A stretch of 64,000 nt of DNA, taken from Fibrobacterota bacterium (GTDB taxonomy: Bacteria > Fibrobacterota > Fibrobacteria > UBA11236). The position numbers and the translations under genes were made by a program. Position 1 is the first letter of the stretch; every line of letters starts with the position of its first letter. The notes under the pieces are model-generated. The model was not told the origin of the DNA. It worked only from the letters and a program-made list of their open reading frames with translations, and made no database searches. Shown in pieces: positions 1 to 64,000 of the stretch. Where the stretch lies: assembly GCA_019509785.1 (NCBI GenBank), contig JAEKLQ010000026.1:1-64000 (forward strand). Reading direction: 5' to 3'.

Positions 1-249
1 CGGGATATTCTCGTTGGTCACCAGCGAGTTGTACAGCAAGGGCGAGGACTTGTCCAATTCCTTGGTGATGATGAACGGCTTGTGCATGCGCTTGCCGGTG
101 GGCAGGCCCGAGGCCGCGTCCCGGGGCGAAACGATCTCATGGGATACGGCGATCACCATGATCTTGCCTTCGCGGCCCTTCTGGGTCACCGAGCCCTTGA
201 TCTCGCCTTGCTTTTGGCCCTTCAGTTTGAGGTATGCATTCAACGCCAT
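1..249 (-). CDS. hcp: Hcp (TssD), T6SS tube protein, 3' end missing
   Basis: The first 83 codons are visible; the rest runs off the left edge. The protein starts MALNAYLKLKGQKQGEIKGS and continues with the Hcp-type segment around SHEIVSPRDAASGLPTGKRMHKP, typical of the family that forms stacked hexameric rings, the inner tube of the type VI secretion needle and an effector carrier. The ATG at 249 is preceded by an AGGAG ribosome site about 7 nt upstream. It follows the tssK-to-tssC operon on the same strand but is separated from it by a terminator and about 0.8 kb of non-coding DNA, so it needs its own promoter; separate, stronger expression of hcp would fit its high copy number. I found no convincing promoter; a TATATT at 292-297 (minus strand) is a weak -10 candidate. 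Confidence 0.9.
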   Translation of the reverse strand, partial: MALNAYLKLKGQKQGEIKGSVTQKGREGKIMVIAVSHEIVSPRDAASGLPTGKRMHKPFIITKELDKSSPLLYNSLVTNENIP

Positions 250-433
250 GATAGTACTCCTTCTAAGGTTGAGAAGATTTCACGTATGCGGAAATATACA
301 TCCGATTCATACATCAATAATTTAATCCCCTGGCGTTTCCGCGTCTGTGAGGAGGCTCACACGGAGGGGTGGAGTGTGATAAATGATCCCTTAGGGTGGG
401 ATGGTGCGCATTGCTGTTTCGCTGAGGTGGGTC

Positions 434-635
434 ACGGGCGGTGCGGGGCTGCGGGGGGGCTCAGACATGGCTCGCCGATAGACCTGTATTATGGCCCGCG
501 GGCCTCGCGACTCGTCCGCATATCGTCCTTTCGCGGTCCGGCACCGGGCATGCGGACTATCTATGCGAGCATCGATTCGCGTTGCCCGCGGGCCTGCCGC
601 CATGATTCGCCGCCCCGCAGCCCCGCACCGCCCGT
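434..635. repeat. Large imperfect inverted repeat with 23-bp perfect ends
   Basis: Bases 434-456 are the exact reverse complement of 613-635 (23 of 23). The arms continue inwards with indels: CATGGC is matched in both, GGCCCGCGGGC (493-503) pairs with its counterpart at 584-594, and the CTCGCGACTCG segment pairs with CGAATCGATGCTCGCA-type sequence read from the other side. The centre contains GTCCGCAT (514-521) facing ATGCGGAC (550-557). The whole 0.2-kb unit could fold as one long hairpin in RNA of either strand. It has no coding capacity of its own. Confidence 0.75.
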
Positions 636-876
636 CCTCCGCCGCGGGCCAGCGTTCGCACCCGACACACTAATCAGGAACATTCCGCCCATCCGCGTTC
701 GCTGCGCGCTAAAGACCCTCGCCTTATCGACCCACAAACCCGACACGCCGTTCGCCAACAGGAAAGGTCCGCCATGGCTTCGGAACGAAGCAAGGCTTTT
801 CCTTAGGGGGCCCCTTCCTTGGGGGGGCCAGACGGGTGGGTCCGTAGGGGAAGCCGGGCGTATAACGAGCGGAGCA

Positions 877-968
877 GTCCTGGAAATGCGATCGATAACA
901 TTGTCGAACGCCCGCGTTTTCGCTAGCGGATCAACCCCTGGATACGCGGGCAGCCGCATTTCCAGGAC
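877..968. repeat. 14-bp perfect inverted repeat with nested stem
   Basis: GTCCTGGAAATGCG at 877-890 is the exact reverse complement of 955-968. Nested inside, CCCGCGT (911-917) faces ACGCGGG (944-950), and between those lies the self-palindrome CGCTAGCG (920-927). Such nesting suggests a structured RNA or a decayed element rather than a simple terminator, as there is no flanking T-run on either side. Confidence 0.6.
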
Positions 969-1042
969 GCCTACGACACGGTCCTACGGGGAGCGAAGTG
1001 CGCGCCCGGATTCCCCTCCGGCCCCGCCCTTAAGACCACCAA

Positions 1043-1072
1043 CAAAAAAGGCGCCCCCGAAGAGGGCGCCTT
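1043..1072 (-). terminator. Rho-independent terminator after tssC
   Basis: Reading on the minus strand, AAGGCGCCC (1072-1064) pairs with GGGCGCCTT (1056-1048) across a 7-nt loop and is followed by a run of six T residues (1049-1044). It lies 22 bp after the tssC stop codon and closes the tssK-to-tssC operon. Confidence 0.9.
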
Positions 1073-1094
1073 GCAATCAATTCCGAACTTTAGA

Positions 1095-2588
1095 CTACTT
1101 GCCCTTCGGCATCTGCGAAACCATCTGAAGGTTCACGTCGATGCCTTCCACCTGGAAGTGGGGGCTCACCGCCATGGTGACGCGATAGAAGCCGGGGTTG
1201 TCCGCGATTTCGGCGACTGTCACGTTGGCGGCGCTCAACGGGCGCTGCGCGGCCACCGACGGGCTCGGGTTCTTCATCTCGGTGACCAGGTTCTTCAGCC
1301 AATTGTTCAGCTCGTCCTGCAGCACCTGGGCGTTCTTGGTCGCGCCGATGTTCTCGCGTTGGATCACCTTCAGGTAATGGGCCAAGCGCGAGCTGAGGAA
1401 GATGTACGGCAGCCGGGAGTTGATCCGGCTGTTGGCGGTCACGTTGGGATCATCGTAGAGCTGGGGCTTCTGCGACGAGTTGGCCGAGAAGAAGCAAGCG
1501 TAATTACGGTTCTTGTAGAAGGAAAGCGGGATGAAGCCCTGATTGGCGAATTCGAATTCGCGGGTTTCCGGGATGAGGATCTCTGTGGGGATCTTCATCT
1601 GGTTGCCCTTGCCCACATCGTAAAGATGGATGGGTAGGTCTTCCAGCTTACCGCCCGCTTCCGGCCCGCGGATGTTCACGCACCAGCCGTTGTCGGCGAA
1701 GGCGCGGGACAGATTGGCCGCCAAGGCGAACGTCGCATTGCCCCACAGGTACTTGTCATGCTGATCGCCGGTGACCTTTTCCTTGTAAACGAACTCCTTG
1801 ACCGGGACGGTATCCGGGCCATAGGGGAGACGGAGCAGGAAGCGGGGCAGCACGAGGCCGACGTAGCGGGAGTCTTCCGATTCGCGGAAGGCCTTCCACT
1901 TCAGGTATTCGGCGCGTTCCATGTAATTGGAAAGGTCTTCGATGGCCGGCAATTCGCTCGCGTTCTTGCGATTGAAGAATTGCGCGCCGACCGAACCGAT
2001 GAACGGGCAATGCGCCGAGGCCGAAATCTTGGACACGTTCTGCAACAGGGAAACGTCCTGCGGCTTGGACGTGAACTCGTAATTGGAAACGATGGCGCCC
2101 ACGGGCTCGCCGCCGGGGGTGTCGTATTCCTGGGTATAGATATGCTTGTAGAGCCCGGTCTGGATGGTCTCGGGGGAATCCTCGAAGTCTTCCAGCAAGG
2201 CCTGCTTGGACGCGTCCAGGATTTCGATCTTGATGTTCTTGCGGAAGTCGGTCCGATCGACCAGGAACTTCAGGCCCTTCCACGCCGACTCCAGCTTCTG
2301 GTACTCGGGATGGTGCAGGATGGCGTCCAGCTGGGCGGAGATCTTTTCGTCGATGGCGGCGATCTGATGATCGAGTACGGTCTTATCGATCTTCTCGACG
2401 GTGGTGCTGCTGTCGGAAATCGCCCCGATGAATACGCGCAGAGCGGCGGTAATGCGCTTGTTGGCTTCCACTTCGGCGATGTCCGCCTCTTCCCGGAATT
2501 GGAGCAGGTCGACGGGCTTATCGGGCGCCGCCTTGATGTCCATGTATTCCAGGATCTCGTTGACTAGGCTTTTCTTATCTTCGGCCAT
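1095..2588 (-). CDS. tssC: TssC, T6SS contractile sheath large subunit
   Basis: A 497-residue protein of the TssC/ImpC/VipB (EvpB) family, the large subunit that, with TssB, builds the contractile sheath around the Hcp tube in the cytoplasm. Length matches the family. Typical stretches are the N-terminal helical region, the segment QEYDTPGGEPVGAIVSNYEF around residues 150-170, and the conserved C-terminal part with RINSRLPYIFLSSRLAHYLK. The ATG at 2588 has AGGAGAG 6 nt upstream. It is the last gene of the operon, 32 bp after tssB and 22 bp before the terminator. Confidence 0.97.
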   Translation of the reverse strand: MAEDKKSLVNEILEYMDIKAAPDKPVDLLQFREEADIAEVEANKRITAALRVFIGAISDSSTTVEKIDKTVLDHQIAAIDEKISAQLDAILHHPEYQKLESAWKGLKFLVDRTDFRKNIKIEILDASKQALLEDFEDSPETIQTGLYKHIYTQEYDTPGGEPVGAIVSNYEFTSKPQDVSLLQNVSKISASAHCPFIGSVGAQFFNRKNASELPAIEDLSNYMERAEYLKWKAFRESEDSRYVGLVLPRFLLRLPYGPDTVPVKEFVYKEKVTGDQHDKYLWGNATFALAANLSRAFADNGWCVNIRGPEAGGKLEDLPIHLYDVGKGNQMKIPTEILIPETREFEFANQGFIPLSFYKNRNYACFFSANSSQKPQLYDDPNVTANSRINSRLPYIFLSSRLAHYLKVIQRENIGATKNAQVLQDELNNWLKNLVTEMKNPSPSVAAQRPLSAANVTVAEIADNPGFYRVTMAVSPHFQVEGIDVNLQMVSQMPKGK

Positions 2589-2620
2589 GTATCTCTCCTG
2601 TTACCCGTTGTCCTGGACTT

Positions 2621-3139
2621 TTATTCCGCGGCCTTGGCGCCGTTGTCGTCCATGGGGACGATCTTGTCGAGCTCGGCCACCAGGCTGTCCATGGCGGTCT
2701 TGTCCTGCATGATGCCTTCCAGCTTCTTGCGGAATTCCTTGTTATCCATCAGGTTGGACTTCAGGTCCTTGACCAGGTTGCGGGCGGCCAGGAGCTTGGA
2801 GAGCTGCGGCACCTGCTTCACGATCTCGAGAGGGCTGAAATCCTTGATGTTCTTGAATTTCAGATCCACCTTCAGATCGCCGCCGCCGGGATTGATCTTG
2901 TTCTCGACGCTCATGTTGAGGCCGAGATCCATGGACTCCATCACCTGGTTGAAGTTGTCCTTATTGATGTTGATCTTCTCTTTATCGACGATGCGGCCCG
3001 TATCCCCCTTTTGGGAGAAGTCGCCGAGCACGAGCATCTTGAAGGGGAGCTCGACCTTTTTTTGGGCGCCTCCCTTGTCGATATCCAGTTTGATGTTGAC
3101 CCGCGCTGGGGGGATTTCGTTTTGGAAGCTGCCGGCCAT
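2621..3139 (-). CDS. tssB: TssB, T6SS contractile sheath small subunit
   Basis: A 172-residue protein of the TssB/ImpB/VipA family, the partner of TssC in the contractile sheath. The N-terminus has the family's VNIKLDIDKGGAQKKVELPF beta strand and the LVLGDFSQ motif that follows it. Usual family length is about 160-175. The start ATG at 3139 has an AGGAG ribosome site 6 nt upstream. It sits between tssA and tssC, the standard order. Confidence 0.97.
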   Translation of the reverse strand: MAGSFQNEIPPARVNIKLDIDKGGAQKKVELPFKMLVLGDFSQKGDTGRIVDKEKININKDNFNQVMESMDLGLNMSVENKINPGGGDLKVDLKFKNIKDFSPLEIVKQVPQLSKLLAARNLVKDLKSNLMDNKEFRKKLEGIMQDKTAMDSLVAELDKIVPMDDNGAKAAE

Positions 3140-3194
3140 GATCCAACTCCTGGTTTTTTGGGGCGTAGAGCGTAAACGGCTCGAAACAAGAAAC

Positions 3195-4712
3195 TTACTT
3201 GAGATCGGCGCTAATGGCTAGGACGGGGTCCAATTTAGATATTTGGGCGTGAACCTCAACGGCCTTTTCCCAGTAGATATGTTTCATCCCCTCGTCGGCG
3301 GCGGCCATCAGGGCCAGGAACACCTTCTGGGACAAATGGTAGGTAGAGACGCATAATTCGGGGTCCCATTCGGCCAGGGAATGCGCCGCGATGGACGATT
3401 TCAGGTCCTCCAGGAGCGAGCGCGCGACGTGAGGCTTGTTGCCCTTATAGAGCAATTCCGCCATTATCAACTTGCGATCGAAGTTGTTCTTTTCGCTGGA
3501 ATCATTGGCCAGGCCGGTCCGGAGCACATGCAGGGCCGCCTCCAGCTTGCCTTCGCCCAGCAGGATGGAAGCCTGTTTCTGCTCTTCGCCCACGTCGCCC
3601 TTTTTCTTGATGGGGGCCGGTCCAGCGCCGCCGCCGCCGCCCAAAAGGGAAAGCACGTCCGACTGGATCCATTCCTGGGTCATGGGGTCGGCGAAGGGGG
3701 TACCGTCTTCGAAGGACAGGTTCGGGAGGGTCGGTAGGCGCGACAGGAGCAGGGCCAGCTCGGTACGGATGGCTTTGGAGCAGGCGGAGTACTCGGGCCC
3801 CAAGCCGGCCATGGCCGTGCAGATGAACCGCTGCAGGTCGAACCAGAATCCCATCCCGTCCCCGGAAAAGGCGTCCTCGCCGCCCTTGGCCAAGTCGGCC
3901 CAGGCTTGGGCATCGAACATGCCACGATAAGCCTCCAGGACATGCGGATATGGGGCGGGGAAGTGGGTGCGCCCGCCGGTATTGGGAATCGCCTCCTGCC
4001 AGGGGGCCCATTTCAGCATGCGGATGATCCGATAGGCGAATGCATCCGTTTTGGAATTCTCCAGCAGCCAGTAGGCGCCATTCTGGATCGACATGTAGGC
4101 ATCATCCGTGGACGCGATAGGCCCTTGGGCCGGCCCTGACTGGGCCGCCGCGGCGGAGGAGTCGGCAGTCGAGGCGGTTTCGACCGGTTTGGGCTTATGC
4201 TTCTCCGCCATCTCTTTCACCAGCTTGATGAAGCCGCCGAAGGAAGGGGGATTCTCCGTGAACTTCTGATCGCAAAAGGCGAGCAGCTCGCCGAGCTTGT
4301 CGCTGGCGGTTTGCAGGGTTTCGTAAGTGGCGCCACCGTTCAGGGCGGCGAGCAGATTGACGTTGCGTTCCCCGTTCAGCCACTTGAGGGCGTTGGCCCG
4401 CGCGGTGGGGCGCTTGGGATGGATATCGTCCCAATGTTCCATGACCAGGCGGCAATAGCCCGTCACCGCTTCGCCGAAGCTGTCCAGGCCATCATTCATG
4501 GCCGTGGCCAGCGCCAGGTAGCCCAGCGCGCGCATGTCCTTGGATTTCTTGGTGAGGAAGCGTTTGGAGGCTTCCTCCATGATCGCGTAATTGTTTTCCG
4601 TGCTCTTATCGGCTTCGTTGCGCGCGGCTTCGAAGTCGGGATCGTAGCTTCCGTCCTCGCCGCAGAACGAGGCGTCGGAGATGGGGGCGAGCAGTTCGTC
4701 GAGCAGTGCCAT
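3195..4712 (-). CDS. tssA: TssA, T6SS baseplate/sheath-assembly protein
   Basis: A 505-residue protein with an ImpA_N domain in the first ~130 residues (MALLDELLAPISDASFCGED, then the acidic DPDFEAARNEAD stretch and RALGYLALATAMNDGLDSF). TssA proteins are ring-forming, prime assembly of the sheath and tube from the baseplate and may cap the growing end. The middle part is Ala/Pro/Ser-rich (about residues 175-200), with a glycine run near 368 before a helical C-terminal domain, the usual layout of long TssA proteins. It lies between tssM (87 bp gap) and tssB (55 bp gap). Confidence 0.93.
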   Translation of the reverse strand: MALLDELLAPISDASFCGEDGSYDPDFEAARNEADKSTENNYAIMEEASKRFLTKKSKDMRALGYLALATAMNDGLDSFGEAVTGYCRLVMEHWDDIHPKRPTARANALKWLNGERNVNLLAALNGGATYETLQTASDKLGELLAFCDQKFTENPPSFGGFIKLVKEMAEKHKPKPVETASTADSSAAAAQSGPAQGPIASTDDAYMSIQNGAYWLLENSKTDAFAYRIIRMLKWAPWQEAIPNTGGRTHFPAPYPHVLEAYRGMFDAQAWADLAKGGEDAFSGDGMGFWFDLQRFICTAMAGLGPEYSACSKAIRTELALLLSRLPTLPNLSFEDGTPFADPMTQEWIQSDVLSLLGGGGGAGPAPIKKKGDVGEEQKQASILLGEGKLEAALHVLRTGLANDSSEKNNFDRKLIMAELLYKGNKPHVARSLLEDLKSSIAAHSLAEWDPELCVSTYHLSQKVFLALMAAADEGMKHIYWEKAVEVHAQISKLDPVLAISADLK

Positions 4713-4799
4713 GTGGCTTGGGCCTCTCGGTTAGGAATCGGAATGAAAAATGCAAAATGCGGGACGAGAACGCGGATGCGCGCGAAGATCGCGACCGCG

Positions 4800-7700
4800 T
4801 CATTCCATGCTCACCCTGCCATCCCCCCCGATCAGGCTCGGCGCCAGATCGAATTTGTAGAAGTCCGGCGTAGTGAACGGATTCTCGCGATCCGGGATAT
4901 TGCCTTCCATGGTCACGTCCACGTCGTACTTGCCGGCGACGTTGAAGCGCCATTTGGCTGTGAGCCCGCCCGGACGGGGAGCGAAGGCGCGCGCGCCGTC
5001 GAGTAAGCGGTTGAAACCCCAGGCCCCGTCCACCCGGCGGCCCTCCGAGCCCCCGTTCACGTTGTCGACCAGGATCTCGGCGCCCTTGTAACTGTTCTCG
5101 TTAGGCCAACGGAAGGTGAAACGCGCCTGCCCTTCGCCGGGTTTCACGGCGATCTTATCCTCGCCCAGCCGGAAGGTGACCTTGGCGGTATTGCGCGATT
5201 CGGCCAGGGTGACGTTCAGGTTGTAAATGCGCAGGCCCGCGTCCGAATAAAGCCGGCGCTGGACCGAGTAGGCTTTGCTGATGCCTTCCAGCGCTCCCGG
5301 CGCGAAGCCTATGCGGATCCCGTTCCAATGCCTGGGGCTGATGGTTTCCTCTTCCACCTTCACGAAGGGCGCGAGCTTGCCGGAATAGAATTGGGTGAAG
5401 GGGCCCTTGTCCGGGGCGAAGAAGGCTTTCAGGTCCTCGAGATTGGCTTCGTTGCCGCCGGATTTGACCAGGGGATAGCGCCCCTTGAGGTTGGCTTCGT
5501 AGAAGGAAACCACCTTGGACTTGTAGGCGGCTTCGAGTTGGCTGCCCGCGGCATTGGCCAGATAGCCGGCCACGTCGCGCACCGGATTTTCCAAAAGGGG
5601 CGTCAGCCAGGTTTGGCTTTCGTAGCGCGCGGTGATGCCCTTGGCTGCGTTCCAACAGTTGTTCATGGGGCTTTCGGCCTTGCCGGCGAAGAGGGCCTGG
5701 GCCGCGTCCATCACCTCGCCGCCGTTGTCCCCGGCCTGCGCGAGCTTACCCAACACTTCCGAAAGCCCGCGGGCCGCCGTGAAATAGTCTTGCAGCAATC
5801 CGCCGCCCGAGGGGCCCCCGTTCAGCTCTTCCACGAACTTGAATTGCTCCTTCAGCCGTCGCTTGTCCGCATCGCGCGCTTCCAAAGCCATGGACAGGAG
5901 TTGGCCGGCCTTCCCCAGTTTCTTTTCCACCGCCCCGGTGCCGGCCGGGGGAGGGGCAAGAAGATTGGTCTCTACCAGCAAGCGGGAAAGCACGGCGGGC
6001 AGTCCCTGGGTGGCGGAAGCGAATCCGCTCAACTTGCCGGAAGCCTGGCCCGGTTCGCCGGGCAGGCGTACCGACAGGCTTTGCAAGAGGTGCATCCACT
6101 CGGCGGCGTACTCCTGGTAATACTTGTCCACCAAGGCGCGGTACAACTGCTTCTGATCCTGCATCTCGGGCGGCAAGGCGGCCACCGCGCCTTCGCCCAG
6201 CACCCAATCGCGTTGATGGGGCTCGGCCGCTCCCTGGGCCAAGCGGTCCATGGCGTCATCGTCGAAGGCGGCCTTGGTGTAGAACGCGCGCACCTTGGCA
6301 TTGCTCTTCAGGGCCGCATCGGGCGGAACGCCCATCTCGGTCAATCCCAGATCGCGCGCGGGATCCTCGGATGCGACGATGGATGCGTAGAGCCCTTCGA
6401 TGCTGGGGGTGCCCAACAAGCTTTGCCGCGCGGTTTGCACCAGGGGCGCGTCGCTCTTGGCCAAAGGCGGGGTTTGCTGGCGCATGAACCTGTCGGCATA
6501 TTGCGCGGCATGATCTTCCAGGCCCGACTCCAGGTTGCCGGGAAGGTTTTCCGCGCCGAATTTGTTGGCGGCTTCCTGGGCCCACAGCGGGGACAACAGC
6601 TCGGACAATTCCGCGGCTTTAATCTCCTTCAAATGGGATTGGCCTTCGGTGGTGAGCAAAAGATAGAGCTTCAGGTTTTCCCGCAGATGCGCATGCTGGG
6701 AGGGGTTATCGTATTTCGATCCCATTTCCAGGGAAGCTCCCAGCGCCCGCAGCCCGTCGAGGGCGATCATCCGGTTGAGTTCGATGGTATGCGCCGTGGA
6801 CGCGAGTTCGAGGGCCTCCGAAGAATGGCGGAAGCCCGGCGGCAAATGCCCGCCGCCATCGGCCCTTATCTCCTTAATCTTCGCCAGCAGGGCCCCGAGC
6901 ACATCGTACTCGGCCCGGAAATCCGTTTGCGACCGCCATTGCAACCGTCCGGCCTCGGAGACGCTTTTGGCGACGCTGGACAGGTAGGCGCGGCTGCCGA
7001 AGAATCCGATCAATCCATAAACGAGGATGGCCAGGCCCGCGACGGCCATGATGGAAGAAGCGATGAGGGATTGCCGCGAAAGGCTTCCCAGGCGGTAGCC
7101 GGGGATCTGCGCCAGCGACTTGTCGTTCTTGAGCACCCCGCCGAAGAGGAGGAAGGTGAACATGGACCGGGGCCGGCTCAAGGAATCGGGCGACTTGGAG
7201 GCGGCGGGCCCGCGCAGCTTGGCCTTATGATCCAGGAAATGGGCGGCTTCGCCGCCGGCATCCGCGAAGGGATCGTTGGCTTTCGCGAAATCGGAGGCTT
7301 GGCTGGGCATCACGCTGGTGAGGAAGAAGCCGCGGAAGGCGGCGCGTTCGCGCCGCATGGTGTCCTTGAACAACTGTTCGACGAAGACGGCGATGCGCTC
7401 CTGGGCCGCGCCGAACTCGTTGGGGAAAAGGAAGATTTGCTTGCGCCGCGAAGGATCGGGCGCCTGCGAAAGGCGCTGGGGCGTGCGCGCCTGCAACGAT
7501 TCCCAGATCTTCTTGTATTCGCGCTCGAAGCGTTGGCGCGCCGGCGCCAGGTTGCCGCGCAAGGCGAAGGTGGCGCCGAAAACCTGGTGGTTCTCGGGCT
7601 CCTGCATGTTCTCGAAATACTCCCGGAAGCCCGGGATGATGTCGGTATGCGTGAAAACCAGGTAGATGGGGAGTTCCAGGCGTAGCGTGCCCATGGCCAA

Positions 7701-8399
7701 GGCGATCCGCTCGCGGTAACGCGCGGCGAGTTCCCCGACCCCGGGCCCGCCGTCCAGCAATTCCCGCAGGCTCACCACCAATAGCAAGCCGTCGAGCGCG
7801 GTGCGTTTGCCTTCCTTGGAAAGCTGCGCCAGCCAATATTGGAATTCGTCGTCGCCCTCTTCGCCGGTGGCGTAGCGATTCGGGGCCTCCAGGAAAATGC
7901 CCTGGTTGCTGAACCACCACTGCGAGAAATGCTGGGTCTGCTTGGCGAGTTCCGCCGACGAAGGGAAGCGCCGCGGGAAATGGATGCCCGCATGCTCCAG
8001 CAGGCTGGTCTTACCCGAGCCCGGGCCGCCGAGCACGAGATAGAACCGGAAGACGTCGAGCGGATCCTGGCCCATCTTGGCCTTGCCCTTACCCGATTGC
8101 TTCAGGATGTCGAGGGCGGAACGGGTCTCGGCCTTGAGCGGTTCCAGCCAGGTTTTGGCCGCGGCCTCGGCTTCGAAGGGATTTGCGGTCGTCTGCTCTT
8201 GCCCCTTGAGTGCTTTCTTAAGCCGTAGGATGGCGAGGATCAGGGCCGTCAGCCCCGCCAGCAGCAACGGGAGCGCCGTCCACATCAGGCGCAGGCCGAT
8301 GCCCTTGGCCCCGAAGACCGGCAGCAGGAAGAACAGGATCAAGGCGATCAGGAATCCCGCGACCAGGATCCAGAAGGCGGCGGACTTGAAGATCTTCAT
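4800..8399 (-). CDS. tssM: TssM (IcmF), T6SS inner-membrane protein
   Basis: A 1199-residue IcmF-family protein that anchors the T6SS trans-envelope complex with TssL and, where present, TssJ. Two transmembrane helices near residues 8-28 and 38-58 are followed by a cytoplasmic domain with an intact Walker A motif GGPGSGKTS (124-132); a third helix near 435-457 leads to the long periplasmic part ending in the conserved C-terminal beta domain. Family length is usually 1100-1300. The start overlaps the tssL stop by 4 bp (ATGA), so the two are translationally coupled. No tssJ lipoprotein gene is seen nearby. Confidence 0.96.
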   Translation of the reverse strand: MKIFKSAAFWILVAGFLIALILFFLLPVFGAKGIGLRLMWTALPLLLAGLTALILAILRLKKALKGQEQTTANPFEAEAAAKTWLEPLKAETRSALDILKQSGKGKAKMGQDPLDVFRFYLVLGGPGSGKTSLLEHAGIHFPRRFPSSAELAKQTQHFSQWWFSNQGIFLEAPNRYATGEEGDDEFQYWLAQLSKEGKRTALDGLLLVVSLRELLDGGPGVGELAARYRERIALAMGTLRLELPIYLVFTHTDIIPGFREYFENMQEPENHQVFGATFALRGNLAPARQRFEREYKKIWESLQARTPQRLSQAPDPSRRKQIFLFPNEFGAAQERIAVFVEQLFKDTMRRERAAFRGFFLTSVMPSQASDFAKANDPFADAGGEAAHFLDHKAKLRGPAASKSPDSLSRPRSMFTFLLFGGVLKNDKSLAQIPGYRLGSLSRQSLIASSIMAVAGLAILVYGLIGFFGSRAYLSSVAKSVSEAGRLQWRSQTDFRAEYDVLGALLAKIKEIRADGGGHLPPGFRHSSEALELASTAHTIELNRMIALDGLRALGASLEMGSKYDNPSQHAHLRENLKLYLLLTTEGQSHLKEIKAAELSELLSPLWAQEAANKFGAENLPGNLESGLEDHAAQYADRFMRQQTPPLAKSDAPLVQTARQSLLGTPSIEGLYASIVASEDPARDLGLTEMGVPPDAALKSNAKVRAFYTKAAFDDDAMDRLAQGAAEPHQRDWVLGEGAVAALPPEMQDQKQLYRALVDKYYQEYAAEWMHLLQSLSVRLPGEPGQASGKLSGFASATQGLPAVLSRLLVETNLLAPPPAGTGAVEKKLGKAGQLLSMALEARDADKRRLKEQFKFVEELNGGPSGGGLLQDYFTAARGLSEVLGKLAQAGDNGGEVMDAAQALFAGKAESPMNNCWNAAKGITARYESQTWLTPLLENPVRDVAGYLANAAGSQLEAAYKSKVVSFYEANLKGRYPLVKSGGNEANLEDLKAFFAPDKGPFTQFYSGKLAPFVKVEEETISPRHWNGIRIGFAPGALEGISKAYSVQRRLYSDAGLRIYNLNVTLAESRNTAKVTFRLGEDKIAVKPGEGQARFTFRWPNENSYKGAEILVDNVNGGSEGRRVDGAWGFNRLLDGARAFAPRPGGLTAKWRFNVAGKYDVDVTMEGNIPDRENPFTTPDFYKFDLAPSLIGGDGRVSME

Positions 8400-9253
8400 G
8401 GCGCGGGGACCTTGCTTTGCAGCCGCTCAATCGTCTCGCGGGCCGGATCGAGCGCCCCGTCGCTGGCGAACATGAGCACTCCGTACAACAACGCGGATAC
8501 GACCAGGAAGATCGAAGTGGCGATGACCAGTCCCCGCCCGCTCCGTTCTTGTCCCTTCACACCGGGATGGACGTAGGCCGAAGGGGAAACGGCCTTGGGC
8601 GGTTCGCCCTTGATGCCTTCGATCCGCTTCAGCAGGTTGCGGACCACGTTGGGCAAGACCTCCGGTCCCGAAAGGCGGTAACGTCCCTGGAACCCCAGGG
8701 CCAGGCAGAGGTAGTACACCTCGATGATCTCGAGGTTGCGCTGCATATCGGGCAGCAAGGCTTCCAGGCGCTTGAAGAAATTCTCGCCCGCCAGGCTGTC
8801 GTTGAAATAGGTCACCGCCAGAGGATCGGCGATCCAGGTCTCCCGGCAATTATTCTCGGTATTGACGATGGTTTCGTCGATGAAGGCGGCCAAGGCGTAG
8901 CGGGCCTGCTCCGCCGCTTCGGGGGCTTTACGGTAGGTCAGGGCGGAGCGTTCGAAATCCTTGAAGTACGAGTTCAGCAAACGCCGCATCTGCTCGGGCT
9001 GGCCCAGGTTGGCCGTCTCCCGGATCTTGACGCCGAGAAGGAGAACGTCGGTCGCCAGGATGGCCAGGCTCGGGGCTTCCTTGTCCCCGCCCGCCGACCC
9101 GAACAAGGTTTGGCCCGCGCTGGCCCCGCCTTGGCCGAACAAGGTTTGCACGGCGCCATCGGCCCAATCCATGCCGCCCCCCTGGCCGTACGCCGTGCGC
9201 ATGGCGGGCTGGAGGGGTTGTTGCAGGACGCGTTTCTGTCCGGGTTGCATCAT
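8396..9253 (-). CDS. tssL: TssL (DotU/IcmH), T6SS inner-membrane protein
   Basis: A 285-residue DotU-family protein. The N-terminal ~55 residues are Gln/Gly-rich and disordered, carrying two copies of TLFG (residues 37-40 and 49-52). The DotU domain follows (about 60-230, with the conserved ALAAFIDETIVNT and EVYYLCLALGFQGRY stretches), then one C-terminal transmembrane helix (about 242-264) and a short periplasmic tail with no peptidoglycan-binding domain. TssL pairs with TssM in the membrane complex. In Agrobacterium, phosphorylation of a threonine in the TssL N-terminus controls secretion through an FHA protein; whether the TLFG threonines play that role here is inference. Confidence 0.96.
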   Translation of the reverse strand: MMQPGQKRVLQQPLQPAMRTAYGQGGGMDWADGAVQTLFGQGGASAGQTLFGSAGGDKEAPSLAILATDVLLLGVKIRETANLGQPEQMRRLLNSYFKDFERSALTYRKAPEAAEQARYALAAFIDETIVNTENNCRETWIADPLAVTYFNDSLAGENFFKRLEALLPDMQRNLEIIEVYYLCLALGFQGRYRLSGPEVLPNVVRNLLKRIEGIKGEPPKAVSPSAYVHPGVKGQERSGRGLVIATSIFLVVSALLYGVLMFASDGALDPARETIERLQSKVPAP

Positions 9254-9334
9254 TGATTCCCTGCGGTCGATGAGGATTCAGGCGACGCTGAAGCTGCGCG
9301 GGCCGCTCCGCTTAGGCCGTAACCCGGTCGTGTT

Positions 9335-10675
9335 TCATTCCGTCGTCGCTATCAATTCCAGCTTGGTCGAAGGCAGATCCGAAGGCATATGGATCGCCAG
9401 CGCTTTCGTCTGCATGACTTGATCCCAGAGTTCCCCGCCTTGCTGCAAGCGGAAATACTTGAATCCGGCCTTGGCGGGAATCGAGGACGGGGCCGCGGCT
9501 TCCGGCACCAGCGGGACGCCGGGAAGGGCGGCATTGACCATCATTTCCAAACGGCCCACGGGCGCGAGCTTGGCCTTACGCTGAACGGTGGTGATGATTT
9601 CCACCTCCGAGGCCTGGGCCGATACTCCCAGGTAGAATTGCTTGAGGGTGTTGAAGTCCGCATCGCGCATGTTCGCGGAATATTGGATCGGGCTCGTCTT
9701 CGTGAGCGGGAAAACGCGGTAGCCCGTAGGCACGGTCACGCCCAACAGGGTTTCGAGTAATTGGAAAAGCGGGCGGAAACAGGCCTGCAAATCGCCATGC
9801 ACGTATTTCGGCATGTCCGTCGCCTTGGCATCCTGGCCGAAGCTCACCAAGCTCCCCGCGAAGGAAATCAGGCGGCGGAACAAGGCTTCGGGATGGGCGA
9901 AGGGATGGTTATGGAAATGGATGATCTCGGGCAGGGAACCGTTGATGGCAGCCAGCAGGAGGTAATTGGTGAGCGCCTCGGCGTTGAATTGGGCGATGCC
10001 CGTGCTCTTTTGCGCGCGCTGCCCCATCAGGTAATTGCTCTTCTGGATACAGCTTTCCATCAGCCTCTTCAGCTGGCCGGTAAGCCCATGGGCCGCCGCG
10101 ATGCGCACCGCGGTGGGAAAGAACAGATCGCTGGGCAGAACGCGTCCTTGCGCATCCCGCACCAGTTCGGCGATCTTCAAGGTCTGGAAACCGGTGGCCG
10201 ATTCCCCGTCGAAAAGGAGACGCAGGTTCAGCCGTCCGAAAACGAGTTCCTTCGGATTTCCCCCGGAATTGCCGTCCGGGATTTCCCGGGGTTGCCCTTG
10301 GAAGCGGGCGGGCTTTCCCTCGGCGCCGAAGGCGAGATTGGCGTTGCCGGCAGCGTAAGCGGGCACGGCCAGATGTACGCCCAGGTTTTCCCGGGAGGCG
10401 GGGAAGAAGGATTCGAATTGCCGCTGATCGGGCAAGGGATCGGTACGAGGGGCGGAAAAGTGGGTGCCGTCGGGGAAGATGCCGGAACAATCCTTCACCG
10501 AAAGGAATCCGTTGTCGAGGGAATCGCGTTCGATCTCGAGGGACGCCAGTCCGTAATAGAATGGCGAAAGGAATTGCAAGCGGGCGTGGATGGACCCATC
10601 CGCGAGGAGATCGGCTTGTTGCAAGTGTTGCGGGGAGAGGACCATGCCTTCCAGCCAGATGACCTTATCGCTCAT
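9335..10675 (-). CDS. tssK: TssK, T6SS baseplate adaptor
   Basis: A 446-residue TssK/ImpJ/VasE protein, the trimeric adaptor linking the baseplate wedges to the TssL-TssM membrane complex. It has the diagnostic start VIWLEGMVLSPQHLQQ and length typical of the family (about 445). The ATG at 10675 has AAGGA 7 nt upstream. It is the first gene of the minus-strand T6SS operon, 81 bp before tssL, and is divergent from the PEGA protein gene; the shared 117-bp promoter region holds two palindromes. Confidence 0.97.
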   Translation of the reverse strand: MSDKVIWLEGMVLSPQHLQQADLLADGSIHARLQFLSPFYYGLASLEIERDSLDNGFLSVKDCSGIFPDGTHFSAPRTDPLPDQRQFESFFPASRENLGVHLAVPAYAAGNANLAFGAEGKPARFQGQPREIPDGNSGGNPKELVFGRLNLRLLFDGESATGFQTLKIAELVRDAQGRVLPSDLFFPTAVRIAAAHGLTGQLKRLMESCIQKSNYLMGQRAQKSTGIAQFNAEALTNYLLLAAINGSLPEIIHFHNHPFAHPEALFRRLISFAGSLVSFGQDAKATDMPKYVHGDLQACFRPLFQLLETLLGVTVPTGYRVFPLTKTSPIQYSANMRDADFNTLKQFYLGVSAQASEVEIITTVQRKAKLAPVGRLEMMVNAALPGVPLVPEAAAPSSIPAKAGFKYFRLQQGGELWDQVMQTKALAIHMPSDLPSTKLELIATTE

Positions 10676-10723
10676 GGAGATCCTTCGGCGGGGTGTGGGC
10701 TTGCATTTCCAGCCGGAAAATCT

Positions 10724-10737
10724 AGCATATAAATGCT
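10724..10737. promoter_or_regulatory. Small AT-rich palindrome upstream of tssK
   Basis: AGCAT (10724-10728) and ATGCT (10733-10737) flank ATAA, 50 bp before the tssK start, in the only AT-rich stretch of the divergent intergenic region. Read towards tssK it overlaps TATGCT and TAGATT, plausible -10 sequences, so it could be an operator or simply part of the promoter. Confidence 0.35.
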
Positions 10738-10764
10738 TTTTCCGAATCCCGTTCCGCGAGGGGG

Positions 10765-10790
10765 AGAGCCCCTAACAAGTTAGGGGCTCT
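10765..10790. promoter_or_regulatory. 26-bp near-perfect palindrome between tssK and PEGA gene
   Basis: Bases 10765-10776 are the exact reverse complement of 10779-10790 with only AA between them. It ends 2 bp before the first possible ATG of the plus-strand gene. There is no T-run on either side, so a terminator is unlikely; the symmetry suits a dimeric repressor, or an mRNA hairpin hiding the first start codon. Confidence 0.6.
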
Positions 10791-10792
10791 AT

Positions 10793-12085
10793 ATGAGGAT
10801 GGTTCGCATGGGAAGATTCACGCTGCGCCTCTTGGGCCCCTGTATGCTGGCCGTTATGGCCGCCCATGCAACCGGGTTCCTGTCTTTGGAATCCAGCCCG
10901 AACGGCGCCGAAGTCTGGTACACCGGGCCCGACGATCCCGATAAGAAATATCTCGGGGATACGCCCTTGGAGAGGCGAGAGCTCCCGGTCGGCAAATACA
11001 ACCTCTGGCTCATCCTATCCAGCCACGATACCTTGGCCGTCCCGGACGTCTACATCGCCGAAGGGCAAACCACCCAGATGACGCGGGAGATCCCCACGCA
11101 TTACGGGTACCTCGAAGTGAATACCGATCCCGACAGCGCGGACATCTGGCTGGACGGGGTTCGCATCGGGCCTTCGCCTTACGTCAATAACCTGGTGCTA
11201 CCCGGGAAGTACGATCTCAAGGCCATCCCCCGGGAGGCCCATATGAAAACGTCGATCCGGTCCATCGCCGTCGGCAAAGGCGATTCCATCCGGCTCTCGA
11301 TCCAGGCTCCCTACCGGGACAAATCCTATTTGCAGGAAAACCTTTCGCTGCCGCCCTGGCGGGTACAGGCCGAAGCCGGAATCGAGTTCCGTTCCTGGAC
11401 CGGAAATTACCCGGACGATGGTACGCGCGTGGCGTTTTCGACGGACTCCATCGCCGACCTACCCACCCAGTGGGACTTCCCCGTGAACGCGCGTTTGGGC
11501 CTGCCTCATGATCTGGAAGTGCATATCCTCCTGCCTTTCGCGGCCAGCGACAACCCGCGGTTGGATCGGGACACCATCGCGAATTTCAAGAACAACATGC
11601 GGCTCGGCCTGAAGTATACCTACCGGCCTTTGAACCTGGGGCTAGACGCCTCGTACGGATTCGGCTTCAAGAATAATAAGGAAGCATTGGATCATGATTA
11701 CCTGGCCCTCACCGCCATCGGCGAAGGCTCAAAGGGCAAGATCTACGGGCAGGCCCAGGCCGGGATCGAATTCCACTTCGCCTCCAAGCAGGACAACAAA
11801 TTCGATCCGGGGGACGTCATCCTGGCGCATGCCCAGGTGGGCTACCTTCTCGATCCTTTCACCCCTTACCTCGGCTTGGCGGCGAGGTATCATTTCGACG
11901 ATACCGAAGGAGGGAAATCCTTAAAAGACGCCGGCTACCAACTGGTTCCCGAGCCCGGATTCATTCTGGATTTCGCGGATAAGGTCTCGCTCCAATTCGG
12001 AGTGCCCTTCACCCTCGTAGGGAAGAACGCCCAGTCTTATTGGGGCCTTCATCTTTCCTTAAGCGCAGGACTCCAAATCTATTAG
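10793..12085 (+). CDS. Exported protein, two PEGA domains plus beta-barrel-like domain
   Basis: Up to 430 residues. A signal peptide (hydrophobic stretch, cleavage probably after AHA) is followed by two PEGA-type repeats: GFLSLESSPNGAEVWY with LPVGKYNLWL, then GYLEVNTDPDSADIWLDG with LPGKYDLKAI. The remaining ~260 residues have alternating strands and aromatic ends such as LGLKYTYRPLNLGLDASYGF and end in LSLSAGLQIY, as in outer-membrane barrels. The first ATG (10793) touches a strong hairpin; the ATG at 10808 has GAGG 9 nt upstream and may be the real start. Divergent from tssK. Function unknown; a link to the T6SS is only positional. Confidence 0.85.
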   Translation: MRMVRMGRFTLRLLGPCMLAVMAAHATGFLSLESSPNGAEVWYTGPDDPDKKYLGDTPLERRELPVGKYNLWLILSSHDTLAVPDVYIAEGQTTQMTREIPTHYGYLEVNTDPDSADIWLDGVRIGPSPYVNNLVLPGKYDLKAIPREAHMKTSIRSIAVGKGDSIRLSIQAPYRDKSYLQENLSLPPWRVQAEAGIEFRSWTGNYPDDGTRVAFSTDSIADLPTQWDFPVNARLGLPHDLEVHILLPFAASDNPRLDRDTIANFKNNMRLGLKYTYRPLNLGLDASYGFGFKNNKEALDHDYLALTAIGEGSKGKIYGQAQAGIEFHFASKQDNKFDPGDVILAHAQVGYLLDPFTPYLGLAARYHFDDTEGGKSLKDAGYQLVPEPGFILDFADKVSLQFGVPFTLVGKNAQSYWGLHLSLSAGLQIY

Positions 12086-12128
12086 AGTCCCCTTCCCAAG
12101 CCGCCGGATTCCGGTGGATGCAAATGAA

Positions 12129-12154
12129 AAGGGCGGGCCTTGCGGCCCGCCCTT
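12129..12154. terminator. Bidirectional terminator
   Basis: AAGGGCGGGCC (12129-12139) and its exact reverse complement (12144-12154) flank the loop TTGC. T-rich tails follow on both strands (CGATTTT on plus, TTTTCATTTG on minus), so it can end both the PEGA gene and the convergent 277-residue gene. Confidence 0.85.
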
Positions 12155-12175
12155 CGATTTTCCATTAGTCCCGGA

Positions 12176-13009
12176 TTAAAGGGCCTTGGTCTCTTCCTTC
12201 ACTTCTTCATCTTTCACGTCGAAGCGGGGCTTCTTCTTGAGCTGATTGCGACGGCCATGCTGGATGTCCGAATCCTCGCGGGTGAAGAGCGCGTCTTCAG
12301 CCGACGGATTGGGGGCCAACGCATCGACATGGGCTTCCTTCGCCGCCGGGATCTCGTGATCCACGGTGGAAGGCAAGGGGCGACGGGGGGCCAAAACGGA
12401 AGGGGCCGGAGCGGCATTCACGACCGGGGCCGATTCGCCCTGGGCCGAAGAATTCGGAACGCTCGGCGCTGCCGAAGCTTCGCGTTCGCCACCGAAGCCT
12501 TCGCGGCCCCGTTCGCGTCCACCTTCGCGGGAAGGCGCGCCTTCACGGCCATTGAAACGATCGCCGCGATCATGACGTTCCGGCCGTCCGCCGCGCTCGC
12601 GGTCGCGCCCGCCGAAACGGTCGCCGCGGTCGCCGCGATCATTGCGGGGTCCGCGATCCGTGCGCTCGCCGCCTTCGCGACGGGCTTCGCCTTCGGGGCG
12701 ATCGCCGCGCGGTGCGCGATCGCGGGGGTTGATTTCACGGGGTTCGCGGCTGCGGTCGCCTTCCATCGCGGGGCGGGGACCACGGTTTTGAGGAGCGCCG
12801 TTTACCGCATTGCGGGGAGGGACGCTGGCCCGGGCTTCTTCGGCTTCGTCAACCTTGACGGGCTTGAGCTTGAGTTGCGGAGACATCTTCTTGACGACGG
12901 GTTGTTCAAGGAGGTAGGTAAGGGTGCGGACTTTAGAGAGGACGTAGATGCAGAGACCGATGCTGACGGCTGATAGGCCTGCCAGGGTCAAAAACTGTAC
13001 AGTTTCCAT
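12176..13009 (-). CDS. Single-pass membrane protein with long Arg/Gly/Asp-rich tail
   Basis: 277 residues. An N-terminal transmembrane helix (about 3-26, LTLAGLSAVSIGLCIYVLSK) is followed by a short basic segment and then about 120 residues dominated by Arg, Gly, Asp and Glu (about 60-180) with repeated RGDR, GGRDRERGG and EGGRERGRE units. The tail beyond is Ala/Pro-rich and ends charged. The composition resembles RGG-type RNA-binding disordered regions, so an RNA-related role at the membrane is possible but unproven. The minus strand shows only a poor ribosome site before the ATG. The coding sense is supported by a clear terminator downstream and a TATAAT upstream. Confidence 0.75.
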   Translation of the reverse strand: METVQFLTLAGLSAVSIGLCIYVLSKVRTLTYLLEQPVVKKMSPQLKLKPVKVDEAEEARASVPPRNAVNGAPQNRGPRPAMEGDRSREPREINPRDRAPRGDRPEGEARREGGERTDRGPRNDRGDRGDRFGGRDRERGGRPERHDRGDRFNGREGAPSREGGRERGREGFGGEREASAAPSVPNSSAQGESAPVVNAAPAPSVLAPRRPLPSTVDHEIPAAKEAHVDALAPNPSAEDALFTREDSDIQHGRRNQLKKKPRFDVKDEEVKEETKAL

Positions 13010-13118
13010 GGATGATGTATTCTTTCTTCTTTCATAAAGAGGATGACCAGGTGCGGTTGATCGAAATCAATCCGTAAGCACGGATGGAATCTTGTTCTAT
13101 CCGCCTCACCTGAGTTTT

Positions 13119-13124
13119 ATTATA
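13119..13124 (-). promoter_or_regulatory. Possible -10 box (TATAAT) for the Arg/Gly-rich gene
   Basis: A perfect TATAAT on the minus strand lies about 110 bp before the 13009 start codon. The -35 position has no good match. The leader would contain two small hairpins (CGGAT/ATCCG and TTGAT/ATCAA). Confidence 0.35.
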
Positions 13125-13175
13125 CCCTTTCCTAACGGTGGAGGAACTGTCCTCGACCCGGACGGGGTGGTACTT

Positions 13176-13370
13176 TTACTGGGTTTTAGGGCTTTTCTGC
13201 ACGGACGCGGCGCCCGTGGAGAGGGTGTGTTCCAGTTCTTCGGCTTTATTTAAAACCAAAAGCAACCTGCTTGCCTGCCTGCTTAAGCTGTTCACGCGGC
13301 CGATCAGGGACAAGACCAAGGCCAGGAATATCAAGAACCCCAAACTCAATAATAGGTTCAGAAGTACCAC
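13176..13370 (-). CDS. Small membrane protein, 64 residues
   Basis: A short frame starting with GTG at 13370. Residues 1-24 form a strong transmembrane helix (LNLLLSLGFLIFLALVLSLI), followed by an amphipathic segment with VNSLSRQASRLLLVLNKAEELEH. The layout resembles the N-terminus of the next gene on the same strand (helix, then a short leucine-rich charged segment). It has no clear ribosome site, so it is possible but not certain that it is translated. No family recognised. Confidence 0.45.
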   Translation of the reverse strand: MVLLNLLLSLGFLIFLALVLSLIGRVNSLSRQASRLLLVLNKAEELEHTLSTGAASVQKSPKTQ

Positions 13371-13413
13371 GGAAAGAAGGTAACAAAAGGAAACCTCGGA
13401 TTCAATCGAAAGT

Positions 13414-13454
13414 ATACTGCACGTCTTGACACCTAATTATTTGTGCAGTATCTT
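13414..13454 (+). promoter_or_regulatory. lexA promoter inside a 9-bp inverted repeat
   Basis: TTGACA (13426-13431) and TATCTT (13449-13454) are spaced by 17 bp, a good sigma-70 promoter 30 bp before the lexA start. ATACTGCAC (13414-13422) and its exact reverse complement GTGCAGTAT (13443-13451) flank the -35 and overlap the -10. The core TGCAC/GTGCA halves match the half-sites of the LexA box reported for Fibrobacter succinogenes (TGCNC-N4-GTGCA), but here they are 20 bp apart between repeat arms. Confidence 0.8.
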
Positions 13455-13483
13455 CTATTTGAAATCCTGATTGGGAGGTCCGC

Positions 13484-14158
13484 GTGGAAACCGAAGTGAA
13501 AAAGGATCGAAAAGCCTTAACGCCGCGTCAGCGTGAGGTTTTCGAATTCATCAAGGAGCGGATCGGCCAAAGCAACCGTCCTCCCACCTTGCGGGAAATC
13601 GGGCAACGCTTCGAGATTTCTTCCACCAACGGGGTGCGTAGCATTCTGGCGGCCTTGGTCAAAAAGGGTTTCATCGCCCGGTCCCCCAAGCTTTCCCGCG
13701 GCATCGATCTCCCCCAAGGCCTACGGGAGCCGAGGATTCCGGGCGACTTCGCCAGCGACGAAGCCAAGGTTTTCGAAGTGCCCATCGTCGGGCGGGTAGC
13801 CGCCGGCGCTCCGATCCTCGCCGTAGAGAATTTGGAAGGGACGGTGGTAGTCGATCGGGATTTCCTCATGCGCCAACAGAACGTATTCGCTTTGCGCGTC
13901 CATGGGGACAGCATGAAGGATGCGGGAATCCATCACGGCGATCTCGTTTTCGCCCGCCAACAGAACAGCGCCGAGCGCGGCCAAATCGTGGTCGCCCTGA
14001 TCGGCGAGGAAACCACGGTGAAATATTATTTCCCGGAGTCCGGCCGCGTACGGCTGGAGCCTGCTAACGAAGCCTTCGGGCCCATCATCGTGGATAATTC
14101 CATGCCCGACTTCTCCATTCTGGGCAGAATCATCGGCGTCATGCGTCGATATCATTAA
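13484..14158 (+). CDS. lexA: LexA, SOS repressor
   Basis: 224 residues. An N-terminal winged helix (about 11-75, [12 protein letters not shown] and [19 protein letters not shown]) binds operator DNA; the C-terminal S24 autoprotease has the cleavage site Ala107-Gly108 in VAAGAP, nucleophile Ser143 in GDSM and Lys180 in TTVKYY. RecA filaments on damaged DNA trigger self-cleavage and release of SOS genes. The GTG start at 13484 has GGGAGG 5 nt upstream. The promoter lies in an inverted repeat that is probably its own operator. Full length, all catalytic residues present. Confidence 0.97.
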
Positions 14159-14216
14159 GAGCAAGTCAGCCCGGGACCCTGGTTTCCAAGGGAAATTCCC
14201 GGTACATTTAGAGGCA

Positions 14217-15068
14217 ATGCAACGTCTTTCCCTCTCCTTGGCTTTCGCCCTGGCGCTTGTCGCCTGCTCATCCACCAAGGTGGATGAGGGTTTCTACGGT
14301 CCCAAGCACCGCCAATATTCCATCGCCGTGGACAAACAAGGCCGCAAGGATGGCGCCGAGACCTGGTGGTATCCCGACGGGAAGATGAAATATTCGGGGT
14401 TTAATCGGGAAGGATTCCGTGAAGGCAAATTCACGGCATGGTACCCGCAGGGCGAAATCTGGTACGAGGGATTTGAATATCGCGGTAAGCCCGAAAGTAC
14501 CCTGACCTATTGGTATCCCAATGGGAAAATCAAAAGCCAGGCCTTGTTCCGGGACGGCATCCAACTCGAACGCAAGGACTATGACGAGGATGGGCGACCC
14601 CTGGGGGGCCCGGCCGGACTGGCCAAAGCCGAACCCGAGCCTGCGGGGGATGAGGTGCAAGCGTCCGGCGACAATCTCCGGAAGACCTCGCTACGGATGT
14701 GGGCCATGCGCGTGCGGCAAACCGTGGAAGGATACTGGGTATTACCGAAGCAATTCGAAAAGGAACGGCCTTATCGCGCGGTGGCCAAGATCAAGGTCGG
14801 GCGGGACGGGAAGATCCTCGGGGTGGCTTGGAGCGAAAAAAGCCCTTCCAGCGCGTTCAACACCCTGGCCCAACTTACCTTCAAGCGCATCAAGCGCCTG
14901 CCGGCATTCCCGCCTCAGATCCGGGATGAATCCCTCGAAGTGCAGTACGAGTTCATCTCTTTGGGAAAGCCCTCGCCGCGGAAACGCCTGGAGGCCCGCG
15001 ATGATGGCGGCGACGCACCGCAACCCGGAGGCGATGCGCGGTCGCCCGCGGACCGCGTTTCACCCTGA
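14217..15068 (+). CDS. Lipoprotein with MORN-type repeats and TonB-like C-terminus
   Basis: 283 residues. The signal peptide ends in a lipobox (ALVACSS, Cys about 17). Residues 25-130 hold three to four MORN_2/YwqK-like repeats with the pattern WYPDGKMKYSG, WYPQGEIWYEG and WYPNGKIKSQ. Residues 160-245 resemble the C-terminal domain of TonB/TolA-type proteins (VKIKVGRDGKILGV, FNTLAQLTFKRIKRLPAFP). Probably a periplasm-facing lipoprotein linking envelope layers or sensing surface material; precise role unknown. Its stop overlaps the convergent queG by 9 bp. Confidence 0.85.
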   Translation: MQRLSLSLAFALALVACSSTKVDEGFYGPKHRQYSIAVDKQGRKDGAETWWYPDGKMKYSGFNREGFREGKFTAWYPQGEIWYEGFEYRGKPESTLTYWYPNGKIKSQALFRDGIQLERKDYDEDGRPLGGPAGLAKAEPEPAGDEVQASGDNLRKTSLRMWAMRVRQTVEGYWVLPKQFEKERPYRAVAKIKVGRDGKILGVAWSEKSPSSAFNTLAQLTFKRIKRLPAFPPQIRDESLEVQYEFISLGKPSPRKRLEARDDGGDAPQPGGDARSPADRVSP

Positions 15069-16193
15069 CGAGGGTTCCGTATCCGCGGAACGCGTCCCAC
15101 CGTGATGAGGGCCCTCGGCGCGAAGGTCCCCCGCCAAAGCGGTGATGGCTTTCTCGATCTCCTTCCTCACGCCCGGATCAACTTCTTCCGGTAGCAAGGC
15201 TTTCAAGGGTTCCGCCATGGACGTATCACCCAGGTTACGGGCGGCGGCGGCCAGGTTGCGCAGCAAGGAGCGGCGGCCCGCGCGGGTAAGCGGGGATCCC
15301 CGGAAGCGGGATTGAAAGCCTCCGCCTTTGCGCAGAAGCGCGGACCAGGCCGGACCGTCGGCGGGGAATGTTTCCGGGAGGGAAGCCTCCGGCGGCGCCA
15401 AGTGCTTGCGGTTCCAGGGGCAAACTTCCTGGCAAACGTCGCAGCCGAATATCCAGCCACCGAAATCACGGCTTAACCCATCCGGCAATTCGCCCTTGTC
15501 CTCGATGGTCCAATAGGAAATGCACTTGTTGGCATCCAGCTTGCCCGGCGCCACGAAGGCACCCGTCGGGCAGGCCTCCAGGCAACGGGTACAGCCGCCG
15601 CAGAAGTCCTCGACCGGGGCCGATGCCGGCAAGCCGACGTCCACGAAGAAGCCCGCGAGATGGAAGGCCGACCCGGCCTGGCGATTGAGGGTGCAGCAAT
15701 TCTTGGCGCGCCAGCCCAAGCCGGCTTCGGACGCCAGATCCCGCTCGAAGACCGGGGCCGTGTCGATGAAGCCGTAGAAGCGCGTCCCGGACGTGGCGGG
15801 TTCGGCGCGCAGATGGGCCTCGGCGGCCGCGAGGATGGCGCGCGCGACCTGATGATAATCGGGACCTTGCGCGTAGGCGGCCACGCGATAGCCCTTCGCT
15901 TGCGGGGAGAGGGGCCGGGCATAGGGGATGGCGAAGACCACCGCGGATTCGGCCCAGGCATGGAAGGCTTTGGGATCGGCGCGTTCCGCGAGACGGGTCG
16001 CCATGTAACCCATGCCGGCATGGCGTCCTTCTTGGACCCAGGCGCGCAGGAGATCGGATTGCGGCGTGGGGCGCGCCGGCGCGATGCCCCACTCAAGTAC
16101 GCGCGGCTCGGATGCGAAAAAACGGCGCAAGGAGGCCATGCAGGCTGCTTCGGCGCCGGATCCTCCAGGGGCGGGCGCGACCGCGCCGGTCAT
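15060..16193 (-). CDS. queG: QueG, epoxyqueuosine reductase
   Basis: 377 residues. Cobalamin- and iron-sulfur-dependent enzyme for the last step of queuosine synthesis on tRNA. Two 4Fe-4S motifs are visible: Cys198/201/204/208 in CGGCTRCLEACPTGA and Cys251/254/258 in CDVCQEVCPWN, with Cys224 as a further ligand. The catalytic acid is expected at Asp144 in DTAPV. The ATG at 16193 overlaps the preceding gene's stop (ATGA), which favours it over Met19. queF, an earlier enzyme of the same pathway, lies elsewhere in the window. Confidence 0.94.
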   Translation of the reverse strand: MTGAVAPAPGGSGAEAACMASLRRFFASEPRVLEWGIAPARPTPQSDLLRAWVQEGRHAGMGYMATRLAERADPKAFHAWAESAVVFAIPYARPLSPQAKGYRVAAYAQGPDYHQVARAILAAAEAHLRAEPATSGTRFYGFIDTAPVFERDLASEAGLGWRAKNCCTLNRQAGSAFHLAGFFVDVGLPASAPVEDFCGGCTRCLEACPTGAFVAPGKLDANKCISYWTIEDKGELPDGLSRDFGGWIFGCDVCQEVCPWNRKHLAPPEASLPETFPADGPAWSALLRKGGGFQSRFRGSPLTRAGRRSLLRNLAAAARNLGDTSMAEPLKALLPEEVDPGVRKEIEKAITALAGDLRAEGPHHGGTRSADTEPSSG

Positions 16194-17512
16194 GTCTTGC
16201 GCTTCTTCTGCCGCGCCGCTGGATACAGGACGTTATTGAGGATGAGGCGGTAGCCGGGCGAGTTCTTGTGCAGGGAAAGGTCGGTGGGCGGATCGCCCAC
16301 CGCATGGGAATAATCCTCCGGGTCGTGGCCGCCGTAGTAGGTGAACTGTCCCTGGCCGATGTTCCCATGCAGGTAACGCACGGCATCCTGCCCATCGGCC
16401 TTGGCCAGCACGGTAACGGATTTCTTGACCAGGGCGGATGGATAGGAGGTCGTCAGCCCGAAGAATCCCTTCACCAGATCGGTGTGGTTCTGGCAGAGCA
16501 TGGCGGGCACGGGATCGTACTTGGGCGAGAAATCGAACAGGACGAAATCGTTGGCGGGCCGGCGCTTCAGGCTGCCGCGGTTGACTTGGTTGTAGTCCAG
16601 ATCGCCATGGGAAGGGGACATGGGATCGGTGTCGAAATCGAATCCGGTGAAGGCCAGGGACAGGTTGTAATCCAATTCCTTATTCAGATTGGGGCTGGGG
16701 GGCGTGCCGTCGAAGACCGCGTCGGCCGCGTCCGTCTTGGCGGCGGCCAGGGCCATATCCAAGGTGCTGGTGGCCAGGCACATGGCGAACAGGAATCCCC
16801 CCTTCTCCACGTAATTGCGGATGGCCAGCGCCACCGCCTTCTTGAGCATGACGTTGTTCTTAAAGCCGAGCTCGACGGCCAGCTTTTCATTGGCCGCCAC
16901 CTGGTTCACGTACCACGGCGCCGTTCCGAAGGAGGCGTAGAACTTGGAGTACTGCCCGGTGAAGTCCTCGTGATGCAGATGCAGCCAATCGTATTGCGAG
17001 AGTTTGCCTTCGATGATCTCGCGGTCGTAGATCTTGGTATATGGGATCTCTGCGTAGGCCATGGCCAAGGTCACCGCGTCGTCCCAAGGTTGCTTGGTGA
17101 GCGGGGTATAGACGGCGATGCGCGGGGCCTTCTCCAGCTGCACCTTGTCCATGTTCCCCGCTTCGATCTCGGCGTAGATCCGATCGAGATCCCCGTCCGG
17201 AACGGATTCGAAAAGCACGCCGCGCTTGGCCGCCTCGCGTTTGAGGGAGCCCACGTCTTCCAGCATAAAGCTTCCGCCCCGGTAGTTGAGCAACCATTCC
17301 ACCGGATGTCCCGCGGCCACCGACAGGTAGGCGATGCCGTAGGCCTTCAAGTGATCGGTTTGGGTCAGGTCCATGGGGATGAGGAGATGATCGGCATTGG
17401 CGCCGACGGCGAAGGCGAGCGCCAGAAAGGCGGCGCGGCGAATCCGATGGGCCGCGCGGCGGAGAGCAGCGCCGGATAGGACGGGCCGGAATACCATGGA
17501 CCGTAAATGCAT
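16190..17512 (-). CDS. Conserved exported protein, function unknown
   Basis: 440 residues, with a signal peptide after a basic N-terminus (hydrophobic FLALAFAVGANA, residues about 29-40). The mature protein begins HLLIPMDLTQTDHLKAYGIA and has WLLNYRGGSFMLED, features of a family in Bacteroidota-type genomes that databases often mislabel as asparagine synthetase B; no glutamine amidotransferase or AMP-binding site is visible. The central FAMCLATSTLDMAL region resembles a class I glutamine-amidotransferase-like fold (inference). Coupled to queG by a 4-bp overlap. Met6 is an alternative start. Confidence 0.7.
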   Translation of the reverse strand: MHLRSMVFRPVLSGAALRRAAHRIRRAAFLALAFAVGANADHLLIPMDLTQTDHLKAYGIAYLSVAAGHPVEWLLNYRGGSFMLEDVGSLKREAAKRGVLFESVPDGDLDRIYAEIEAGNMDKVQLEKAPRIAVYTPLTKQPWDDAVTLAMAYAEIPYTKIYDREIIEGKLSQYDWLHLHHEDFTGQYSKFYASFGTAPWYVNQVAANEKLAVELGFKNNVMLKKAVALAIRNYVEKGGFLFAMCLATSTLDMALAAAKTDAADAVFDGTPPSPNLNKELDYNLSLAFTGFDFDTDPMSPSHGDLDYNQVNRGSLKRRPANDFVLFDFSPKYDPVPAMLCQNHTDLVKGFFGLTTSYPSALVKKSVTVLAKADGQDAVRYLHGNIGQGQFTYYGGHDPEDYSHAVGDPPTDLSLHKNSPGYRLILNNVLYPAARQKKRKT

Positions 17513-17567
17513 GGGGCTTAAGATACTCGATTCGCGGGCGCAATGTTCCGCCCGGACGGAACCGAAA

Positions 17568-18779
17568 TCATGCGAACACCTCTTCGCCGTCGACCACCGA
17601 AAGCAGGACGTCGCGGGCTTCCGACACCAATTCTTCGTACAAGTCCGCCTCCGGGCGGGGGCGCATGGCCACGGCGATCAGATCCGCTTTGCAGCCCGGG
17701 GCCAACCTCCCCAGGTCCTCGACGCGGCCTAAGGCCCGGGAGCCGTTCAAGGTCGCCATCGCCAGGATGTCGCGGCCGGGAACGTCCGGGTTCCCGCGCC
17801 GGAATTCGGCCATTTCGTCGAACAAGCTCAAGCCTTCGTTGGAAGCCAGGCTGTCGGTCCCTAGGCACAAGTTGATCCCGGCCGCCCGGTAGGCCGCGTA
17901 GGGGAAGCCGCCGTGGCCGAAAAAGGCCCGGCTCCGCGGGCAATGTACCACCGAGGTTACCGTATCCGCCAAGATACCGATGTCCGCGGCGTCGGCCTGG
18001 TTGCAGTGGGCGAAAAGCGATCCCCGGGGGATGAGCCCTCGGCGGCCGAGGAAACCGATGGGGCTTTCGCCGGGGGCGGGCTTCCAGGCGGGATAGATGC
18101 GGCGGCAGAATTCGAAGAGCGCCCCGCGCCCTTCGCGGAACATGGCGGATTCTTCGGCGCTCTCGGCGACGTGCAAGGTAAAGGGGCCGCGGCGGGTGGC
18201 TTGCTCCGCCGCGAGCAAAAGTTCGGGGGAGCAGGAGTAGGGCGCATGGCAGGTGATGCCCGGGCGAAAGCGCTCGCTGGGCGCGGGCGCGGCGGCCAGC
18301 CGCGATTCGGCCTCGGCCAAGCGGGCGGCTGCCAGGGAGGGATCGAGGCCGATCACTTCGAGATAGGCATAGGCGCGTAAGGGAAGGGCGGCCAGTTCGG
18401 AGAGGGCCGCGCCGGTATTGCCGACGTCCACGATGGTGGTGGTTCCGTGTTTCAGGCATTCCAGCGCCCCCAGGCGGACGGCCTGGGCATAAGCTTCTGG
18501 GCCTGCGCCATCCAGGGACTTGCGCAAGCGCGAGACCCACATGGGAAAGGCCTCGCCGCGGGGCAGCATGCCGCGGGCCATTCCCAGCTCCAGATGGCAA
18601 TGGGCATTGATGAGGCCCGGCAGGATCACGGCGTCGGGGATGTCGCGGATGGTATCGCGCCGCAGGTCCATGTCGTCCAAGGCCCCGACCTGGACGATGC
18701 GATCGCCTTGCACGCGCACGCAACCTCCTTCGAGGGGAGGCCCATCCATGGTGACCACATAGCGAGCGCGGTAGATCAA
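17568..18779 (-). CDS. Amidohydrolase, possible aminofutalosine deaminase
   Basis: 403 residues, metal-dependent amidohydrolase of the cytosine/SAH-deaminase group. Metal-binding His60 and His62 in NAHCHLEL, a His in the FTLHVAESAEE segment, HCNQ and the Asp in GTDSLASN complete the site; the final beta strands (CKADLIAV...VVDGEEV) close the composite domain. The NAHCHLEL-x-RG-x-PMWV pattern recalls aminofutalosine deaminases of the futalosine menaquinone route (MqnX-like), but SAH or guanine-type deaminases remain possible. No other men or mqn gene is adjacent; a UbiD-family decarboxylase is encoded 18 kb away. Confidence 0.8.
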   Translation of the reverse strand: MIYRARYVVTMDGPPLEGGCVRVQGDRIVQVGALDDMDLRRDTIRDIPDAVILPGLINAHCHLELGMARGMLPRGEAFPMWVSRLRKSLDGAGPEAYAQAVRLGALECLKHGTTTIVDVGNTGAALSELAALPLRAYAYLEVIGLDPSLAAARLAEAESRLAAAPAPSERFRPGITCHAPYSCSPELLLAAEQATRRGPFTLHVAESAEESAMFREGRGALFEFCRRIYPAWKPAPGESPIGFLGRRGLIPRGSLFAHCNQADAADIGILADTVTSVVHCPRSRAFFGHGGFPYAAYRAAGINLCLGTDSLASNEGLSLFDEMAEFRRGNPDVPGRDILAMATLNGSRALGRVEDLGRLAPGCKADLIAVAMRPRPEADLYEELVSEARDVLLSVVDGEEVFA

Positions 18780-18867
18780 GCTTCGATTCCCGTCGGAATT
18801 ATAGTATCCTAAGCACCGGCGACGGGATGGATCCCGCGGCGGCAGCGTTGCCGTCGGGCTTTAAGCG

Positions 18868-19983
18868 ATGGCGAAACCCCTGTTATTGGTGGAAGCCCTG
18901 GCGGCCCGGAACGATTCGGGCCTCGGGGCCATGACGCGCCTGTTCGTCGACGGCCTGGGCGGGCTCGCGGACCGGGCCGATATCCTCGTTCTCCTCCCTA
19001 AAGGCGGAAGCTATCGACCCGGCCCGCACTGCCGCACCCTGGAGGTGGATCCCCGGCCCTGGCGGATATGGGCCGAAACCGTCTTTCCCCTTCTGCTTCT
19101 GCGCTACCGACCGGCCGCGGTCCTCTGCCTGGGGCAAACCCTTCCGCGTTTCCGGCCCAAGGCGCGCTACGCTCTCGCCATACCCGATGCCGGCCCGCTG
19201 GAAGATCTCGGCTGGCCGACTTCCTCCCATGACGCCTACAACCGTCGCTGGTTGCGGAGCCGCGCTCCGCATGCGGAGCGCCTCCTGGCGATTTCCGCCT
19301 TCACCCGGAACCGCCTGCAAGCGCTGCTCGGATATCCGGAGGATCGAATCGATGTGGTACTACCTATCCGCCCGCCGGATCTCGCCGGGGAGCGGAGCGG
19401 TCGAATCGGCGCATCGGCCCCCGGGGGACATCATCCTTCCGGGGAATACTTCCTTTCCCTCGGGAACGTGGAGCCCCGCAAGAATTATCCGGGACTCATC
19501 GCCGCATACGCGGCTTTGCTTACGCGCCGGCCGGAAGCGCCACCGCTCTTCATCGCCGGGCATCCCGCTTGGGGCCAGGCCGAAGCCGAGGCTGCCGTAT
19601 CGGCCCATGGCCTCCAGGGACGCGTCCATTTCACGGGGTATCTGTCGGAAGCGGATCGCTCGGCGCATCTCGCCGAGTGCACCGCCTACGTGTCGAGTTC
19701 ATTGTACGAAGGCTGGGGCCTGCCCTTGTTCGAAGCCTTGGGTTTCGGCAAGCCTGCTATCTATCATGGGGAAAGCGCGCAAGACGAATTCGCGCGCGGG
19801 CTCGCCCTGGCCGTGGACTGCCGCGATCCTCAGGCGCTCTCCCGCGCCATGGAAACCGTTTGGAAGGACGCGGCGGAACGGGAACGATTGCGCGCGGCGT
19901 TGGCGGCGGGCTTCCCGCGTATGCTGGAATACGATCTGGAAGGGGCCCTGCGTTCGACTTTGCTACCGCTGCTGGATCCCTAG
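18868..19983 (+). CDS. Glycosyltransferase, GT-B fold (GT4-like)
   Basis: 371 residues. The C-terminal half has the group-1 signature: SLGNVEPRKNYPGLIAAY, then GYLSEADRSAHLAECTAYVSSS and EGWGLPLFEALGFGKP, in which the two Glu residues of the EX7E motif contact the nucleotide sugar. The N-terminal Rossmann domain has a Gly-rich start (ARNDSGLGAMTRLF). Probably adds a sugar to a surface polysaccharide or glycoprotein; donor and acceptor cannot be told. Isolated from other polysaccharide genes. Confidence 0.88.
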   Translation: MAKPLLLVEALAARNDSGLGAMTRLFVDGLGGLADRADILVLLPKGGSYRPGPHCRTLEVDPRPWRIWAETVFPLLLLRYRPAAVLCLGQTLPRFRPKARYALAIPDAGPLEDLGWPTSSHDAYNRRWLRSRAPHAERLLAISAFTRNRLQALLGYPEDRIDVVLPIRPPDLAGERSGRIGASAPGGHHPSGEYFLSLGNVEPRKNYPGLIAAYAALLTRRPEAPPLFIAGHPAWGQAEAEAAVSAHGLQGRVHFTGYLSEADRSAHLAECTAYVSSSLYEGWGLPLFEALGFGKPAIYHGESAQDEFARGLALAVDCRDPQALSRAMETVWKDAAERERLRAALAAGFPRMLEYDLEGALRSTLLPLLDP

Positions 19984-19985
19984 CG

Positions 19986-20711
19986 CTATTTCGCGGTAAT
20001 GGGAACGGCCATCCGCAAGGTTCGATGCGGACCCACCACGGAACTGTCCGAATGGAGCGGGCCCTGGCAGGCATCCGCCACGGCGGCGGGATCCAGGTCC
20101 ACCCAACTGAACCGGATCATCACCGTGTCGCCCTTGGATTTTTCCCAATCCGCGGAATTCAGGAAGCGGCATTGGGGGAGGGAATCGATGCGTACTTCCT
20201 TGATGCCGGACGCGGTAGAATCACGGAAGGTGACGTTCCCGATCGAGAGCGCTCCGGTTGAATCCGGGAAGCCCCGGATGGAATCGAATCCCATCTTCCC
20301 CGGTATAGGCAGGGCGGAATCGGTAACCTGGCCCAGCGGGTTGGCGAGACGGATCAGGGCTTCTCCGGAAAAGACGTGGGCTACGGTGGTGTCGCGGCCG
20401 CCGCTGTCCAGGGCGCATTCGTCCGAGGCCGGGAATCGCACCTGCGTTTCCGGCCGGTACGCCGGCGTTACCCCCGCAGGGGCATCCGCCAGGCCCAGCC
20501 GGAGGAAGCGGGAGCATACGTAACCGGCATGATACCCCAGGAAGGCGATGGGCGAGGCCGAATCCCTCAGTACGAAACGGCTGCCGATGGGCAGGAAACG
20601 GACCGAATCGATGGCGATGCCTTCGGCCAGCGTGCCCGGGCGATCGGATCCGGGATCCACCGAGCAGGCGGCCAGCACGATTGCGGACAGGTAAAGCGCG
20701 CGCCGGATCAT
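19986..20711 (-). CDS. Lipoprotein of unknown function
   Basis: 241 residues from the ATG at 20711, which overlaps the stop of the upstream small gene (ATGA); an in-frame region further upstream lacks support and overlaps that gene. The signal peptide MIRRALYLSAIVLAACS carries a lipobox with Cys about 16. The rest is beta-rich (for example IDSVRFLPIGSRFVLRDS and VTFRDSTASGIKEVRIDS) with no recognised domain. Last gene of the STAS-PEGA operon, ending just before the convergent glycosyltransferase. Confidence 0.75.
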   Translation of the reverse strand: MIRRALYLSAIVLAACSVDPGSDRPGTLAEGIAIDSVRFLPIGSRFVLRDSASPIAFLGYHAGYVCSRFLRLGLADAPAGVTPAYRPETQVRFPASDECALDSGGRDTTVAHVFSGEALIRLANPLGQVTDSALPIPGKMGFDSIRGFPDSTGALSIGNVTFRDSTASGIKEVRIDSLPQCRFLNSADWEKSKGDTVMIRFSWVDLDPAAVADACQGPLHSDSSVVGPHRTLRMAVPITAK

Positions 20712-21058
20712 TTCCGCCCTCCTAAGTCCCCGCAGGCCGCGTATTCTTCCAAGCTCTCCCCTTCGCGAAGCGTCAGGCAGCCTTGCGCGGCCAAGAGGAA
20801 TATGGCCCTGCCGAGATCGGCGCCGGTCCGGATCCCGAACCCATCCAAGGTTTCGGCCAAAAAAGGCCCGAAGTCGGCGGCCGTGGCGGTACGGAAGGCA
20901 TCGCACGCTTCCATCGCGCGCAAGTCGCGGTAGCCCTTGCCCTGGAAGGCGATCCGCTGAAGCAAACGTTGGATGTATTCCAGGCCCGCTGGAGAAAAGG
21001 TTTCCGCCCCGTCCCGGAACATGGCCAGATGGGCCTCGCGCAAACGTTCATCGCCCAT
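20708..21058 (-). CDS. Small Minf_1886-like protein
   Basis: 116 residues from the ATG at 21058, chosen because GGAGG lies 9 nt upstream and it overlaps the previous gene by only 11 bp. The pattern, an N-terminal helix (REAHLAMFRDGAETF), YIQRLLQRIAFQ, then DFGPFLAETLDGFGIRTGADLGRAIFLLAAQGCL and an acidic end, resembles the Minf_1886 family known from Planctomycetes and Verrucomicrobia. That family has no known function. Assignment is from pattern memory and would need a profile search. Confidence 0.65.
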   Translation of the reverse strand: MGDERLREAHLAMFRDGAETFSPAGLEYIQRLLQRIAFQGKGYRDLRAMEACDAFRTATAADFGPFLAETLDGFGIRTGADLGRAIFLLAAQGCLTLREGESLEEYAACGDLGGRK

Positions 21059-22031
21059 GCACGTTTTCCTCCGCGCGGGCGGGAAGCCCAAGGAAAGCCA
21101 AGGGGTCGAGGGCCATGCCGCCCGACTCGATACGAAGCTCTACGGCCGCGGAATCGCCGCCGATCCATCCCAAGGTGTCGCCCGGCTCCAGCATCGCGCC
21201 CGGACGCACGGACGTTCCCATGCGCGCGAAGCCGCGGTAGTAGCTGAAAAGGTTCCGGCCATGATGCAGTTTCAGCCATCCGGCGGTATCGCCCTCGGCG
21301 GGAACCGCGACTATCCTTCCCGGCAAAACAGGTAGCACGCCGGTTCCGTTCGCGGCCGAGAAGAGGGCTTCCGGCGAAGCGCCGGCGGGAAAACCGGGGT
21401 CGAACGAGGGGGTGGGCAGATTCTTCACCCGCATCGAACGGAAGCTGGCGATAGGCGGATGCGGGTGGATATCGTCGAGGCATCGCCCATTGACGCAGAA
21501 CGCCGCTCCGCCCCGGGAAGGATCCTTTTCCAGGACCATCGGCTTCGCCTCTCCCCGCAATTCCAAACGCTCCAATTCCCAACGCGGTTCCGACGAAGCG
21601 AGATCCTGGCTGCGCGCGAAGCCCGCGGCGAAGCCCGTTCCCGCCCGCGCTTGCCATTGCGCTTCGGCCTTCCCTAGGATTTCGCGCACCTGCCCCGCCG
21701 GCTCCGGACCCAGGGGGAAGCCCGTTCCCAGGCATTGGGATGGCGCAACGGGGCAAACCGCATTCACATGGGAGGAATCATGCGCCCAATCCAGGTCGAC
21801 GGGGGAAGGGGCGGAAGCCGGTGTACGTTGGCGCATCCGGGTCGATATCCACTCTCCCGGGTGCCGGAAGGTTTTCCAAAAAGGGAGGCGCGCGACGGAA
21901 TCGAACTTGAGGTAGACCACCAGGGCGAGCAGGCCCAGCATTATGATCCGGAGGGTAGGCCGCCGTTTGGGAAGCCGCGCGACGTATTTCGAACGTCGCG
22001 CCGGCCGGAAATCCCGGTGGGAAAGCTTCAC
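21048..22031 (-). CDS. Membrane-anchored M23-like protein, catalytic residues lost
   Basis: 327 residues from a GTG 2 bp after the STAS-PEGA stop. One transmembrane helix (about 28-42, IIMLGLLALVVYL) precedes a long linker and a C-terminal domain (about 235-320) with the outline of peptidase M23/LytM: PGRIVAVPAEGDTAGWLKLHHG, RPGAMLEPGDTLGWIGG, and LDPLAFLGLP. The expected zinc and catalytic residues are missing: YRGF stands where YAHL is expected and AVELRI where HLHFEI is expected. Probably a non-enzymatic peptidoglycan-binding or hydrolase-activating protein, like EnvC or NlpD. Confidence 0.7.
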   Translation of the reverse strand: MKLSHRDFRPARRSKYVARLPKRRPTLRIIMLGLLALVVYLKFDSVARLPFWKTFRHPGEWISTRMRQRTPASAPSPVDLDWAHDSSHVNAVCPVAPSQCLGTGFPLGPEPAGQVREILGKAEAQWQARAGTGFAAGFARSQDLASSEPRWELERLELRGEAKPMVLEKDPSRGGAAFCVNGRCLDDIHPHPPIASFRSMRVKNLPTPSFDPGFPAGASPEALFSAANGTGVLPVLPGRIVAVPAEGDTAGWLKLHHGRNLFSYYRGFARMGTSVRPGAMLEPGDTLGWIGGDSAAVELRIESGGMALDPLAFLGLPARAEENVHGR

Positions 22032-22033
22032 GC

Positions 22034-24208
22034 TTATTGCAAAATCAGATGCAAGGCCTTGTTCTTGCCTTCGTTTACGACCTGATCGACGGAAGACTTC
22101 TGGCCGCCTTTATTCATCTCGATGCGATGGGTGCCCGAGGGCAACTCCAGCTTGGCGGGAGTCTTCTTGCCGGAATTCTTCCCGTCGATGATGATATCCG
22201 CGCGGGCCGGGCTGCTGGAAAGGAAGATCACGCCGATGGGTCCGTCGCCCGGAGCGGGAGAGGAGGCCGCGGCCTTGGGCTTCGGCTCGTCTTCCGGCTC
22301 ACGCGCCGGAGCCTGCTTGGCGACGGGCAGATCTTCGGGTTCATCGTACTTGGGAGCGGGTTTCGGTTCCGGCTTACGCTCTTCGGGCTCGGGCGCGGCG
22401 GCCTTGGGGGCCGGAGCCTTGGCCACCGGCTCATCATTGCCGCCTTCCTTATCCAAAGCCACTTGCAGATCATGTTCCGTGCTGTTCTTCGGAAGCGTGG
22501 TCTCGAAGCGTTTGTATCCGGCCATGCGCACGATGATCTTGTTGGAATTGTTGCTGAGGCTAACGTCCAGGGGGGTCACGCCCTTCTTGGAGAAATTCAC
22601 CAGCACTTCGGCGCCTTCGGGCTCGCTCGTGATATGCAGCATCCCCGCCTTGGGGGCGCTCGGTTCTTCGGACGGCGCGGGGGCCGGAGCGGGCCGCTCC
22701 ACGCGCGGCCGCGTCTTGGCGACATGAGTCGCAGGGGCCTTGTGGGGGGCGGGTCTCGGCGTTTCGACCAGGGCCTTCGCGGGAGCCGGCTTAGCCGGAA
22801 CCGCGGCCGGAGGTGTCGCCGGGGCCGATGCGGGAGGAGTAGTGGCGGTCGGATGGGCGGGCGTCGGTTGCGCCGCGGGTCCGGTAGCTTGGGGATTGGC
22901 GGGAGTAGAAGGCGCTGTCTGCGCCGGGGAGGCCGGCCCAGGCTGGGCGGCAGGTGCGGTCGCGGAAGGGGAGGCGGGAGCGGCCGGTCCCGTAGGCGTC
23001 GCGGGAGTTTCGATGGCCGATGGGATTTCGGGCGGCGGGCTTTTCTTCGAGAAGAAGAAGAACGCTCCGATGGCGACTCCAACCAGGAGTACGAAGATGA
23101 TCAACTTGGCCGGGAAACGCGCCTCCTCGACCAGGTTGTTCTGCCGCGCCGGCGGGAGATCCCCGTAGCTGGAATATTTTTCTTCCCTGGGCGGTTCGGG
23201 GGCTCGTTGCTCCTCGGCATAGGCGGGAATGGACTCCTCATCCTGACCTCCGAATTCGCGGCCGCCTACGCGCCGGCCCGGCTGCTTGCGGGCATTGGGG
23301 CTGCGCATGCGCTCTTGGGAGGGCTTACGCTGGCGCGGATCCGGCATGTCCGCATCGGAATCGTAGGAGTGGCCCTGCGCAGGCGATGCCGGCGTGTTGG
23401 CATCGGTCGCGGGCGGCTGGGCGGAAGCCTGGGGTTGGGACAGGTTTCCGAATTGGCCGACGGGCAATTGCACGGTGGGGAAATCGAAATTCGCCTGGGG
23501 TTGGCCGAAGCCTTGCGCTGAGGTGGGATTCTGATAGCCCTGCGATCCGTTCCCCAATCCCAGACCATTCGCGTTGTAGTTGTAGGCGGGAGCGGGTTGG
23601 GGGAAAATCGGCGCCGGGGACTCGGGCAATTGGGTGGGCGCGAATCCACCCTGCGGCGGATTGAAGGTCGGATACCCGTTTTCGGCGGGAGGCGTAGGGG
23701 CCTGGAAGGAAGGCGCCGGCGTGTTGGCGTTCAACCCCAATTGATATTGCGGAAGCTCGTTGTTGTCCAGCTTGGAGCCCAGGCGCTGCCCCATTTCGGC
23801 CTTGAACTCGTCGAACTCGGTTTTGGGGATCGGCGGCGCTTCCGCCGGTTGATTGGAAATCTTCTGCAGTTCCTCGATCCGGTAGCTGGACGTTTGGCGC
23901 AGGATCTCTTTGGAGTCGGCGATCATCTCCGCTTCGGAACGGTAGATGCGCATGATGTTATCCAGGCCAGCGCGCTTCAGGATATCCTGCACCTTCGGGT
24001 GCTCGGTGAGGATGGCGATGCGGCCCGAGACCTCCAGCATGTGGCGATTGGAGGCGATGAATGCGTTGATGGTATCGCTATAGAGATACTCGAGGTTCCC
24101 TAGATCGATCACGACATTGCGCATGTCGTTCTCGATGAGGAAGCGAACGGTGTTCTTCAGTTTCGCCGAATCGAATACCTCTCCATCGGCCAGGCGTGCG
24201 GACACCAC
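22034..24208 (-). CDS. STAS domain, transmembrane helix and two PEGA domains
   Basis: At least 724 residues. A STAS (anti-sigma-antagonist type) domain fills about 1-110, with NLEYLYSDTINAF holding the Ser44 that aligns with the phosphorylation site of SpoIIAA. A Pro/Gln/Asn-rich linker follows, one transmembrane helix (about 369-387), an Ala/Pro-rich stretch, then PEGA domains (about 530-595 and 658-724). It would couple a cytoplasmic switch to a periplasmic domain. The first standard start (GTG 24208) omits the first STAS beta strand; the frame extends upstream through IIKFDIRSVGIFDV to an ATT (24247) or ATC (24244) right after GGGAGG, so a rare start codon is likely. First gene of a four-gene operon. 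Confidence 0.85.
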   Translation of the reverse strand: MVSARLADGEVFDSAKLKNTVRFLIENDMRNVVIDLGNLEYLYSDTINAFIASNRHMLEVSGRIAILTEHPKVQDILKRAGLDNIMRIYRSEAEMIADSKEILRQTSSYRIEELQKISNQPAEAPPIPKTEFDEFKAEMGQRLGSKLDNNELPQYQLGLNANTPAPSFQAPTPPAENGYPTFNPPQGGFAPTQLPESPAPIFPQPAPAYNYNANGLGLGNGSQGYQNPTSAQGFGQPQANFDFPTVQLPVGQFGNLSQPQASAQPPATDANTPASPAQGHSYDSDADMPDPRQRKPSQERMRSPNARKQPGRRVGGREFGGQDEESIPAYAEEQRAPEPPREEKYSSYGDLPPARQNNLVEEARFPAKLIIFVLLVGVAIGAFFFFSKKSPPPEIPSAIETPATPTGPAAPASPSATAPAAQPGPASPAQTAPSTPANPQATGPAAQPTPAHPTATTPPASAPATPPAAVPAKPAPAKALVETPRPAPHKAPATHVAKTRPRVERPAPAPAPSEEPSAPKAGMLHITSEPEGAEVLVNFSKKGVTPLDVSLSNNSNKIIVRMAGYKRFETTLPKNSTEHDLQVALDKEGGNDEPVAKAPAPKAAAPEPEERKPEPKPAPKYDEPEDLPVAKQAPAREPEDEPKPKAAASSPAPGDGPIGVIFLSSSPARADIIIDGKNSGKKTPAKLELPSGTHRIEMNKGGQKSSVDQVVNEGKNKALHLILQ

Positions 24209-24498
24209 ATCGAAAATTCCAACGGAGCGGATATCGAACTTGATAATTACCTCCCGGCAACCCCGGTCTTATCGGGCGTGCTCGCCCATTCCCTGGTTTG
24301 GGATTGTCTCGAAAAAAGCTCCTCGGAAAAGTACAAAAAAAGAGTAGGAAGGGTGGGGCGATCGTGAGTTTTATGGCTATTTGGCTTGTTTTAAAGGGTC
24401 GTTAGGCTGGTTTCAGGGAAGGCCCGAATCCGAGGGGGCAGAGGCGGCTTTCCCCGCCTCGTGAAGGCTATAATCGCCCAGACGAGGAGAGTCCATGC

Positions 24499-24975
24499 AT
24501 GCGCGATGAAGGCGATTTCCCGACCGTTCGATTCAGGAAATGCTCTAGCTGCGGAAAGGTCTACACCGGTTCCTTGACCGGCGCTGACGCATGCCCGATT
24601 TGCCATACCTCCTTTCGCACCGAAGATCCGTCGGAAGCAGCGGTATTCCGCACCTGCATCCGGGGCCATGTACACTTCATCATCCAAGGACCCCTCCGTA
24701 AGCTTGGGCAATTGGAGGATCTGCGCGGGCAAATCGATGGAGCCCTGGCGGATAACGCCGATTCCATCGCCTTCGCTTTCGAGAGCGCCTCTTTCCTGAA
24801 CAGCAGCCTGATCAACCTCCTTGTCAAGACCATGCAAACCTTGTCCATCGTGGGGAAGCCGACCTTCATCGTCACCCGGGATGCGGACACCTTGGAAAGC
24901 CTGCAAATGATGGACTTGGATCGGGTTATGCGCATCCTTCCCGATCGGGAAAGCTACCTGGCCGCATTGGCTTAA
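24499..24975 (+). CDS. Zinc-ribbon plus STAS domain protein
   Basis: 158 residues. An N-terminal zinc ribbon (Cys at 15, 18, 32 and 35 in CSSCG and CPICH) is joined to a STAS domain whose FESASFLNSSLINLL segment carries the candidate phospho-Ser. The spacing GGAGAG to ATG supports the start at 24499. Divergent from the STAS-PEGA gene over a 0.25-kb region, so the two STAS proteins may belong to the same partner-switching circuit (inference). No sigma factor or anti-sigma kinase gene is in the window. Confidence 0.8.
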   Translation: MRDEGDFPTVRFRKCSSCGKVYTGSLTGADACPICHTSFRTEDPSEAAVFRTCIRGHVHFIIQGPLRKLGQLEDLRGQIDGALADNADSIAFAFESASFLNSSLINLLVKTMQTLSIVGKPTFIVTRDADTLESLQMMDLDRVMRILPDRESYLAALA

Positions 24976-25020
24976 GCCTTCCTGGCCTTACCTATCTAGG
25001 TCGCGCCTGCGATAGGGATT

Positions 25021-26340
25021 TTAATTCTCGTTATTGTCCAGGATCTCGCCGTTCTGGGCGGGGACCGGCTTTGCGGGCGGGGCGGGCTTATCCGAAGCCT
25101 TTGCCGGGACCGGCGCTGCGGTAGGCGATTCCTTCGCAGGGGCGGGTGCGCTAGGCGCTGCCGTGGGCGCGGCCGGGTTTTTCGGGGCCGGGATGCCTCC
25201 CGAAGGCTCCTCGATTTCCCCTTCTTCCGGCGGCAGGGTGGAACCGTTCGGCTGATCCGCTCCTACAGCGGTCGCCCGCCGGGGACGATAACCGCGGCCG
25301 TCGAGCTTGGGGAACGCGGGGGTCAACTGCAACGAGATCCGGTGCGTGGAGAGAAGGTCCGGATGGGGGGTAAAGCTGTAATCGATGCCGAGGATGTGCT
25401 TCCACGTGTAGCCGATCCCGAAGGTGGCCGTGGTGGCGACCGAATGGGGCGCGAGTTCGGTGAGACCCATCCTAACGGCCATGCCGAAGTCGAAGAGGAA
25501 TTCGAGCCCCACATGGGTGGCGGCGAGCAGGGCCGCGGGATCGGTCCGTAAGTTCCCGCCGTTCAGATCGAGTTGGGACTTGCCATGATCGGAAAAGAGA
25601 CCTTCGGATTGGATAGAGGCCTCCAGCGTTCCGTAGAAGTAAGGCGCCGGGAATCGTCCGGAGCCGCCTATGTACAGATCGGGGGTTTCGTACTCGGTGT
25701 AACCCGATTCCCAATGCGCGCTGGAGGGTACCAGACCCTTGACCAGCGCCGCCAGGCGGAAACGGTCGTCCCAGGTGTATTGGGCCATGCCGTCGGCGCG
25801 GAGGCCCACGCCGTCCTGATCCAGGTGTCGGTAAAGCAGATCAAGTCCGAATCCGATGTCGAGATCCCCCAGGCGCCGGGCGAAGGATCCCGTCACCACG
25901 TAATCGGCGACGGAGAACAGGCCTTGCGGCTCGGATGCCAGGGGATCGGTCCCTTCCGGGCGCAGCTCGATATCGCTTACGCCGAACCTGGAAAGGCCGA
26001 GCCCCAGGGTGGCGTTGGCCTCGAAGGGCAGGATGAAGGCGAAGTCGTCGAACTGGGCGCGGCCGAACTTTTCCGCATGCGCCGTGGAGAAGGTGAAATC
26101 CTCCACATCGTTCATGGCCGCCGGAGCGTTGACGACCGCGTCGGCATCGCGTTGGAAGGCGGGGAAGGTGACCGCCATCCCGGATTGACGGGCCCCGAAG
26201 CCTTCGTCCGCCGTGAGGTTCACCCCGGAAGATAGCTCCGGGCCGTTCCCATCCGCCGCCAAGGCATTCGAGCCCGGCGCCAGCATCATGGGTAGCCAGG
26301 CCAGCAACAGGAGCGGGTTTCCTCGCGACATAGGAGCCAT
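25021..26340 (-). CDS. Outer-membrane barrel-like protein with Pro/Ala tail
   Basis: 439 residues. Signal peptide (LLLLAWLPMMLAPGSNALA) followed by about 320 residues of alternating strands, with ANATLGLGLSRFGVSDIEL, IGYTWKHILGIDYSFTP and the glycine/aromatic pattern of PorV/UPF0164-type barrels. The last ~95 residues are Pro/Ala/Lys-rich and probably span or bind the cell wall. Function unknown. Divergent from the Lon-N gene. Confidence 0.75.
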   Translation of the reverse strand: MAPMSRGNPLLLLAWLPMMLAPGSNALAADGNGPELSSGVNLTADEGFGARQSGMAVTFPAFQRDADAVVNAPAAMNDVEDFTFSTAHAEKFGRAQFDDFAFILPFEANATLGLGLSRFGVSDIELRPEGTDPLASEPQGLFSVADYVVTGSFARRLGDLDIGFGLDLLYRHLDQDGVGLRADGMAQYTWDDRFRLAALVKGLVPSSAHWESGYTEYETPDLYIGGSGRFPAPYFYGTLEASIQSEGLFSDHGKSQLDLNGGNLRTDPAALLAATHVGLEFLFDFGMAVRMGLTELAPHSVATTATFGIGYTWKHILGIDYSFTPHPDLLSTHRISLQLTPAFPKLDGRGYRPRRATAVGADQPNGSTLPPEEGEIEEPSGGIPAPKNPAAPTAAPSAPAPAKESPTAAPVPAKASDKPAPPAKPVPAQNGEILDNNEN

Positions 26341-26400
26341 ATTATAGCAAGAAGGCTGGTGGCGGCCCCCGTCCTCCAGGGACTTCTTATATTTCCCGGC

Positions 26401-27006
26401 ATGGCCCCTGGAAGCATTCCCGTCTTCCCTTTACGCAATCCCTGTTTTCCCGGACACAAGATCCCGCTGCGGATTTTCGAGGATCGGTACATCAGGATGC
26501 TGAAGGATCTTGAGGACAAACCCCAATTCGTAATCTCGATGATCAGTTCCGGCGAGGAAGTGGGAGGGACGGCGACGCCCTATCGGGTGGGAACCCTCGT
26601 CGATTTCGATGCAGTCGATCGGCAAGGGGATTACACCTACATCCGCCCCAAAGGCCGCAAGCGCGTTTACCTGGAATCCTTCGATCGCGATAGCCAGCCT
26701 TACCTGACGGCCCAATGCCGCGAGTACTCGGACGAACCCGTCGAAGCGGCGGCGGGTACGGATCGGCTTCCGGAGCTGGAAGCCAGCATCCTCAAGATGG
26801 TGACCGTGCTCGGTCCCGAGGAAAGCCGGGGCATACGCGACGTTCTGGACGGAGTGCGCACCGATCTCGATCGGGAAAATTATTCGCTCTTCCTCTGCGG
26901 CTGCCTGCACCTGCCCCCGATTTACCTGCAACGCCTTTTGGAATTGCGCTCCTTGCCCTTCCGCATGGAGAACGCCCTCAACCTGCTTTCCCAGCGGGGC
27001 GAATGA
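26401..27006 (+). CDS. Lon N-terminal substrate-binding domain protein
   Basis: 201 residues from the ATG at 26401 (an in-frame GTG at 26359 adds 14 residues with no family match). MAPGSIPVFPLRNPCFPGHKIPLRIFEDRYIRML is the classic opening of the LON substrate-binding (PUA-like) domain; a helical part follows. It lacks the AAA+ and protease domains, as in the stand-alone YcaP/cereblon-like family. It probably binds proteins or peptides. Its stop overlaps the next ATG (ATGA). Confidence 0.88.
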   Translation: MAPGSIPVFPLRNPCFPGHKIPLRIFEDRYIRMLKDLEDKPQFVISMISSGEEVGGTATPYRVGTLVDFDAVDRQGDYTYIRPKGRKRVYLESFDRDSQPYLTAQCREYSDEPVEAAAGTDRLPELEASILKMVTVLGPEESRGIRDVLDGVRTDLDRENYSLFLCGCLHLPPIYLQRLLELRSLPFRMENALNLLSQRGE

Positions 27007-28058
27007 ACGTCGTCTTCGATTGGGCCGGGACCTTGGCCGACGATCAGGAGCTTACCTGGCGTATCACCGATCAGGTCATCCGCGAGGCGGGCTTCCCTTC
27101 CGTACCCTTCGAGACCTATCGACGGGAATTCACCTTGCCCGCGGCGGGCTTTTACGCGACGTATTGCCCGGGAACGCCCTGGGAGCGCATCGAGTCGGCC
27201 TTCGTGGCGGCGTGCCGCCAGCGCTATCCAAGGGAGGTAGCCTTGCACGCGGGAGTGCGCGAGGGCGTCGCCTGCATGGCATGCCGGCATAAGCTTTTCT
27301 TACTGTCCACCTTGGACCAGGCCATGCTGGAAGACGCTTTGGATCGCCTGGGGCTGCGGCGCTTCTTCGCGGGCGTGCGGGGTTCGGCGGAAGACAAGAC
27401 GCGCGCTTTGCCGGAGCTGTTGCGGGAGCAAGGACTCGCCCAGGATGAGACTATCATGATCGGGGATACGCCGCACGATCTGCGCGCGGCCGCGGCGGCG
27501 GGCGTGGCCGGCATCGCGGTAGCATACGGATACGCTTCTGCGGAAGCCCTGGCCGCGGAGAGGCCGGAAGTAAGCTTAGGCAGTTTCGCCGAGGTCTTAA
27601 GGTTTCTCGACAAGGGCGCCTGCGCCGAGAGCCGCCATTTTCCGGTGGCCACCGTGGGCGGCCTCATCCGCGATGCGGAGGGCAATGTGCTCCTGGTGCG
27701 CACGCGTAAATGGGCGGGGAAATACGGCATCCCCGGCGGGAAGATCGACTACGGCGAAACCATGGAAGCCGCTTTCGCGCGCGAGGCGCGCGAGGAAACC
27801 GGGCTGGCGGTGCGGGATATGGAGTTCGCCATGGTACAGGATTGCGTGGAGCATCCGGAATTCTACCGGCCCAGGCATTTTATCCTGGTGAATTACATGG
27901 CGCGCGTGGACGGCGTAAAGCCGCCGGTGCGCCTGAACCACGAATCGGACGCGTACCTCTGGGCAGGCCCGGCGGAAGCGCTGGGCATGGATCTCAACGG
28001 CCCGACCCGCGTCTTGATTGAGAAAGCGTTCGAGAAAGCGTCCGGGAAAGCCTGCTAG
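27003..28058 (+). CDS. HAD hydrolase-Nudix hydrolase fusion
   Basis: 351 residues from the ATG at 27003, coupled to the preceding stop. Residues 1-205 form a HAD-superfamily domain: nucleophile Asp6 in FDWAGT, Ser102/Thr103 (LLST), Lys132 (EDKT) and Asp155 (MIGDTPHD). The residue two after the nucleophile is Ala8, not the usual acid, as in phosphonoacetaldehyde hydrolase. Residues 215-345 form a Nudix domain with a complete Nudix box (Gly246, Glu252, Arg260-Glu261, Glu264-Glu265, Gly267). The pairing suggests two-step cleanup of a phosphorylated metabolite or nucleotide; substrate unknown. Confidence 0.9.
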   Translation: MNVVFDWAGTLADDQELTWRITDQVIREAGFPSVPFETYRREFTLPAAGFYATYCPGTPWERIESAFVAACRQRYPREVALHAGVREGVACMACRHKLFLLSTLDQAMLEDALDRLGLRRFFAGVRGSAEDKTRALPELLREQGLAQDETIMIGDTPHDLRAAAAAGVAGIAVAYGYASAEALAAERPEVSLGSFAEVLRFLDKGACAESRHFPVATVGGLIRDAEGNVLLVRTRKWAGKYGIPGGKIDYGETMEAAFAREAREETGLAVRDMEFAMVQDCVEHPEFYRPRHFILVNYMARVDGVKPPVRLNHESDAYLWAGPAEALGMDLNGPTRVLIEKAFEKASGKAC

Positions 28059-28087
28059 ATGGCATCGGACAAGGCGGGGAAGGCCAA

Positions 28088-28447
28088 ATGGGAATAATGC
28101 GGATCGAGGATCTCAAGGTTCGTTGCATCGTGGGCGTGTATACCCATGAGCGCAAGGTGGAACAGGATTTATTCGTGGACGTCCGGCTGGAGCTCGATTT
28201 CGAAGCGGCCGCCCGCACCGATCAAATCGGGCATACCTTGGATTATACAAGCTTGGCGGGGATGCTCGAGGAATGGATGCAACGGGAAAAGTTCCAGTTG
28301 ATCGAAACGCTGGCCGAACGCGCCTGCGTGCTGATCACGGAGGCCTTCCCGGAGGTGCGCCAGTGCCGCGTGACCATCAAGAAGCCGGGAGCGCTGGTCG
28401 CCGCGCGTTACGCTTCGGTGACGGCTGAAAAGGCGGGGGGCCAGTGA
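28088..28447 (+). CDS. folB: FolB, dihydroneopterin aldolase
   Basis: 119 residues, normal for FolB. It converts 7,8-dihydroneopterin to 6-hydroxymethyl-dihydropterin and glycolaldehyde in folate synthesis. The motifs are LKVRCIVGVYTHERKVEQDLFVDV at the start, DYTSLAGML, the active-site Glu in FQLIETLAER, and VTIKKPGAL with the catalytic Lys near the end. Met4 (28097) is an alternative start. The next gene starts inside its stop codon. Confidence 0.94.
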   Translation: MGIMRIEDLKVRCIVGVYTHERKVEQDLFVDVRLELDFEAAARTDQIGHTLDYTSLAGMLEEWMQREKFQLIETLAERACVLITEAFPEVRQCRVTIKKPGALVAARYASVTAEKAGGQ

Positions 28448-29226
28448 AGCCGCGGCGCATGGCTATGCGCAAAGCGGGCAAGACCGCCTTGGTAACCGGG
28501 TCGGCCAAGCGATTGGGTCGGGTCATCGCGTTGCGCTTGGCGGCCGAAGGATACTTCACCTGGGTGCATTACCTCTCCTCGCGCGACGAAGCCGCGGAAG
28601 TCCTGGAAACCATCCGCTCGGCCGGAGGGGATGGCGCCCTTGTGAAAGGCGACGTGGCCTCGTCCAAGCAAGTGGCGGCGATGGCGGAGCGGCTGCGCAA
28701 TGATTCCGGCCGGCTGGACCTGTTGGTGAACAACGTCGGCGTGTATCGGACAGGGGATCTCGCGAGCTTTCCGGTGCAGGACTTCGCCGCTACCTTACGG
28801 ACCAATCTGGTAGGCGCCTTCGATCTGATCCAAGGGACGCTGGATCTGTTCCCCGAAACGGGAGGGAGCGTCGTGAACATCGGCTACGCGGGCGTGGGCA
28901 GCTTGGCGGGATCGACCCATAACACCGCTTACCTCATCTCCAAAACGGGAATGCTGGTGCTGACCAAATCATTGGCCCAAGCCTTGGGGCCGCGGGGAAT
29001 TCGGGTGAACATGGTCTCGCCGGGAATCCTCGACAATAGCGTCGAGCTGCCGCGGAGGACGCGCGACTACGTTCCGCTGGATCGCCTGGGCCGTTGCGAT
29101 GACGTCGCCGAGGCCGTGGCTTTCCTGGCATCGGGAAAGGCTTCGTATATCACCGGGGTGAATCTGGACGTCGCGGGGGGCTATATGTTGGGGCTGAAAG
29201 AGATCGAGGACTTCAAGCGCTCTTGA
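28444..29226 (+). CDS. Pteridine-reductase-like SDR oxidoreductase
   Basis: 260 residues, short-chain dehydrogenase. The cofactor motif TGSAKRLG (TGX3RXG) is the form seen in pteridine reductases (PTR1, FolM) rather than the common TGX3GXG. NNVG follows at about 97, and the active-site pair is in AYLISK. The usual catalytic Ser after the VVNI strand is replaced (VVNIGYAG). Together with overlap with folB this points to reduction of dihydropterin or dihydrofolate. Start GTG 28444 overlaps the folB stop; Met6 or Met8 are possible alternatives. Confidence 0.85.
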   Translation: MKPRRMAMRKAGKTALVTGSAKRLGRVIALRLAAEGYFTWVHYLSSRDEAAEVLETIRSAGGDGALVKGDVASSKQVAAMAERLRNDSGRLDLLVNNVGVYRTGDLASFPVQDFAATLRTNLVGAFDLIQGTLDLFPETGGSVVNIGYAGVGSLAGSTHNTAYLISKTGMLVLTKSLAQALGPRGIRVNMVSPGILDNSVELPRRTRDYVPLDRLGRCDDVAEAVAFLASGKASYITGVNLDVAGGYMLGLKEIEDFKRS

Positions 29227-29277
29227 TCGCGGACGGGTCCGGCAGGCGGACTGCCGGGTTCGCGGACGGCCAGCGCC

Positions 29278-29655
29278 TCACTTCAGGAGCGCCTTCACCT
29301 TCTCCAGCAGGATATCCACCCGGAACGGCTTCGCCAAGTAGTCGACTTCGGAATTCTGATCCAGGGTAGCCGGCACATGCTTACCCGGGTAGCCGCTTAT
29401 GAAGAGCACGGGCATGGCCGGGCGTAAGGCGGAAAGCCGGGTCGCGAGCTCTTGGCCGTTCATGATCGGCATCATGATATCGGTTACGAGCAGGTGGATG
29501 TCGCCGACGAAACCCTCGCTGATCGCCAAGGCCTCTTCGCCATGGCCCGCTTCCAGAACGCGATACGATTGCATCCCCAAGATGCTCGCGATGAGGCGGC
29601 GCACCGACTCTTCGTCCTCCACCAGCAAGATGGTCCTACCCGTTGAGTTTTGCAT
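29278..29655 (-). CDS. Stand-alone response regulator receiver (CheY-like)
   Basis: 125 residues, receiver domain only. Acidic pocket at Glu13/Asp14 (VEDEE), phospho-acceptor Asp59 in VTDIMMPIMNG, Ser/Thr position in FISGY and Lys109 in YLAKPF. No output domain, so it acts by protein contact. Its start codon lies inside a palindromic operator that also precedes the higBA operon, which indicates shared control. The gene just upstream on the same strand encodes a second receiver of the same subtype. Confidence 0.93.
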   Translation of the reverse strand: MQNSTGRTILLVEDEESVRRLIASILGMQSYRVLEAGHGEEALAISEGFVGDIHLLVTDIMMPIMNGQELATRLSALRPAMPVLFISGYPGKHVPATLDQNSEVDYLAKPFRVDILLEKVKALLK

Positions 29656-29677
29656 TAACCTTAAAGGTTAATAAAAC
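29654..29677 (-). promoter_or_regulatory. Palindromic operator, copy 1
   Basis: TTAACC-N5-GGTTAA followed by TAAAAC (29655-29677). The palindrome here is nine bases per arm around one A (29654-29672) and overlaps the ATG of the receiver gene. The same TTAACC-N5-GGTTAATAAAAC string stands at 31605-31627 before the toxin gene, also on its upstream side. Confidence 0.8.
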
Positions 29678-29710
29678 CTTTGATAGAGGGAAACGATTGT
29701 AACGATCCGG

Positions 29711-30181
29711 TCATGCTTCGTTGAGGCTATCCAGGACATGGCGGACCTTGCGTTGGAACTGGGCCACGGTGAAGGGTTTTGGGAGCCAGTCGGTCTGATC
29801 TTCGCATACGTCAGGCCAGATATCGGCGCGGCTGTATCCGGATACGAACAGCACCCTGATCCGGGGCCGTAATGCGCAGAGGCGGTCGGCCAGATCCTTA
29901 CCGTTCATGTTCGGCATCATAACGTCCGTGACCAGCAGGTGGATCTCGCCGGCGAAACCTAGGCTTTGGGTCAAGGCGGATTCCCCGTCCTCGGCGACCA
30001 GGACGCGATAGCCCAGCTTGGCGAGGGTGCGCGCCATGAATTCGCGCACGGAGCGCTCGTCTTCGACCAGGAGAATGGTCTCCCGCGGGCGGGCGCCCCC
30101 GTTCTTTCCCGGTTTGGCGACGGGAACGGCTTTGCGGCGGACTTGGGTATCGGGTTTGGGTACGCGGGAGGGTTCGAACAT
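29711..30181 (-). CDS. Stand-alone response regulator receiver with short N-terminal tail
   Basis: 156 residues from the ATG at 30181, chosen for its GGAGG site 5 nt upstream. A basic, Pro/Lys-rich tail of about 32 residues precedes one receiver domain with LLVEDERSV, phospho-acceptor in VTDVMMPNMNG, VLFVSGYS and the Lys in WLPKPF. It starts 13 bp after the HigA-type gene, so it is probably expressed from the toxin-antitoxin promoter. Confidence 0.9.
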   Translation of the reverse strand: MFEPSRVPKPDTQVRRKAVPVAKPGKNGGARPRETILLVEDERSVREFMARTLAKLGYRVLVAEDGESALTQSLGFAGEIHLLVTDVMMPNMNGKDLADRLCALRPRIRVLFVSGYSRADIWPDVCEDQTDWLPKPFTVAQFQRKVRHVLDSLNEA

Positions 30182-30194
30182 TTCCGCCTCCGGT

Positions 30195-31280
30195 TCAGGC
30201 CTCCAACTTGAAGAGCCTTTTGAGATCATTGAATTGGGCGTGGTGCAAGACCCCGCTATGCTGCAGCAGGCCCACGAGCACTCCTGGAGCCAATCCCTGG
30301 GCGGCCGCGAACCGCTTGATGCCATCGCGGGCCGGCGGTATGACCGAAGTGAAACGCAAGAGACCGTCCTTGGGCAGTAAATGCTGCATGGCGAATTGAT
30401 CGGCGGCTTCCTCCTTGGCGCGGCTGTAGCCGGCCGTCTCCAGGAATACGTCGCGTTTCCCGTGCAGGAGGATGTGGCCGGCTTCGTGGAAGAAGGTGAG
30501 CCAGAATTGGTCGTCGGTGGTGTAGCGTAGGCTCATTTGCAACAGCGCCTTGGCCGGGGAAAGCCAACGGGTGGCGCCGTTGATGCTTAGGCGCGGCGGC
30601 TCGGGCAGGAACGCCAGGGCCACGCCGGAATCAGCGCAGATCCGCGTCAACTCGGGGACCCAAAGCGCGGGCGGCTTCACGGTGAGGCGGCGGATGGCGG
30701 CCAGGTTGCGCGTGAAACGGCCGGCATCGAAAGGGGCGCAGGTGATGCCGCGGGCCTTGATTTCGCCGACCCGCAGCCAGCCGGCCAGCAACCCCGGGTC
30801 GTTCTGATAGGCCGGCGAACGCCGGAAGGTCACCCGGGGGCCGCACCAAATGCGCTTCCAGACTTCCGGCGAGGCGACCCCGAAGAAATCCAGTACCGCC
30901 TGCAATTGCCTTACCTTATCGGCGTGCCCTTTGATCCAGCCGAGCTTTACCATCTCGCGCACCGGCAAGCTATCCAACCAGCCCGCCTTCGATCGCAACC
31001 TTTCGCGCTCTTGCCGCTTGGCCAGGAATTCGCGGAAGTGGTAATCGCGGTTGGCCCAGAAGGCCGCCGGGACGCCGAGCACGCGTTCGAGCTGCAGGGC
31101 GGTCTCCGGAGTGAGGGCGGCCTTGCCCTTGATGATCTCGTTGATGGTCTTCTTGGGCCGTCCCATGCGTTCGGCCAACTCGGCCTGGGACATGCACAGG
31201 GCCTCGAGGGTTTCCTTCAAGGTCTCTCCCGGCGGGGAGACGACGTCGGGCGAATATTGGTTATGGCTTGGGTTTGGCAT
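30195..31280 (-). CDS. HigA-type antitoxin with ImmA/IrrE metallopeptidase domain
   Basis: 361 residues. Residues 18-75 are an XRE/HigA helix-turn-helix (MSQAELAERMGRPKKTINEI). The C-terminal part is an ImmA/IrrE-like peptidase domain with the zinc motif HEAGH (265-269) and a downstream Glu/Asp-rich segment (AKEEAADQFAMQHL). Such fusions act as antitoxin and autorepressor; the protease may respond to stress. Its start overlaps the upstream toxin gene by 20 bp. The shared palindrome before the toxin gene is the likely binding site. Confidence 0.92.
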   Translation of the reverse strand: MPNPSHNQYSPDVVSPPGETLKETLEALCMSQAELAERMGRPKKTINEIIKGKAALTPETALQLERVLGVPAAFWANRDYHFREFLAKRQERERLRSKAGWLDSLPVREMVKLGWIKGHADKVRQLQAVLDFFGVASPEVWKRIWCGPRVTFRRSPAYQNDPGLLAGWLRVGEIKARGITCAPFDAGRFTRNLAAIRRLTVKPPALWVPELTRICADSGVALAFLPEPPRLSINGATRWLSPAKALLQMSLRYTTDDQFWLTFFHEAGHILLHGKRDVFLETAGYSRAKEEAADQFAMQHLLPKDGLLRFTSVIPPARDGIKRFAAAQGLAPGVLVGLLQHSGVLHHAQFNDLKRLFKLEA

Positions 31281-31596
31281 CGGTACCGCGAAGTGCGACG
31301 ATAATGATCGAATCTATCTTATTCCAATCCCAACCACCATTGCCGGGATAGGGCGCCTCCGGCCGGAAGACGAGCCGGCAAGGCGCTCCCAAATCGAGGG
31401 CCATGTCCCCGCCTCCCTCGGGGGCGGAAATGCCGATATGGGGGAAAGAGCGGATATCCGCCAGCACATCGGCGTTGAAAAGCTCGTCCAGCCGTTGGCG
31501 GAGCACGCGGGCGCGGTTGGCCCCCAGGCGCTTTACCAAAAGCTCTTGGTTATTGCATTCGTTCTTGAGCGCTTCGGTCGCGAAAACAATTCTCAT
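31261..31596 (-). CDS. RelE/HigB-type toxin
   Basis: 111 residues. The layout VKRLGANRARVLRQRLDEL, then LDLGAPCRLVFRPEA and a C-terminal IIIVALRGT strand matches the RelE/HigB-type ribosome-dependent mRNA nucleases that pair with XRE-plus-peptidase antitoxins. First gene of the operon toxin-antitoxin-receiver. The operator lies 9 bp before the ATG. No strong ribosome site is visible. Confidence 0.88.
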   Translation of the reverse strand: MRIVFATEALKNECNNQELLVKRLGANRARVLRQRLDELFNADVLADIRSFPHIGISAPEGGGDMALDLGAPCRLVFRPEAPYPGNGGWDWNKIDSIIIVALRGTDAKPKP

Positions 31597-31956
31597 TTGT
31601 ATCGTTAACCCCTAGGGTTAATAAAACTAATAAGGCCGATCGCCATCCGGGCGCGGCTTTCCGATATCGGAGAGTGGGCCGGGCCCTCAACCGGAAGCTC
31701 CCTAATCCGCGCGCGGTCCGCGCCCGCGGGCAAGGTCCCAAAGCGGGCGCATCGGTTCCGCCGGAACCCATATCCGGTCTTGACTTCTTTCCGCGCCCCG
31801 GGCTTACGCGACTTCCCTTGCGCGGAATGCGCGTCCATTGCATCCGGCCCTTAAAAAGTTTTGATTGTTGTATGCCGCCACCGTCGGGAAACCAGACATT
31901 CCCGCGCGCGGGCCGCGACCGGCAGGCGAGGGAATATCAAAACGAAGAGGAACGAT
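31597..31956. other. Intergenic region between higB-type toxin and a receiver gene
   Basis: This 360-bp divergent region contains the operator at 31605-31627 close to the toxin gene. The rest is GC-rich with no convincing gene. TTGACT at about 31779 could be a -35 for the plus-strand receiver gene, but the -10 is poor. Confidence 0.5.
31605..31627 (-). promoter_or_regulatory. Palindromic operator, copy 2
   Basis: TTAACC-CCTAG-GGTTAA followed by TAAAAC, directly upstream of the toxin gene on the minus strand. It is identical in its arms and the next six bases to the site at 29655-29677; only the 5-bp centre differs. Autoregulatory sites of this kind are standard for higBA operons. Confidence 0.85.
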
Positions 31957-32364
31957 ATCGTCAATACCCTGGAAACCATCCTCCTGGTCGACGACGAGGC
32001 TTATATACGGGAGCTGGTAGGGGCCATCTTATCCGTCGAGGGCTACCAAGTGCTGGAAGCCGCCGATGGGGAAGAAGCCCTGAAGGTGGGAAGCGCTTAC
32101 GAGGATAAGATCCATCTTCTCCTGACCGACGTGGTGATGAGCCCGATGGGAGGAGGGGAACTGGTGAAGCGCATCGTGCCCCTCCGTCCGGATATGAAGG
32201 TCCTGTATATTTCCGGCTATCCCGATGACCCCGCGGTCCGTTCCGGATTGGATAGCAGCATGGTCGCCTTCCTGGCCAAGCCATTCTCGCCCAAGGTCCT
32301 GGTGCGTACCATCCGTTCCATCTTGGACGGGGTTCCGGCGGAAGCCCAAGTCCCACCGCGGTAG
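31957..32364 (+). CDS. Stand-alone response regulator receiver, unusual start
   Basis: About 135 residues of receiver domain: TILLVDDEAYIRELV, phospho-acceptor Asp in LTDVVMSPMGG, VLYISGYP and the Lys in FLAKPF. The domain begins within a few residues of an ATC at 31957, which has AGAGGA 5 nt upstream. The only standard in-frame start before it, TTG at 31861, would add 32 residues of Arg-rich sequence without family match. A rare ATC start, or the TTG, has to be assumed. It is the third receiver gene of the cluster and is transcribed away from the other two. Confidence 0.85.
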   Translation: MVNTLETILLVDDEAYIRELVGAILSVEGYQVLEAADGEEALKVGSAYEDKIHLLLTDVVMSPMGGGELVKRIVPLRPDMKVLYISGYPDDPAVRSGLDSSMVAFLAKPFSPKVLVRTIRSILDGVPAEAQVPPR

Positions 32365-32427
32365 GAATGCTATCTTCGCGGGACGCCCGATAGGCGCGGC
32401 CGGCAGCCGCGCGACGGGCCCCGGGAG

Positions 32428-33615
32428 ATGGCGATGGCGCGGAAGCCCGAATCGGTTTGGGGTTACATCGAGGGTTATTATGGACGGCTGTTCGGGTGGG
32501 GCGAACGCGAAGCCTTGATCGGGCATTTGGCCGGGAGCCGCGCCGGCCGCGCCTCCGCCGCGTACCTCTATGCCCCTAAGGAAGATCCGCTCCACCGTAG
32601 GGATTGGCGCGTTCCTTATCCGGCCGCCTGGCGCACCCGGTTCGGGGCCTTGGTCCGTTCCGGACTCCGCCGCGGGGTGGACGTTATCCCCGGCATGGCT
32701 CCCGGCCTTTCTTTCGACTACCGATCCGAAGCGGATTATCGCGCCTTGCTGGGGAAGCTGCGGGCCTTTCAGCGCCTAGGCTGCCGCACCTTGGCCTTGC
32801 TGATGGACGATATCCCCGCGGCATTGCCCGCGAAGGCGAAAGGGCATTTCCGTTCCCTGGGCGAAGCACATGGCTTGCTCTTGCGCCGCCTTCAGGCCGA
32901 TTTGCGCGCCGCTGACGCGCGGACGGGATTATGGTTCTGCCCTACGGTTTATACCGATCAATTCGCCTCGGGACCCATCGAAAAAGATCCGTATCTCGAG
33001 GACTTGGCGCAGACCATGCCGCCGGAGATCGCCTTGATGTGGACGGGGCCTCGCATCATCGCTCCCCGGTTGGATCGATCCGCCCTCGCCTGGCTCTCCC
33101 ACCGCTTCGGAGGCAACCTGGTCTTGTGGGACAATCTCTATGCGGACGATTATTGCCCCAACAAGATCTTCCTCGGGCCATATGTCGGGCGCACGCGGGA
33201 AGCCTGGACCCTGACGCGGGGGATATTGCTCAACCCGACCGGGCTTCCGGCAACCGATCGGTTCCTGTTGGATCTGCTGGCGGCCCATGCCCGCGGCGAG
33301 GCCGCTGTTAAGGCTTGGAAGGCATGCCTGGCGCGCCATGACGTGCCGCGGGAGTTCCTGGCAGTGGCCCCATTCCTGGCTTCCCCTTTCTTCCAATCCG
33401 TTCGCGAGGATCTGACTCCCCTCCGGATAGCCGCCATGCGCAAGGCCTTGAAGTACCTGATCTGGGATTGGAAGGGCGTGCTGCATCAGGAATGGTATCC
33501 CTATTTGTTCATGCTGGACGCGGATCTGAAGGCGTGGGACGGCGGCTTAAAGGAAAAGGAATGGGTCCGGAAACGGTATAGCCCCTTGCTGGCGGGAATA
33601 CTGGCCGGAAAGTGA
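32428..33615 (+). CDS. GH84 family beta-N-acetylhexosaminidase
   Basis: 395 residues, glycoside hydrolase 84 (O-GlcNAcase/NagJ-like). WGYIEGYYGRLFGW opens the barrel, YLYAPKEDPLHRRDWRVPYP is the family signature, the catalytic Asp127-Asp128 pair lies in LLMDDIP, and WTGP and LVLWDNLYADDY complete the site. It uses the substrate's acetamido group. There is no signal peptide, so it should act in the cytoplasm on GlcNAc-containing oligosaccharides, muropeptides or modified proteins. Ends 53 bp before ridA. Confidence 0.9.
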   Translation: MAMARKPESVWGYIEGYYGRLFGWGEREALIGHLAGSRAGRASAAYLYAPKEDPLHRRDWRVPYPAAWRTRFGALVRSGLRRGVDVIPGMAPGLSFDYRSEADYRALLGKLRAFQRLGCRTLALLMDDIPAALPAKAKGHFRSLGEAHGLLLRRLQADLRAADARTGLWFCPTVYTDQFASGPIEKDPYLEDLAQTMPPEIALMWTGPRIIAPRLDRSALAWLSHRFGGNLVLWDNLYADDYCPNKIFLGPYVGRTREAWTLTRGILLNPTGLPATDRFLLDLLAAHARGEAAVKAWKACLARHDVPREFLAVAPFLASPFFQSVREDLTPLRIAAMRKALKYLIWDWKGVLHQEWYPYLFMLDADLKAWDGGLKEKEWVRKRYSPLLAGILAGK

Positions 33616-33668
33616 GCGGCCACGGGTCATTTGCTACCTTTGCCGCATCACCCCTTGCGGAGAAATCC

Positions 33669-34049
33669 ATGTCCAGAAAGAACATCTCTACCGGTTCCAA
33701 GTGGGAACCCATCATCGGATATTCGCGCGCGGTGCGCGTGGGAAACCAGGTTTTCGTATCGGGCACGACCGGTACGGACGCGAACGGGCAGGTGACGGGG
33801 GATACCTTCGCGCAGTCCAAGCAGGCCTTGGCCAATATCGCGGCGGCCCTCGCCCAAGCGGGCGTCTCGCTCGAGAACGTCGTGCGCACGCGCATTTTCA
33901 TGACCGATATCACGCAATGGGAAGCCGCCGGCAAGGCCCACGGCGAAGTTTTCGGTTCGATCCGTCCCGCCACCACCATGGTGCAGGTCGCCAAGCTGAT
34001 CGATCCCGCCATGCTGGTCGAGATCGAGGCGGACGCCGTCGTGGCATGA
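33669..34049 (+). CDS. RidA/YjgF family enamine-imine deaminase
   Basis: 126 residues. RidA-family proteins hydrolyse reactive enamines and imines made by pyridoxal enzymes. VFVSGTTGTDANGQVTGDTF, then the ENVVRTRIFMTDI stretch with the conserved Arg, and the C-terminal LVEIEADAVVA are characteristic. The ATG at 33669 has GGAGAA upstream. The last 4 bp overlap the ABC ATPase start. Some family members act in other pathways, so the exact substrate is uncertain. Confidence 0.9.
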   Translation: MSRKNISTGSKWEPIIGYSRAVRVGNQVFVSGTTGTDANGQVTGDTFAQSKQALANIAAALAQAGVSLENVVRTRIFMTDITQWEAAGKAHGEVFGSIRPATTMVQVAKLIDPAMLVEIEADAVVA

Positions 34050-35047
34050 TCAAGGCCCGCGGCCTCTCCAAGACCTTCCGCGTTCATAAGAAAGAGGCGG
34101 GCCTTAAGGGTTCGCTGCGGGCGCTCTTCGCGCGCGAATGGACCACCATCCACGCGCTGAAGGGCGCGGATCTGGACGTGGGGGCGGGGGAGATCGTGGG
34201 GCTGGTAGGCGCCAACGGGGCGGGGAAGACCACCTTGGTGAAGGCCCTGTCCGGGATCCTCTATCCGAGCGGAGGGACCGCGGAAGTGTTGGGCCACGTG
34301 CCGTGGCAAAGGAAGAACGAATTCCGCCGGCAGATCGCCCTGATCATGGGGCAGAAGGCGCAGCTCTGGTGGGACTTGCCCGCGGGCGACGGCTTCATGC
34401 TCTTGCGGGAAATCTACCAAGTACCTAAGGATCGCTTCCGGGCCAACCTGGACGCCCTCGTCGAGGCTTTGCAAATCGGGGACAAGCTGGGCATCCAAAT
34501 CCGCCGGCTGTCCCTGGGCGAACGCATGAAGATGGAATTGATCGCCGCGCTCTTGCATCAGCCCAAGGTGGTGTTCCTGGACGAGCCGACCATCGGACTG
34601 GACCTGGCCGCGCAAAGGGCCATCCGTAATTTCATCCTGGAGTACCGGCGGCGGGAGAATCCCGCGATGATCCTCACCTCCCATTACATGGAGGATATCG
34701 AGCGGCTTTGCGAACGCATCGTGTTGATGCGCGACGGCGAACTCGTGTACGACGGGCCGCGGGTGAAACTGGTCTCCGCTTACGCGGGCCACAAGGTCCT
34801 GACCGCGCATCTGCGGGTGGGCGAAACGCCGGCGGACGGGCCTCCGCGGCCGGAGGCGGGCCGGGCCCCGGGGGAAATCCTGGAGTGGAACGCGACCCTG
34901 CTCAAGGTCAAGGTGGATAAGGCCGATGCGGCCGCCGCGGCATCCCATCTCTTGCAAGCCTATCCCGTGGCCGATCTGAGCATCGAGGAAGAAGATATCG
35001 GGACGGTGATCGAAGCCATGCTGGGGAAAAAGGGCGCGGCCGCATGA
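34046..35047 (+). CDS. ABC transporter ATPase, ABC-2 exporter type
   Basis: 333 residues. Walker A GANGAGKTT (about 55-63), signature LSLGERM, Walker B VVFLDEPTIGLD and switch TSHY are intact. The N-terminus LSKTFRVHKKEAGLKGSLRALFAR and a C-terminal domain of about 80 residues are typical of the COG4586 group. The ATG at 34046 overlaps the ridA stop. It is followed by two coupled permease genes. Confidence 0.93.
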   Translation: MIKARGLSKTFRVHKKEAGLKGSLRALFAREWTTIHALKGADLDVGAGEIVGLVGANGAGKTTLVKALSGILYPSGGTAEVLGHVPWQRKNEFRRQIALIMGQKAQLWWDLPAGDGFMLLREIYQVPKDRFRANLDALVEALQIGDKLGIQIRRLSLGERMKMELIAALLHQPKVVFLDEPTIGLDLAAQRAIRNFILEYRRRENPAMILTSHYMEDIERLCERIVLMRDGELVYDGPRVKLVSAYAGHKVLTAHLRVGETPADGPPRPEAGRAPGEILEWNATLLKVKVDKADAAAAASHLLQAYPVADLSIEEEDIGTVIEAMLGKKGAAA

Positions 35048-35838
35048 TCGCCTGGCGCTTTTACCTGAACAACCTGCAGCGGCTGGTTTCCTATCGCGCG
35101 GAATTCTGGATCGGATTCGTGGGAACCCTGATCAGCCAGATCGGAGTGGCCTATTTCCTATGGAGGGCCATTTTCCATGCGCGCGGCGTGGAGACCCTGC
35201 GCGGGTATACCTTCGGGGGAATGATGTTGTACTACCTACTGGTTCCGTTGGTGGAACGGGTGGGGCATGTCCAGGATATGGCGGGTTTTTCCGGGGAAAT
35301 CTATGACGGGGGCTTGAGCCGCTATCTACTCTATCCGGTTTCCTATTTCCGCATCAAGTATGCGGCCAACCTGGCCCAGGCCACGGTTTACCTGTGCCAA
35401 TTGGTGCTCATCTTACTGGGATACGGTATCGCCTTCGGACTGCCGGCGGGATTTTCCGCGGTTTCTATCCTGCAGGGGATTATCGCTTTGGGGGCTTCGG
35501 CGACCTTATGCTTTTTCCTGTCGGCGACGGTGGAAATGGTGGCCTTCTGGGCCGATAACGTGTGGAGCTTGTGGATCCTGGTGCGGATGACCATATCCTT
35601 GCTCGGCGGCGGCATGATCCCCCTGACATTCTTCCCGGTTTGGGCGCGCGCGGCGTTGGCATGGCTTCCCTTCGGGAGCCTGATCGATTTTCCCATCCGT
35701 TGCCTGCTGGGAAAGACCGGTTGGGGAGAATGGATGGCGGGCCTGCTTTCCGCTTTCGCTTGGACCGGGATATTCGGCGCGGCGACGGCGGTGTTGTGGC
35801 GGCGCGGCCTGAAATCGTACGCGGGCGTAGGGATCTGA
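35044..35838 (+). CDS. ABC-2 family permease, first subunit
   Basis: 264 residues with six predicted membrane helices. RLVSYRAEFWIGFVGTLISQIGVAYFLWR near the start, and WSLWILVRMTISLLGGGMIPLTFFPVW near the end, match the ABC-2 permease family (COG4587-like). It would pair with the next gene as a heterodimer driven by the upstream ATPase. Start overlaps the ATPase stop by 4 bp. Confidence 0.9.
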   Translation: MIAWRFYLNNLQRLVSYRAEFWIGFVGTLISQIGVAYFLWRAIFHARGVETLRGYTFGGMMLYYLLVPLVERVGHVQDMAGFSGEIYDGGLSRYLLYPVSYFRIKYAANLAQATVYLCQLVLILLGYGIAFGLPAGFSAVSILQGIIALGASATLCFFLSATVEMVAFWADNVWSLWILVRMTISLLGGGMIPLTFFPVWARAALAWLPFGSLIDFPIRCLLGKTGWGEWMAGLLSAFAWTGIFGAATAVLWRRGLKSYAGVGI

Positions 35839-36626
35839 TGCGCCGCTACTTGCGCCTTTACGGGCATTTCGTCCGCTTCTCCTTGTCCAAGGCCATGGAG
35901 TTCCGCTTCGATTTCTTTTTCCGCGTGCTGATGGACTTGGCGTATTACGGCATCCAAATCGCGTTCTACAACGTGGTCTTTCTGCAGACCTCGGCCTTGG
36001 GCGGTTGGAACCGGGAACAGGCATTGGTCTTCCTGGGGGGCTATCTGGTGGTGGACGGCATCGCCATGACTTTCTTTTCCAACAACCTGTGGTGGCTTCC
36101 CTCGGCGGTGAATCATGGGGATCTGGATTATTACCTGGTGCGGCCGGTCTCATCCCTGTTCTTCCTCACCTTGCGCGACTTCGCGGCCAATTCCTTGATC
36201 AATTTGCTCTTCGCATTGGGCATCCTGGCTTGGGCCGTCACGCGACTGCCCCAGTTCCCGGGCCTCGGTTCCTGCGCGCTTTTCCTGGTGATGATCGCCG
36301 CGGGGGCGGTCCTGAACGGGTTACTCCATTTATTGGTCATTATCCCGGTTTTCTGGATGCATTCCGCCGGCTCCTTGCACGGCATTTTCTACAGCTTCTC
36401 CCGGTTCATGGAACGCCCGGACGGGATCTTCACCGGCTGGACCCGGCGTTTGCTGGTTACCGTGTTCCCGTTTTGCCTGATGGCGTCTTTCCCGGCGCGG
36501 GTGTTCCTGGAGGGGCCGGGATGGGGCATCCTGCTGCATTTCGCCGCGGTGTTGGCGGCCATGTTCGCCTTCGTCGCCTGGTTTTGGGGGAAAGGGTTGC
36601 GGGCGTATTCGTCCGCATCGAGCTGA
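35838..36626 (+). CDS. ABC-2 family permease, second subunit
   Basis: 262 residues with six membrane helices. FVRFSLSKAMEFRFDFFFRVLMDLAYYGIQI and HGDLDYYLVRPVSSLFFL mark it as the ABC-2 family (PF06182/COG3694-like). The ATG lies in TGATG, overlapping the stop of the first permease by one base. Substrate unknown; homologues are often assigned to drug or lipid export without proof. Confidence 0.9.
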   Translation: MRRYLRLYGHFVRFSLSKAMEFRFDFFFRVLMDLAYYGIQIAFYNVVFLQTSALGGWNREQALVFLGGYLVVDGIAMTFFSNNLWWLPSAVNHGDLDYYLVRPVSSLFFLTLRDFAANSLINLLFALGILAWAVTRLPQFPGLGSCALFLVMIAAGAVLNGLLHLLVIIPVFWMHSAGSLHGIFYSFSRFMERPDGIFTGWTRRLLVTVFPFCLMASFPARVFLEGPGWGILLHFAAVLAAMFAFVAWFWGKGLRAYSSASS

Positions 36627-36627
36627 G

Positions 36628-38484
36628 ATGAGTTACGCCTCCTTGGCCCAAGCCGTCGCCGATCTGGAGAGGACCGGTCGCCTGCGCCGCATCGAAGGCG
36701 AGGCCGATCCGTACCTGGAGATGGCCGAGATCCAGCGCCGCGTCTATGCCGCCGGCGGGCCCGCCCTGCTTTTCACCCGCGTGAAAGGAACGGCTTTCCC
36801 GTGCGTGTCGAACTTGTACGGCACGCGCGAGCGCGTCCGATACCTGTTCCGGGATACCTTGGATTCCGCCCGGGCCCTGCTCGCCCTCAAGGCCGACCCG
36901 ATGGCATGGGCGCGGTCGCCCGTCCGCTATCTTCGCGCTCTATCCGCCGCCGCGCATGCGCTGCCGATGCGGACCGCATCGCTTCCGGTCGCGGCCCATG
37001 AAACCAGCCTGGACCGGCTGCCGCAAATCGTTTCCTGGCCCAAGGACGGCGGGCCGTACGTCACCTTGCCGCAAGTCTTCACCGAAGATCCGGATCGGCC
37101 GGGCCTGAGGCATTCCAACCTGGGGATGTACCGCGTCCAACTGGCGGGGGCTCCTTTCCGGCCCGGGCGGGAAGCCGGCCTCCACTATCAGATCCACCGC
37201 GGCATCGGGATCCATCACCACGCTGCCATCGCGCGCGGGGAAAAACTCAAGGTAAGCGTGTTCGTGGGCGGGCCGCCGGCCCACGCCCTGGCCGCGGTGA
37301 TGCCCCTGCCCGAGGATACGCCCGAAGCCTATTTCGCCGGGCTCATGGCCGGCCGCCGCTTCCGTTACGGGTATCGTGGAGGTTACCTGCTCTCCGCCGA
37401 CGCCGATTTTTGCATCACCGGGACCGTCGATGCCGCGCGCGCCCTGTCCGAAGGGCCTTTCGGGGATCATCTCGGCTACTACAGCCTGGCGCATCCCTTC
37501 CCGGTCCTGGAAGTGGAGAAGGTTTGGCACCGCGAAGGGGCAATTTGGCCCTTCACCGTGGTAGGCCGTCCGCCCCAGGAGGACTCTCACTTCGCGGAAA
37601 TCATCCACGAGCTTGCCGGCCCCGTCCTGCCTGCGGTCCTGCCCGGCGTGAAGGCGGTGCATGCCGTAGAGGCCGCCGGCGTGCATCCCCTGCTGCTGGC
37701 CCTGGGCGCCGAGCGCTACGTGCCATACGCACCCCGCAAGCCGCGCGAGCTGCTCACACTGGCCAATGCCCTTTTGGGATTCGGCCAATTGTCCCTGGCG
37801 AAATACCTGCTCATCGCCGCTAGCGAGGATGCGCCCGGAATGGATATCCGCGACGTGGGGGCTTTTCTGAAGCACGTTCTGGAACGGGCCGATTGGCGGA
37901 CCGATCTGCATTTCCAGACCTGCACCACCATGGATACCTTGGACTACAGCGGCACGGCCTTGAACGAGGGATCGAAGGTGGTAATCGCCGCGGCTGGTCC
38001 GGCGCGGCGCGCCTTGGCGGCAACGGTTCCCGCCGACGCGGAACAATCCCTGCCGGATGGATTCCCGCGGGCCGGATGCCCGCTGCCGGGAGTCCTGGTC
38101 CTGTCCGCCCCTCCATATCGCGATGCGCAGGAGGCCCGCCGCGATGTCACGCGCTTGCTCGCCGTTTGGGAAGGCCGCTACCCGCCCGGCGGGGAGCATG
38201 CATTGACGGGTTTTCCTTTGGCCGTGCTCGTCGATGACGCGGCTTTCGCTTCCGCCAACCTGGGTAACTTCCTGTGGACGTCCTTCACGCGTTCCGATCC
38301 CGCCCGCGACCTGCATGGCGTGGGAGCCTTTACCGAGGACAAGCATTGGGGCTGCCGCGGAACCTTGATCCTGGACGCGCGCATCAAGCCGCACCATGCC
38401 CCGGTCCTGGAACCGGATCCGGAGGTGGTTCGCCGCGTGGAAGAGCGCGCGGCCCGCGGCGGGGATCTGCACGGCTTGTTTTGA
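36628..38484 (+). CDS. UbiD family decarboxylase
   Basis: 618 residues, a prenylated-FMN-dependent decarboxylase. GLHYQIHRGIGIHHHAAI carries the family's flavin-site Arg/His, EGPFGDHLGYYS the active-site Glu/Asp pair, and the C-terminal half contains FLWTSFTRSDPARD and the metal-site region. The length suits the long UbiD group that includes menaquinone-pathway decarboxylases. It starts 1 bp after the transporter gene. Whether it serves quinone or aromatic-acid metabolism is not settled by the neighbours; no ubiX gene is seen. Confidence 0.9.
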   Translation: MSYASLAQAVADLERTGRLRRIEGEADPYLEMAEIQRRVYAAGGPALLFTRVKGTAFPCVSNLYGTRERVRYLFRDTLDSARALLALKADPMAWARSPVRYLRALSAAAHALPMRTASLPVAAHETSLDRLPQIVSWPKDGGPYVTLPQVFTEDPDRPGLRHSNLGMYRVQLAGAPFRPGREAGLHYQIHRGIGIHHHAAIARGEKLKVSVFVGGPPAHALAAVMPLPEDTPEAYFAGLMAGRRFRYGYRGGYLLSADADFCITGTVDAARALSEGPFGDHLGYYSLAHPFPVLEVEKVWHREGAIWPFTVVGRPPQEDSHFAEIIHELAGPVLPAVLPGVKAVHAVEAAGVHPLLLALGAERYVPYAPRKPRELLTLANALLGFGQLSLAKYLLIAASEDAPGMDIRDVGAFLKHVLERADWRTDLHFQTCTTMDTLDYSGTALNEGSKVVIAAAGPARRALAATVPADAEQSLPDGFPRAGCPLPGVLVLSAPPYRDAQEARRDVTRLLAVWEGRYPPGGEHALTGFPLAVLVDDAAFASANLGNFLWTSFTRSDPARDLHGVGAFTEDKHWGCRGTLILDARIKPHHAPVLEPDPEVVRRVEERAARGGDLHGLF

Positions 38485-38529
38485 GCTTTCCAATTGCCGT
38501 CGCCCTCCCCAAGACTTAAGTTTGGTCCC

Positions 38530-39252
38530 ATGTCGCATAGCGCGTTGGAATCCCCGTCCGCCTCTATCGATCCCAAGATCGAACCTTCGTGGAAAAGCCG
38601 CTTGGGAGAGGAATTCCGTAAGCCTTATTTCGCGGCCCTCAAAGCCTTCCTCAAGGAAGAAAAAGCCAACGGGGAAATCGTCTATCCCCCCGGTCCGTTC
38701 ATCTTCAATGCCTTCAACAAGACCCCCTTCGATAAGGTGAAAGTGGTCGTCCTCGGGCAGGATCCTTATCATGGCCCCGGCCAGGCACATGGCCTCAGCT
38801 TTTCGGTCCAACGCGGCGTGAAGCCGCCGCCCAGCCTGGTCAACATCTTCAAGGAACTGAGGGCGGATACCCACGCGGTGCCGGGGGGCTTCGAGATGCC
38901 GGACCATGGCTGCCTGGAAGCCTGGGCGGAACGGGGCGTGCTGCTCCTCAACGCTTGCCTCACGGTGCGCGCGGGACAGCCGGCCTCGCATCACGGCAAG
39001 GGCTGGGAGATCTTCACCGGCGCCGCGGTGCAGGCCCTCAACGATGCCAAGCAGGGTCTGGTCTTCCTGCTGTGGGGCAAGCCCGCGCAGGAAAAAGGAT
39101 CCATCATCGATCCTTCCCGGCATCATGTCTTGAAGGCGGCGCACCCTTCGCCCTTTTCCGCCGATCGCGGCTTCTTCGGATGCCGCCACTTCTCCAAGGC
39201 AAACGCCTTCCTGGAAAAGGAAGGCCGCGATCCCATCGATTGGCGCCTCTGA
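38530..39252 (+). CDS. ung: Uracil-DNA glycosylase, family 1
   Basis: 240 residues. Removes uracil from DNA to start base excision repair. The water-activating motif GQDPYHG is at 76-82 (Asp78), with the LLLNACLTV segment, and HPSPFSADRGFFGCRHF holds the catalytic His and the DNA-intercalating Leu-loop counterpart. The ATG at 38530 gives the family's normal length. No LexA-type site is visible upstream. Confidence 0.96.
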   Translation: MSHSALESPSASIDPKIEPSWKSRLGEEFRKPYFAALKAFLKEEKANGEIVYPPGPFIFNAFNKTPFDKVKVVVLGQDPYHGPGQAHGLSFSVQRGVKPPPSLVNIFKELRADTHAVPGGFEMPDHGCLEAWAERGVLLLNACLTVRAGQPASHHGKGWEIFTGAAVQALNDAKQGLVFLLWGKPAQEKGSIIDPSRHHVLKAAHPSPFSADRGFFGCRHFSKANAFLEKEGRDPIDWRL

Positions 39253-39262
39253 CACTACATTT

Positions 39263-40468
39263 ATGCCCCTCATGAAGGATCCGCTGTTATCCGAATACGA
39301 TTTCGCGGTGATCGGCGCCGGCCCGGCCGGGCTGCTGGCGGCGATCAACCTGGCGGGCGCCAACGTGGGTCGTTCCAAGCCCTATTCGATCGCGCTGCTC
39401 GATAAACGCGATCCATGGCGCGAACCCGTCGCGTGCGGCGAAGGCGTCTCGGCCCAGGGCCTGCGGGATCTGGTCCCCAAGCTGGAGCCGGCCTGGATCC
39501 GCGAGCCCATCGACGGGGTCGTTTTCGTTTCGCCCAATGGCACGCGAGTGACTTTCCAGCGCGAAGGAAGCGGCCTGCTCATCGATCGCGCCCTGATGCA
39601 CAAGAACCTCGCCGAGGAGGCCCGACGCCGCGGCGCCCACTGCAATTTCCGGGCGCGCGCCACGGCGGTATCGCGGCTAGAGAACGGCCGCCGCCGGATC
39701 AAGATCGAAGGGGAAGACAATCAGGAGATCAAGGCGCGCGTGGTCATCGATGCCAGTGGACCCGGAGCTGGATTCGGGGCGGGGGAAAAGATCACCCAAG
39801 GCGACTTCGACGTCGAACCTTCCCTCTTCGCGCTGTTGAGCGGCATCGAGTATCCCGTGAACTATATCCAGATGTTCTTCGGGAAGAATTACGCGCCCGG
39901 CGGCTACGCTTGGCTCTTTCCCCGGGACAAGCACATCGCCAACGTAGGCTTGGTGGTCGGCAAGAAGTTCGCGCGGGAGGCCCCCGCGCGGAAGGCCCTC
40001 CAGGACTTCCTGGCCAGGACCTATCCCAAGGCCAAGGTAGAGCTTTATCATGGCGGAGCCATCCCCTGCGGTTATACCGCCGATCCCCTCGCCGTGGATA
40101 ATCTCTTCAAGGCCGGGGATGCGGCTAACATGGTGAATCCCATCAGCCGCGCGGGCATTCTCGAAGCCATGAAGGGCGGCCAACTGGCGGCCCAGGCGGC
40201 CCTTCAGGTTATCGAGTTGGGCGACGAAACGGAGAAGGCGTCCCACTACCGGGCCTATAAGGACGGATGGGATGAGGCCTACGGTAACGCCAACATCCGC
40301 ATCCACAAGGCCAAGGCCGCATTCATGGGTATCTCCGACGCTACCTTCGATAAGGCGGCGGGAAGCCTGGCGAAGATCCCGGCGGAAAAGGTGACCATGA
40401 GCCGCATTTTCTTGACCACCTTGTGGTCGACGCCGTCCCTCATCTGGAAGATGCGCAGCCTGATCTAA
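39263..40468 (+). CDS. Geranylgeranyl-reductase-like FAD oxidoreductase
   Basis: 401 residues. FAD-binding DFAVIGAGPAGLLAAINLA at the N-terminus, CGEGVS at about 55-60, GGYAWLFPRDKHIANVGLVV in the substrate domain and GDAANMVNPISRAGI near the C-terminus define the GGR/digeranylgeranylglycerophospholipid-reductase group. The enzymes reduce prenyl double bonds; in bacteria the substrate may be a menaquinone side chain or polyprenyl lipid (inference). Starts 10 bp after ung; overlaps the convergent lipoprotein by 4 bp. Confidence 0.85.
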   Translation: MPLMKDPLLSEYDFAVIGAGPAGLLAAINLAGANVGRSKPYSIALLDKRDPWREPVACGEGVSAQGLRDLVPKLEPAWIREPIDGVVFVSPNGTRVTFQREGSGLLIDRALMHKNLAEEARRRGAHCNFRARATAVSRLENGRRRIKIEGEDNQEIKARVVIDASGPGAGFGAGEKITQGDFDVEPSLFALLSGIEYPVNYIQMFFGKNYAPGGYAWLFPRDKHIANVGLVVGKKFAREAPARKALQDFLARTYPKAKVELYHGGAIPCGYTADPLAVDNLFKAGDAANMVNPISRAGILEAMKGGQLAAQAALQVIELGDETEKASHYRAYKDGWDEAYGNANIRIHKAKAAFMGISDATFDKAAGSLAKIPAEKVTMSRIFLTTLWSTPSLIWKMRSLI

Positions 40469-41310
40469 AAGACCGCGGTCGATGGCTTGCCAAGGGCGGC
40501 CTGGGCGGGCCAGTTCACCGGATTTTCCTTCCAGACCTTGTCCGAATTGAAGGACTTGAAGAAGCTGTCCCATAGGATTTGGTACAGATCCGCATTGTGT
40601 TCCTGATCGATGACGACCACCGGGTCGCCGGAACGATCCGGGAAAGCGGGGGCCTGGGATAATTGGATGGCCGAGAGCCATTTTTTCGCGAAGAAGATGA
40701 ACTCCAAATCGTAGGCATCGCCATGCTTCCACTTCTCCAAGGTGGTTTGCGTGTAGACGAGGTTGATTTTGTAGTCATTCGGGAATTGGCAGACGAAACG
40801 GATTTCCCGGCCACCAGTAAACATAGTGCCCTTGATGTAGCCCGGGTTCCGGAACCCGGCGAAATCGAGGGTATCCGGACGCAAGCTGTCATGCAGGGGA
40901 ATCCGCGATTCCAACTTCATGAGGGTCCAATCCCCCGGCGGCACCTGCACGGGCGGCAAGACCGCGGATGAATCCTGGCCGGTGAAATCGATGTTCTGGC
41001 CCAAGGAATCGGGCACCTTCCAGATGCGGCCATCTTCATTCGCCGAGGTAACGTAGTTGACCTCCACCACGTTGAACCGGAAATGCAGGATGCGGATGGT
41101 ATCCGATCCGCCAACGGACGCCGATGCCAGTTTCGGCAGGGCGGGAGGATCGTCGGCATAATCGATGGTGAAGGTCGCGTTGACCTGCTGGGTCTTTCCG
41201 GGATTCCCCACTTCGGTAAAGCATCCCGTCAACGCCGTGAAGGCGCATAGGGCGGCGAAGTAAGCCGCGCAGAAGGCCGCGCGCAAGAATATGCCCTTCC
41301 CTTTCTTCAC
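40465..41310 (-). CDS. Fibrobacter-type lipoprotein beside TIGR02147 regulator
   Basis: 281 residues. The signal peptide ends in LTGC, with the mature protein starting CFTEVGNPGK, a start I associate with lipoproteins of Fibrobacter. The rest is strand-rich, for example ILHFRFNVVEVNYV and PGDWTLMKLESRIPLHDS. It begins 2 bp after the TIGR02147 gene stop, so the two are co-transcribed. Function unknown. Confidence 0.8.
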   Translation of the reverse strand: MKKGKGIFLRAAFCAAYFAALCAFTALTGCFTEVGNPGKTQQVNATFTIDYADDPPALPKLASASVGGSDTIRILHFRFNVVEVNYVTSANEDGRIWKVPDSLGQNIDFTGQDSSAVLPPVQVPPGDWTLMKLESRIPLHDSLRPDTLDFAGFRNPGYIKGTMFTGGREIRFVCQFPNDYKINLVYTQTTLEKWKHGDAYDLEFIFFAKKWLSAIQLSQAPAFPDRSGDPVVVIDQEHNADLYQILWDSFFKSFNSDKVWKENPVNWPAQAALGKPSTAVF

Positions 41311-41312
41311 CT

Positions 41313-42164
41313 TCAGGCTCCGCGATTCAAGGGGAAGAGTTGGATGTTGACCTGGACCACGCGCTCGCCTTGGCCGTCCTCCACGGCGAAATTACGCAGC
41401 TCCTTGCGCATCAATTGGATTTGCTTCTTAAGCCGGGGGAAATCCCCTTCCCGTATCGCGAAGCTGACCGCCGAGATATCCCGTTGCTCCGGGTCCACCG
41501 CGTCCACCGCCTTCATGGCCAAACCCATCATCTGGAGATGGTAGTTCCTCACGAAGAGCGGGAGGACTTCGTCGTCGGTGGTGATGGAATCGTCGACGGC
41601 GCGGAAGCCATTGGCGGTGCGCTTGATCAATCCGGCTTCCAGCAGGAGCTTCAGCGACTCCTGCGCTTCGCGCGGTTCGATCTTCGGCTGCAATTGCCCC
41701 GCGATCCATTCCGGGCTGTTCCGGAATTTCCCCAGCGCCAGCATTTCCCGGATGGCGCTATGGTACCAGGTATTGAAGATCCGGAATTGGCTGGCTTCCA
41801 GCTTCTTCAATCCGTTCGGCTTTCCGGACTTCAGCAGCCTTTGGTAGTAGACGTCCTTCTCATCCAAGGTCTTGGATTGGTTGAAGAAAACCAGGTTCTC
41901 GAAATACTCGGCGCGGTCCTTGGGCAGCTTGAGCGCCAGGGTCAGCTTCAAAAGGCTTTTCTTGCTCAGGTTCCTTTTACCGTCCAGAACGTAACGCAAT
42001 AAGGTATGGCTGGAAAACCCGGCTTCCTTGGCGAAGGCCCGCACCGAGAAGCGGGGATCGCTTTCCTTCCGGGCGGCATGCGTATCCGAAAGGTATTGGC
42101 GGTAATTCGTATAGTTGATGACATCGGGCGGCGGGAGGGCCGGCTTCCGGGGCGGGGTATCCAT
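41313..42164 (-). CDS. TIGR02147 family protein, putative regulator
   Basis: 283 residues. The opening VINYTNYRQYLSDTHAARKESDPRFSVRAFAKEAGFSS, the helix-turn-helix-like LLRYVLDGKRNLSKKSLLKL, and EYFENLVFFNQSKT are the hallmark of TIGR02147, a paralogous family abundant in Fibrobacter; the C-terminal DUF4423-like part follows. DNA binding is inferred from the N-terminal helices. Co-transcribed with the following lipoprotein, which may be its target or partner. Confidence 0.93.
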   Translation of the reverse strand: MDTPPRKPALPPPDVINYTNYRQYLSDTHAARKESDPRFSVRAFAKEAGFSSHTLLRYVLDGKRNLSKKSLLKLTLALKLPKDRAEYFENLVFFNQSKTLDEKDVYYQRLLKSGKPNGLKKLEASQFRIFNTWYHSAIREMLALGKFRNSPEWIAGQLQPKIEPREAQESLKLLLEAGLIKRTANGFRAVDDSITTDDEVLPLFVRNYHLQMMGLAMKAVDAVDPEQRDISAVSFAIREGDFPRLKKQIQLMRKELRNFAVEDGQGERVVQVNIQLFPLNRGA

Positions 42165-42208
42165 TACCGGAAAAGATACCCGTAGGTGAGGCTATTCCAG
42201 GCGGGATT

Positions 42209-43417
42209 TTACGGGAGGCCGGAAACAATTGTGCCCAGCCCCGGATTTCCGGCGATGTTCTTAGACATTTTGAGGAGGTTGAGCGCTTGGCGGCGGTTTA
42301 CCGGTCCGAGGCTACGGCCCGCTAGGTCGACGACGCGGGGATCGGGGGATAGGGCCGAAACGGGGCGGCTGGGTAACGCCAAGGTTACGGTTCCCCACGT
42401 CAGGGTCGCTCCGGCCCCGCTCTTCGCGTCGCTGATTTCCGCTTGGAGCTTTTCCGGATCGGTGAAGGCGAGGGCCGCGTAGGCGGGCGTAAAGGATTGG
42501 CCGGCCCCCAAGGTATTGCCTTCGCACTTATCGAACTTGTTGTTCCTCACCGTAATGGCGGTGAAGGTGGGATCGAAGCCGGTGTCGATGGGGGTTTTCT
42601 GCCCGATGAAGGCATTGCCCTCCGCCAGTATGTTGGACCGATGGCAGGCGCGGATGCAGTAGGCTTGGCCCGGGTCGGCGCTGGTGAAAAGGCAATTGGC
42701 GACGTGGAGCTGGGCGAAACGCACGCGGGGCATGCGCTCGGCGACGCCGTCCGCCCACCACGTCTTATAAAAGGTGATCAGGAGATGGGCCGAGTCTTCC
42801 GCAGCATTCTTATCCGAGTGGCCGATGAGGTTGCAAAAGCGGTGGGATTTGCCGGAAGTTCCCGAGGCATACGATTTGGAAGTATAAGAGAACTTGGTCC
42901 AACTCACGGTGATATAGTCGCATGCATGGGTGATATCCAGATTGCCGTCTTCGCCGTCGGAAATGTCCAGATGATCCAGCCAAATGTTCTTGGCTTCGCT
43001 TTCCAGATGCACCGCATCCAGCCCGTCGACGTCGTAGGCCCCGGGGCCCTGGATTTTCAGGTTGCGGAGGATGATGTTGCCGACGCTTTTATGGATGTCG
43101 AAGCCGCCGTTCACGGTCGCTCCCGGAAGGCCCAGGATGGATTTATCCGAAGCCACGACCACGCGGTCCCCGTCCGATTGGCCGCTGGTGCCCGCGTTCC
43201 CCATGACGCCGTTTACCCAGATGATGTACTTGCCTTCCATCTTCGCGTACTTCTGGAGATCGGCCATGGTGCTCACGGTTACCTCGGTGCCGCCCGCGCC
43301 CCCCTTGGTCCCGCCGTTGAGGGATGCCCATCCCCCGGGTTGGTCCGTTACGGATGCCGACCAAAGCCAAGTCGCCAGGGAAAAATGGAGCAAGCAAGCC
43401 TTTATTATCCCGTGCAT
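42209..43417 (-). CDS. Exported pectate lyase, PL1 family
   Basis: 402 residues from the ATG at 43417, preferred because GGAAGGA lies 7 nt upstream. A signal peptide (IIKACLLHFSLATWLWSAS) precedes a parallel-beta-helix lyase: VNGGFDIHKSVGNIILRNLKI, the calcium-site DAVHLE and NIWLDHLDIS, and the YKTWWADGVAERMPRVRF stretch. It cleaves pectate or related uronans by elimination. The C-terminal RVVDLAGRSLGPVNRRQAL resembles sorting or adhesion tails of secreted enzymes and is not part of the fold. Confidence 0.9.
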   Translation of the reverse strand: MHGIIKACLLHFSLATWLWSASVTDQPGGWASLNGGTKGGAGGTEVTVSTMADLQKYAKMEGKYIIWVNGVMGNAGTSGQSDGDRVVVASDKSILGLPGATVNGGFDIHKSVGNIILRNLKIQGPGAYDVDGLDAVHLESEAKNIWLDHLDISDGEDGNLDITHACDYITVSWTKFSYTSKSYASGTSGKSHRFCNLIGHSDKNAAEDSAHLLITFYKTWWADGVAERMPRVRFAQLHVANCLFTSADPGQAYCIRACHRSNILAEGNAFIGQKTPIDTGFDPTFTAITVRNNKFDKCEGNTLGAGQSFTPAYAALAFTDPEKLQAEISDAKSGAGATLTWGTVTLALPSRPVSALSPDPRVVDLAGRSLGPVNRRQALNLLKMSKNIAGNPGLGTIVSGLP

Positions 43418-43565
43418 ACTTCGTCCTTCCGATTCACGGCGGCGAAACCGGGTTCGCATCCGTGGGATGGAAAGTAGGCAGGGAATATCCTTCAGGACCC
43501 CGGGAAATCAGGCTCCGTGGGCACCTTTGTGTCCAGGGACCGGGATGGAAGATGGGGGATAGGCC

Positions 43566-45143
43566 CTATGGCCGCGGCCCGTTAGGCGAAGTCGCGGCAT
43601 CCGTCGGGGGCGGGCAAACGTTGTCGTATTTCTCGAAGTCGATCCATTCGGTCGGCTCCCCTTCGCTATTGGGCAATAGCACCTTCGCGGCATCGGCCGG
43701 GCCCTCGCTGCCGGCCGCGTAGTTGGGGAAGGCGCTGCCCGCCGGGGTAGAGCCCCAATTTTTGAGAAGCGGATCCAGGAATTTCCAGGACAGCTCGGTC
43801 TCGTCGGAACGCACGAACAAGGTGGGATCGCCCAGCACCGCGTCCAGGAGCAGGCGTTCGTAGGCGTCCGCGCTGGTGTCGAAGTGATCGCTGTAACAGA
43901 AATTCATGGAAGTGTCCGACAGTTCGAAGCTCTGGCCGGGATTCTTGGTCGTCAACTCCAGCAGGATGGCTTCCTGGGGCTGGATCTTGAACACGATGCG
44001 GTTGCTGGCGAGCGAAACGCCCGGCTTGTTGAACAGGATGCGCGGGAGCTTCTTGAAAGTGACCACCACTTCGGTGCCCTTACGGCCTAGGCGTTTGCCC
44101 GAGCGCAGGTAAAAGGGCACGCCGGCCCAGCGGAAGTTGTCGATGTTCATCCGCATCGCGACGAAGGTCTCCGTACTGGATTCCGGCTTGATGCCCTTGC
44201 CTTCGCGATAAGCGATGACCGGTTTCTCCTTGATGACGCCCTCCCCGTATTGGCCGCGTACCGCCACGGGCGGTCGGGCCGCCAGGTCCAGCGGACGCAA
44301 GGAGCGGAGCACCTTCACCTTCTCGTCGCGGATGGAGTCGGCGGAAAGGCCTACCGGCGGCTCCATGGTCACCAGGCAGAGGATCTGCATCAGATGGTTC
44401 TGGATCATGTCCCGCAAAAGGCCCGCTTGATCGAAATACTCGGCGCGATCCTCGGCCCCGAGGAATTCGGAATGGCTGATCTGGACGTGCTCGATGTAGT
44501 TGTGGTTCCAGATGGCCTCGAACACCGAATTGGCGAAGCGGAACACCAGCAGGTTCTGGACCGACTCTTTGCCCAGGTAATGATCGATTCGGTAGATCTG
44601 CTTCTCGGCGAAGCACGACAGCAGGTTTTCGTTGAGCTCGGTGGCGCTCCCGATGTCCTTGCCATAGGGCTTCTCGACCACCAGGCGCGACCAATTCCCG
44701 CCCCGGGGGGGATGGACCATGCCGCCTTGCTTCAGCGCCAAGGCCACCTCGGCATAACCCTGCGGAGGAATGGCCAGGTAGAAGAGGTAGTTGGGCGGGA
44801 TGCCGGTTTCCTTGCAGACGCGGTCGCAGGTTTCCTTCAGTTTTTGGATCCCGGCCGCGTCGTAATGGGTTTGCAGGTAGAGGAAATGCTTCTCGAAATC
44901 GGCGGGGTACTTCGCCATGGAAAGCAGTTCCTTGGTTTCCATGGGTTTGCGGCCCACCGCGATGATCTGGAACTTGGCCGGCATCATCTTCTTGAACATC
45001 AGGTTCCCGAGGGCGGGGAAGAGCTTGCGCTTGGCGAGGTCCCCCGAACCGCCGAAAATGACGATGAGGCATTCGTCCGCGCCGCCCTTGTTGTTGAAGA
45101 AGTTGGACGAGCTCCTGGTCTTTTCATCGAATGTCAATGTCAT
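43566..45143 (-). CDS. zwf: Glucose-6-phosphate 1-dehydrogenase
   Basis: 525 residues from the ATG at 45143; an in-frame TTG at 45173 adds ten residues without family match. First enzyme of the oxidative pentose-phosphate route. NADP site GGSGDLAKRKLFPAL near residue 30-45, substrate/catalytic motif RIDHYLGKE, and the C-terminal domain with FRWAGVPFYLRSGKRLGRKGTEV are all present. A disordered tail of about 40 residues ends the protein. Divergent from the methyltransferase gene. Confidence 0.96.
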   Translation of the reverse strand: MTLTFDEKTRSSSNFFNNKGGADECLIVIFGGSGDLAKRKLFPALGNLMFKKMMPAKFQIIAVGRKPMETKELLSMAKYPADFEKHFLYLQTHYDAAGIQKLKETCDRVCKETGIPPNYLFYLAIPPQGYAEVALALKQGGMVHPPRGGNWSRLVVEKPYGKDIGSATELNENLLSCFAEKQIYRIDHYLGKESVQNLLVFRFANSVFEAIWNHNYIEHVQISHSEFLGAEDRAEYFDQAGLLRDMIQNHLMQILCLVTMEPPVGLSADSIRDEKVKVLRSLRPLDLAARPPVAVRGQYGEGVIKEKPVIAYREGKGIKPESSTETFVAMRMNIDNFRWAGVPFYLRSGKRLGRKGTEVVVTFKKLPRILFNKPGVSLASNRIVFKIQPQEAILLELTTKNPGQSFELSDTSMNFCYSDHFDTSADAYERLLLDAVLGDPTLFVRSDETELSWKFLDPLLKNWGSTPAGSAFPNYAAGSEGPADAAKVLLPNSEGEPTEWIDFEKYDNVCPPPTDAATSPNGPRP

Positions 45144-45220
45144 GGCGGCGAATCCCCGTTCGTGGTGCTGCAAAATTATAATTTTCCGCCCGGTTTACCG
45201 TAACAGGAACGCGCTCGCGC

Positions 45221-46219
45221 ATGGATTTAGCCTCATTCAGGACCGTCCTCGAAACCGCCTGGAGACGGCGCCGCGCGTTGATGGATCGAACCGATGCCTT
45301 CCGGGTCCTGAACGGCGCGGCCTCGGCGGCCCCGGGCCTGATCGTGGATCATTTCGCGGGCTGGTTGGTGGCCTACGCCTACGCAAAGGATCCTTTTTTA
45401 TTGCGTCCGGGTTTCGCCGAGGTCTTGGCGGAAACCACCGGCGCGCGGGGACTCTCCCTCATCGATCGCGGGAACAAAGGCGAGGCCGGCCGCGACGATG
45501 GGCGCATGCTGCTCGGGGAAGCGCCGGAGTCCGCCGAGGTGCGCGAGGGAAAGCTGCGGTTCCGCGTCTATCCGCGGCATCCGCGCAACGTGGGGCTTTT
45601 CCTGGATACCCGCGAATTGCGGGAGTCATTGGCGGAGGCGTGTACGGGCCTGGACGTCCTCAATCTGTTCGCCTATTCCTGCTCGCTCGGGATGGCCGCC
45701 GCCGCCGGTGGCGCGGCGGCGGTCGCCAACGTGGACGTATCCGCCCGATACCTGGGATGGGGCAAGGACAATCTGGCCCTGAACGGCCTCCCTGCCGACC
45801 GCATGCGTTTCGTGAAAATGGACAGCGGCAAGTACCTGGAATGGGCCGCCAAGAAAGGCATGGCCTTCGACGCCATCATCCTGGATCCGCCCAGCTTCGC
45901 CCGGAACCAAGAAGGGACCTTCGCCTTCGCGAAGGATTACTTCCGCTTGGCTGGGGCCTGCGCGCGGTTGTTGCGGCCGGGCGGGACGCTATACGCCATG
46001 ACGAATTACGGGGGCATCGCGCCCGCGCGCTTCCGCGCGCGCTTGGACGAGGTCCTACGCGCCGAAGGCCGTACGCCCTTGTCCCTCGAGCGTATCTCCT
46101 TGCCCGATGACTTCGACGCCGCCCGCCCCCCTTCGGAAGTCGATGAGCGCGCGGTTCCGCTGGGCATGGGCGCGGCGGTAGAAGGCACCATGCTCGGATT
46201 CGCCGCCCGAACGCGCTGA
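45221..46219 (+). CDS. SAM-dependent rRNA methyltransferase-like protein
   Basis: 332 residues of the RlmI/RlmK-type class I methyltransferase group. VYPRHPRNVGLFLDTRELRESL leads the Rossmann domain, LDVLNLFAYSCSLGMAAA is the SAM site, and ILDPPSF the catalytic motif. It lacks the N-terminal PUA domain of full-length RlmI but keeps the EEHD-like substrate domain start (RVLNGAASAAPGLIVDHF). Probably methylates cytosine or guanine of 23S rRNA; exact target uncertain. Confidence 0.88.
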   Translation: MDLASFRTVLETAWRRRRALMDRTDAFRVLNGAASAAPGLIVDHFAGWLVAYAYAKDPFLLRPGFAEVLAETTGARGLSLIDRGNKGEAGRDDGRMLLGEAPESAEVREGKLRFRVYPRHPRNVGLFLDTRELRESLAEACTGLDVLNLFAYSCSLGMAAAAGGAAAVANVDVSARYLGWGKDNLALNGLPADRMRFVKMDSGKYLEWAAKKGMAFDAIILDPPSFARNQEGTFAFAKDYFRLAGACARLLRPGGTLYAMTNYGGIAPARFRARLDEVLRAEGRTPLSLERISLPDDFDAARPPSEVDERAVPLGMGAAVEGTMLGFAARTR

Positions 46220-46234
46220 TTTCCCCACTTTAAG

Positions 46235-46279
46235 TTTGCGATCTTTCAGGTTCGACACTGTCGCAACCGCGATCGCAAA
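46235..46279. promoter_or_regulatory. 9-bp inverted repeat before the unknown gene pair
   Basis: TTTGCGATC (46235-46243) and its exact reverse complement (46271-46279) are separated by 27 bp, in the 96-bp gap before the unknown genes. An AT-rich stretch GATTAGTTATTTT follows as a possible -10 area. A regulator site is possible; the right arm is part of GCGATCGC, a common genomic palindrome. Confidence 0.4.
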
Positions 46280-46315
46280 TGATTAGTTATTTTCCCGCGA
46301 GAAGCAGGAGCCTGA

Positions 46316-47659
46316 ATGTCCTTCCAGGTCGCACTTAATTCGCGCAATGTGCTGGTGCCCTTGGGCCTCGAGGATCGCCAAGGCGATCGCCTCCATCATG
46401 CGCTGTCCCGCCTGGACACCGCCACGGCGCTGGTAATCCAGGTTTCCGCCGCGGGCTCTTTCGGGCAAGAATTCATCCCGCTGCGCATCCGCCGAGGCGA
46501 CACCGAATCTTACGCGGGCGAAGCCTGGGAATTGCGCGTGCAAAAGGCCTCGGGGGATCTGCATGCATATTACCTTGGCATACCCGATAGCCTGTTCGCC
46601 GTGACGGAAAGCGCGGAACCGCCGCGATCGCTTTCGGTGCAGGTGGTCGGCACTTCGCCGCTTACCGGCCGCGAGGATTTCACCGGCGGCGTGGACGTGA
46701 TCTTGCAGGCCCAGGTTGAACCGCCCCTAATCCCCGGCTTCCTGGCGCTGGCGGAACGCTTCTATCCCACTTTGCTGCCCCATAATTTCATCGGCCAGCG
46801 CGCCTTGGCCGAATTCGAATTCGGCGGGAAGCGTAGCCTCATCCTGATGGCGGGCCTGGAGGCGGATCCCGCCGACCGCATCCCCGTCAGCCTAGGCAAG
46901 CATTGGGACGCCAAGAATTGGGTCCAGGCTGTGGTGGAAAACCTGACGCCCATGGGCGCGGGTCCGGCTTGGTTCTCGATCCAGGGCGGATGCTTCTACG
47001 GCCGCAACCATCGCATCTCGCATTGGTTCGGAGGCGGGATCGGCCTGGATGAAAAAGGTTTCCGGCAAGCGGCGGGGGAGCGCATCCGCGGCATGGGGCC
47101 GAGCGGGAACGGGGCCTGGGTATTCTGGTTGGAACCGAACGGGGAACCGGAAGGCCATCTCGCGACCCTGCGGAATCCCGCTGCCGCCGCGAGCCGTCCC
47201 ATCGCCATCCGCCACCCCATGCTGCATCGGGTGTTGTCCGCTCCTTCCCATGTCCCGGCCGCCGCGCGCGGCGAGCTATCCGGTGGATTGCCCTTGGCAT
47301 CCGCCATATCCGCGCTGTCCGGGGTGGCCGCGATTCTGGCCTCCCATCAAGACACCTTGCAACGGGCCCAGGCCGAGCCGGCCCATGCGCTTTGGTCCGG
47401 GCGGGCCAACCCGGCCGTGGCGGCCGCTCTCGACCTGGAGGAAGGCGCGGCAGGTTCCCTGCCGCCGGCTCCCGCCGCGCAAGACCGCCTCGCCGAGGGC
47501 ATCCGCGCCTTATACCGCGAGCACGGCGAAACCTTGCGGAGCCTGGAGGCCCACTTCGACGAGACGTTCGGATACTCCGCTTGGGACGCCGTGGGGAATT
47601 CCCTGCGCGAGGCGTTGGCCGGTTCCCTGGCCGAGGCCCAGTCCCGCGCCCCGGCGTAA
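46316..47659 (+). CDS. Unknown protein, related at its N-terminus to the next gene
   Basis: 447 residues, no family recognised and no signal or membrane segment. The first ~105 residues (MSFQVALNSRNVLVPLGLED, then QEFIPLRIRRG, GEAWELR and AYYLGIPDSLFAV) correspond to the whole fold of the next gene's product. The middle (about 130-270) is beta-rich with WFSIQGGCFYGRNHRISHWF; the last ~170 residues are helical and Ala-rich. AGGAG lies 4 nt before the ATG. Encoded beside a membrane pseudokinase on the opposite strand. Confidence 0.8.
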   Translation: MSFQVALNSRNVLVPLGLEDRQGDRLHHALSRLDTATALVIQVSAAGSFGQEFIPLRIRRGDTESYAGEAWELRVQKASGDLHAYYLGIPDSLFAVTESAEPPRSLSVQVVGTSPLTGREDFTGGVDVILQAQVEPPLIPGFLALAERFYPTLLPHNFIGQRALAEFEFGGKRSLILMAGLEADPADRIPVSLGKHWDAKNWVQAVVENLTPMGAGPAWFSIQGGCFYGRNHRISHWFGGGIGLDEKGFRQAAGERIRGMGPSGNGAWVFWLEPNGEPEGHLATLRNPAAAASRPIAIRHPMLHRVLSAPSHVPAAARGELSGGLPLASAISALSGVAAILASHQDTLQRAQAEPAHALWSGRANPAVAAALDLEEGAAGSLPPAPAAQDRLAEGIRALYREHGETLRSLEAHFDETFGYSAWDAVGNSLREALAGSLAEAQSRAPA

Positions 47660-47673
47660 GGGATTTCCGGTCA

Positions 47674-48141
47674 ATGAGCTTTATCGTCCTGGCCAATAGC
47701 ACCCGCGTCATCCTGCCCTTGCAGACCCGCCTCGAAGGACCCGCGGCCACGCCTGCCCTGGCAGGCTTGTTGGTTTCCCAGGCCAAGGCTTCGGGCCATT
47801 GCCAGCAATCTTTCATTGAGCTCGGGGCCCCGGGCCTGCCGCGGCCTTTCCGGGGGGAACGCTGGAGCTACGAATGGCGCGGGGACGGGGCGGAGAACCT
47901 GCTCGCCTTATGGTTGGGCTTCCCCAACGTGTTCTTTTCCGGCGGCATCGATCCGAATCTGCGCGTAGCCATCGAGGCCTTGGGCCGCCCCCAGGCCGGT
48001 CCGGGAATGCTGCGCTCCATGGCGCGCATCTCCATCACCGTGAAGGACGGCGGGCTCGTTCCAGGGGCGCCGAGGACGGAGGGTGAGCCGGTCTGGATTC
48101 CCGAGGGACGTAAAAGCTATCCGGAGGCAGGCGGCGAATAA
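47674..48141 (+). CDS. Unknown small protein, paralogue of the preceding N-terminal domain
   Basis: 155 residues from the ATG at 47674, 14 bp after the preceding stop. It begins MSFIVLANSTRVILPLQTRL and has QSFIEL, GERWSYEWRG and ALWLGFPNVFFSG, in the same order as in its neighbour (QEFIPL, GEAWELR, AYYLGIPDSLFAV). The end of the protein diverges. No known domain. The tandem layout suggests duplication, and the pair probably interacts or shares a ligand. Confidence 0.75.
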   Translation: MSFIVLANSTRVILPLQTRLEGPAATPALAGLLVSQAKASGHCQQSFIELGAPGLPRPFRGERWSYEWRGDGAENLLALWLGFPNVFFSGGIDPNLRVAIEALGRPQAGPGMLRSMARISITVKDGGLVPGAPRTEGEPVWIPEGRKSYPEAGGE

Positions 48142-48206
48142 GGTTGAGCCGCGAAGAGGGAGAAGCGAAAAAGGGGAAGCGAAAAGGATAAGCCGGAACG
48201 CCCTCG

Positions 48207-50402
48207 CTACAGCTTCGATCTCAACTTCAACGCGAAACCGTTCCTGGGATTGATCGCCAGAATCTTGTCGACCGCGTCCTTGGCTTGGGCCTTCATCCCC
48301 ATGGCCTGGAAGGTCACCGCCAATCCTCCCAAGGCGGACACCTTTTGCTTTTCGGAGACGCCTTCGGCGATCAGGGCTTTTCCGTACAGCAGGTTCGCCT
48401 CGGCGGTTCTGCCCAAGTCGTTCAGGTCGTCCGCGGCTTTGAGCCGCTCCCCGGCGGAAGCAGGCCAATCCCGGGCTTGCACCATGCTCATCAGGGAAGC
48501 CTCCCTCTCCGGAGTAACATGAGAGTTACCCTGGTAGGAAGACTTGGGCGGCTTAGGCGCGGACGGCGCGCTGGCCTCCGGAGCGGAGCCGGGACGAGCG
48601 GGCTCCACCGGCATGGGTGGCTCGGAATAACCCGTAGCCGGTCCGGTATTCGCCCCGGCCGGCGCGGCCTGGTTCTTTCCGGACTCCCCTCCCTCCGGAT
48701 AAGGGGGCCGGTCCGCGGAGGGTTGCGGGGGGACCGCGGTCGGTTCGGGTTGGCTGGAAGCGCCCGGGCCCGTCGCCGTCGTCGGGCGGGCGTTGGCCGC
48801 GGGTCGAGGGGGAAGGGCGGGGACGGATTCATCGGATACCGCCACCGGGGTTCCCGAGGGCTTGGCTTTTTCGGCGGCATTGCCGCGGAGGAAAATGAAC
48901 AAGGCCGCCAGGCCAGCGAGGATGGCCACGCCGCCCGCGATGCCGAACAGGAGCCTGAGCTTGGCTTTGGCCGCCGCGGCGCTCCCGTCCGGATTGTAGA
49001 TCCCGGTGCGGTTGTCGCCCGCGCCCTTGAAGCCATAGGTGGTGAAGCCGCCCGAACCGATCGAGCCGGCGGCTTCCATGGGATCCTTCTCCAGGGAAGA
49101 CAGGCTTACGGACATGGGTTTGTTCTGCGGCGGGGGCTCGTTCCGGAACGGGGATTTGGAACCGGAACGGGGTGTTACGGGTTTACCGAATAGGGTCCCC
49201 GGTTGCTCCAGATCGGCGAGGCCGCCGGGGGGCGCGAAAGGCGCGCTTTCGCGGCGCGGGGGTTCGGATCTCGCTACGGGCTGGCCGGAGGGTACGGCCG
49301 GGGCTCCGAATAAGGTGTCGCCGCCCGGCTTGCGCGGATCCGGGAAGAATCCGTCGGCGTTTTTACCAGATCCCGGGCTCTCGGCGCCGAATGGTTGTTG
49401 TCCGCCGGCCGACGGCATCGCCGGTGCGGTTTCGGAAGGAAAAAAATCGAAAAAGGAATCGCTATCGGCGGGCTTGGCGGGCGTGCCGAACAAGGTGGGC
49501 TCCTTGGCGGCGACGGGTTCGGCAGGCATCGGAGGGGCCACCGGGGCGGAAGCGGCGGCCGGAGCGGGGCGATCCCCCATGCGATCCTGTAGCCGTTGCA
49601 TGACTGCTTGTAGTTCCCACATCGCATCGGCGAAAGCCCCCGCGTCCTGGAAGCGCTCTTCGGGCTTGGGATGCAAGGCTTTACCCAGGAATAAGGCCAG
49701 ATCGCGGTCGATACCGCGCGCATCGTTGAGGGTTTGGGCGGGATTGGAGGAGGGGTGTTCGCCTTTGACCAGGCGATACAGGAGGCCCGCGATGGCGAAA
49801 AGATCGCTGCTGGGATAGCTGAGGAAGCCCGCTCCTCGGCCCGCCATCTCGGGGGCCCGATAGCCCCGGTACTCGGGGCGAAGGGGAAGGGGATCGGGGG
49901 TCATTTCAGTGTTACCCAAGGCGCGCGGGTCGGGATCGCAAAGCTTGGCGACGACCGGGCCCGCGATCACGTTCCCGGGATGGATGTTCAAGTGGCGCGT
50001 ACGCTCATGCAAGGCCCCCAGACCTTGGGAGACTTGCCACAGCAGCTCCAGTCCGCGGGCGAAATGCCCGGGCTCGCCCCGGTGCTTACGGGCCCAATCC
50101 TCGAAGGATTCGCCCTCGACGAAGGATCTGGCCACGAAAACCTGTCCCATTTCCTCCTGGACGTCGAGGCAGGCGGCCAGGTTGTCATGGCCTATCTCGG
50201 TCATGATCACGGCCTTGAGGAAGAAGTCCGGGGCCGCCATCAGCTTGGCGGAGACCTCGGGACGGTAGATCTTGACCGCCAGCCGGCCGGCGTTGCTATT
50301 GGCCAGGTAGGTGACGGAGGCCGGGCCTTCGCCGGCCATGCCATCGACCACGTACTTGTTCGCGATGACCTCGCCGTGGGAATATTGGGGATGTGCGGGC
50401 AT
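48207..50402 (-). CDS. Membrane pseudokinase with TLFG repeats and TPR-like C-terminus
   Basis: 731 residues. Residues 12-270 have a Ser/Thr-kinase fold: glycine loop GEGPASVTY, Lys44 in LAVKIYR, and APE at 183-185. The catalytic HRD is HLN (137-139), the following Lys is His141, and DFG is DPD (156-158), so catalysis is unlikely. A disordered Pro-rich linker holds three TLFG motifs (303-306, 363-366, 403-406). One transmembrane helix (about 483-506) leads to a second disordered stretch and a TPR-like domain (about 640-731), probably periplasmic. Convergent with the two unknown genes. Confidence 0.88.
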   Translation of the reverse strand: MPAHPQYSHGEVIANKYVVDGMAGEGPASVTYLANSNAGRLAVKIYRPEVSAKLMAAPDFFLKAVIMTEIGHDNLAACLDVQEEMGQVFVARSFVEGESFEDWARKHRGEPGHFARGLELLWQVSQGLGALHERTRHLNIHPGNVIAGPVVAKLCDPDPRALGNTEMTPDPLPLRPEYRGYRAPEMAGRGAGFLSYPSSDLFAIAGLLYRLVKGEHPSSNPAQTLNDARGIDRDLALFLGKALHPKPEERFQDAGAFADAMWELQAVMQRLQDRMGDRPAPAAASAPVAPPMPAEPVAAKEPTLFGTPAKPADSDSFFDFFPSETAPAMPSAGGQQPFGAESPGSGKNADGFFPDPRKPGGDTLFGAPAVPSGQPVARSEPPRRESAPFAPPGGLADLEQPGTLFGKPVTPRSGSKSPFRNEPPPQNKPMSVSLSSLEKDPMEAAGSIGSGGFTTYGFKGAGDNRTGIYNPDGSAAAAKAKLRLLFGIAGGVAILAGLAALFIFLRGNAAEKAKPSGTPVAVSDESVPALPPRPAANARPTTATGPGASSQPEPTAVPPQPSADRPPYPEGGESGKNQAAPAGANTGPATGYSEPPMPVEPARPGSAPEASAPSAPKPPKSSYQGNSHVTPEREASLMSMVQARDWPASAGERLKAADDLNDLGRTAEANLLYGKALIAEGVSEKQKVSALGGLAVTFQAMGMKAQAKDAVDKILAINPRNGFALKLRSKL

Positions 50403-50531
50403 GGTGCAAAGTATACAATTTCGGCTTCCGGCTTCCCCGTTCGCGGCCGCGCGCGCCGAGGCGCATTGTTATATTTGGAGGGTACGAGTGGCCGCCCCGC
50501 GAGGGCCGGGGGGCCGAATCCCAAGGTGCGA

Positions 50532-51944
50532 ATGCCGCCGATTTCCACAGCCGATAGGTTGCGTAGCTATGCTTTCCGGCATGCGTTCATCCGTACGGCC
50601 CTGTGCGCATTAATTCTGGCGGGGGCCGCCCACGCGCGCCACGAGAAGGAGTTGAGCGAGGACTCCCTGCAAGCCCTCGTTACGCGCGAGCCCGACAATC
50701 CCGTGCATTGGATGAAGCTCGGTACCTTGGCCGCGCGCGGCAACCAAATCGATTTGGCCAAGGGTTATTTCGACGAAGCCATCAAGCTTTCGGGCAACCA
50801 GGGCAAGACCATCCTGGAAGTCGGGGACGTATGGCTTTCCCAGGGCCGCGTCAAGGCCAGCCTGCCTTACTTGATGCCCAACCTGGGGCATCTCGATCCC
50901 GCCCGGCTCGATCAGTTGCAGAACGGCCTGGATAAGGAAAGGCTGTACTCCGCGCAATTGCTGGTCTTGCGCAATCTGGGTTCACGCACGCAGTCTTTCC
51001 AACCGGTGAATCGGCACTTGGCCATGCTGGCCTTTTACCTCGGCGATTACCCGCTTTGCCAGTCCACCTTGTCCCGCTTCGCCGATCAGCTGGATCTGGA
51101 AGCCGCCCGCAACCTGCTGCTGGTCGCCTTCTTCATGGGCGGCACTCCCGATCCCAAGGTCGTCGCCACCTTGCGCAAACGCTTTCCGGAAGTGGAAATC
51201 GGATATCTGGCCGCCCTGAACTCGGCCCAGCAAGCCAAATGGGGCGAAGTGCGTGAGTTCCTCAAGCACGAAGCGAATTCGCCTTCCTATCGCGATTATT
51301 TCCAGCTACTGCGCGCGATGGAAGCGGCCGCGGACGATCGCGCCGATGAAGCCGTGGAAGCCTACCAGAAGTCCCTGGAACTGGCCACCTGGGATCGCCT
51401 CAAGGTGGTCATCAACGCGGAGATGTACCGCTTGTATTCCACCACCGGCAACAAGTTCAAGGCGGATCAGACCTGGGATCAGCTCAAGGAGGACTACCAG
51501 GAGGCCGATCCGGAACTGCAGGAATTCATGGCCCGGCAATTAGGCGCGCGCGGATACGAGAAGCAGGCCAAATATTTTTACCGGGTCGCCCTGCGCCGGC
51601 GGCCGGGATCGGCGGCGGCCCTGGCGGCCTTATGGGAAGACTTGATGGGCAACGAGGATTACCAGACCATTTCCGACAATCTGAAAGCGATGCTAGACAG
51701 GGATCCGCTTTCCTGCGAAGGCAATTCCCTGGCCATGGATTTCCAGATGCGCCAGAAAAACGATAAGGATCTGCTTCCCTATGGCCGGAACGCGACGGTT
51801 TACTGTTATGACGCGCTGGATCCTTACCTGGTGCTGGGGAACGCCTTGGTCAATCTGAGCCGGCCCGACGAGGCCCGCAGCTACTTCTCGACCTACATCC
51901 GCAAGGGCGGCGACGTGAACAAGGTCCCCATAAGCCTGCGCTAG
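50532..51944 (+). CDS. Exported TPR-repeat protein
   Basis: 470 residues from the ATG at 50532 (AAGG 5 nt upstream). Signal peptide FIRTALCALILAGAAHA, then at least nine TPR-like helical pairs, such as EPDNPVHWMKLGTLAARGNQIDLAKGYF and LVLGNALVNLSRPDEARSYF. Probably a periplasmic scaffold. Divergent from the pseudokinase gene with 129 bp between them; both carry TPR-type periplasmic parts, so shared partners are possible. Confidence 0.85.
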   Translation: MPPISTADRLRSYAFRHAFIRTALCALILAGAAHARHEKELSEDSLQALVTREPDNPVHWMKLGTLAARGNQIDLAKGYFDEAIKLSGNQGKTILEVGDVWLSQGRVKASLPYLMPNLGHLDPARLDQLQNGLDKERLYSAQLLVLRNLGSRTQSFQPVNRHLAMLAFYLGDYPLCQSTLSRFADQLDLEAARNLLLVAFFMGGTPDPKVVATLRKRFPEVEIGYLAALNSAQQAKWGEVREFLKHEANSPSYRDYFQLLRAMEAAADDRADEAVEAYQKSLELATWDRLKVVINAEMYRLYSTTGNKFKADQTWDQLKEDYQEADPELQEFMARQLGARGYEKQAKYFYRVALRRRPGSAAALAALWEDLMGNEDYQTISDNLKAMLDRDPLSCEGNSLAMDFQMRQKNDKDLLPYGRNATVYCYDALDPYLVLGNALVNLSRPDEARSYFSTYIRKGGDVNKVPISLR

Positions 51945-51974
51945 CAGGCCGCCTGTGCTAGCAGGCCGCCTGTG
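51941..51974. repeat. Two tandem 17-bp repeats at the TPR gene stop
   Basis: CTAGCAGGCCGCCTGTG occurs twice in direct succession, and a third CTAGCG follows. The first copy contains the TAG stop codon of the TPR gene. Confidence 0.75.
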
Positions 51975-52008
51975 CTAGCGTTCCCATCCGAATCGCGGTA
52001 GGCCGCCG

Positions 52009-52254
52009 TCAGACTTCGGCGTCGTCATCCAGGGCGGTCGCGCCCGACCGGAATTCTTCCAGCAAAGCATTCGCCTCGCCGACCTGGGCATCATCCACCA
52101 TTACGTCCACGCCGTCGGTAAGGTCGATGGAGGGGAAGAGTCCGTTCGCGTCGTCGGTACGCACTTGCGCCTCGATGCCCCCCTCCTTCAACAGGTTGCA
52201 GATGATGATGGCTTGGGTTGAGCTCGAGGCTTTGTATACCGGGACCAGACTCAT
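52009..52254 (-). CDS. DUF2007-type small protein
   Basis: 81 residues from the ATG at 52254, which overlaps the preceding stop (ATGA) and has GGAGGGAG upstream. VPVYKASSSTQAIIICNLLKEGGIEAQV and the later VDVMVDDAQVGEANALLEEF fit the DUF2007 ferredoxin-like fold (putative signal transduction). Its role is unknown. Third gene after gyrA. Confidence 0.85.
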   Translation of the reverse strand: MSLVPVYKASSSTQAIIICNLLKEGGIEAQVRTDDANGLFPSIDLTDGVDVMVDDAQVGEANALLEEFRSGATALDDDAEV

Positions 52255-53330
52255 GGTTCTCCCTCCGCGTACAGATGAACCGTACCTCGGTAATATAAAT
52301 CCACGGAGAGATGGAGAGCCGGATCCTCGCTGCGGAATGCCGGCAAGAATTCGCCGGGCTCGGCCTGGCGCCGCACCAAAGGCAGGAATTCCGCGTATGG
52401 CACTTGCCCGCCTTTGAAATCCTGGATTTGCCACGAGGGCCAGGTGAAGGCGGAAGGCAGGCGTTGCGACAGTTTGACCAAAAACATCTGCCCTTCGCCG
52501 AGCAGCATCTGCGACAGGTCCTTGGCGTAATCCACTTGCGATGCGTCGGGAACCTTGCCGATCGCCTTGCGAATCTCGGCCAGGGATGGCGATCCCTGTT
52601 CATCGAGCCACGCCTGCAATCGCAGCGGCTTGCGGCCGTCCACCCGCACCAGCCAATGCGTATCATCGCCGGGACTGAAGCATACCGGCTTCCCGCTTTG
52701 CTTGGCTCCCCCGGACTTGGGGCGCTTCGCTACGGAAGAGCCTTGGGATGATCCCGGCATGTCCTTGCATGCCACGTGCAGCCATTCCGACGAGGTATCG
52801 AGGTAGGCAAATAGCCCCGGCGAAAAGCGAAGGGGGCCGGCGACCGGGACGCGGGCGATGGGCGGTTCCGCGCGGAAGACGAGAAAATAACGCCCGCGTT
52901 CCACCCCGGAACCCAGCCAGCCACGCTCGCCTCCGTAGCCTTTCAGCAACCATTCCTGCTGCAGGCCCGGGAACCGCTTAACCACTTGCGAATCCAACGC
53001 GCCCGACGTTTCATGCCAGGCGGCGCCATTGCCGTACTCCTGGGTCAGGGCCGCGAAGCTATCGGAAGGGATCTCATCCGGTTGATCGTAACGGACCCCG
53101 GCCAAGCCTTCCGGATTCCAATCGAGCCGGAGCGCGAAGGAATCGCCATGGGCCAGGCGATAGAACCCGATCGGTTTGCCGTCCTTGCGTTCGGCCAACT
53201 TCCAGGATTGCTTGAGATCGGCGGTGTCGGGGAAATGGACCGCTTGGGATGGCCGCGCCAGGAATAAAGACAGGGCTATGGCCAAGGAGGCCATGGGGCG
53301 GAAGGCAATGGTGCGCCGCGCCCCCGACAT
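52251..53330 (-). CDS. Exported protein of unknown function
   Basis: 359 residues. Signal peptide (MASLAIALSLFLARPSQA, second Met at 13 could also start). The mature protein is a beta-rich N-terminal part (about 35-180) and a helical region with LAEIRKAIGKVPDASQVDYA, ending in a strand-rich tail. No domain recognised. Starts 2 bp after the gyrA stop, so co-transcribed with it. Confidence 0.7.
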   Translation of the reverse strand: MSGARRTIAFRPMASLAIALSLFLARPSQAVHFPDTADLKQSWKLAERKDGKPIGFYRLAHGDSFALRLDWNPEGLAGVRYDQPDEIPSDSFAALTQEYGNGAAWHETSGALDSQVVKRFPGLQQEWLLKGYGGERGWLGSGVERGRYFLVFRAEPPIARVPVAGPLRFSPGLFAYLDTSSEWLHVACKDMPGSSQGSSVAKRPKSGGAKQSGKPVCFSPGDDTHWLVRVDGRKPLRLQAWLDEQGSPSLAEIRKAIGKVPDASQVDYAKDLSQMLLGEGQMFLVKLSQRLPSAFTWPSWQIQDFKGGQVPYAEFLPLVRRQAEPGEFLPAFRSEDPALHLSVDLYYRGTVHLYAEGEP

Positions 53331-53332
53331 GG

Positions 53333-55957
53333 CTACTCCGGCCGATCCGTCCCGGGATCCGCTTCCCCGGCTTCGGGATTCTCCCCGCCTTCGGGCCCTT
53401 CGCCTTCAGCCGCGGAACCGTTCAGCTGGGAGCCATCCTCGGACTCGGCCGTGAGGGCCGCGATGTCCACCGAGCCGGCGGCCTCGGCTTTCGCCTTTTC
53501 GGCCGACTCCAATGCGTCCGGATCCAAATCCTCGCTCTCAACCACCGCAACGTCGGTCACCAAATCGCCGTCGTTGAGGCGGATGACGCGTACGCCCTGG
53601 GTATCGCGGCCGATCATGTTGATGTCGGCGATCCCCAAGCGGATGACGTTGCCGTCCTTGGTAATGACCAGGATTTCTTGTCCTTCGCGCACCGATTCGA
53701 TGCACACCGCCGGGCCGTTCTTGTCGGTGATCTTGATGTTCCGTACGCCCTTGCCGCCGCGGCCGGTGACGCGGTATTCATCGGGATCGGTGCGCTTGCC
53801 ATAGCCGGTCTCGGTGATGGTCAGGACGGTCCCGCCCTTCTCGGCGATGATCATGCCGATCACCTTGTCGCCCTCATCGAGGGTGATGCCTTTGACGCCG
53901 CGGGAGCCGCGGCCGGTCTGGCGGAACTTGCCCATCGGGAAGCGGATGGCTTGACCCAACGCGGTCCCGATCATTACGTCGTCGGCTTCGGAAGCCATCA
54001 CCACCTGGGTCAAGGTATCGCCTTCGTCTAGGGTCAGGGCGTTGATGCCGGCCTGGCGGGGACGGGAGAAGGATTCCAGGGAGAACTTGTTGATGACGCC
54101 CTTTTCGGTGACCAGCACCAGGGAGCGCGGATCTTCGAAGTCCCTTACGGGCACGAAGGCGCTGACCTTTTCGCCTTCTTGCAGGTTGAGGAAGTTGACC
54201 AGGGCCTTGCCCTTGGAGGCGCGCGCCGCTTCGGGCAATTCGTAGACCTTGAGCCAATGGCAGCGTCCCATATTCGTGAACACGAGGATGTAGCTATGGG
54301 CCCAGGCGATGAAAAGATGCTCGACGAAATCCTCTTCCTTGAGGCCGGTGGCCGAGATGCCCTTGCCTCCGCGCCCTTGCGTCTTGTAGGCGTCCGTGCC
54401 GATGCGCTTGATGTAGCCGGTATGCGACACGGTCACGATCATCGGTTCGTTGGGGATCAGGTCCAGGTAGGTGATATCGTCGGCGGCGTCCTCGATCACG
54501 GTGCGGCGCCCGTCGCCGTATTTCTCGGCGATCTCGGTCAGTTCCTTTTCGATGATGGCCATGCGCCGATGCTTGTTCGCCAGGATGTCCTTCAGGTCCG
54601 CGATGACGATGGTAAGTTCATTGTATTCGGACTCGATCTTGTCGCGTTCCAGCCCGGTCAGGCGCTGTAGGCGCATTTCCAGGATGGCGTCCGACTGGCG
54701 CTCGGATAGGCCGAAGCGTTCCATGAGGCCGGTCTTGGCCGTCGCGGCGTCCGCCGATCCCCGGATGAGGGCGATGACCTCGTCGATATGATCCAAGGCG
54801 ATGCGCAGGCCTTCCAGGATATGGGCCCGTTCTTCGGCCTTGTTCAGCTCGAAGCGGGTGCGCCGCTCCACCACTTCGTGGCGATGTTCCAGGAAGTAAT
54901 AGATGATCTCGCGCAGGTTGAGGGTGCGCGGGCGGTTGTTCACCAAGGCCAGGTTGTGGATCGAGAAAGTCTCTTGCAACTGCGTGTGCTTGTACAGCTG
55001 ATTGAGGATGATGTCCGGGAAGGCGTCCTTCTTGAGCTCGATGATGATGCTCATCCCGTCCTTATCGGACTCGTCGCGCAAATCGGAAATACCTTCGATG
55101 ATCTTGTCACGCACGAGATGGGCCATCTTCTCCAGCAGGTTGGCTTTGTTCACCTGATAGGGGATCTCGGTGACCACGATGCGGTTGCGGTTGTTCACCA
55201 CTTCGACGTGGGTATTGGACCGCACCAGCAGCTTGCCCTTGCCGGTCACGTAGGCCGCGCGGATGCCGTTGCGGCCGTGGATGGTGGCTCCCGTGGGGAA
55301 ATCCGGCCCGCTCACGATGTCGCAAAGCCCCTCGACGGTAATGTCGGGATTCTTGATCATGGCCACGCAGGCGTTGATGATTTCGCGCAGGTTATGGGGG
55401 GCCATATTGGTGGCCATGCCCACCGCGATGCCCGTGCTCCCGTTGACCAAGAGGTTGGGGAAAGCCGATGGCAGGACGGAGGGCTCGGTCAAGGATGAAT
55501 CGTAATTCGGGGTGAAGTTGACGGTATCCTTCTCCAGGTCCTGCAGCATCATTTCCGCGAAGCGTTTCATGCGCGCCTCGGTATAACGCATGGCCGCGGG
55601 CGGATCCCCGTCGACGGAACCGAAATTGCCCTGGCCATCCACCAGGGGATAGCGCATCGAGAATTCCTGCGCCATGCGCACGATGGACTCGTAGATGGCC
55701 GAGTCCCCATGCGGATGGTATTTGCCCATGACCTCGCCCACGATGGTGGCGGACTTCTTGTAAGGCCGCTCGGGAGCGAGGCTCAGGTTCTCCATGCCGT
55801 ACAGGATGCGCCGATGCACGGGCTTGAGGCCGTCGCGCACGTCCGGCAGCGCGCGCGCGACGATCACGGACATGGAATACTTGAGGTAGGAGACCTTCAT
55901 CTCTTCCTCGATGAAGGTATTCACGATCCTGTCGTTGCCTGGGGCCTGTACGGTCAT
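53333..55957 (-). CDS. gyrA: GyrA, DNA gyrase subunit A
   Basis: 874 residues. Breaks and reseals DNA to introduce negative supercoils, with GyrB (not in this window). The catalytic Tyr125 is in [10 protein letters not shown]; the quinolone region [11 protein letters not shown] has Ser86 and Glu90 at the positions of E. coli Ser83 and Asp87, a susceptible-type pattern. The GyrA box region is KTQGRGGKG, a slight variant of QRRGGKG. The last ~70 residues form an acidic tail. First of a gyrA-exported protein-DUF2007 operon. Confidence 0.97.
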
Positions 55958-55985
55958 GCCATCTCCTCAATCGTGTCGAAGCGGA

Positions 55986-56804
55986 TCATAGGGCGTCCCA
56001 ATCGGCTTTCAGCCCCGCTACGCGCAGGGCCTCGGCCTCATCGGATTGGCCGACTTGCAAAGGGGTGATCGATATGCGGCCCCGCGCGAGGGCCCAATCG
56101 TCGGTGCCCTCCCGGAATTCGGCGGCCGGCTTGTAGCCGACCAGGCGGAATTCGGTGAGCCCATGCTCGGAACGGGTGGCCTCGTAGCTGTCGCGGAACA
56201 TCACCGTGCTCATGGTTGTGACCGATGCGCCTTGGATTTCGTGCGGCTCGCAAGGGGGGAAATTCACGTTCCAGAAGCAAGCCGGCTTGCCGCCGGCCAG
56301 CCGGTCGCCGCCGCTTTGGGCCCCGGCATGGCGCTTGGGCAGCATGGCCGGATGCCGAAGCAACCTGCGCAACCAATCCACGGCATGCGCCAGGCGCCCG
56401 GGCTCGTCCTTCCAGACGGAAACGGCGATGCTGGGGATGCCCCACATGGCGGCTTCCCGGGCAGCGGCGACGGTACCGGAGTAAACCGCGCTCATGCCGG
56501 CGTTCTCGCCCAGGTTGATGCCGGAGAGGACCAAATCGATTTCCCCGGGCTGGAAAAGATGCGCCACCGCGAACTTGATGCAGTCGCACGGGGTGCCCAT
56601 GACCTCGTACTTGGGATAGGGGGAAGAGGCATCTGCGCGGAAGGCCAGGCGTTTCTCCAGACCGTGGGTGAAAGAGTGAGACATGCCGCTTTGATCCGTG
56701 GCAGGCGCCGTAACGCGTACCTCGTGCTCGCCATGGAGCGCGTCCGCCAGAAGGCTCAGGACGGGGCTGCGGATGCCGTCGTCATTGGTGACAAGGATCT
56801 TCAT
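55986..56804 (-). CDS. surE: SurE, 5'/3'-nucleotidase
   Basis: 272 residues. Metal-dependent nucleoside monophosphate phosphatase used in stress survival. ILVTNDDGI (Asp8, Asp9 as metal ligands), the Ser/Asn loop near PATDQSGMSH, and VLSGINLGENAG are the family motifs. The family's usual C-terminal swapped beta hairpin is preserved as DWALARGRISITPL. 28 bp upstream of gyrA on the same strand, possibly co-transcribed. Confidence 0.95.
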   Translation of the reverse strand: MKILVTNDDGIRSPVLSLLADALHGEHEVRVTAPATDQSGMSHSFTHGLEKRLAFRADASSPYPKYEVMGTPCDCIKFAVAHLFQPGEIDLVLSGINLGENAGMSAVYSGTVAAAREAAMWGIPSIAVSVWKDEPGRLAHAVDWLRRLLRHPAMLPKRHAGAQSGGDRLAGGKPACFWNVNFPPCEPHEIQGASVTTMSTVMFRDSYEATRSEHGLTEFRLVGYKPAAEFREGTDDWALARGRISITPLQVGQSDEAEALRVAGLKADWDAL

Positions 56805-57038
56805 TCCGTTGGCTGAAAGAGCAGTTTTCCGACCTTAAAACGGAACGGAAATTTTCGTCCTCACAGTGAAGGAAAGGTACCAAAAACCGGGGTTTCTTCC
56901 AAGGTTAAAACCGCATCCGGAAGCCTTTGGGGAAGGGCCGCGCCGGGCCCGGGAACCGTGGCCCGCAGGGCGTTTATAGCCGTGGCCGGAATAGTTACCT
57001 TGGGGGCTTTAACGTCCCATCGGAAAAGGTCCCAGCCC

Positions 57039-58352
57039 ATGAATTCCCCGTCCCAGCCGAAGGCCCCCGCCTCCGCATCGTTGCAGGCTCCCAAAGGCAC
57101 GCGGGACTTCTATCCCGAGGACATGCGGCTGCAGAACCACCTTTTCGACGTGTGGCGGCGGGCCTGCCTCGATTTCGGGTTCGAAGAATACGAAGGGCCC
57201 ACCTTCGAGCATCTCGAACTGTTTACCGAGAAATCCGGCCAGGAAATCGTGACGCAGTTGTACAACTTCAAGGACAAGGCGGAACGCGAAATCGCGCTCC
57301 GGCCCGAGATGACGCCCACCCTGGCCAGGATGGTGAACCAGAAGGGCAATAGCCTGAAGCTGCCGCTGAAATGGTTTTCCATGCCCAGGCTGTTCCGTTA
57401 CGAGAAGGCCCAGCGCGGCCGCCTGCGCGAGTTTTTCCAGCTCAACATGGACGTCATCGGGTGCGAGACCGTAGCGGGCGAAGTGGAGTTGCTTTCCGCC
57501 ATCATCGAGATGCTCAAGGCCTTCGGCCTGACCGCGGCGGATTTCTCGGTGCGGATTTCCAGCCGCCGCCTGCTCTCCGAATTCCTGGACGGCAAGGGCG
57601 TGCCGCCGGAGAAGAAAAATTCCGTATACGCGGCCTTGGACAAGCGCGCCAAGATCGGCCCGGAAGCCTTCCGCGAATTGCTCGGGAAAGAGGGCTTGAA
57701 CGGCGCCGATATCGATGCCATCGAAGCGTTCTTCCAATGCAAATCCTTGCCGGAGTTGGCGCCTTTCCTTCCTCCCGGGCCCGTAACCACGGGCTTGCGG
57801 GAGCTGGAGCAGCTTTTCGCCTACCTGCAAGGCCTGGGCTACGGCGACTACGCGGAACTGGATCTTTCCGTGGTCCGCGGGCTGGCCTATTACACCGGCG
57901 TTGTCTTCGAAGTCTATGACAAGACCGTGGGCCTGCGCGCCTTGGCCGGCGGCGGCCGTTACGACAATCTCTTGGCCAGCCTGGGCGGGATCCCGCAGAC
58001 CGGGGTCGGCTTCGGGATGGGGGACGTGGTGTTGGCCGAGCTCCTCAAGGAGAAGGGCCTTTTGCCTTCGGGACGCGAGCCGCTCGACTATTACCTCGTG
58101 GACGTGGCGCCTCCCGATGATAAGCTTCCCAGGCCCGCCCTGCTTTCCCTGGCCCAGCGCCTGCGGTCCGAAGGCCGCCGCGTGGGCTATGCGCTCAACG
58201 GCGAGAAGATGAAGAAGCAGATGGCCCAGGCCAACGATCAGGGCGCGCGTAACGTCCTGTTCTTCGGCAGCGACCGGGCTCCCGAAGGCAAATACGAAGT
58301 GAAGGACCTGGCGTCGGGCGAACAGAAGGTCTGCGCGTTCGAAGAGCTTTAA
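57039..58352 (+). CDS. hisS: Histidyl-tRNA synthetase
   Basis: 437 residues from the ATG at 57039 (AAAGG 9 nt upstream). The class II motifs are ALRPEMTP (motif 2 entry), RYEKAQRGRLREFFQ (motif 2 loop) and GFGMGDVVL (motif 3), with the histidine-specific GLAYYTGVVFEVYD. The C-terminal anticodon domain ends in KDLASGEQKVCAFEEL. The 234-bp gap before it contains small hairpins but no T-box-like leader. Confidence 0.96.
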   Translation: MNSPSQPKAPASASLQAPKGTRDFYPEDMRLQNHLFDVWRRACLDFGFEEYEGPTFEHLELFTEKSGQEIVTQLYNFKDKAEREIALRPEMTPTLARMVNQKGNSLKLPLKWFSMPRLFRYEKAQRGRLREFFQLNMDVIGCETVAGEVELLSAIIEMLKAFGLTAADFSVRISSRRLLSEFLDGKGVPPEKKNSVYAALDKRAKIGPEAFRELLGKEGLNGADIDAIEAFFQCKSLPELAPFLPPGPVTTGLRELEQLFAYLQGLGYGDYAELDLSVVRGLAYYTGVVFEVYDKTVGLRALAGGGRYDNLLASLGGIPQTGVGFGMGDVVLAELLKEKGLLPSGREPLDYYLVDVAPPDDKLPRPALLSLAQRLRSEGRRVGYALNGEKMKKQMAQANDQGARNVLFFGSDRAPEGKYEVKDLASGEQKVCAFEEL

Positions 58353-58460
58353 GAAAAAGGGTAAAGGGTACAGGGTAAAGGGTTAAGCGTACGGGAAATG
58401 GAAGACATCGCTCCTCTTATCCCTTTACCCTGTACCCTTAACCCTTCACCCTTCACCCTC
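58353..58460. repeat. Inverted repeat of telomere-like heptamers
   Basis: Bases 58358-58382 match the reverse complement of 58421-58445 at 24 of 25 positions, with a 38-nt loop. The right arm runs into tandem heptamers (ACCCTTA, ACCCTTC, ACCCTTC). It lies between hisS and queF and could act as a transcription terminator or be a dispersed repeat. Confidence 0.75.
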
Positions 58461-58490
58461 TCGATCCAAGACTCCAGCCCGCAAGAATCA

Positions 58491-58889
58491 ATGAAAGACA
58501 ATATGAGTTCAGAATACGAAGGCCGCCAATCCCACATCCCCGCCATGGACATGCCCGCCATCGAGGTCTGGGAATTCCAATATCCGGGCAGCGACACCAC
58601 CCTGGAAGTCTCCATCCCCGAGTTCACCTGCATTTGCCCCAAGACCGGCTTGCCCGACTTCGCCACCTTGGTCGTAACCTATGTTCCCGGGAAGCTGTGC
58701 TTAGAGCTGAAGAGCTTCAAGGAATACATCCTGAACTATCGCGATCTCGGGATTTTCCACGAGCATGTCGTGAACCGCATGCTGGCGGACTGCGTGAAAG
58801 CCTGCGCGCCCAAGCGGATGGAAGTGAAAGGCGTTTTCAATGCGCGGGGCGGGATCCAGACGACGGCGGTGGCGCGCTTCGGGTTTTGA
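58491..58889 (+). CDS. queF: QueF, NADPH-dependent preQ0 reductase
   Basis: 132 residues, short-type QueF. Reduces 7-cyano-7-deazaguanine to preQ1 in the queuosine pathway. Catalytic Cys49 and Asp56 are in FTCICPKTGLPDFATL, and the NADPH/substrate segment is LELKSFKEYILNYRDLGIFHEH. Met5 (58503) is another possible start; an upstream in-frame extension lies in the repeat and is unlikely. I found no preQ1 riboswitch in the leader. queG, also of this pathway, is 42 kb away. Confidence 0.93.
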   Translation: MKDNMSSEYEGRQSHIPAMDMPAIEVWEFQYPGSDTTLEVSIPEFTCICPKTGLPDFATLVVTYVPGKLCLELKSFKEYILNYRDLGIFHEHVVNRMLADCVKACAPKRMEVKGVFNARGGIQTTAVARFGF

Positions 58890-58929
58890 GGCCGTTCCAA
58901 CCGAAAAACGCGGAACTCCCGCGCGGGCA

Positions 58930-58973
58930 TTGACAAAGTCGATCCGATTCCTTACCATATTGTAAGGAATCGG
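58930..58973 (+). promoter_or_regulatory. Promoter with 12-bp inverted-repeat operator for vapBC
   Basis: TTGACA (58930-58935), 17 bp, TACCAT (58953-58958) form a promoter ahead of the antitoxin gene. Bases 58944-58955 are the exact reverse complement of 58962-58973 with a 6-bp centre, covering the -10 area: the standard arrangement for autorepression. Confidence 0.85.
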
Positions 58974-58982
58974 GGAGGCTCC

Positions 58983-59228
58983 ATGCCGTTTTCCACTCTG
59001 ACATCCAAAGGCCAAATAACCATTCCGAACTCGATCCGGAAGCGTTTCCACCTGCGCGCGGGGAACCGGCTGGAGTTCCGCGTGACGAAGGAAGGGGAAA
59101 TCAGGCTTTCGCCGGTATCGTTGACGGTGGATGATGTTTTCGGGATACTCAAGCGGCCCGGCAAGAAGGCTCATTCCGTGGAAGCGATGAATCAGGCCTT
59201 ATCGGATAAGTTCCGGGCCGGGAAATGA
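58983..59228 (+). CDS. AbrB-family antitoxin, VapB-like
   Basis: 81 residues. The SpoVT-AbrB DNA-binding fold is clear in STLTSKGQITIPNSIRKRF, LRAGNRLEFRV and GEIRLSP. The C-terminal half (about 50-81) would wrap around the toxin. GGGGAGG is 4 nt before the ATG. Binds its own promoter through the 12-bp inverted repeat. Overlaps the toxin gene by 4 bp. Confidence 0.92.
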   Translation: MPFSTLTSKGQITIPNSIRKRFHLRAGNRLEFRVTKEGEIRLSPVSLTVDDVFGILKRPGKKAHSVEAMNQALSDKFRAGK

Positions 59229-59626
59229 AAGCGCTGGACACGAATGTTCTGGTCCGATTTTTAACAGGGGATGATGTCGCTCAGGCGGGGAAGGTGGTTG
59301 CGACGTTACGCGCCGCCGAAAACAGGCAAGAGCGGTTTCACGTAAGCATTCTAGTCCTGCTTGAGTTGATATGGGTCCTGGAATCCCTGTATAAATATCG
59401 GCGCGAAGAGGTCTTGTCCGCGGTGGAAAAAATGCTGGCCTTGCCGGTACTTGCCATGGAAAACCCCGACATAATCGAATCCTTCCTAAGCGCCTCGTCG
59501 GTAACGAAAGCGGACCTCTCCGACATCCTTATCGGCGTGGCTGGCAGGGCCAAGGGTTGCGAGACCACCTTGACCTTTGATAAAAAAGCAGCCAAGGAAA
59601 CCGGACTCTTCCGGATTCTCGCCTAA
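59225..59626 (+). CDS. PIN-domain toxin, VapC-like
   Basis: 133 residues. PIN nuclease with acidic residues in ALDTNVLVRFL (Asp4), the LLELIWVL segment (Glu), DLSDILIG and TFDKKA. Cleaves RNA; typical targets are tRNA or rRNA. Start overlaps the antitoxin stop (ATGA). Confidence 0.92.
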   Translation: MKALDTNVLVRFLTGDDVAQAGKVVATLRAAENRQERFHVSILVLLELIWVLESLYKYRREEVLSAVEKMLALPVLAMENPDIIESFLSASSVTKADLSDILIGVAGRAKGCETTLTFDKKAAKETGLFRILA

Positions 59627-59744
59627 GTCCCCCATCTTATCGTATTGTGGGCTACCATAGGCCGCTTGTGGCTTGTCATGATGGATCTTCCTGGGAAGCC
59701 CGGGATTTCTTACCTTTGAAGTTCCGATAAGAAGGGAAATTCTC

Positions 59745-60818
59745 ATGCCGAAGATCCATAATTTCAGCCCCGGACCCTCGATTCTCCCGCGCCAGGCCAT
59801 GGAAGCGGGCTCCCGCGCCTGCCTCGACTTCAACGGCACCGGCCTCTCCCTTTTGGAGATGTCGCATCGCGGTAAGGACTTCATCGCGGTGATGGATCAG
59901 GCCGTGGCCTTGGTCAAGGAACTGCTAGGCGTTCCCGCGGGCTATTCGGTGCTCTTCCTGCAAGGCGGGGCCAGCATGCAATTCGCCATGATTCCCTACA
60001 ACCTGCTGGACGAGGGCGAGACCGCGGCCTACGTGGACACCGGCACTTGGGCCAACAAGGCCTTGAAGGAAGCCAAGCTGTTCGGCAACGTGAAGGTGGT
60101 GGCCTCTTCGAAAGAACAGAACTACAACTTCATTCCCAAGGGCTACGCCATCCCGGCGGACGCGAAATATTTCCACGTCACCTCGAACAACACCATCTTC
60201 GGGACGCAGATGCAGCACTTCCCGGAATCGCCGGTTCCGATGGTGGCGGACATGTCGAGCGACATCTTCAGCCGCCCGGTGGACGTCTCCAAGTTCGGCC
60301 TCATCTACGCCGGGGCGCAGAAGAACATGGGCATCGCGGGCACGACCCTGGTCATCCTGCGCAATGATCTGCTCGGCAAGGTGAAACGTAAGATCCCTTC
60401 CATGCTGGACTATAAGCTGCACATCGAGAATGAGTCGATGTACAACACCCCGCCGGTGTTCGCCGTTTACGTGGCGATGGAAACCCTGAAATGGGTGAAG
60501 CAGATGGGCGGAGTGGCCGCCATGCAGAAGCGCGACGAAGAGAAGGCGCAAAGGTTGTACGCCGAGATCGACGCCAACCCGCTCTTCAAGGGCACCTGCG
60601 CGGTGGAGGATCGTTCCCGCATGAACGTTACCTTCGTGATGCAGAAGCCCGAGCTGGAAGACGCTTTCAACAAGGCGGCCGAGGCCGCCAACCTCTCCGG
60701 CCTGAAGGGACATCGCTCGGTGGGCGGTTTCCGCGCGTCCATCTATAACGCCCTGGAGCTCGAGAGCATCGACGCGCTGGTGGCGGTGATGCGCGACTTC
60801 GCCCGCAAGCATGGTTAA
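59745..60818 (+). CDS. serC: Phosphoserine aminotransferase
   Basis: 357 residues. Forms 3-phosphoserine from 3-phosphohydroxypyruvate and glutamate. [14 protein letters not shown] opens the protein, [13 protein letters not shown] and [11 protein letters not shown] follow, and the PLP-binding Lys is in [13 protein letters not shown]. The C-terminal [16 protein letters not shown] closes the family pattern. Its last 8 bp overlap the next gene. Confidence 0.96.
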
Positions 60819-62451
60819 TGTGGCGGCGGCCTTCGCCGCCACCCTGTCCCTCTCCCTCTCATTGTCCTACGGGATCCCGGCGGCCGCCGGGGATCCCGCT
60901 CGTCTTGCGCCTGATTCTGCGCTTACGGACACCCTGAACCGCTGGCCCTCGTCGGCTTCGCCTGCTACGGCATTGCCTCCGGCGGCTTCGCCTTCGGCGA
61001 CTCCGGCTCCCTCCGCGGCTTCCGCTCCTTCCGCTCATCCCGCCCCCGACACCACCCGTAACATCCACGATACCCATGCCGAGCAAGAGCGGTTCCTGAA
61101 TACGGTCACCGGGTCCCACCAGAAGGCCGATCCGCCGGAGTGGCGGGCCCGCCCGCCTTATCCCGGCGCTCCCTTGCTGCTCAGCCTGCCGGTGGCCGAC
61201 TTCCCCTATACCTTGCGGGGAGGTTTCGATTCCCCCAGCATGCGGCAAAGCCTGATGGCGTCGGCGGCTTTCACGCAGTGGGCCGATCAATCCCTGGTCT
61301 GGCTCTGGTCGGGAGCGGAATCCGGTTTCCTCCGCAATCTCCTCACCTATACCTCCCTGGGCTTATTCGCCTGGGTTTCCGATTACCTCCCCTTGGGGGA
61401 CGCCTGGTTGCATGAGGAATGGCACCGGGCCGTATTCACCCGGCGCGGGATCAAAAGCTATAACGGCATCTATGATTTCGATCTGGGATCGAGCGCCATT
61501 CCCGTGGAACACGTCGAGGATCGGGATTTGGCCGCCCTCAAGGACCAGCATCCGGCCGAGTTCACGCGGTTGATGGAAGCCGGGGGCGAGGGGGAGACCG
61601 AGGCTGCGCGCGAAATGCGCCGCCGGAATTTTTTCCTGGGGCGGCAGTCCTATTCCGACCGCATCGGTTGGTGGGTGACCGGGCTGAATTCCTCTTTCTA
61701 CATCTGGACCAGTTCCATCGATGTTTTCGACAAGGATCTGCAAGATGAAAACGCGCGCGAAACGGATCCGCGCCAACGCGATTTCACCGGGCTCGATTAC
61801 CGCGCCTGGGTTTACGATCTGCGCCATCCGGACGTGCCCTATGCGGCCGGGCCGCGCGGCCGCTTGCATCCTTCCGGAACCGGTTTCGATCGCTATCTCT
61901 TGAACGGCGACCTGACCGGGGATGAAAGGGATTTCCTTAAGTTGCAGGCCGGCCTATCCCTATTGAATTTGATCTCAGGGCAGAACCTGGGCTGGGACTG
62001 GCTGCCGGGGGCCAATCCGTGGGGCGGCCAGGGATACTTGTGGAACTTCGGCCTCACCCATCACCTCACGCCTTTCGGTTACGCCGTGGGCGGGGAATTC
62101 CTGGCGCGTCAAGGAAAGGCGGATTGGATCTTCACCGCGCAGGGCATGGCGAACGCCACCTTGGTGCTGCCCTGCCTGGGCGCGGAACTGTTCCGTTATC
62201 CCCTCGCTTTAGGGCGCGAACCGGTATTCCTTTCCTTGTCCCTGTCCGCCTGGTTGCAGCCCGAAGCGCAACGCTTCCGGTCCCGGTCCGCCGAGCCCGG
62301 CGGCTATGGCTCGTTGGGCGCGGCCTTTCCCTTAGGCCAGAGCCTGGAGATTTTCGCCGAAGGCGACGCCAAGACCGATGGATGGGAGCCGGGAGTGGTT
62401 TACCTGGATGCGGCGGCCGAAGGCCGCTTCGGGATCCAGATGCGGTTGTGA
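60811..62451 (+). CDS. Envelope protein with HEEWH motif, unknown
   Basis: 546 residues. A signal-like N-terminus is followed by a Pro/Ala/Ser-rich stretch (about 45-80). At 201-205, HEEWH fits the HExxH zinc motif, between hydrophobic segments [28 protein letters not shown] and the following RRGIKSYN. Later parts are rich in short strands with Gly and aromatics ([34 protein letters not shown]), as in outer-membrane barrels. It could be a membrane metalloprotease or an outer-membrane protein with an accidental motif. The ATG overlaps the serC end without a visible ribosome site. Confidence 0.7.
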
Positions 62452-62509
62452 GCGTGCGTCGGGCATTCATCGCCCGACCGTTCAGCCGCGAACCCCCGTC
62501 CTCGATCCT

Positions 62510-63349
62510 TCATCCCAAAAGCACGTTGTCGATCAAGCGCGTTTTCCCATAGAACGCGGCGACGGCCAAGGCCGCGGGAACGTCAATCCGTTCGATAGGC
62601 TCCAAGCGGGCCCGGGACACGGCTTCCAGATAATCGATGCGCGTAGGCGCCGAAGCTTCGATCTCGGCGCGCAACATGGCTTTCAGATTCGCGGCGGAAC
62701 GTTCCCCGGCTTCCCAGGCCGCTTGGGCCCGGAATAGCCCGCGCGATAAGGCGGTCGCGCGTTCCTTTTCATCTTCCGTCAGATAGGCGTTGCGCGAGCT
62801 GAGGGCCAATCCGGATGCGGCGCGCACGGTGGGGACGATCACCATTTCCAGATCCACCGAGAGATCCCGTACCATCTTCGCGAGGATCAGGGCTTGCTGC
62901 AAATCCTTTTGGCCGAAATAGGCGCGCCCGGGCCGCACGATATGGAAGAGCTTGAGGACGACGGTGCAGACGCCGCGGAAATGGCCGGGCCGCGCGGCGC
63001 CGTCGAGGAAACGGTCCAATCCGGGGACCTCGCAGTAGGCGGAGAAATCGGGCGGGTAGAACTCCGCGGCCTCGGGGGCGAAAAGCGCGGAGACTCCGGC
63101 CTCGCGGCAAAGCCGCGCGTCGGCCTCGAAGGGCCGGGGGTAGCGGGCCAGGTCCTCGTGGGGGCCGAACTGGAGCGGATTGACGAAGATGGAGACGACG
63201 GTCTCGGGTTGGGCGGCGCGCGAGGCTTCCACCAGTTTCATGTGCCCGGCATGCAGGGCGCCCATGGTGGGTACGAATCCGGGCCGACGGCCGGCAGGCA
63301 GCGCATCGCGCCAGCGGCGGAAGTCTTCTATGTTCGCGAGGATTTCCAT
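62510..63349 (-). CDS. panC: Pantothenate synthetase
   Basis: 279 residues. Joins pantoate and beta-alanine with ATP. The PTMGALHAGHMKLV segment is the HIGH-like ATP site, followed by SIFVNPLQFGPHEDLARYPR, the substrate motif FHIVRPGRAYFGQKDLQQ and LALSSRNAYL with the KMSKS-like element. Length is normal. It is 58 bp downstream of the deoxynucleoside kinase gene on the same strand. Confidence 0.96.
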   Translation of the reverse strand: MEILANIEDFRRWRDALPAGRRPGFVPTMGALHAGHMKLVEASRAAQPETVVSIFVNPLQFGPHEDLARYPRPFEADARLCREAGVSALFAPEAAEFYPPDFSAYCEVPGLDRFLDGAARPGHFRGVCTVVLKLFHIVRPGRAYFGQKDLQQALILAKMVRDLSVDLEMVIVPTVRAASGLALSSRNAYLTEDEKERATALSRGLFRAQAAWEAGERSAANLKAMLRAEIEASAPTRIDYLEAVSRARLEPIERIDVPAALAVAAFYGKTRLIDNVLLG

Positions 63350-63407
63350 AAGGGTCCTGAACGGAATGCGGGTACGGCTACTGGCCCTGGCCGGGGAAAG
63401 CGGTGGC

Positions 63408-64000
63408 CTATTTCTTCCCCATGGAGGTGGGGGAGAAGTAGGTCACCCCTTCGGGCACCTTGGCGATCGTCTCCACCAGTAGTTGTAGGTCATCCGGATT
63501 CCGCACGAAATCGATGTTGTTCGTGTTGATGATCATCAGGGGAGAACCCGAGTAATAGTGGAAGTAGTGGTTGTACGCCTGGTTCAGGGACTCGATGTAG
63601 GCCTCTTCCATGTTCCGCTCGTAGGGGCGATCGCGCAGGCGGATGCGTTGCATGAGGGTACGGGTGTCGGCCTGCAGGTAGATCACGTAATCGGGCTTGA
63701 CCAGGCTCCGCTCCAGGATGTCGGCCATGCGATAGTACAGGTTCAATTCGTTCTCGTCCAGGTTCAAGGTCGCGAAGATCTTGTCCTTGGCGAACATGTA
63801 ATCGCTCAGGATCTGCGGGCGGAAAAGGTCCTGTTGATGGAAGACTTCCTGGATCTGGCGGAAGCGCGAGAGGAAGAAGAACATCTGGGTCTGGAAGGCG
63901 TAACGCGATTTGTCCTTGTAGAAATCGGAGAGGAACGGATTGTTCTCGAACTCCTCGTACAGCGGCATGCAACCCATGCGGCCGCAAAGCGCCCGTACCA
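63408..64000 (-). CDS. Deoxynucleoside kinase, N-terminus missing
   Basis: The right edge cuts the gene near its start. The visible part (about 197 residues) has LYEEFENNPFLSDFYKDKSRYAFQTQMFFFLSRFRQ and PDYVIYLQADTRTLMQRIRLRDRPYERNM, typical of bacterial deoxyadenosine/deoxyguanosine kinases. The frame continues upstream of the internal Met codons as VRALCGR, which would follow the P-loop just outside the window. It phosphorylates deoxynucleosides for salvage. Confidence 0.9.
   Translation of the reverse strand, partial: VRALCGRMGCMPLYEEFENNPFLSDFYKDKSRYAFQTQMFFFLSRFRQIQEVFHQQDLFRPQILSDYMFAKDKIFATLNLDENELNLYYRMADILERSLVKPDYVIYLQADTRTLMQRIRLRDRPYERNMEEAYIESLNQAYNHYFHYYSGSPLMIINTNNIDFVRNPDDLQLLVETIAKVPEGVTYFSPTSMGKK

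Follow-up and report, generated by a model that had tools for sequence, protein, structure and literature searches.

A conserved T-[LMV]-F-G motif in TssL and a membrane pseudokinase of an uncultured Fibrobacterota genus

Why should TssL, a membrane component of the type VI secretion system (T6SS), and a kinase-like membrane protein encoded some 39 kb away carry the same tetrapeptide, TLFG, in segments that otherwise differ? The question arises in the window analyzed here, the first 64 kb of contig C26 in a 5.4 Mb genome of Fibrobacterota (G000) that belongs to an uncultured genus, and we addressed it by comparing this genome with metagenome-assembled genomes of five congeners and of one relative that shares their order but not their family (G010). 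The original prediction, made from the window alone, held that the tetrapeptide is a short linear motif read by one partner, perhaps an FHA domain binding phosphothreonine.

Two proteins and their TLFG copies

The window starts inside a T6SS cluster and contains tssK, tssL, tssM, tssA, tssB and tssC (Table 1); in the congener G003, the gene order goes on with genes of about the size expected for Hcp and TssE, followed by tssF and by genes for sugar transporters; tssF was assigned by Pfam and its neighbors from size, order and sequence. The product of tssL contains a DotU domain, is flanked by tssK and tssM, and matches the NCBIfam model IV_VI_DotU with 153 bits. Adjoining the T6SS genes we also observed a 277-residue protein (12176-13009) without a Pfam match, which has a probable membrane helix and a tail rich in Arg, Gly, Asp and Glu and apparently has a homologue at the same place in G002.

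The second protein consists of a kinase-like domain, a 210-residue disordered linker rich in Pro, Gly and Ala, a membrane helix, a second Pro-rich stretch and a conserved C-terminal domain. It had been called a pseudokinase, and the alignment of its orthologues agrees with that name: alongside a recognizable kinase fold, HRD has become HLN, with N, D, S or M at the position of the catalytic-loop Asp among orthologues, and DFG has become DPD or DWD. Because the catalytic-loop Asp and DFG are lost while Lys44, Asn144 and Asp156 are retained, the protein is best called a pseudokinase, a presumably catalytically inactive member of the kinase superfamily. No secondary structure was predicted for the linker (pLDDT of about 35 in a weak model), and the Pro-rich stretch gave a weak match to GltJ at an E-value of 2e-4, far below the cut-off. 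A 736-codon open frame (49734-51944) runs antisense to the start of the pseudokinase gene; it is likely an artefact of GC-rich sequence and can mislead gene callers.

Translation and a six-frame scan placed the TLFG copies, exactly to the base, where the original prediction had put them, with two in the TssL N-terminus and three in the pseudokinase linker (49185-49496). Both genes are present in each of the six congeneric genomes, and in three of these they lie on the same contig with 35-40 kb between them.

Table 1. Positions in the window of the T6SS genes, the pseudokinase gene and the copies of the motif
Feature	Position	Strand	Details	Evidence
T6SS genes tssK-tssL-tssM-tssA-tssB-tssC	1095..10675	minus		Pfam scan
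tssL (DotU family)	8399..9253	minus	285 aa; ~60-residue N-terminal extension; single C-terminal membrane helix	Pfam PF09850, E 3.8e-47
TssL weaker copy, TAYG	9185..9196	minus	residues 20-23; RTA[FY]GQG in 6/6 species	alignment
TssL TLFG site 1	9134-9145	minus	residues 37-40 (T37); QT[LM]FG in 6/6 species	translation and six-frame scan, alignment
TssL TLFG site 2	9098-9109	minus	residues 49-52 (T49); GQTLFG in 6/6 species	translation and six-frame scan, alignment
Membrane pseudokinase	48207..50402	minus	731 aa	Pfam PF00069, E 1.7e-9; alignment of 7 orthologues
Kinase-like domain of the pseudokinase	49617..50345	minus	Lys44, Asn144 and Asp156 kept, catalytic-loop Asp not	alignment
Pseudokinase TLFG site 1	49485-49496	minus	residues 303-306 (T303); KEPTLFG in 4/6 species, PTFMG in G001, deleted in G004	alignment
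Conserved linker island DSFFDFFP (SFF[DN]FFP-like), next to site 1	49437..49460	minus		orthologues L098-L102
Pseudokinase TLFG site 2	49305-49316	minus	residues 363-366 (T363); GDTLFG[AV]P in 6/6 species	alignment
Pseudokinase TLFG site 3	49185-49196	minus	residues 403-406 (T403); GT[LMV]FG in 6/6 species	alignment
Pseudokinase weaker juxtamembrane copy, TTYG	49032..49043	minus	residues 454-457; FT-x-[FY]-GF(KG) in 6/6 species, TMFGFKG in G010	alignment

Conservation of the motif

Orthologue evidence comes from one genus, in which each of the five congeners encodes a single TssL, with 72-81% identity, and a single pseudokinase, with 57-69% identity over the cytosolic part. Across the six species, counting the window genome, the motif relaxes to T-[LMV]-F-G and is present in both proteins, each of which also carries one further, weaker copy of the form T-x-[FY]-G; loss of TLFG from orthologues, which had been named as an outcome that would count against the prediction, is not what we found. 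Over all sites, 34 of 35 pairwise comparisons showed the threonine unchanged, the remaining one being a gap, and it was never replaced by serine, as a reader of phosphothreonine would require.

The two proteins differ in how sharply the motif stands out. Compared with the window genome, the motif columns of the pseudokinase linker are 82% identical and the remainder 44%, and conservation scores reach 1.0 at site 2 and 0.9 at site 3 against a linker mean of 0.39; the motif codons differ synonymously between species. What is expected of a short linear motif, namely a conserved island within a diverging disordered segment that recurs in unrelated proteins, is therefore seen clearly in the pseudokinase. 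The TssL N-terminus is conserved throughout (about 79% outside the motif as well), so motif conservation there is less specific and the motif has no prominence of its own. The pseudokinase also has conserved juxtamembrane blocks, VSLSSLEKDP and GAG[DE]NRTGI[YF].

Beyond the genus, we detected tssABC and the pseudokinase in G010 (L242 on C348 and L241 on C339), where the pseudokinase lacks the TLFG copies of the linker and retains the juxtamembrane TMFGFKG. TssL was not detected in this genome, whose assembly is 79% complete, so the gene may simply be missing. We considered and dropped the absence of TssL as a sign of a link to the T6SS, as TssABC are present, and on account of its incompleteness we take G010 to speak neither for nor against a connection between the T6SS and the pseudokinase.

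Rarity of the motif and the case for coincidence

The T-[F/L]-F-G DNA pattern had 95 matches in the whole 5.4 Mb genome. When translated, all other Leu-coded TLFG matches genome-wide fell in folded-looking proteins or implausible frames, and none in a Pro/Gly/Ala-rich low-complexity linker. In-frame pairs of T[LIMV]FG at most 600 bp apart occurred here and in one open reading frame of atypical base composition on contig C34, as judged by eye among the matches listed (100 of 106 for the non-Leu forms). We also drew a proteome sample of 1,245 predicted proteins from 1.5 Mb (28% of the genome), in which segments poor in hydrophobic residues served as a proxy for disorder; because the gene caller and this proxy are crude, the figures that follow are rough. 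TLFG was the sole tetrapeptide with at least two hydrophobic residues to occur at least twice in the disordered-like segments of each of two proteins, and apart from these two proteins, T[LMV]FG in low-hydrophobicity segments was seen in a single borderline case. On shuffling of the sampled segments, some such pair arose in 38 of 500 trials (7.6%), before conservation was counted, and TLFG appeared at least once in 0.14% of trials with the TssL N-terminus and in 0.3% with the pseudokinase linker.

These counts led us to reject the idea that TLFG is a common linker motif of the proteome; two proteins carry the motif, and only the one borderline case stands beside them. Chance as the sole origin likewise lost credibility once the genome had been scanned, the segments shuffled and the orthologues compared, and sharing of the motif by chance is unlikely. 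The likeness could still be coincidental in a broader sense, with the two TLFG sets acting separately with different partners, or with the TssL set simply part of a conserved N-terminus, and with no link between the T6SS and the pseudokinase. The tetrapeptide is short enough for such pairs to emerge in the shuffled sample at the frequency given above; its flanks differ, being QTLFG in TssL and PTLFG, DTLFG or GTLFG in the pseudokinase; a distance of 35-40 kb may reflect ordinary synteny; and the G010 pseudokinase keeps the juxtamembrane TMFG only. We nevertheless consider coincidence rather unlikely as an account of several copies in both proteins, kept in all six species, that relax alike (L to M or V in strong sites, F to Y in weak ones) and that have no counterpart in any other disordered segment.

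We judge T-[LMV]-F-G to be a genuine conserved linear motif common to two proteins of unrelated fold. Neither outcome that would have told against its reuse came about, since the motif is kept in orthologues of both proteins and is rare in disordered segments, where equal frequency had been named as the second such outcome; the proposed reuse of a short linear motif is supported by its presence in six of six species in both proteins, its rarity elsewhere and its position on disordered segments that are predicted to be cytosolic. None of the papers listed by a literature search names a TLFG motif.

Candidate readers and known systems

The shared motif suggests one shared partner protein for TssL and the pseudokinase, and it is most economically explained as a phosphothreonine tag in a PpkA/Fha-like circuit with a degenerate kinase-like member. 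An active Ser/Thr kinase of the genome would phosphorylate the motif threonine, an FHA-domain adaptor would then bind the phosphorylated motif in both proteins, and the pseudokinase, with 3 to 4 sites, could act as a multivalent inner-membrane scaffold that gathers the adaptor and the T6SS membrane complex. The general layout of the pseudokinase is, we assume, that of membrane PpkA, which makes a scaffold role plausible. Taken whole, the reading in which the motif is shared through one cytosolic partner, an FHA adaptor recognizing phosphothreonine, with the pseudokinase as scaffold, is tentative. Its furthest extension is distinctly doubtful, namely that a dead receptor arrayed with T-[LMV]-F-G brings in the T6SS membrane complex by way of a common phosphothreonine reader, the same tag marking receptor and machine. 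What connects the pseudokinase with the T6SS is limited to the motif, co-occurrence in the six congeneric genomes and proximity on three contigs. To our knowledge, the post-translational control of the T6SS described so far is that of Proteobacteria. Should the tag prove real and have a single reader, it would be the first clue to how the T6SS is controlled in Fibrobacterota, would give a membrane pseudokinase a role and would offer a simple peptide with which to fish out the partner.

The expectation that a phosphothreonine on TssL can be read by an FHA domain has a precedent in Agrobacterium tumefaciens, though with a peptide other than TLFG: Fha binds pThr14 in the TssL N-terminus, within DLPpTVVEI, with an affinity of about 0.5-1.6 mM (PMC3953482). 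Common to that PpkA-TssL pThr14-Fha pathway and the present case are a threonine in the TssL N-terminus, predicted to be cytosolic here, a kinase-type membrane protein and FHA domains in the genome. In contrast, the Fibrobacterota TssL has two T-[LM]-F-G sites that resemble the Agrobacterium peptide in a Thr followed by two hydrophobic residues, the kinase-like protein that bears TLFG lacks catalytic residues, no TagH-type Fha was found in the genome, and the cluster is without a kinase or FHA gene. In Acidovorax citrulli, membrane PpkA recruits and gathers T6SS parts through Fha (PMC12607579), and in both systems an inner-membrane kinase-type protein is proposed to bring Fha and T6SS components together; however, PpkA of the Acidovorax TssW-PpkA-Fha axis phosphorylates Fha, whereas the pseudokinase would depend on another kinase, and that axis includes TssW and condensates, whereas the Fibrobacterota system is known here from sequence. 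EssB/YukC (PMC9600267) is likewise a membrane pseudokinase that works with a secretion machine, but as a protein of the type VII machine itself, whereas the gene for the Fibrobacterota pseudokinase lies ~39 kb away from the T6SS genes and its T6SS role is putative.

Recognition of phosphothreonine by an FHA domain is the leading, if unproven, mechanism, and docking that needs no phosphorylation is nearly as likely. In such docking, the L-F pair would slot into a hydrophobic groove on some folded domain in the cytosol, with the threonine as a cap or hydrogen-bond donor; the groove might be offered by the pseudokinase domain itself, by a subunit of the T6SS or by a protein of polarity or scaffolding. 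In strong sites the +1 position holds only L, M or V, and the aromatic residue and the glycine vary no more than the threonine does; the linker has further conserved hydrophobic islands, SFF[DN]FFP among them, and neither tssL nor the pseudokinase gene has a dedicated FHA or kinase gene nearby. Yet hydrophobic docking has no need of a threonine that is never swapped for serine, and no reader was found for it either. We regard docking as slightly less likely than the FHA reading. AlphaFold models, built from alignments of 6 and 7 sequences, had mean pLDDT values of 38 and 47, too weak to see motif docking.

Proteins that could act in phosphothreonine reading are encoded in the window genome, which has 7 FHA matches and 19 kinase matches (18 besides the pseudokinase), active-type kinases included; FHA matches number 7-10 per genome. 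None of the 7 FHA matches of the window genome is TagH-like. A Pfam scan found the T6SS FHA C-terminal domain in none of the 7 FHA proteins, TagH scores in an NCBIfam scan of three of the 7 did not exceed 29 bits (cut-off 120), and the TagF profile had 0 matches in the 7 genomes, as it did in control genomes. The T6SS cluster contains no kinase or FHA gene, no kinase was found among the tss genes of G003 and G002, and in both of these the contig carrying tssL and the pseudokinase gene has no FHA match. Nor is the window protein an active Hanks-type PpkA tied to the T6SS, lacking the catalytic-loop Asp and the Gly of DFG.

The FHA set comprises a sigma-54 activator, a stand-alone FHA protein of ~90 residues with its GR, SxxH and NG signatures intact, a two-FHA protein, two fusions of FHA with a lytic transglycosylase, a cNMP-FHA protein and an FHA-GAF-cyclase. 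The two-FHA protein (L136:10182-10805) is conserved in the genus, and its second FHA domain appears by eye to be without the phosphopeptide-binding signature residues. The two fusions (L135:17489-19084 and L138:9548-11326) have a probable membrane helix between the FHA and lytic transglycosylase (SLT) domains, an unusual fusion that couples an enzyme of the cell wall to a domain that reads phosphothreonine.

Follow-up and report, generated by a model that had tools for sequence, protein, structure and literature searches.

The window analysed here is a stretch of 64,000 nucleotides from a 5.4 Mb draft genome (106 contigs) of a Fibrobacterota bacterium. It contains two adjacent genes on the forward strand, encoding the proteins P1 and P2, followed by a third gene that is transcribed towards them and encodes the protein P3. 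The sequence-only reading of this region had described two genes 14 bp apart coding for proteins of 447 and 155 residues, and both open reading frames, as well as their spacing, were recovered at these positions. The features of the locus are as follows:

46316-47659, + strand: P1, an orphan protein of 447 aa with an ATG start, composed of the shared domain, an alpha/beta region and a helical tail
46316-46717, + strand: first copy of the shared domain (P1 residues 1-134), an all-beta Ig-like sandwich in the model
46730-47245, + strand: middle region of P1 (residues ~139-310), alpha/beta in a low-confidence model
47294-47656, + strand: C-terminal region of P1 (residues ~327-447), which a low-confidence model predicts to be helical
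47674-48141, + strand: P2, 155 aa with an ATG start, a copy of the shared domain standing alone with a short tail
47674-48048, + strand: second copy of the shared domain (P2 residues 1-125)
48207-50402, - strand: P3, 731 aa, converging on P1 and P2, with a degraded Ser/Thr kinase domain, a hydrophobic segment and a TPR-like end

A gene encoding a SAM-dependent methyltransferase is located 96 bp upstream of P1 on the same strand, and the wider surroundings are ordinary, with G6PD-like (named from its translation), pectate lyase, gyrA, surE, hisS, TPR and DUF2007 genes. Scanning of positions 46150-48300 revealed no sigma-70-like promoter, and the three terminator-like sites found there, for 2.1 expected, say nothing either way. 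P1 exhibits neither a signal peptide nor a clear transmembrane segment, and no 19-residue window of transmembrane strength was detected in P1 or P2 on the Kyte-Doolittle scale (maxima of 1.8 for P1, 1.1 for P2 and 2.4 for P3).

Elsewhere in the window, three ORFs of 281 aa (40465-41310, - strand), 359 aa (52251-53330, - strand) and 546 aa (60811-62451, + strand) have no match in Pfam (E 0.001) or NCBIfam (E 1); the second one is conserved in the genus. The pectate lyase/DUF4423 stretch (40465-43459), located between the reductase and G6PD genes, is absent from this place in the orthologous loci extending across it (L010, L012, L013 and L014), corresponding either to a local insertion in the window genome or to a loss in the others.

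A domain shared by P1 and P2

The motifs on which the sequence-only reading based its claim of a common domain are all present in both proteins and in the same order, i.e., MSFQV/MSFIV, NSRNVLVPL/NSTRVILPL, QEFIPL/QSFIEL, GEAW/GERW and LGIPDSLF/LGFPNVFF (P1/P2), and three types of comparison agree with this claim. BLASTP aligned P1 and P2 with 31 identical residues out of 96 (E 6e-7), hhalign matched the two six-row families with a probability of 93.8 (E 1.7e-7), and the local alignment score of 81 was reached by none of 2000 shuffled sequences (mean 28, maximum 58). The similarity extends past the motifs noted at first, up to about residue 134 of P1 and residue 125 of P2 in the joint alignment of 12 P1/P2 sequences, which contains 16 invariant columns, so that almost the whole of P2 has its homologous counterpart in the first ~134 residues of P1. 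No internal repeat was detected in P1 when its middle and C-terminal regions were compared with the N-terminal domain and with each other, or when the middle region was compared with P2 (163, 573, 904 and 413 of 1000 shuffles scored as well), indicating that the shared domain is present once in P1. At the level of sequence comparison, P1 and P2 are thus a real paralogous pair produced by duplication.

In each of the six genomes of the genus, the two genes are intact and look constrained at the protein level. The orthologues in the five other genomes share 52-70% identity with P1 and 71-78% with P2. The fraction of differing sites is 0.47-0.60 at third codon positions and 0.14-0.37 at first and second ones, i.e., about two to three times higher at the third. 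Across the six genomes, the distance from P1 to P2 is 14, 13, 12, 12, 12 and 2 bp, for 96-161 bp between the methyltransferase gene and P1.

AlphaFold2 models of both proteins are of modest confidence. For P1 (six sequences, mean pLDDT 54), the N-terminal ~130 residues are predicted to be all-beta, with pLDDT values mostly of 60-80, and are followed by an alpha/beta middle region (pLDDT below 65) and a helical tail of low confidence. The P2 model (12 sequences, including the P1 rows; mean pLDDT 64.5) has an all-beta core from residue 11 to 125, mostly at 60-86. The lists of Foldseek and VIA matches are full of Ig domains for both models, the best alignments being to Ig variable-type domains over ~100 residues with an rmsd of 3.2-3.4 Å. 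The highest VIA Z values (7.5 for P2, 7.0 for P1) stay below 8 and, given the modest confidence of the models, possibly reflect just a common arrangement; the best Foldseek matches have E-values of 0.041 for P2 and of 4.4e-4 for P1, the latter at a TM-score below 0.2. The alignment of both models to Ig-like beta-sandwich domains (~100 residues, Z ~7) comes with only 5-12% sequence identity, and the proteins have no extracellular or signal-peptide features. These predictions are compatible with an all-beta Ig-like sandwich in both proteins. Different folds for the two N-terminal regions, which would speak against a common domain, were not seen; this is a weak test, and the P2 alignment contained P1 rows.

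The middle region of P1 is more conserved than the protein as a whole (mean column identity of 74% vs 67%) and harbours invariant positions in DPADR-like, KHW, GGCFYGRN and HWFG motifs. This conservation would fit a putative enzyme, P1 acting through the invariant His, Asp, Arg, Trp and Cys of this region, with P2, a detached copy of the N-terminal domain, as a regulatory or inhibitory subunit. However, neither a known family, nor a PDB sequence, nor a confidently predicted fold of the region backs catalysis, and we consider this reading unlikely.

Distribution of the family

As noted from the sequence, P1 and P2 belong to no recognized family: neither protein has a match in Pfam, NCBIfam, PHROGs or PADLOC. 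Searching Pfam with six orthologues of each protein gave nothing above noise (best E-value 0.019); the matches to GCSF (E 0.033), NNH1 (0.019) and RcnB (0.74) each concern a single one of six members and were discarded as noise. Profiles of P1 and P2 have no match among PDB sequences, except for profile A2 at E-values of 0.13-0.9, and these matches were dropped, as they were not repeated with profile A4. Among the titles and abstracts listed by literature searches on Fibrobacteres pseudokinases, Fibrobacterota protein kinases and Fibrobacteres orphan domains, none describes the pair.

Among 167 genomes of the phylum, a profile of the joint domain matches six, with two places in each that always correspond to P1 and P2, and none of the other 161. 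The separate P1 and P2 profiles each match seven of the 167 genomes, namely the six of the genus and one weak match. These weak matches were read as due to chance: the one in genome G090 (18.2 bits) overlaps a long ORF on its own strand but in another frame, and the one in genome G104 (19.2 bits) was not found again when the joint profile was used at E 0.05. A search with the single P1 sequence retrieved six of 61 related genomes, all from one genus. Scanning 84,980 species genomes with a single sequence, which beyond the phylum reaches close relatives only, retrieved two loci, both from the same group. As far as searched, P1 and P2 are therefore confined to one genus of the 40 in the phylum and, judging from these searches, are an orphan domain family restricted to that genus.

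Such a narrow distribution could have resulted from the recent acquisition of the pair from a phage or plasmid, followed by fixation in the ancestor of the genus. Yet no relatives were found in phages for P1, in plasmids for either protein, in PHROGs or PADLOC, or in viral contigs searched with profiles A1 and A4, and the flanks consist of ordinary syntenic housekeeping genes. An origin of P1 and P2 from phages, plasmids or defence systems was rejected on account of the lack of relatives in those collections, and recent acquisition appears very improbable.

The neighbouring protein P3 and the genomic context

P3 matches the Pfam Pkinase model with 37.9 bits (cut-off 31.7) over residues 20-262. 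Its matches to PD-T4-6, MAD6 and PknB in PADLOC and NCBIfam were attributed to generic similarity between kinase domains (45 bits for an NCBIfam cut-off of 460). The protein retains Lys44 as its beta3 Lys and Asp156 as the first DFG Asp, and has Asn139 at the position of the HRD Asp. Pseudokinases have been defined by the loss of at least one of the beta3 Lys, HRD Asp and DFG Asp (PMC12599244); by loss of the HRD Asp, the P3 protein of the window fits this definition and is predicted to be a pseudokinase. The earlier description of P3 as a membrane pseudokinase thus suits the protein of the window, with Asn139 and a hydrophobic segment at residues ~484-505, but not all of its orthologues: the HRD Asp position is occupied by Asn in three, Asp in two, Ser in one and Met in one of seven aligned sequences, so that the two with Asp cannot be termed dead by this residue. 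Weak TPR matches (E 0.049) were detected in the C-terminus.

Between the kinase domain and the membrane segment, P3 has a Pro-rich linker with the motif TLFG at positions 303, 363 and 403, whereas none of 20000 shuffled linkers contained two TLFG. All six P3 orthologues of the genus carry two to three TLFG-like motifs. TLFG also occurs outside P3, with two copies in another ORF of the window (8396-9253, - strand). The linker region (48996-49499, - strand; P3 residues ~302-469) combines the TLFG repeats with a juxtamembrane T-x-[FY]-G-F-[KQ]-G motif, kept across the genus and, for the juxtamembrane motif, also in the more distant genome G010.

The sequence-only reading had suggested that P1, P2 and P3 form a three-part system. 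Each of the six genus genomes does have the three genes side by side, but the reductase, G6PD, methyltransferase, TPR, gyrA, surE and hisS genes keep their order as well, where contigs reach, so the adjacency of the trio discriminates nothing within the genus. A profile of the P3 C-terminus matches 12 of the 167 genomes at E 0.001, five of them weakly, and each of the six genus genomes gives a second weak match. The only clear P3 orthologue outside the genus is encoded by G010, from the same order, and no P1 or P2 was detected anywhere in this genome with the joint profile (79% complete, 350 contigs). This result is mild evidence that the trio is not obligate. Hence, the part of the earlier reading that concerned two proteins with one unrecognized domain is borne out by the sequences, whereas synteny no higher than background leaves the three-part system a guess.

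In G010, the P3 gene adjoins an HD-GYP gene and a FliG/MotA/MotB-like cluster; a link between P3 and this module was dropped, since in the window genome (G000) the module sits on another contig, C22. The cluster has the same gene order at both places (G010, L015:6424-11464; G000, L049:4575-10282), with a protein of ~600 aa containing the FliG middle and C-terminal domains, an unassigned gene of ~360-380 aa, a TPR gene, MotA and MotB. The ~600-aa protein of G010 also has a weak match to the FliF C-terminus. Both genomes each encode in addition a canonical FliG of ~360 aa, so that the cluster looks like a second, possibly non-flagellar, rotary-motor module of Fibrobacterota.

The function of P1 and P2 cannot be read from this genomic context. 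The two proteins could cooperate without any relation to P3, their proximity to it corresponding to a stretch of chromosome that has escaped rearrangement within the genus. The conserved order of the whole region as far as the contigs reach, the other neighbours of the G010 P3 gene, the failure to detect P1 and P2 in that genome and the transcription of P3 towards P2 rather than with it all argue for this explanation. The invariable presence of P1 and P2 beside P3 in six out of six genomes would speak for a tie, yet all six belong to one clade. We give such independence from P3 nearly even chances.

A putative adaptor pair

The tight spacing of 2-14 bp, together with the shared domain, suggests that P1 and P2 are a co-translated duplicated pair. 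We tentatively propose, as a plausible reading that we hold with considerable doubt, that they form a cytoplasmic heteromeric adaptor which, more weakly, may be recruited by the P3 linker. A tandem duplication would have produced P1 and P2, both cytoplasmic and sharing one orphan domain of the Ig-like beta-sandwich type. As in many duplicated neighbours, the two proteins may assemble into a heteromer, their sandwiches pairing with each other or binding a common ligand; the effector function would then fall to the alpha/beta and helical regions of P1, with P2 as a free-standing partner, and the complex would act as an adaptor. Homology, tight gaps, codon constraint, the absence of a transmembrane window, the presence of two copies per genome and the TLFG repeats are all consistent with this proposal. 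The P3 and P1/P2 genes are convergent and hence not part of one operon.

The FHA domain is a beta-sandwich with an 11-stranded fold that binds phosphothreonine, and no Pfam FHA match was found in 12 P1/P2 members at E-values up to 1. In the structure comparisons, the lists for the two models of modest confidence are taken up by Ig domains, although a fold beyond those lists may also fit. A working analogy for the tie to P3 is provided by MviN of Mycobacterium, a dead kinase whose phosphorylated tail is described as recruiting the FHA reader FhaA (PMC12599244). In the MviN case, the dead membrane kinase recruits its cytoplasmic reader through a threonine-containing sequence outside the catalytic core (PMC12599244); P3 with P1 and P2 would share this arrangement, a predicted beta-sandwich being the putative reader. 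The two settings differ in that P1 and P2 match no FHA model and in that P3 ends in a TPR-like region and MviN in a flippase (PMC12599244). P3 also resembles ActPs2, as described in the same source, by the Asn in place of the HRD Asp and by a C-terminal hydrophobic segment (PMC12599244); it differs from pseudokinases of this type by its intact beta3 Lys and first DFG Asp, and by the presence of the HRD Asp in two of seven orthologues.

On the model of MviN and FhaA, the ligand might be the cytoplasmic linker of membrane-bound P3. The conserved T-L-F-G repeats of this linker might serve as the docking site for the P1/P2 adaptor pair and couple it to the C-terminal TPR-like region of P3 across the membrane. 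Several observations count against the proposal: the synteny of the trio does not exceed that of its background, the G010 P3 occurs without P1 and P2 and has a single juxtamembrane TMFG in its linker, TLFG motifs are present elsewhere, and the models have a mean pLDDT of 54 and 64. A genus-specific transmembrane signalling device, similar in principle to MviN-FhaA but with an unrelated reader domain, in which the two Ig-like sandwiches would be paired readers of the T-L-F-G repeats as a multivalent linear motif, seems quite improbable.

To our knowledge, few Fibrobacterota proteins have been studied experimentally. The present analysis adds to this phylum a well-delimited orphan domain family with two paralogous copies at one locus in one genus. 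At present, P1/P2 look like lineage-restricted genes of the usual kind; if the tie to P3 were true, the locus would represent a second, independently evolved case of a dead membrane kinase used as a recruitment platform.
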